From contig CAMCIX010000004.1 of assembly GCA_945875045.1 (NCBI GenBank), forward strand, positions 1 through 16,481: DNA of 16,481 nucleotides, in the 5' to 3' direction. Made by a program: the position numbers and the translations under genes. Each line of letters starts with the position of its first letter. Position 1 is the stretch's first letter. Origin of the DNA: an uncultured Clostridia bacterium (GTDB taxonomy: Bacteria > Bacillota > Clostridia > Oscillospirales > Acutalibacteraceae). The notes beneath the pieces were generated by a model. The model made no database searches. It was not told where the DNA came from and worked only from the letters and a program-made list of their open reading frames with translations. Shown here piece after piece: positions 1 to 16,481 of this stretch.

Positions 1-474
1 GCGAAGCTCCTTGTGATCGCCGATTTTGTTTTGAAACTTTGTACCGTCCTTAAATGAAACGGGATTCACAACGAAATGACAATGCACATTATCTGTATTC
101 AAATGAACAGTTACAAGTACCTGATACCTATCGCCCCACATCTTTCTGGCGGTTGCTTTGCCGATTTCAAAGGCTTGCTCCGGTGTGACCTCACCTTCAC
201 GGAAACTCTGTATCCCGTGATAACCGACGACCTTACCACGAATCCCGAACCGGAGCTGTACGGCAATCATTTCAGCATAGGCATTTTGCTTTGAGCAGTT
301 GATACCGCCAACATACATTTTGCGGTCGGTCTTATTATCGTTTTCGGCGTAAGAAAGCGCCGCATATAAATCGTTATCCAAATATCTGCGGTCGGTGGTT
401 TTGTCGGGATTGTCGGCATAGTCAAGGGTTGCTTTCAAATTCCTATAAATAGGCCAAAAGCCTGTTACAGCCAC
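1..474 (-). CDS. MOB-type relaxase, N-terminal part (cut by window edge)
   Basis: N-terminal 158 residues of a mobilization relaxase, which nicks the transfer origin and pilots the strand into the recipient. The gene runs off the left edge. The segment LDYADNPDKT holds Tyr19, placed where MobA-type relaxases of Clostridia carry their catalytic tyrosine. The metal-binding motif is HLNTDNVHCHFVVN (His124, Asp128, His131, His133), the usual three-histidine cluster of this superfamily. The start is GTG at 474-472, with an AGGAG sequence about 9 bases upstream; a nearby ATG is in another frame. It lies 6 bases after the mobC stop codon, so the two are probably co-transcribed and translationally coupled. 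Family assignment is by motif and by the mobC neighbour; the MOB subclass is not determined. Confidence 0.9.
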   Translation of the reverse strand, partial: MAVTGFWPIYRNLKATLDYADNPDKTTDRRYLDNDLYAALSYAENDNKTDRKMYVGGINCSKQNAYAEMIAVQLRFGIRGKVVGYHGIQSFREGEVTPEQAFEIGKATARKMWGDRYQVLVTVHLNTDNVHCHFVVNPVSFKDGTKFQNKIGDHKELR

Positions 475-480
475 GTTGCA

Positions 481-753
481 TCACTCCTTTTCCGGCAATA
501 GAAATGCCGCCGTAATTTCTTTGAGTACCGTGCTAATTTCCACATCCAATTCCGGTGAAGTGGCTTTATCTGCAAGATCACCGAGCTTTTCAAGGCAAAG
601 AAAAAGAGCGTCGGGTGGAATACTTCTCGGCTCATACCCTAACGCTCTTTGCTTTACATATTCGGTTGTGCTTAGCCCGCACTTTCGGGCTTTTGATTTG
701 ATTTTATCTTTTTCTTTTGCCGTGACACGCACGGCGATTCGTATATCTTTCAT
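481..753 (-). CDS. mobC: MobC-like relaxosome accessory protein
   Basis: About 90 residues. The N-terminal part (KDIRIAVRVTAKEKDKI) resembles a ribbon-helix-helix strand and helix, followed by the GLSTTEYVKQRALG helix typical of MobC proteins. These proteins bind the transfer origin and help the relaxase open it. The reading frame is open back to an ATG at 774, but the sequence AGAAGGA lies directly against the ATGs at 762 and 759 and fits best with the ATG at 753, so I place the start there. It is followed after 6 bases by the relaxase. A strong GC-rich hairpin lies just upstream. The assignment rests on length, the RHH-like pattern and gene order. Confidence 0.82.
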   Translation of the reverse strand: MKDIRIAVRVTAKEKDKIKSKARKCGLSTTEYVKQRALGYEPRSIPPDALFLCLEKLGDLADKATSPELDVEISTVLKEITAAFLLPEKE

Positions 754-791
754 ATACATCATTCCTTCTTTCATTCTTTTTTCGGGGGGGA

Positions 792-811
792 TTGGGGGCG
801 GCAGCCCCCAA
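792..811. repeat. Perfect GC-rich hairpin upstream of mobC
   Basis: TTGGGGGC and GCCCCCAA form an 8-bp perfect stem around a 4-base loop. There is no T-tract directly after it on the minus strand (a C-run follows), so it does not look like a standard terminator. It sits 40 bases ahead of the mobC start, where it could be an mRNA structure or part of the transfer origin; neither is shown by the sequence. Confidence 0.55.
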
Positions 812-825
812 AGAGGAAAGCCGAC

Positions 826-1050
826 TTACCGGGCGGCTTTTGATTGGGACTTTGGCACACAAAGTCCCTGCTTGTTATACCGTAAGACAAATCCCACGGG
901 GCATAATAATAAGCGACTTTCAAATACCATAATTTCAGCGGATTTCTCCGCTACACGATACCGAAAACCGCTTCTTTTCCCATTGGGGCATATCTCGTCA
1001 TTGAGCCAAAGTGGCTCTACTTTTACATCAAAATAACAGTTTTGAGCCAA
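826..1050 (-). CDS. Unrecognised small ORF between leader region and mobC
   Basis: An open frame of 74 codons beginning with TTG at 1050. I recognise no family. Cysteines occur in NDEICPNG, LLLCPVG and KQGLCVPK, and the C-terminus is basic. The frame stays open further upstream to the TGA at 1162-1164 and is the same frame as the leader ORF. No convincing ribosome site precedes the TTG (a GAGG lies about 13 bases away). It may be a real small protein, or the displaced-frame remnant of a larger gene that began at 1156. In related elements this spot upstream of mobC often holds a small cysteine-rich protein, but that is recollection of gene order and not a match I can show. Confidence 0.3.
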   Translation of the reverse strand: MAQNCYFDVKVEPLWLNDEICPNGKRSGFRYRVAEKSAEIMVFESRLLLCPVGFVLRYNKQGLCVPKSQSKAAR

Positions 1051-1066
1051 ATATCGGCGTTTTGCC

Positions 1067-1156
1067 TCAGCAAATTTGCCTAATAAAATCTGTTGCGAAA
1101 TTTGTAAATGAGCATATGATTTTCGTCCGTTGCTTTGGTGTGATTTTGAGTACCAT
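1067..1156 (-). pseudogene. Short ORF with strong RBS, possible truncated gene start
   Basis: ATG at 1156 is preceded by AAAGGAGG (1174-1167) with 10 bases of spacing, the strongest ribosome site on this strand in the region. The ORF encodes only 29 residues, beginning MVLKITPKQRTKII, and stops at TGA 1069-1067. The opening ITPKQR followed by spaced cysteines resembles, weakly, the start of the cysteine-rich proteins often found ahead of mobC in clostridial elements. The good ribosome site with such a short product suggests a gene broken by a frameshift or deletion, with the 826-1050 frame perhaps its continuation. A genuine 29-residue peptide is the alternative. Confidence 0.35.
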
Positions 1157-1161
1157 AGATT

Positions 1162-1224
1162 TCAAACCTCCTTTCCGTTTTTCGGGCAGCAAAAAAGCCG
1201 TCGAGTGCAACCCCGACGGCTCAT
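1162..1224 (-). promoter_or_regulatory. Arg/Cys-rich leader ORF (20 codons)
   Basis: ATG at 1224 to TGA at 1164-1162 encodes MSRRGCTRRLFCCPKNGKEV. An AGAAGG lies just upstream. Codons 2-12 are embedded in a terminator hairpin, and the last codons (GGA AAG GAG G) form the ribosome site of the next ORF, so translation of the leader would cover that site. This is the layout of a leader peptide used for attenuation or translational coupling. An AT-rich TATTATATATA stretch about 15 bases upstream may hold the -10 element; no clear -35 was found. Confidence 0.45.
1191..1222 (-). terminator. Intrinsic terminator inside the leader ORF (attenuator candidate)
   Basis: On the minus strand AGCCGTCG and CGACGGCT form an 8-bp stem around a 10-base loop, followed directly by a run of T residues. 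It lies upstream of the 1156 ORF and mobC, within the 20-codon leader, so it would stop transcription before the mobilization genes unless relieved. Confidence 0.65.
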
Positions 1225-1318
1225 TTCCTGCCTTCTGTATATATAATAACGGAAAACAGCTATTTTTTACGAAACAGAGCAACAACCAAAATTTCAAAAA
1301 CGCAACAAGCGATAATCC

Positions 1319-1347
1319 TTGAAAATCAGAGATGTTTACGGTATAAT
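1319..1347 (+). promoter_or_regulatory. Sigma-A-type promoter for the DUF6076-like / sigma-like operon
   Basis: TTGAAA (1319-1324), a 17-base spacer and a perfect TATAAT (1342-1347). The start codon of the next gene is at 1453, giving a leader of roughly 100 bases that holds an inverted repeat. A second TTGACT lies at 1380-1385 but has no well-spaced -10. Confidence 0.65.
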
Positions 1348-1373
1348 AGAATATATAATACTTGTGCGAACAG

Positions 1374-1407
1374 AACTTTTTGACTCTATACAGCGTCAAG
1401 TAAAGTT
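1374..1407. repeat. Interrupted inverted repeat in the 5' leader
   Basis: AACTTT-TTGAC, ten bases, then GTCAA-GT-AAAGTT. The inner arms (1380-1384 and 1395-1399) and outer arms (1374-1379 and 1402-1407) match perfectly with a two-base bulge. It lies between the promoter and the 1453 gene and could be an operator or an RNA hairpin. There is no T-tract, so it is not a terminator. Confidence 0.45.
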
Positions 1408-1452
1408 TTTGGTACAGTGCTTATGATAGAATAGAAGCAAAGGAGCAAAAAA

Positions 1453-2586
1453 ATGATTTCTGCGTTTTTTACTGCCGATTACCGTGACGGGAGAGTGATA
1501 TTCGGTGGCAAAAGCTATCCCGCCGGAGTGTTTGCAACACATCTACTTAATCAGTTTTATATTAACGATACTGCCGCACGGATCGCTGTGTTTCGGGATG
1601 ATTTGAATTATCATATTCTCACACAGCTAAAAAATGGCTACTTGAACATCACGGAATTTGTGAAAACGGGTGCAAATACTCTTGAAGCCTTAAAAGCATT
1701 ATCAAAACTGCGGCCGTTTGACGGGCTGAATATTGAAGAAGTCCAAAATACAGTAACAACGCTTTTCACGGCAGAAAACGGGCAAAAGATATGCGGATAC
1801 TTTGCCGACAAAGCAAAGCTAAGTATGTTGTCACAGGACGAAATCGCCGCAGGCACGGCGGACAGGATGAAAAACGTAACGGATTTTTCTGTAATTGAAA
1901 GTAACATTACAGAGATAAAATCGATACTGTTATTCTTCGATACTCTTGCCGATGACTTGATACTTGCACACGGAAACCTGTTAAAATTCTGCAACCGCAT
2001 TGACGAGGTTGAACGACTTGATGAGGCGCATTTATTACCGTTAGCACTGGAGATTTTCGGAGACCATCACTTTACGCAAAGCGGCAGATATATTTCAGTG
2101 AAGAAGAATGCAAAAAGCGTAACCGGAATCGTTGCAAAAAGACTGAATTTCGACAGCTATTACAGCTTTATACTGACAGACTTTTTTGAGGGGCTACACT
2201 ACGGACACTATCCCCGCAAGTGTGAGATTTGCGGAAAGTACTTTCTTATGCAAAGCGCAAGGCGGCAGAAATACTGCTCTTACGGCATTGCGCCGGAGTT
2301 ATACCGGGGCAAGAAGATTACTTGTCGAAAATATGCCGCCGTGCTGAACAGAAAAGAAAAAGCAGAAAACGATCCTATCGTATCGCTGTATAACCGCCGA
2401 TGTGGTGCCATTCGTACAGAGGTTGGCAGATGTACAATATCAAAAGCTTTTGGTGAAGCGGCGAAACATCTCGCTAAGGAACATAAGCTGAGAGCGTTGG
2501 CAGATGATCAATACGCAAAAACGCAGTATAGAAAAGATATGAGCCGAGAGGCGTTATACGCCGAAGTGGACAGGAATTTAAAGTGA
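1453..2586 (+). CDS. DUF6076-like protein with C-terminal four-cysteine motif
   Basis: 377 residues, start ATG with AAAGGAG 7 bases upstream. The first ~240 residues are helical and not recognisable to me. Near the C-terminal third is a probable zinc-binding motif: Cys257-x2-Cys260 (KCEICGKYF), Cys275 (RQKYCSYG) and Cys291 (ITCRKYAA), followed by a basic helix (LNRKEKAEN). This layout matches what I recall of DUF6076 proteins, which are common in Firmicutes mobile elements and have no settled function; the family name is from memory and not from a search. A nucleic-acid-binding or regulatory role is an inference from the cysteine cluster and basic tail. The next gene starts 16 bases downstream, so the two form an operon. 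Confidence 0.7.
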   Translation: MISAFFTADYRDGRVIFGGKSYPAGVFATHLLNQFYINDTAARIAVFRDDLNYHILTQLKNGYLNITEFVKTGANTLEALKALSKLRPFDGLNIEEVQNTVTTLFTAENGQKICGYFADKAKLSMLSQDEIAAGTADRMKNVTDFSVIESNITEIKSILLFFDTLADDLILAHGNLLKFCNRIDEVERLDEAHLLPLALEIFGDHHFTQSGRYISVKKNAKSVTGIVAKRLNFDSYYSFILTDFFEGLHYGHYPRKCEICGKYFLMQSARRQKYCSYGIAPELYRGKKITCRKYAAVLNRKEKAENDPIVSLYNRRCGAIRTEVGRCTISKAFGEAAKHLAKEHKLRALADDQYAKTQYRKDMSREALYAEVDRNLK

Positions 2587-2602
2587 AAGAAGGTGTGTGC
2601 CG

Positions 2603-3742
2603 GTGAAAAACGAAAAGTGGACAGAAGATTTGTATTTATACCGTATGAAGCCGGCACCGCCGAAAAAAGATGATTTTCAGGAGTATATCGCGCTATACTG
2701 TGCTGAAAATGACGATAAATATCTCAACTGGTTCTTTTATTATTACGAGCCGAGGCTGAACACTGTTATTATGCAAACCGTGCAGGAAAACGCCATGCAA
2801 GGGCACTTCGCCGATTTGAAATAGGCGTATATTTTCGGTATCTACAAGGCGCTGCAGAAATACGATATTTCTACAGGCGTTCCCTTTCTCATTTTCAAAG
2901 AGCATTATGTAAAAAACGAAATCGACAAATACATCAGTACCATGCGGACGGGCTATTCCGTACAAAGCGTGGACGAATACCGAACGCTCAGAAAGGCAAT
3001 GGCGCTGTATGCAAAATATGAGTATAAGTTTGATGATGAAACAATAACCATAATCGCCGCCGAAATCGGGAAAAGCGTCAAAGACACCAAAGAGATCATC
3101 CGTGCCGGAATTGACAGCACGCACTACACCGATTTTTACCGTAAATACGCTGATGAGGACGGTGAAAGCACGGCAGAGGATGTGACGGTTGACACTACCT
3201 CCAATCCTGAAAGGTTATTTTTCAAACAGTGGCAGGCAGAAGCACTGTTTACCGCTTACGAAGCACTTGATTACCGAGAACGCATGATGGTTGCCGATCA
3301 TCTCGGCTTCTGCCCGGAATGTTACGGGATTTATGAACTCAGTAAAGACGAAAACGGCAATTCGGTCAAGCTGCTCCGCAAAAGGAAAGCCTACATAGAC
3401 CTCGCCGCCGAGCATACGCTGTCCTCACCCGATACCGCTTTCCAAATTGTAAACGGCGCATATGAGAAAATGATGATTGAGCTTGCGATTGATGAGTATA
3501 TCCATATTGTAGAACTGCGGCTGACATCCGCTGACAATAACTCAGTCACCTATGAATACTGTGCCGATCATAACAGTGACTGGGGTGAAATTCATTACAC
3601 CCTCGGCGAAGACGATTACGATGTTGTTCAATATGTTTATGCCGACAAAAAGGGTGACTTCTTCTTCGCCTCCGCAGGAGAATGGATTGTGTATAATGTA
3701 AATAGGAAGCACATACCTAAATATATGCTTATATCTTTATAA
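2603..3742 (+). pseudogene. Sigma-70-like factor interrupted by an in-frame amber codon
   Basis: A single frame of 379 codons with one TAG at 2822-2824 (codon 74). Before it lies the start of a sigma region 2 (YYYEPRLNTVIMQTVQ, GHFADLK); after it the same domain continues (AYIFGIYKALQKYDISTGVP, FLIFKEHYVKNEIDKYI), then a region-3-like HTH (DETITIIAAEIGKSVKDTKE) and a long C-terminal part with LDYRERMMVADHLGFCPECYGIY, possibly region 4-like. One C-to-T change from CAG (Gln), the residue expected after DLK, would explain the stop. GTG at 2603 is the likely start, with AAAGAAGG about 9 bases upstream. Internal restart at ATG 2942 has no good ribosome site and would drop the core-binding region. 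Likely a recent loss of function, unless suppressed. An intact relative would direct RNA polymerase to element promoters. Confidence 0.75.
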
Positions 3743-3760
3743 AACCGATAAAACGAAAAA

Positions 3761-3805
3761 GCCCCGATGAGAATCAGAAACCTGAAACTCATCGGGCTAT
3801 TATTT
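3761..3805. terminator. Bidirectional intrinsic terminator after sigma-like gene
   Basis: GCCCCGATGAG (3761-3771) and CTCATCGGGCT (3788-3798) form a stem of about 10 bp with a 16-base loop. T-rich sequence follows on the plus strand and AAACGAAAAA precedes it, so it can work on both strands. It separates the mobility/regulator genes from the cargo. Confidence 0.85.
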
Positions 3806-3847
3806 TGTTTGAGCTATTTAAAAATAAATCTATCGCTTTATAATTCC

Positions 3848-3876
3848 TTGAGTTTTTCGAGAATTTGTGCTATAAT
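3848..3876 (+). promoter_or_regulatory. Near-consensus promoter for the XRE / MFS-LuxR pair
   Basis: TTGAGT (3848-3853), exactly 17 bases, then TATAAT (3871-3876). It lies about 90 bases ahead of the XRE regulator start, directly after a terminator, so it begins a new transcription unit. Confidence 0.75.
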
Positions 3877-3963
3877 ATTCTACAATAACTCAGCACTCAG
3901 CACCAACATATAACAGTAATTTTTTTGCCGATGATGAAGGATATAAGAAACGAGGAAACGGAT

Positions 3964-4173
3964 ATGACAGTAAGCTATAAAAAACTTTGGAAGCTGCTCA
4001 TTGACAAGGATATGAAAAAGAAAGACCTTGAAAAGGCGGCGGGGATCAGCAACTATGTCATTTCAAAGATGAACAAGGGTGAAAACATCACTGTGGATAT
4101 CGTAGGCAAAATTTGCAGTGCATTAAACTGTACTCCCAATGACATTATGGAGTTCAGTGATGACAGCATATGA
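3964..4173 (+). CDS. Small Cro/C1-type (XRE) transcriptional regulator
   Basis: 69 residues, almost all one helix-turn-helix domain: KKLWKLLIDKDMKKKDLEKA, then AGISNYVISKMNKGENIT as the recognition helix, then VGKICSALNCTPNDIME. This is the single-domain Cro/C1 family seen beside many regulated loci in Firmicutes. An ATG further upstream at 3925 is in frame, but GAGG at 3952-3955 is 8 bases from ATG 3964, so I choose that start. The next gene begins 14 bases after its stop and is probably co-transcribed. It likely acts as repressor of its own promoter or of the surface operon downstream; the target is an inference from proximity. Confidence 0.85.
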   Translation: MTVSYKKLWKLLIDKDMKKKDLEKAAGISNYVISKMNKGENITVDIVGKICSALNCTPNDIMEFSDDSI

Positions 4174-4187
4174 AGGGGATTTTTTCA

Positions 4188-5642
4188 ATGAGCAAAGTTT
4201 TAACAAAAATCACGCAAAGCGCCTATTTCAAAAAGAAGGATAGAATCCCTTACATAAATGCTGTTGTTCTGATGGGGTTGTTCACCTTTCTGTTTTTAGG
4301 TGCGGAATATCTATATGTAGATGTGCTTTCCCGCATGGTATCAGAGGATAAAACCGTACTGGCACAGAATTATGCACTGGGAGTAAGTGCGGCAGGTTTT
4401 TTGCTGTATCCGTTATTGAACCGATTTTGTAAAAACCGTCTCAAAACTGTATGCTTTGCTGTTTTCGGCCTTTCATCCGTTTTGTGCATAGCCTTTATCT
4501 GTATGGGTACTGCTTATTCAGCGACATTCACAGCGGGGCTTGTTTTGTTTCTTCTTCTCGGCTTGTTCGGCAGTGCGGTTTTTTATCTTTCCATGCGTAT
4601 GATGAAAACAGACAGGTACTTGGCAAGGACTGTAGGAATTTCCTACGCGCTGGGTATCCTGCTCCAGTTTGCAAACAACAATCTTGTTCGCTCGGAGGTT
4701 GTGGGGGCAATCATTTTATCGGTGTTTTTAATGCTGCTTGTTTGGATGCTGATAAAGAACGACCGCATTTATTGTGAAAACGGCGGTCATAAAGTTGAAG
4801 CTTCGCCGGATGAAGACAAGAGAGACAGTAATACCAAAGAAACCGCAAAAGGAGCAACAGTCGGTATTCTTATGATTCTGCTTGTCGTGCTGATGACCTG
4901 TATTTTCAGCACGCTTGACAATGCGGTGACTCTTGTCCACGCAGGCGGAACAGTTGACATAGGACAGTGGCCGAGAATCCTGCTTGCTTTAAGCGGTTTG
5001 GCGGCGGGATTTGTATTTGACATAAAGAACCGAAAATATATGGGACTTGTCATGTACTGCGTGATGGTGCTGTCCACGATATGTATTGTCGTGCTGAAAT
5101 TTGGCGGTTCATTTTTGGTGGGCTTAATTGTTTTCTACCTGTCAGCGGGCTTTTTTGCGGTATTCTTTACCTCCGGCTTTATGGAGCTTTCCCGCCATAT
5201 GAGAATATCTGAGCTGTGGGCAGGCATGGGGCGTGCGGTGAATAATATTACAGCCGCTCTCATTGCCAACCCTGTTTTAGCCCTGCTGTCCTATGACAGC
5301 AGTATTGCCGTCATTGTTCTGGTGCTGTTCTTATTTGTGGCTGTCAGCACTGTGGCGGTTGTATATACCTTTCAAAAGAAAGCATTTGCGGAACAGCTCA
5401 TTACAGATGCAACCAACACCGTCAGCGAGAAAGAAAAGGTGCAAAAATTCATGGAATTGTTTTCTTTTACGGAAAGAGAAGCCGAGGTGTTCGGCTGCCT
5501 TGTCAATACGGAGGACAGCGTTCAGGCGATTGCCGAAAATCTGTATGTCTCCAGACGGACTTTGGAACGGTATATTTCCGCTATCTATGAAAAAACCGGT
5601 GTCAAATCCCGTGTCGGGCTACTCAATCTTTACAATAAATAA
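4188..5642 (+). CDS. 12-TM MFS-like membrane protein fused to LuxR/GerE DNA-binding domain
   Basis: 484 residues. Twelve hydrophobic segments can be counted (for example VVLMGLFTFLFLGAEYLYV, FTAGLVLFLLLGLFG, VGILMILLVVLMTCIF and IAVIVLVLFLFVAVSTVAVV), with a charged loop between TM6 and TM7, a 6+6 layout as in major facilitator proteins. The last ~60 residues form a LuxR-type HTH: FTEREAEVFGCL, VQAIAENLYVSRRTLERYISAIYEKTGV. The protein is therefore a membrane-tethered regulator, presumably sensing or transporting a ligand with the membrane part and binding DNA with the cytoplasmic tail. Start is ATG 4188 with AAGGGG 9 bases upstream; an ATG at 4170 overlaps the previous stop but lacks a ribosome site. 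It follows the XRE gene in one unit and ends in a terminator, next to the surface operon it may control. Confidence 0.85.
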   Translation: MSKVLTKITQSAYFKKKDRIPYINAVVLMGLFTFLFLGAEYLYVDVLSRMVSEDKTVLAQNYALGVSAAGFLLYPLLNRFCKNRLKTVCFAVFGLSSVLCIAFICMGTAYSATFTAGLVLFLLLGLFGSAVFYLSMRMMKTDRYLARTVGISYALGILLQFANNNLVRSEVVGAIILSVFLMLLVWMLIKNDRIYCENGGHKVEASPDEDKRDSNTKETAKGATVGILMILLVVLMTCIFSTLDNAVTLVHAGGTVDIGQWPRILLALSGLAAGFVFDIKNRKYMGLVMYCVMVLSTICIVVLKFGGSFLVGLIVFYLSAGFFAVFFTSGFMELSRHMRISELWAGMGRAVNNITAALIANPVLALLSYDSSIAVIVLVLFLFVAVSTVAVVYTFQKKAFAEQLITDATNTVSEKEKVQKFMELFSFTEREAEVFGCLVNTEDSVQAIAENLYVSRRTLERYISAIYEKTGVKSRVGLLNLYNK

Positions 5643-5666
5643 TTTTTGATCTCGGAATCTGCTCTG

Positions 5667-5700
5667 CCGCCTTCCCTAAAACGGAAGGCGGATTTTTTAT
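5667..5700 (+). terminator. Intrinsic terminator after MFS-LuxR gene
   Basis: CCGCCTTCC (5667-5675) and GGAAGGCGG (5683-5691) form a perfect 9-bp stem with a 7-base loop, followed by ATTTTTTAT. Confidence 0.9.
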
Positions 5701-5746
5701 ACCATTTTCAGAGTGAAAAACAGCTTTTTGCCCTGATTTTTAAGAA

Positions 5747-5792
5747 TGGCGGAGTTCCGCCACCCCATTTTCGGCAGATTGGCGGACTTCCC
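5747..5792. promoter_or_regulatory. Inverted repeat plus a second partial copy, candidate operator
   Basis: TGGCGGAGTTCCGCCA (5747-5762) is a perfect inverted repeat with a 2-base centre. A related sequence, TTGGCGGACTTCCC, recurs with its GGCGGA at 5781, exactly 33 bp after the first (three helical turns). Both lie in the 190-base gap between the regulator terminator and the surface operon. Paired, phased sites suggest a dimeric regulator, perhaps the LuxR-type protein upstream. No well-spaced promoter was found here, although TATAAT (5819-5824) and TATACT (5856-5861) are present. Confidence 0.4.
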
Positions 5793-5888
5793 TTATATAC
5801 AAAAAAGCCCTCTGCCAATATAATTATAAGCAAAGGCAGTTGATATATAAGCCGATATACTCAGCCGTTAAGAAGGAGAGAAACGCAT

Positions 5889-8396
5889 ATGAAATACAAA
5901 AATCATAAAAAGCATCGGGCGCGGCTGCTGACCGCTGTCTTTGCGGCGGTTATGCTTCTGTCGCTCCTGCCGATAACCGCGTCGGCAAGAGAGAGCGGGA
6001 ATACCGTACTGACCGAGGATTATTACAGGCTTACCGACGGCAACGCCGCCAAAGTGCCGGGGCTTAATTATCGTTGCTCAGGTCACGGCGACAAAATGAT
6101 TGAATACTATGCGGAGGTTGAGGACGACGGGCGTTACACCGTCCCCGGTATTATTGAAAAGGTCGGGAACAAACTACGTTATGTATATACATATTATTGC
6201 CCTACCTGCTACTCCACATGGAAAGAAGGCGCCAAATGGAATGGTGAGGGCGAAGTATATGACGATGGCTCGTCCACGGGAAAGAGCCTTAAAGATTATA
6301 TGGAGTTTGTAGCAAACAACACGGTTGCAGGTATGGCATCATATGGTTACTACTATCCGCCGAAGGACGATTCGGATAATGCGCCGCAAAGGAATTATAC
6401 TGTCGGCACTTCAACTGTTACAGAACAGCCGGATCTGTTTCAGGTTGACGAAAATGGGTGTCTAATCGGAACTTCCGGAAAGGCGCTGACGACTGTTTCC
6501 GGAAAGAAACCTGATGAAAAAGATCCCCTTGCACACTGGGATATGCCGGGCGCTTTTGCGTTTTATCAATTCTTCTATACCGGTATGTCCGAAATGATAA
6601 ACAAGCCTACAAGCGCTGATGATCCGGCGTGGGATACTGTCAGAGATATGACCCGTATCTACTATATGAAACGGCAGCAGGAGGGGCAGCTTGCCGGATC
6701 GAGGGTGAACTATTCGTCCCAATGGTATAGCTACGATTATTCTATGCTCGGCGAATGGGTTGTGACCGATCTTATGGCGGAATACAAGACAGGCGAGATT
6801 TGTGGCTATGTTTCCTATGTGGGTCAGAAAACCGAAATTGCCGTTCCCGAAACGGTAACTATACCATTGTACGGAAAGGTAAAAATAATCGGTGTAGATA
6901 TTGAGGATCACAACCTCAAAAAGGTGTATATCAATGATAACGTTACCTGTATACGCCGTTTAAGCTCGGTAAACCTTGAAGAAATTTCGGGCTGTAAAAG
7001 CCTTGAATACATAGAAAAATACGCGTTTCAAAATGATGTTTCGCTGAAAAGCATACCCGAAATGCCAAAGCTTGATTGGATCGCCATGGGCGCCTTTGAG
7101 GGCTGTATATCATTGCGCGATGTTAAGCTACCGGACAATATGACATTCATCGACTTCACGGCGTTCGGTTGGTATGACACCGTTCTCGGAAATTACGATA
7201 TTGGTATGACGGATCAGAGCTGGGAGGATTTTCAGTATCTGAGCGACCTCTCCGACAACGACAAAATCCTCGGACTGACCCTGTATTCCAAAAAAGGCAG
7301 CACGACCTATAAGCTGTTGGACACCCTGATCAATAAAAATGATGCGCTGACTCCCGCGCTTGACGATAGCGGCAAGCCGTATTTTAAATCCTACGGTGAC
7401 GCGGTCTCCATGATGAGCGGCGAGGTGAAAGAATTTACCTCTCATTGGAATCTCAAAAGCAGCGGTGATTATAAGGGAAACCTTGCCTCCACCGACAAGG
7501 ATGTGGACGATTCCACCGGCGGCAGGCTCGGCGAATACGCCGAGGGCGAGCCGTCGTGGAGCCCGAAGAAGGTTCTTGAGCAAGGTGCACTTACCGCAAG
7601 TCTCCTGCTGTTCTTCGGCATAACCGCCGGCGTTGCGCATTACACCGGCACAATGCCGGATAAGAAAAAGCCTGTTCCGGAAATTCCGAAAACCTATTGG
7701 GGAATGACCGCCGAGCAGTGGTCTAAAATGGGCAGTGACAGTATCGACCTGCTTTCCAACTCGTTTGAGAAAATGGGGGGCGTCGGCAAGGTGATGAAGG
7801 GCGCAGTCGCCGCAGGCAAGGCATTCCAGAAGTATCTGGATGTATATAACGAGACCGGGAATGCCGATGAAGCGTGGAACAAAGCCTTTGTCAGCTCGCT
7901 GTCTGTGGGAACGGCGTTCGGCATGGCTACCGACAGTGTTCCCGCCGTCGGAATATGGGATGCCGTTTCCGGTCTGGCAATGGGCACCTCTACGGCGGCG
8001 GACGCAGTCAGCATGGGCGGCAATGCCGAGCATCTGGCGGATTTCTTTATGGATTATATGTACTCCCGCAATAAAGAGCTGCATGTGAATACAAGCTTTG
8101 ATCCAAGCGTTGTATATACCCGTGAGGAGCTGACGCAGCGGATCGCCGACGGCGCCTACGGCGAGAATATCAAGAACTTTTCCGATGCCGTGGATCTGGT
8201 CAGCAGCTGGCAAAGCATCAAGGATACGACGGTCGGCGTCTTCGGCAAAGACGGCTTCGGATGGGGCATTTTCGGCAATATGGGTGATACGGCAAATGAG
8301 ATGATTAAGGGCAGCCGCGTGGCTGAGCAATATGTCGAATGGTTCAATTCAGCTGTGAAAGACTTCTACACGACCGGAACGAAGGGAGGAATGTAA
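5889..8396 (+). CDS. Secreted/membrane protein A: CxxH-CxxC cluster, BspA-like LRR, TM and Gly/Ala-rich C-terminal domain
   Basis: 835 residues, first gene of a seven-gene operon, with AAGGAG upstream of the ATG. A basic N-terminus and hydrophobic core end in ITASA-RE, a signal peptide cut near residue 33. Cys63-x2-His66 (RCSGHG) and Cys104-x2-Cys107 (YCPTC) may form a metal site. Residues ~300-430 look like degenerate leucine-rich repeats of the BspA/LRR_5 type (SLEYIEKYAFQ, LKSIPEMPKLDWIAMGAFEG, SLRDVKLPDNM), usually used for binding at the surface. A linker leads to a single TM near 565-586 (ALTASLLLFFGITAGVAHYTG), followed by KKK. The last ~240 residues contain small-residue helices (VGKVMKGAVAAGKAFQKYL, VGIWDAVSGLAMGTSTAADA). 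If both hydrophobic segments act as predicted, the C-terminal domain would be cytoplasmic. No whole-length family is recognised. Confidence 0.85.
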   Translation: MKYKNHKKHRARLLTAVFAAVMLLSLLPITASARESGNTVLTEDYYRLTDGNAAKVPGLNYRCSGHGDKMIEYYAEVEDDGRYTVPGIIEKVGNKLRYVYTYYCPTCYSTWKEGAKWNGEGEVYDDGSSTGKSLKDYMEFVANNTVAGMASYGYYYPPKDDSDNAPQRNYTVGTSTVTEQPDLFQVDENGCLIGTSGKALTTVSGKKPDEKDPLAHWDMPGAFAFYQFFYTGMSEMINKPTSADDPAWDTVRDMTRIYYMKRQQEGQLAGSRVNYSSQWYSYDYSMLGEWVVTDLMAEYKTGEICGYVSYVGQKTEIAVPETVTIPLYGKVKIIGVDIEDHNLKKVYINDNVTCIRRLSSVNLEEISGCKSLEYIEKYAFQNDVSLKSIPEMPKLDWIAMGAFEGCISLRDVKLPDNMTFIDFTAFGWYDTVLGNYDIGMTDQSWEDFQYLSDLSDNDKILGLTLYSKKGSTTYKLLDTLINKNDALTPALDDSGKPYFKSYGDAVSMMSGEVKEFTSHWNLKSSGDYKGNLASTDKDVDDSTGGRLGEYAEGEPSWSPKKVLEQGALTASLLLFFGITAGVAHYTGTMPDKKKPVPEIPKTYWGMTAEQWSKMGSDSIDLLSNSFEKMGGVGKVMKGAVAAGKAFQKYLDVYNETGNADEAWNKAFVSSLSVGTAFGMATDSVPAVGIWDAVSGLAMGTSTAADAVSMGGNAEHLADFFMDYMYSRNKELHVNTSFDPSVVYTREELTQRIADGAYGENIKNFSDAVDLVSSWQSIKDTTVGVFGKDGFGWGIFGNMGDTANEMIKGSRVAEQYVEWFNSAVKDFYTTGTKGGM

Positions 8397-8397
8397 G

Positions 8398-9171
8398 ATG
8401 CAGGTAAGAAAACTGTCCTATTTGGCTATAGACCGTCTCGGCGAGCTGCTCGGACTGACGGCGGACGCTCTTTCTCCGATTCACGACCTGCAGTCCGCCA
8501 TTCTGGGATTGAAGAAGGCTATGCCTTCCGAACTGAAAGAGGGGCTGGACGCAAATCTGCTTGCGCAGGGCTTGCTTACCGCGGAAGCGGAAGGTTTGCA
8601 GCCGACCGCCTCGATGAACCTCTTTATATCGGCACTGTATTGTCCGAAGAAATGCTATCGGGTTCGAATGCAGGAAAAGGACGGTACGGGCGACACCTAT
8701 CTTCTGCTCATGGACGGTGCATGGCTCCGCATAGACGCTTTCCGCGGTGAGCTGACGGTTTCCGGACCGTTTGATCTTGCTGCAGCGGAGCTGTATTTGC
8801 GGGCGTGCGTTGAAACGGCTCTGAGGGAACCGGATATTCAGCTGCAGATCGAGCGAAGAGAAGAAGGTTTTGTTCACGGTGCGGTGATTGAACTTGACGG
8901 TAACAGATACTCCTTTGCCGGTACGGTTTTTACGCCTACCGACAGCTTTCCGCAGATGTTCGTTCATGTGTTTGCGGCAACCGATGAAAACCGACAGTGG
9001 ATCGCCGATATGCTCATAGGCAAGCGTGAATTTGTCCTCCCCGAAAGCGAGCAGGAAGAAGCGCCCGCCGAAAAACGTTCTTACAAAAAAGCGTTAAAGG
9101 GTTTTCTGATAGCTCTTGTCGTGAATGTGTGCGCCGCAGTGATTATTGCCGTGCTGAAAGCGGTACTTTGA
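8398..9171 (+). CDS. Protein B: unrecognised protein with C-terminal membrane anchor
   Basis: 257 residues, one base after the stop of protein A, with GGAGG 7 bases before the ATG, so the two are translated from one message. There is no signal peptide. Residues 1-210 look like a mixed alpha/beta domain (helical start LSYLAIDRLGELLGL, then strands such as YLLLMDGAWLRIDAF and FVHGAVIELDGNRYSFAG). An acidic-to-basic linker (ESEQEEAPAEKRSYKK) leads to a hydrophobic tail at 236-255 (FLIALVVNVCAAVIIAVLK). This is a tail-anchored layout with the domain most likely in the cytoplasm. The pattern recalls, loosely, EspG-like chaperones of type VII secretion, but I see no motif that establishes it. It could be a cytoplasmic partner for the C-terminal domain of protein A. 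Confidence 0.8.
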   Translation: MQVRKLSYLAIDRLGELLGLTADALSPIHDLQSAILGLKKAMPSELKEGLDANLLAQGLLTAEAEGLQPTASMNLFISALYCPKKCYRVRMQEKDGTGDTYLLLMDGAWLRIDAFRGELTVSGPFDLAAAELYLRACVETALREPDIQLQIERREEGFVHGAVIELDGNRYSFAGTVFTPTDSFPQMFVHVFAATDENRQWIADMLIGKREFVLPESEQEEAPAEKRSYKKALKGFLIALVVNVCAAVIIAVLKAVL

Positions 9172-9181
9172 GGTGGTGCGT

Positions 9182-10636
9182 ATGAAACTGAAAAACATAC
9201 TTTCCAATGCGTTTAACGCAATAATCAGCTCATACGAGGGCAAACGGTTCTGGCCGAGCCTCATACTGAGGCTTGTAATGGCGCTTGCCTCGGCGGTCAT
9301 CACCGCCGTGTTTGCCAACACGCTGTTTTCAAAAAACAATATTGTCAATCAGATCTTTGCCGCTCTGTTCTTCTATTTCCTGATGGTGTCGGTCAGTAAG
9401 CTGATCACCGAAATCAAGCGCGGCGGCTTCGCGGGGCGGCTGAAAAGCACCGTTTGCAATATGGTACGCCTGAAACCTCCGGCACTGTGGTTCTTTATTG
9501 CCGCAATCGTTCTGTCGCTGTTTTTGCCGTATGCCTTTGTGCTGTCACTGTCGCTGCTGCTGTTCTGCTCGGCGGTATCGGAGAATAACTCCCTGCTGCT
9601 CGGCGTAAAGAACGCCGTGACAAAGGGCGAAAATCCCGAGAAAAACGGCAAAGGACTTGCGGCATTTACAAGCGGACTGATCGCCTGCGGGCTGATTGTC
9701 TGCATACTGACGAATCTCGGCGTGCCGACGCTCTACGGCGTAATCGACGGCAGCAATCCGAAGCCCGGTACGGCGCAGACCGAACCGGCGGGAAAAGACG
9801 ACGGTTCACAAATTCCGTCGGATACGGATAAAACGCCCGACAGCACGACAAAGCCGAACGGCGGAGATACTAAGGAAAACGATGATTCATCTATTGAGGA
9901 AACAGCAAAGCAGCTCACGGATAAGCTGATCGAGTATGCCGGCAAGGACAAAAAGGCGTTTGCAAAGCTGTTCCGCAACACGGACGACGCGGTCATCGAT
10001 CAGTATTACAACACCTCCTATAATAAATTCCGTGAGTACGGCAAGAGCCTGATCGCCATTGCGGCACAGGACGGCGATTCCGTTTGGTTCACGGCGCTGT
10101 ATTATCAGATACCTGCAAACTATCCGGCAGAAAAAGAAAAATCTGTCTATCTGTCAACGATCATGACGCACGCGGATGACGGCTGGAAATTGGAATGGAA
10201 CGACGCTGTGCTTTCTCGGCTGCAGTCGAAATATGATAATGCCGGATTTACTCCCGAGGGGCTTTGGGCAAAGGAAAGCGGCTATGCGTGGGCAAAATTC
10301 TTTATCCCGTTTGATTCGTACAACACGGCAATATTCTATGAGAATGCCGTCATGTGCAAGGTTACGGAAATGTATATGGACGAAAACGACAACCTGAATC
10401 TTATGGTATATGCGTCAAACGGCACGGACAAGGATGTTAAGCTCACCGGAATGGATATTTCGGTATCAGACGGCGACAGAATGCTGTTTGAAAAGCACTT
10501 TGATGTCGAGATTGAGCTTAATAAGGACGGTGTGTCCCTATGCGCACTGAAGCTGTTCTCACCGCAAGACATCGACTTTACGACATGGAGCAGCCCGAAG
10601 ATCACCGACTTTACATTCAGCTATGAAAATCAATAA
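9182..10636 (+). CDS. Protein C: polytopic membrane protein with NTF2-like and SLAP-like ectodomain
   Basis: 484 residues. GTG codons at 9173 and 9176 are part of the AGGTGG ribosome site, so ATG 9182 is the start. TM segments lie near 24-48, 54-75, 101-129 (perhaps two) and 160-187. After them comes a low-complexity Pro/Ser/Thr/Asp linker (about 190-238), then an ectodomain. Residues ~240-345 (LTDKLIEYAGKDKKAFAKLF, WFTALYYQIPA, DDGWKLEWND) look NTF2-like; residues ~395-484 (LNLMVYASNGTDKDVKLTGM, FSPQDIDFTTWSSPKITDF) resemble the SLAP domain of Firmicutes surface proteins. Both domain calls are by eye. With the linker and ectodomain outside and basic loops inside, this could be the membrane hub of the operon, holding an external module close to the wall. 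It sits 10 bases after B and 13 before D. Confidence 0.8.
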   Translation: MKLKNILSNAFNAIISSYEGKRFWPSLILRLVMALASAVITAVFANTLFSKNNIVNQIFAALFFYFLMVSVSKLITEIKRGGFAGRLKSTVCNMVRLKPPALWFFIAAIVLSLFLPYAFVLSLSLLLFCSAVSENNSLLLGVKNAVTKGENPEKNGKGLAAFTSGLIACGLIVCILTNLGVPTLYGVIDGSNPKPGTAQTEPAGKDDGSQIPSDTDKTPDSTTKPNGGDTKENDDSSIEETAKQLTDKLIEYAGKDKKAFAKLFRNTDDAVIDQYYNTSYNKFREYGKSLIAIAAQDGDSVWFTALYYQIPANYPAEKEKSVYLSTIMTHADDGWKLEWNDAVLSRLQSKYDNAGFTPEGLWAKESGYAWAKFFIPFDSYNTAIFYENAVMCKVTEMYMDENDNLNLMVYASNGTDKDVKLTGMDISVSDGDRMLFEKHFDVEIELNKDGVSLCALKLFSPQDIDFTTWSSPKITDFTFSYENQ

Positions 10637-10649
10637 GGGGGAGCAGCCG

Positions 10650-11801
10650 ATGCGCCGCAAATACTTTTATTCAAGCAAAAGGCTTAACTATCATTTTCTG
10701 CACCGATTATCAGCGATTTTTCTGCTTATAAGCATGACGCTGTGCGGCTGTGCGAAAGAGCCCGCCGGGGAACCGTCGGAAGCCGTCAGCACCGAGCCGG
10801 AGACCTCGCAGACCGAAACAACGCAGGCGGATCCGATAAATCTTGAGCAGGTGCTCCTAAAAGAACGCGGCATACCGTACGATCAATCGGATTACAAAAA
10901 GTTCCTCGGCGGAGAAAACATCATTCACGAATACGCCGAATTCGACTGTAATCTGGATCACGGCTACAGTAAAACCGTCAACGATCTCGTGGTGGCTGAC
11001 GGAAAGCTGTATCAGGCAAATTTCAACTCCGTTTTGGCAAACGGCAAGAACATACAGGAGGTCGGCACCCTGCCCGGAAAAAATATCCGATATTGGCGTC
11101 TGACCTATGACGGTGAAATGGGAGAGATCTACTTAAATGACGGCTCCGGCTATAAGGTCAGCAGCACGCCGTTTACGGCCTCGCCGATGGATAAGGCGCA
11201 GTTTCCGCTGTTCCGAAAGGTTTACCGCTATGCTTCCGACGGAAAGACGCTGGAGGATCATACGGCAGAATACTTAAATGCCGATAAGGTCTACTCCGGC
11301 GATCCGATGATCGCCGTTGCCGGCGGTAAAGTTAGCCTGCTTTTTTCGGGCAAATATCTTGATAAGGGTACGACCGGCTGGAATTGGTATCAGGACATGG
11401 GTTGGCGGGAGTACATTGCCTTTGAATTGGAGCTGTCTGAGCTTGCCGGCGAAGCACCGATCCGACTGTTTAATCGGAACATTCTGATGACCAATTGTGC
11501 CTTTTATGAAATCGTGTATGCCTCGGAGCCTTTGGACGACAGCGACACAAAAGCGCAGCTTGCGCCGGACGGCTCGGTGTCTCCCTATTATCCCGCAGCG
11601 CAGCATCTCAACTGCAATGTAAAGCTAAGAAAGCTTGAGCTGCTCACTGCTTTTTACGGCGATGTCCGCAACATCAGCACAAGCCATGTGATCACCGAGG
11701 ACTATACGATGCTCCCCATTGCCGAGGTGCTTACAGACGGATACGGTGCGTATCAAAAATACGATCCCTGCCGTTTCTATTGGGACTATAATCAGGATTA
11801 A
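10650..11801 (+). CDS. Protein D: lipoprotein of unknown function
   Basis: 383 residues. An in-frame ATG at 10623 overlaps the end of protein C, but AGGGGGAG lies 8 bases before ATG 10650, which I take as the start. After a basic N-terminus and hydrophobic stretch (LSAIFLLISMT), the lipobox LCGC places the lipidated cysteine at residue 34. A Glu/Thr/Ser-rich spacer (about residues 40-60) separates the anchor from the mature domain. The domain has many aromatic residues and beta-type segments (LVVADGKLYQANF, IRYWRLTYDGEMGEIYLNDG, GKVSLLFSGKYLD), but I recognise no family. It should sit on the outer face of the membrane, beside the ectodomain of protein C. The gene is 13 bases after C and 21 before E, both in the same operon. 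Confidence 0.8.
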   Translation: MRRKYFYSSKRLNYHFLHRLSAIFLLISMTLCGCAKEPAGEPSEAVSTEPETSQTETTQADPINLEQVLLKERGIPYDQSDYKKFLGGENIIHEYAEFDCNLDHGYSKTVNDLVVADGKLYQANFNSVLANGKNIQEVGTLPGKNIRYWRLTYDGEMGEIYLNDGSGYKVSSTPFTASPMDKAQFPLFRKVYRYASDGKTLEDHTAEYLNADKVYSGDPMIAVAGGKVSLLFSGKYLDKGTTGWNWYQDMGWREYIAFELELSELAGEAPIRLFNRNILMTNCAFYEIVYASEPLDDSDTKAQLAPDGSVSPYYPAAQHLNCNVKLRKLELLTAFYGDVRNISTSHVITEDYTMLPIAEVLTDGYGAYQKYDPCRFYWDYNQD

Positions 11802-11822
11802 GGAAAAAAGGAGAGAAACACG

Positions 11823-12947
11823 ATGAATGTAAAACGAATCACGGCGCTTGCGCTGGCCTTGGTCATGACCTTGCTTCTTGCCGCCTGCGGCAGCAAAACC
11901 GTTGTGAACGATGACGGCACAAAAACCGAACAAACAGAACGCGGAGTCAAGGTGACGCAAACGGCGGCAAAAGCCGTGCAGACCGAAAAATACGAAACCG
12001 CCGATTTCAGCATTACCATCCCGAAGGGCTGGACGGTAACGACCGGCGGAACGAATATCTACCACAGTATTCGGGTAAGCGACCCGAACGAACCGCTCAA
12101 TCAGATGTTTGTGCTGCTCAAAGCCGATGTGTTGTTGCACAGTCAGGCAGGTAAAGATGCATGGCAGCAGAACTACAATATGGGCAATACGCAGGCGGCG
12201 CTTTTTGCTAAGGCCGCTGTGCTTGATAACCCGTCTACAGAGGGCTTTTTCAAAATATTCTCACAGTATACTGCATTTGCATCGGAGGTGGAGCCTGCTT
12301 ATTCGGGATATGCCTTCCCCCGGTTTGATAATTTTACGGTAACCGACCGCTATCCCTCTGCCAGCCCGATGAAGTCCTCCGCTCTCGGCGACGAGCAGCT
12401 TCGCGCGACATTCACGGATAACGGCAAAGAGGGCGAGGGTCTATTTGCCGCCAGTGTGGTGGACTTTGGCAGCTCTGCCATCTCCAACGGCAATGTGGTA
12501 GGCTATCAGCTCCAGGCTGTGGACGGCGGCTACTATATGGCTTACAACATCATTGCTGTTACCGCCGCAAAGGACACCTTTATCGAGTGGGAAGGTGTGC
12601 TGACCGATTGCTTCAAAACCCTGCAGTATTCCGACAGCTTTGTCAGTACCACCAATCAGGCAAGCAATGAAAAGGTTGCCCTTGCCAAACAGATCAGCCA
12701 GAACTTCAATGCGACCATGGACGGCTTTATGTCCTCCTGGGAGAGCCGCAACAGAAGTCAGGACATTATGAGCCAGAAGCAGAGCGACGCCACCCTCGGC
12801 TACGAGCGTGTATACGATACCGAAACCGGTGAAATTTACAAGGCTACGAACGGTTTTACCGATGTGTACGACGGCAAGCGGTACAAGGCAGTGACCGACG
12901 ACAATATGTATGCCGAACCTATCAGCGGGTATATTGAAAAGCAATAA
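11823..12947 (+). CDS. Protein E: lipoprotein with PsbP/DUF1795-like opening
   Basis: 374 residues, AAGGAG upstream of the ATG. The signal peptide ends in the lipobox LAAC, with lipidated Cys22. A Thr/Lys-rich spacer follows, then FSITIPKGWTVTTGG, which resembles the first strand and turn of PsbP or DUF1795-type domains found in many Firmicutes lipoproteins; this is a short similarity and not proof. The central part (SIRVSDPNEPLNQMFVLLKA, YYMAYNIIAVTAAKDTFIEW) is beta-rich. The C-terminal part contains polar, probably helical stretches (ASNEKVALAKQISQNFNATM) and ends with a repeated Tyr pattern (YERVYDTETGEIY, DVYDGKRYKAVTDDN). Likely exported and membrane-anchored outside the cell, with D as a probable partner. 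It is followed after 55 bases by the small gene F. Confidence 0.82.
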   Translation: MNVKRITALALALVMTLLLAACGSKTVVNDDGTKTEQTERGVKVTQTAAKAVQTEKYETADFSITIPKGWTVTTGGTNIYHSIRVSDPNEPLNQMFVLLKADVLLHSQAGKDAWQQNYNMGNTQAALFAKAAVLDNPSTEGFFKIFSQYTAFASEVEPAYSGYAFPRFDNFTVTDRYPSASPMKSSALGDEQLRATFTDNGKEGEGLFAASVVDFGSSAISNGNVVGYQLQAVDGGYYMAYNIIAVTAAKDTFIEWEGVLTDCFKTLQYSDSFVSTTNQASNEKVALAKQISQNFNATMDGFMSSWESRNRSQDIMSQKQSDATLGYERVYDTETGEIYKATNGFTDVYDGKRYKAVTDDNMYAEPISGYIEKQ

Positions 12948-13002
12948 CACCATAACAAAAACGGTTTACCGTAGAATCGTGATGAAAAGGAGGTGCCGGA
13001 CG

Positions 13003-13353
13003 GTGAACAGGCAACTTTCCGCTTTGCCGGACAGTAAAACAACAAGAATAATACTGCCGTATAACCGGCAATATGTGTTCTTCGCCGTTTATGAAGTGCT
13101 GGATAAAAACGGTGCCGAATATGAAAAAACAGACGCATCCACCATTTTAGCAGAGATGTCGGTATACGGTAATTTAAGCCGGTTTTCCGTCTCCGTAAAT
13201 GAACAGGAAACGGGAACGGAACTGACCGTAACGATGGTTCATCCCTGCGAAGGACTCTCCGCCTCCGGCGTTCAGAGATCCGTAACCGCTGTCGCCGACA
13301 GCATCTCACAGCACCTGGAAAACGAGCTTGTGATAAACAAGTTGAAGGCTTAA
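13003..13353 (+). CDS. Protein F: small soluble protein of unknown function
   Basis: 116 residues. The upstream frame is open to an ATG at 12910 and contains an ATG at 12982, but both lie before or within the ribosome site. AAGGAGG (12987-12993) is 9 bases before GTG 13003, so the start is GTG. There is no signal peptide or membrane segment, which makes it the only member of the operon expected to be free in the cytoplasm. The sequence alternates strands and helices: TRIILPYNRQYVFFAVYEVL, ATG-free central strands (LSRFSVSVNE, TELTVTMVHPCE) and a final helix (VQRSVTAVADSISQHLENEL), suggesting a compact alpha/beta domain. No family is recognised. It might be a chaperone or regulator for the exported partners. 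Confidence 0.75.
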   Translation: MNRQLSALPDSKTTRIILPYNRQYVFFAVYEVLDKNGAEYEKTDASTILAEMSVYGNLSRFSVSVNEQETGTELTVTMVHPCEGLSASGVQRSVTAVADSISQHLENELVINKLKA

Positions 13354-13380
13354 TTTCAGATCATAATCGAAAGCCTGAAG

Positions 13381-13400
13381 CGCATTCTGCTCCGAATGCG
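13381..13400 (+). repeat. Small hairpin between genes F and G
   Basis: CGCATTC (13381-13387) and GAATGCG (13394-13400) form a 7-bp perfect stem with a 6-base loop. No T-run follows, so it is more likely an RNA processing or stability element than a terminator. It could tune the level of protein G relative to the upstream genes. Confidence 0.45.
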
Positions 13401-13431
13401 GACAAAAACTTTAAGAAAGGATTTTTAAATT

Positions 13432-15123
13432 ATGAAAGAACGCACACTTAAAACAAAATTGCTGACAGTCCTGCTGACTTTGTGCTTGGCACTGTCCATT
13501 GTGCCGATTTCGGCGTTTGCGGAATCGGGAGCGTATGCTGTTAAATTCTACCCCGGAGATTATGGAACCATGAAAAACAACCAGATCCCGTTTGTGTATT
13601 ATGGCATTGACGATGATGTTAACAAGCCCTACTACTATAAGCTGAATGTATCCGAGACAGAAACTCTCAGCTTTGCCGGCAGTATCATCGATACTTTACT
13701 TCCGAATTCGGGATATGAGTTCGCCTACTGGACAGCCGATGCTGCCGTATACCAGGTCGGCAGTAATGCTGCCATTTCTGCCGGCACCGCTCTTTCCTCT
13801 GAGCAACTACAGAACACAATCACCGTGAAAAGTGATGTGACATTCACGGCCCATTTTAAGCAGATCTCTGAATATCCTGAGGTTTCAGAAATCAGCACCG
13901 TTGAAATCATCGGCGCGACCCTTTCCTACAACCCCGGCGATACCCCACAGGCCACGGCTGCCGTAGCCGCCGCCGATCAGGGCAAGTACCGGATTGCAGA
14001 TGAATACTGGCAGGAGTTAAATGAAAACGATGTGGCCGTGGCTGTATGGCATTCCGACGACGGGGCATACAGCACCTTGCCGACCATTACTGCGTTTGAA
14101 AGCGAAAAAAAATATGTATATTCCGTTCTGCTGATGCCGGAAAGGGAATATGACTTCGGCAGAGAAGTCGCCGCTACGGTGAACGGGAACGCAGTGACAG
14201 CGGTTCCCGCCACAGATGGATACCTGAGTCTTCCCAATGTTAAAACGATTATACCGACCGAGTCGTACAACCCGACGGTAATTGATCTGATTGAGATAAA
14301 TGATGTCACTGTCAGCTTTAAAGACGGCGATAAGCCGAAATTCACGGGTTCGGTGCCTGATAATGCAGGCTACGCGTTCAGATGCGAGTGGTGGAGCCTC
14401 GACGGCGATACAGGCATCGTTTCCACGGAGCCGGAATGGGGAGGCGATATTTATAAAAACAAAATCACCGCTTTTAAAGCCGGAAAGACCTATCATTACG
14501 GTGTATATGTGACTGCCTATACCGCTGACATCTCCCCCGATGCCAAGCTAAAGATCAACGGCCGGGAAGTGAACTACACTCGTATAGGTGATGACGGCGA
14601 TACGCAGAGCTTTTGGGTCGAAACCAATCTCACCATGACACCAACAGCAGCAGGAGAAACGCCCAATTACAAAATTATCGAGGGAGCAAACGGCACTTGG
14701 ACGCAGAACAGAGACGGAACGCTGACCTTCCGTGCAAACGGTGATTTCAGCAAATTCACAGGCGTTAAGATTGATGGAACGCTGATTGATCCGAAGAATT
14801 ATACGGCGAAATCCGGCTCAACGATTATCACGTTGAAAGCGGATTACCTCAAAACGCTTTCTGTCGGCACACATAAGCTTACGGTTGTCTATACCGACGG
14901 CGAGTGCAGCACGAATTTTGAGGTTAAACAGGCAGCTTCGGAGCAGACAAAGCCAACCGAACGAGATAAATCCGATACAACAACGCCAACCGGTGGCAAG
15001 GATACAACAAGCCCTCAGACCGGAGATAACAGCAATATGCTTCTGTGGGTAGCTCTGCTGTTCGTAAGCGGAGCAGGCGTACTCGGAACAACAGTTTACA
15101 GCAAGAAAAAAAGAGTAAGATAA
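13432..15123 (+). CDS. Protein G: wall-anchored repeat protein (SPQTG sorting signal)
   Basis: 563 residues, AAAGGA upstream of the ATG. A signal peptide ends in SAFA-ES near residue 30. Residues 34-143 resemble an InlB-type/Listeria-Bacteroides repeat (VKFYPGDYGTM, GYEFAYWTAD, KSDVTFTAHFK). Then come two related ~120-residue beta domains (about 150-276 and 282-404), each with a V-x-I-x2-V/A-T-V/L start, a W-containing middle and an ITAF-x-(7-8)-Y-x-YxV strand. Residues 411-499 resemble X2-type modules of clostridial surface proteins (GTWTQNRDGTLTF, FTGVKIDGTLID, SGSTIITLKADYL). The C-terminus is a full sorting signal: SPQTG at 527-531, a hydrophobic stretch at 536-555 and a KKKRVR tail. A sortase encoded outside this window must attach it. 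It is the last gene of the operon. Confidence 0.88.
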   Translation: MKERTLKTKLLTVLLTLCLALSIVPISAFAESGAYAVKFYPGDYGTMKNNQIPFVYYGIDDDVNKPYYYKLNVSETETLSFAGSIIDTLLPNSGYEFAYWTADAAVYQVGSNAAISAGTALSSEQLQNTITVKSDVTFTAHFKQISEYPEVSEISTVEIIGATLSYNPGDTPQATAAVAAADQGKYRIADEYWQELNENDVAVAVWHSDDGAYSTLPTITAFESEKKYVYSVLLMPEREYDFGREVAATVNGNAVTAVPATDGYLSLPNVKTIIPTESYNPTVIDLIEINDVTVSFKDGDKPKFTGSVPDNAGYAFRCEWWSLDGDTGIVSTEPEWGGDIYKNKITAFKAGKTYHYGVYVTAYTADISPDAKLKINGREVNYTRIGDDGDTQSFWVETNLTMTPTAAGETPNYKIIEGANGTWTQNRDGTLTFRANGDFSKFTGVKIDGTLIDPKNYTAKSGSTIITLKADYLKTLSVGTHKLTVVYTDGECSTNFEVKQAASEQTKPTERDKSDTTTPTGGKDTTSPQTGDNSNMLLWVALLFVSGAGVLGTTVYSKKKRVR

Positions 15124-15155
15124 TATTAAAGGAATCTACTTTGCATATTTGCAAA

Positions 15156-15200
15156 AAGCCCTCCTGTTCGATGCATACCGGACAGGAGGGCTTGCTTATT
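15156..15200 (+). terminator. Terminator of the surface operon
   Basis: AAGCCCTCCTGT (15156-15167) and ACAGGAGGGCTT (15182-15193) form a perfect 12-bp stem with a 14-base loop, followed by GCTTATTTAAT. It ends the seven-gene operon, and an A-run on its left side may let it also stop the convergent minus-strand genes. Confidence 0.85.
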
Positions 15201-15270
15201 TAATATGAAGTGTTACTCAAAATGCAGTTCAATACCTATTAAAAAGTATGAAATTACCGTGTTGCTCGTA

Positions 15271-15651
15271 TTAAATTGTGTTAATCAAATTGCTGTTTAT
15301 GATTTCTGAGGCTCTGCTGCGAAGGTTGTTCATTTGCCTTACCCATTCCATTTGGTTTTCCGCTTTAAGCCGTTCTGTTACACCTTCGCGCTCTGCCATT
15401 TGCTTTACGAGACGAGAAAACATATCTTCTGCCTGTTTGTCAAGATCTGAGAGGTAACCGTTCAGTTTACCGCTTGTCAGCAGATTATGATAAAAGACCT
15501 TGCGATTTTGCTTGATATACCGCAAGTGTCGTTGTCCCCATAAGCCGACAGGCTGTTGTTCTACTTCAGGTAATTTTAAGCAAGGTAGATAGTAGTCGTC
15601 TTGAAGTTCATACCAAAGCCCGTTTCTTTCGTCAAAAATGTACTTTTCCAT
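15271..15651 (-). CDS. tnpV: TnpV-like transposon protein
   Basis: 126 residues. The sequence begins MEKYIFDERNGLWYELQDDY and continues YLPCLKLPEVEQQPVGLWGQ, RHLRYIKQNR, SGKLNGYLSDLDKQAEDMF and QMAEREGVTERLKAENQMEW, the pattern I know from TnpV proteins of Tn4451-type mobilizable transposons and related clostridial elements. The biochemical role of TnpV is not established. Start is ATG 15651 with a GGGGG-type site 8 bases upstream; the GTG at 15657 overlaps the preceding stop and is less likely. It follows the small gene at 15654-15839 with only 2 bases between, so the two are coupled. It marks this side as mobile-element backbone, convergent with the cargo operon. Confidence 0.88.
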   Translation of the reverse strand: MEKYIFDERNGLWYELQDDYYLPCLKLPEVEQQPVGLWGQRHLRYIKQNRKVFYHNLLTSGKLNGYLSDLDKQAEDMFSRLVKQMAEREGVTERLKAENQMEWVRQMNNLRSRASEIINSNLINTI

Positions 15652-15653
15652 AA

Positions 15654-15839
15654 TCACGCCCCCTTGAAAAATACTTTGAATTTCTTTTGTTTTGCACTAA
15701 TGATTTTCAGCAGAACCTCATCCACCGCGTCGGTGTACTTTCCATCAGCAATAAGCTTGTTTCTTAATTGGTTCAGGCTCTCAATTATAAGCCGATGTTC
15801 CTGATCGTTTAGCACAAGATAGTATTTTTGCTTCATCAT
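15654..15839 (-). CDS. Small protein coupled to tnpV
   Basis: 61 residues from ATG 15839, or 60 from ATG 15836; GAGGAG lies 5 and 8 bases upstream respectively, so the exact start is open. The frame also extends to a TTG at 15863, which lies ahead of the ribosome site. The sequence is KQKYYLVLNDQEHRLIIESL followed by NQLRNKLIADGKYTDAVDEV and a basic end (ISAKQKKFKVF), a small strand-plus-helices protein. Similar short proteins are commonly seen next to tnpV in clostridial elements, as I recall, without an assigned function. It is transcribed with tnpV. Confidence 0.75.
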   Translation of the reverse strand: MMKQKYYLVLNDQEHRLIIESLNQLRNKLIADGKYTDAVDEVLLKIISAKQKKFKVFFKGA

Positions 15840-15902
15840 CGGTTCTCCTCTCAATTTTTGCAATTATTGTAATATAAGTAATCACGAAAATCGAATGTGC
15901 GG

Positions 15903-15942
15903 ATAAAAATGAGCGTACCCACCGTTTCGGGTGAGCACGCTC
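15903..15942 (-). terminator. Terminator after the double-HTH gene
   Basis: On the minus strand GAGCGTGCTCACC and GGTGGGTACGCTC form a 13-bp stem with two G-U wobbles and a 6-base loop, followed by ATTTTTATCC. It begins a few bases after the stop codon of the regulator gene. Confidence 0.8.
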
Positions 15943-15946
15943 AATG

Positions 15947-16375
15947 TTATATTTCGGGATAGATTACTTTTAATTGCTGATACATTTTTCTTGACGGTCT
16001 GCGGCTGCCCGATTCCCATTTCGCATAGATACTCGGAGAAATACCGGCATTTTCAGCAAAATCAACTTGGTTAAGGCCATAACGCTTTCTGACCTTATGT
16101 AATAGTTCCGTATATGGCGCACTTATGAAAACACAAAAATCATCAAACAGCAGAGACTTGGGTATTTGCAGCATTTGAGTAGCAACTACGGAAATTTCAT
16201 ACGGTATCGGGAAACGCCCCTGTTCATAGCCGAGAACTGTTGCCGGTACAATGTTTAATTTCTCTGCAAGCTGCCTTGTGGTAAGCCCTCTCAGTTGGCG
16301 ATAGTAGCGCATATATTCTCCGGGAGTGCTTAAATCACTCAACGCTTCAAAGATAAATCTCAAGTGCATCAGCAT
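15947..16375 (-). CDS. Transcriptional regulator with two Cro/C1-type HTH domains
   Basis: 142 residues. Two HTH units in tandem: residues ~19-77 (YMRYYRQLRGLTTRQLAEKL, then IVPATVLGYEQGR) and ~86-142 (ELLHKVRKRYGLNQVDFAEN, then AGISPSIYAKWESGSRRPSR). Both have the recognition helix and the trailing Tyr/Trp-E-x-G turn. Such double-HTH proteins are common on clostridial mobile elements and probably bind element promoters. The start is uncertain: ATG 16375 and ATG 16369 are close together and neither has a clear ribosome site, and the frame is open to the right edge without another ATG. It is the most upstream minus-strand gene on this side and is followed by its own terminator, so tnpV has a separate promoter. 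Confidence 0.82.
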   Translation of the reverse strand: MLMHLRFIFEALSDLSTPGEYMRYYRQLRGLTTRQLAEKLNIVPATVLGYEQGRFPIPYEISVVATQMLQIPKSLLFDDFCVFISAPYTELLHKVRKRYGLNQVDFAENAGISPSIYAKWESGSRRPSRKMYQQLKVIYPEI

Positions 16376-16481
16376 TTTGCCGTGCCGGTATTCATATAGC
16401 CCTGTGTGATTGAGAATAGTATCGCATTTGCACCAAAGTTTAGAAGAAAAGAAATATATGGAAAACTGAAAAAAGATATTG
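16376..16481. other. Upstream region of the double-HTH gene
   Basis: AT-rich stretch at the window edge. The minus-strand frame is open through it but has no usual start codon. No convincing promoter with proper spacing was found. Confidence 0.3.

Follow-up and report, generated by a model that had tools for sequence, protein, structure and literature searches.

The EspG-fold proteins described in the articles consulted serve type VII secretion as targeting chaperones (PMC10653861, PMC11217815, PMC10765036), EspG capping the helical tip of PE/PPE proteins (PMC11217815); and the EspG-like EsaE, TscG/TshG, and YfjC of Gram-positive bacteria are encoded in type VII or client gene clusters (PMC10653861, PMC11217815, PMC10765036), as far as the portions of those articles consulted here extend. 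From the portion at hand of a separate work, LuxR activators with 10–12 transmembrane (TM) segments—DadR, HcdR, and CadR of Eggerthella lenta—adjoin the genes that they control (PMC9734109). The locus that we analyzed contains, unexpectedly, a membrane-anchored protein with a modeled EspG fold, although no type VII secretion machine was detected along with it; its operon lies next to a membrane regulator of the LuxR type. This locus was found in the G000 assembly (1.71 Mb, 285 contigs, 85% complete), on a 16.5 kb contig that, as the whole stretch of DNA analyzed, is referred to below as the window.

Seven open reading frames, A through G, occupy positions 5889–15123, all on the + strand, and the gaps of 1 to 78 bases with a single strong 3' terminator that the original prediction had described were borne out. 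With the starts picked by ribosome-binding sites, the intergenic gaps measure 1 base between A and B, 1 between B and C, 13 between C and D, 21 between D and E, 55 between E and F, and 78 between F and G. The operon terminator (15156–15193, + strand; minimum free energy –30 kcal/mol, z –6.58) was equalled by 0 of 200 shuffles and the hairpins inside the operon on the + strand were weak only, having 5–6 pairs, in a terminator scan that as a whole was not significant (24 found vs 18.9 ± 4.3 expected). A second terminator, with a 9-pair stem and a T run (5667–5691, + strand), lies between the upstream LuxR gene and the operon, and a promoter-like site, TATACA-17-TATAAT, recognized from 10 of 12 consensus matches alone, is located upstream of A (5796–5824, + strand) in a context that aligns with loci L047, L061, L063, and L064.

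The compartments that had been claimed for the seven products were in line with a crude hydropathy scan, with lipoboxes read by eye in D and E, and with the SPQTG motif of G. Protein A (5889–8396, + strand; 835 aa), with an N-terminal signal-like segment in the scan, would comprise a signal peptide, a Cys-containing ectodomain, a BspA-type leucine-rich repeat (LRR) region, one TM helix, and a helical tail; B (8398–9171, + strand) has a single C-terminal TM segment; and C (9173–10636, + strand; 487 aa) has four TM segments followed by a C-terminal ectodomain. D (10650–11801, + strand; ribosome-binding site AAGGGGGAG) and E (11823–12947, + strand), both with N-terminal hydrophobic segments, are putative lipoproteins, the former without a Pfam match at E 0.001 and the latter with a weak PsbP-like match below the cut-off (PsbP_2, E 0.0074, 16.7 vs 27 bits). 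F (13003–13353, + strand) is a small protein of 116 aa, predicted to be cytoplasmic, with neither a hydrophobic segment nor a Pfam family at E 0.001, for which we preferred the GTG at 13003 behind AAGGAGGTG over the ATG at 12910, the first ATG of the mechanical reading frame. Finally, G (13432–15123, + strand) carries a CBM_X2 domain (34.7 vs 28.9 bits) and fits a sortase-anchored wall protein, in that the signal peptide, LPXTG-like motif, TM segment, and charged tail are all present; the NCBIfam LPXTG domain was passed (19.2 vs 15.9 bits), whereas the Pfam Gram_pos_anchor remained below the cut-off (16.3 vs 20). Over residues 400–561, G shares 49.7% identity with an LPXTG protein from the Roseburia sp. 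831b plasmid NZ_CP135163.1.

That no named system has this set of genes, as had been stated, held throughout the family libraries searched (Pfam, NCBIfam, PHROGs, PADLOC), with PHROGs giving weak matches only. Membership in a known anti-phage system was rejected on the absence of any match of A–G to the PADLOC models at E ≤ 0.1, the LuxR gene giving only weak matches of the HTH type. The window contains no member of the RNA families searched, and upstream of the operon it encodes a DUF6076 protein (1453–2586; 158.2 vs 23.5 bits).

The two genes preceding the operon encode a Cro/C1-type DNA-binding protein (3925–4173, + strand; Pfam HTH_26, 70 bits vs a cut-off of 22) and a membrane regulator (4170–5642, + strand) with an N-terminal multi-TM part—nine hydrophobic segments in the crude scan and a weak MFS_1 match below the cut-off—and a C-terminal LuxR helix-turn-helix (GerE, 33.9 vs 23.5 bits). 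The HTH_26 protein scored 68.6 bits against the model of the VanU regulator, whose cut-off of 150 is far above that figure. Homologues of the HTH_26 gene occupy the same place in L032, L047, L061, L063, and L064; and regulator homologues of 48–72% identity occur in L032, L047, and L061–L066. At 5747–5762 (+ strand) a motif scan revealed a putative operator, TGGCGG-AGTT-CCGCCA, followed by a half site TGGCGG. This palindrome, TGGCGGNNNNCCGCCA, occurs a single time in the whole G000 assembly and once in the window vs 0.02 expected (≤1 mismatch), and the combination of the HTH–LuxR pair with that palindrome before the cargo is common to the window, L032, and four of the loci containing E. Between regulator and cargo, the window and L032 carry TGGCGGAGTTCCGCCA, and L047, L061, L063, and L064 each have a pair of such palindromes in this gap, with the alignment of the gaps extending through the promoter. 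In all, the motif was present in 6 of the 71 loci examined, including L002, which is the window itself, and absent from the LuxR loci L062, L065, and L066. By eye, the gaps of these three loci were seen to contain repeats of a different kind; those at L062:9314-9815 and in the post-LuxR gap of L065 (GGGTTTACA..., ACAAATGTA...) are perhaps operators of other specificity.

The palindromes inside the gap relative to those in the whole genome numbered 1/1 in G000, 1/1 in G430, 2/2 in G118, 2/2 in G161, 2/7 in G049, and 2/5 in G230, so that five further copies lie elsewhere in G049 and three in G230. Since a reversed control pattern had 8 sites in G000 (0–4 in the other five genomes), split palindromes of such composition are not rare in that assembly. 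We consider the link between regulator and operon to be good and the operon to be probably under its own regulator; the LuxR protein would bind the palindrome and, as the sharing of that palindrome suggests, may activate the adjacent genes.

Protein B was modeled with AlphaFold2 at a pLDDT of 87, and the model matched EspG1, EspG3, and EspG5 in both Foldseek and VIA, by which predictions we assign with high confidence an EspG fold to residues ~1–215, followed by a C-terminal TM anchor at ~229–256. Within that anchor, residues 235–253 form a hydrophobic segment of mean hydropathy 2.87 in a region conserved in the homologues, of which 86 were collected. The chaperones of the EspG/EsaE kind are soluble and cytosolic; B carries a membrane anchor. 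No match to the curated EspG family was obtained for 22 B sequences in Pfam (E ≤ 1), for B itself in NCBIfam, or for six B homologues (E ≤ 0.1); EspG-fold proteins elsewhere have also been reported without sequence similarity, according to the excerpts of that literature at our disposal. Among solved structures, C had no sequence relatives and B and E gave only chance-level rows. After exclusion of eight of the 86 homologues falling outside 240–266 aa, 34 of the 78 aligned B proteins retained 94–98% of residues 216–257 but 41% of the EspG part.

For protein A, the BspA-type LRR region is present (Pfam LRR_5, 39.5 vs 27.7 bits), and the homologues fall into at least 396 clusters at E ≤ 0.001. 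The hydrophobicity of the TM anchor is no more than moderate (a 19-mer mean of 1.58 for the window protein, the limit of the scan being 1.6); in all 120 of the best-listed A homologues, however, a segment above 1.2 is followed within 15 residues by three or more K/R. That layout of the type I kind—a signal peptide, one hydrophobic segment, and a K/R-rich continuation—would place the ectodomain outside and the tail in the cytosol, together with the EspG-like domain of B. The quality of the structure model of A (pLDDT 36.8) allowed helices to be recognized and nothing further, and the model was not used for a fold search.

We compared the variability of A in two ways, which disagree. Between the window and L033, residues 76–425 of A are 92–94% identical in protein, whereas third codon positions are 55–65% identical and the DNA is 80% identical over 5934–7644, which combination favors purifying selection over a copying event of recent date; the A tail (601–835), by contrast, retains 36–39%, residues 1–195 of B 38–42%, and C 42–78% depending on the segment. 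In the second comparison, of 121 A proteins (that of the window plus the best 120 of the at least 396, ranked by similarity to the window, by which ranking other tails are under-sampled), it was the front ectodomain that varied: the LRR part formed one cluster, the front ectodomains (60–325) formed seven, and the tails three, containing 106, 14, and 1 proteins, the single one being 64% like that of the window. Mean identity to the window among the best 120 homologues was only 0.36–0.48 over residues 101–225 and 0.82–0.93 in the tail. A front of the window type was combined with a second (class II) tail in 14 of the 121 proteins. The constancy of the LRR, along with the differing clusters of fronts and tails, indicates that the front part and the tail vary separately.

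The class of the A tail agreed with that of B in the four A-B-C loci, representing three independent combinations, which agreement linkage alone could explain. The C proteins of P0179/P0238 (longest contigs both of 59,777 bases) and of P0162/P0220 (2,335 bases, a weak case), paired by that equal length with a class II B, were 89–91% identical to that of the window; and pairs of A and B with an equal-sized longest contig numbered 0, compared with 0–3 in the controls (86 B and the best 120 A listed). Homologues of C fall into at least 580 clusters (E ≤ 0.001). The C ectodomain resembles a stand-alone lipoprotein encoded at L041:1381-2427 and L049:9593-10639 (21–22% identity, E 7.3e-14).

The original prediction had regarded the seven genes as one assembly, to be refuted if the genes occurred independently in other genomes; and such independent occurrence is what the comparison of loci revealed for the set as a whole. 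Among the loci read, all seven genes were together only in the window. The search of genome contigs yielded three A-B-C loci, L032, L033, and L034, which together with the window make four. Flanked by chromosomal genes, the L032 locus (UBA7217) runs HTH, LuxR, A, B, C, D; L033 (UBA5905) has A-B-C without D–G, adjoining a divergent HTH regulator; and L034 (UBA4717), a 4.7 kb contig beginning inside A, also has A-B-C without D–G, with no D next to C as far as that contig goes, the gene right after C at the contig end being one that we take to be secD. The copy at L032:8759-13089 looks decayed: the middle of A is missing (residues 243–641 unmatched), and D is shortened, the DNA match ending at window position 11334, at about residue 237 of the reading frame counted from 10623, and then a stop follows; B and C stay open. 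By eye, the start of the divergent regulator in L033 (L033:5476-7398) resembles that of the gene beside E at L070:7828-9564, which regulators may be a second type serving both modules.

Of the 295 genomes of the order searched, G000 included, 12 of the other 294 contain E homologues (E ≤ 1e-10). We read 13 E loci in those 12 genomes (L047, L048, and L061–L071; each over at most 20 kb, a number of them truncated where the contig stops): in seven (L047, L061–L066), the neighborhood of E includes the LuxR regulator as well as F, without A-B-C. Those seven are not all independent, as they represent three arrangements (L047/L061/L063/L064, L065/L066, and L062), the first of which also includes the HTH gene and a 32% homologue of D. 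The other six loci carry an E of 25–35% identity and no LuxR homologue, with L068 retaining a match to HTH as well as a wall protein resembling G. Neither B nor C occurred in any of the 13 E loci, and matches to A were confined to the LRR or signal level (L062, L068, L071). Because the operons of E include genes for a GH3 lipoprotein (L061), MscS channels (L063, L065), SLH+CAP proteins (L062, L065), and wall-anchored proteins, the E–F core looks like a general wall or envelope module. Homologues of F lie directly 5' of MscS-type channel genes at L063:12111-13373 and L065:8082-9312, which may point to a connection with osmotic or envelope stress. The observed distribution thus provides good grounds for regarding the operon as two separable modules joined together, A-B-C and an E–F envelope module.

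In overlapping genome sets, none of 59 other relatives, of which 36 belong to the same genus, encoded full-length A, and LRR-level matches occurred in 25. Besides the centre genomes, the 393 genomes of the order yielded for C nothing but two short, weak matches and the 390 of the class a single match to the ectodomain at 22%, and C was missing from all 197, 196, and 372 relatives of the L033, L032, and L034 genomes, respectively. The absence of full-length A from those 59 relatives makes horizontal acquisition of the operon probable. The earlier proposal that the operon is cargo of a mobile element is plausible and in part supported: a gene for a NikA-like mobilization accessory protein (481–774, – strand; PF21983, 59 vs 27 bits) and another for a transposon-encoded TnpV protein (15271–15657, – strand; PF14198, 160.1 vs 27 bits) fit a mobile setting on this 16.5 kb contig, although the window showed neither a relaxase nor an integrase. 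In L047, an integrase-like gene was recognized by eye some 2 kb before the HTH–LuxR pair (L047:16940-18187), and the E–F module may also be borne on an element. As carriers of A, phage records gave no match and plasmid records a single one at the LRR level; the viral contigs searched yielded nothing related to A, B, or C or to the genes for the LuxR and DUF6076 proteins, and the plasmids contained neither the LuxR gene nor E. The DNAs of the window and L032 are 99% identical over 4890–6612 and 96% over 7870–11334, whereas over the HTH gene and the first part of that for LuxR the identity in 100-base steps is only 64–86%, which change in identity places an exchange border inside the LuxR gene (window 4411–4890); the sensor half of the regulator thus seems to have been swapped.

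We conclude that the operon is real, horizontally spread, made of two modules, and probably regulated, and the explanation that we find best, at a probability of roughly 0.4, is an inducible two-module surface operon in which B serves as an adaptor for the tail of A. The membrane LuxR regulator would sense a signal, bind TGGCGGNNNNCCGCCA by the promoter, and switch on A–G. A would be exported by Sec, displaying its LRR-bearing ectodomain outside and leaving its helical tail in the cytosol, where B—as an adaptor held to the membrane by its C-terminal helix—would cap or stabilize that tail in the manner of EspG on PE/PPE proteins, which binding we hold with moderate confidence on the basis of that analogy. 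C would supply a multi-TM part and a second ectodomain to an A-B-C membrane complex, and D–G, from the E–F envelope module, would bring in lipoproteins, a small factor in the cytosol, and a wall protein that binds sugars. The induction and the formation of the complex are steps that we infer; that the complex would serve surface recognition, display, or signaling is proposed with low confidence. The confidence in the adaptor explanation was lowered because, in the homologues listed, the tail is mostly of one class and it is the front that varies. A more specific formulation, in which A-B-C would be a surface display or recognition system using the EspG fold without a type VII ATPase, with an allele-by-allele pairing of A tail and B, recombining ectodomain and tail modules, and a LuxR switch of its own, is offered tentatively.

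If A-B-C were instead a satellite of a type VII system, B would be an ordinary chaperone of the EspG/EsaE type and A, or its tail, a substrate for an EssC-type ATPase. The predicted fold of B speaks for that possibility, as do the EspG-like chaperones reported in the new Bacillota variants T7SSc and T7SSh/i (PMC11217815, as far as the part of that article at hand goes) and the complete EssC found in two genomes of the same order, G049 and G118, where C had no match. The EssC model TIGR03928, however, was over the cut-off in 0 of the four A-B-C genomes (all drafts)—the single match of ~200 residues in each belonging to an FtsK/SpoIIIE protein with alpha, motor, and gamma domains, that is, a DNA translocase—though that model might score the ATPases of newer variants poorly; furthermore, A carries a signal peptide and a TM-like segment and B is anchored in the membrane, so that we regard the satellite as a rather unlikely alternative. 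That seven genes without a common task merely share one transcript would accord with the separate occurrence of A-B-C and E–F and with the union of all seven in no other locus read, but is improbable in view of the tight gaps and of the regulator and palindrome of one kind that precede both modules. The succession of C and D in L032 would argue in the same direction, but the DNA there is near-identical and not independent.

Signal reception is unlikely too: the type I layout of A, a front that varies on a constant LRR as a ligand-binding part might, and the second ectodomain in C would suit a receptor whose tail passes a signal to B and C, the LuxR protein setting the amount only, but no enzymatic or DNA-binding output domain was found in A, B, or C with Pfam, and the loci considered here point to no further partner of B. 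In a pair resembling polymorphic toxins and their immunity proteins, the A tail would be a diversifying effector and B a membrane-bound protector, for kin marking or attack on neighbors; the discrete tail classes, the joining of window-type fronts to class II tails in 14 of the 121 A proteins, the fast-diverging B directly after A, and the agreement of classes in three of three combinations would all be expected. Nevertheless, no toxin family was detected in the tails of the window, L033, L034, P0042, and P0072 and no PADLOC match in A–G; the charged flanks would place the tail in the cytosol of the producer itself in 120 of the 120 best-listed homologues; and B has the predicted EspG fold. 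We know of no immunity protein with that fold, and we judge such a pair to be quite unlikely.

Should the adaptor explanation be true, the EspG fold would have a role outside type VII secretion, and the two proteins A and B would constitute a simple system for the study of the recognition of helical clients by EspG-like domains. The family to which A-B-C belongs is common in sequence collections (at least 396 clusters of A and 580 of C, E ≤ 0.001), and the regulator with its palindrome makes the operon directly testable.

With respect to known systems, A is like the BspA-type LRR surface proteins in its LRR_5 region, which is also where the matches in 25 of the 59 other relatives lie, and unlike them in its remaining parts, the TM segment and tail being without a Pfam family. 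B is like the EspG of the mycobacterial ESX systems (T7SSa) in its modeled fold, the identity in the Foldseek rows being 8–14%, and unlike EspG in its membrane anchor, in having as a neighbor the exported LRR protein A and not a PE/PPE protein, and in coming from genomes without a detected EssC-type ATPase. By published description of the fold, B is likewise comparable with EsaE of Staphylococcus aureus (T7SSb), with TscG/TshG (T7SSc/T7SSh), and with YfjC of Bacillus subtilis, which proteins, in the parts of the sources at hand, are tied to a type VII system (PMC10653861, PMC11217815, PMC10765036), a tie not detected for B. The regulator, in turn, by its description resembles DadR, HcdR, and CadR in combining an N-terminal multi-TM part with a C-terminal LuxR helix-turn-helix and in adjoining its presumed targets (PMC9734109, within the portion consulted); in contrast to those activators, its related loci are found in Bacillota, and the presumed targets are surface proteins, where those of Eggerthella lenta are metabolic enzymes.
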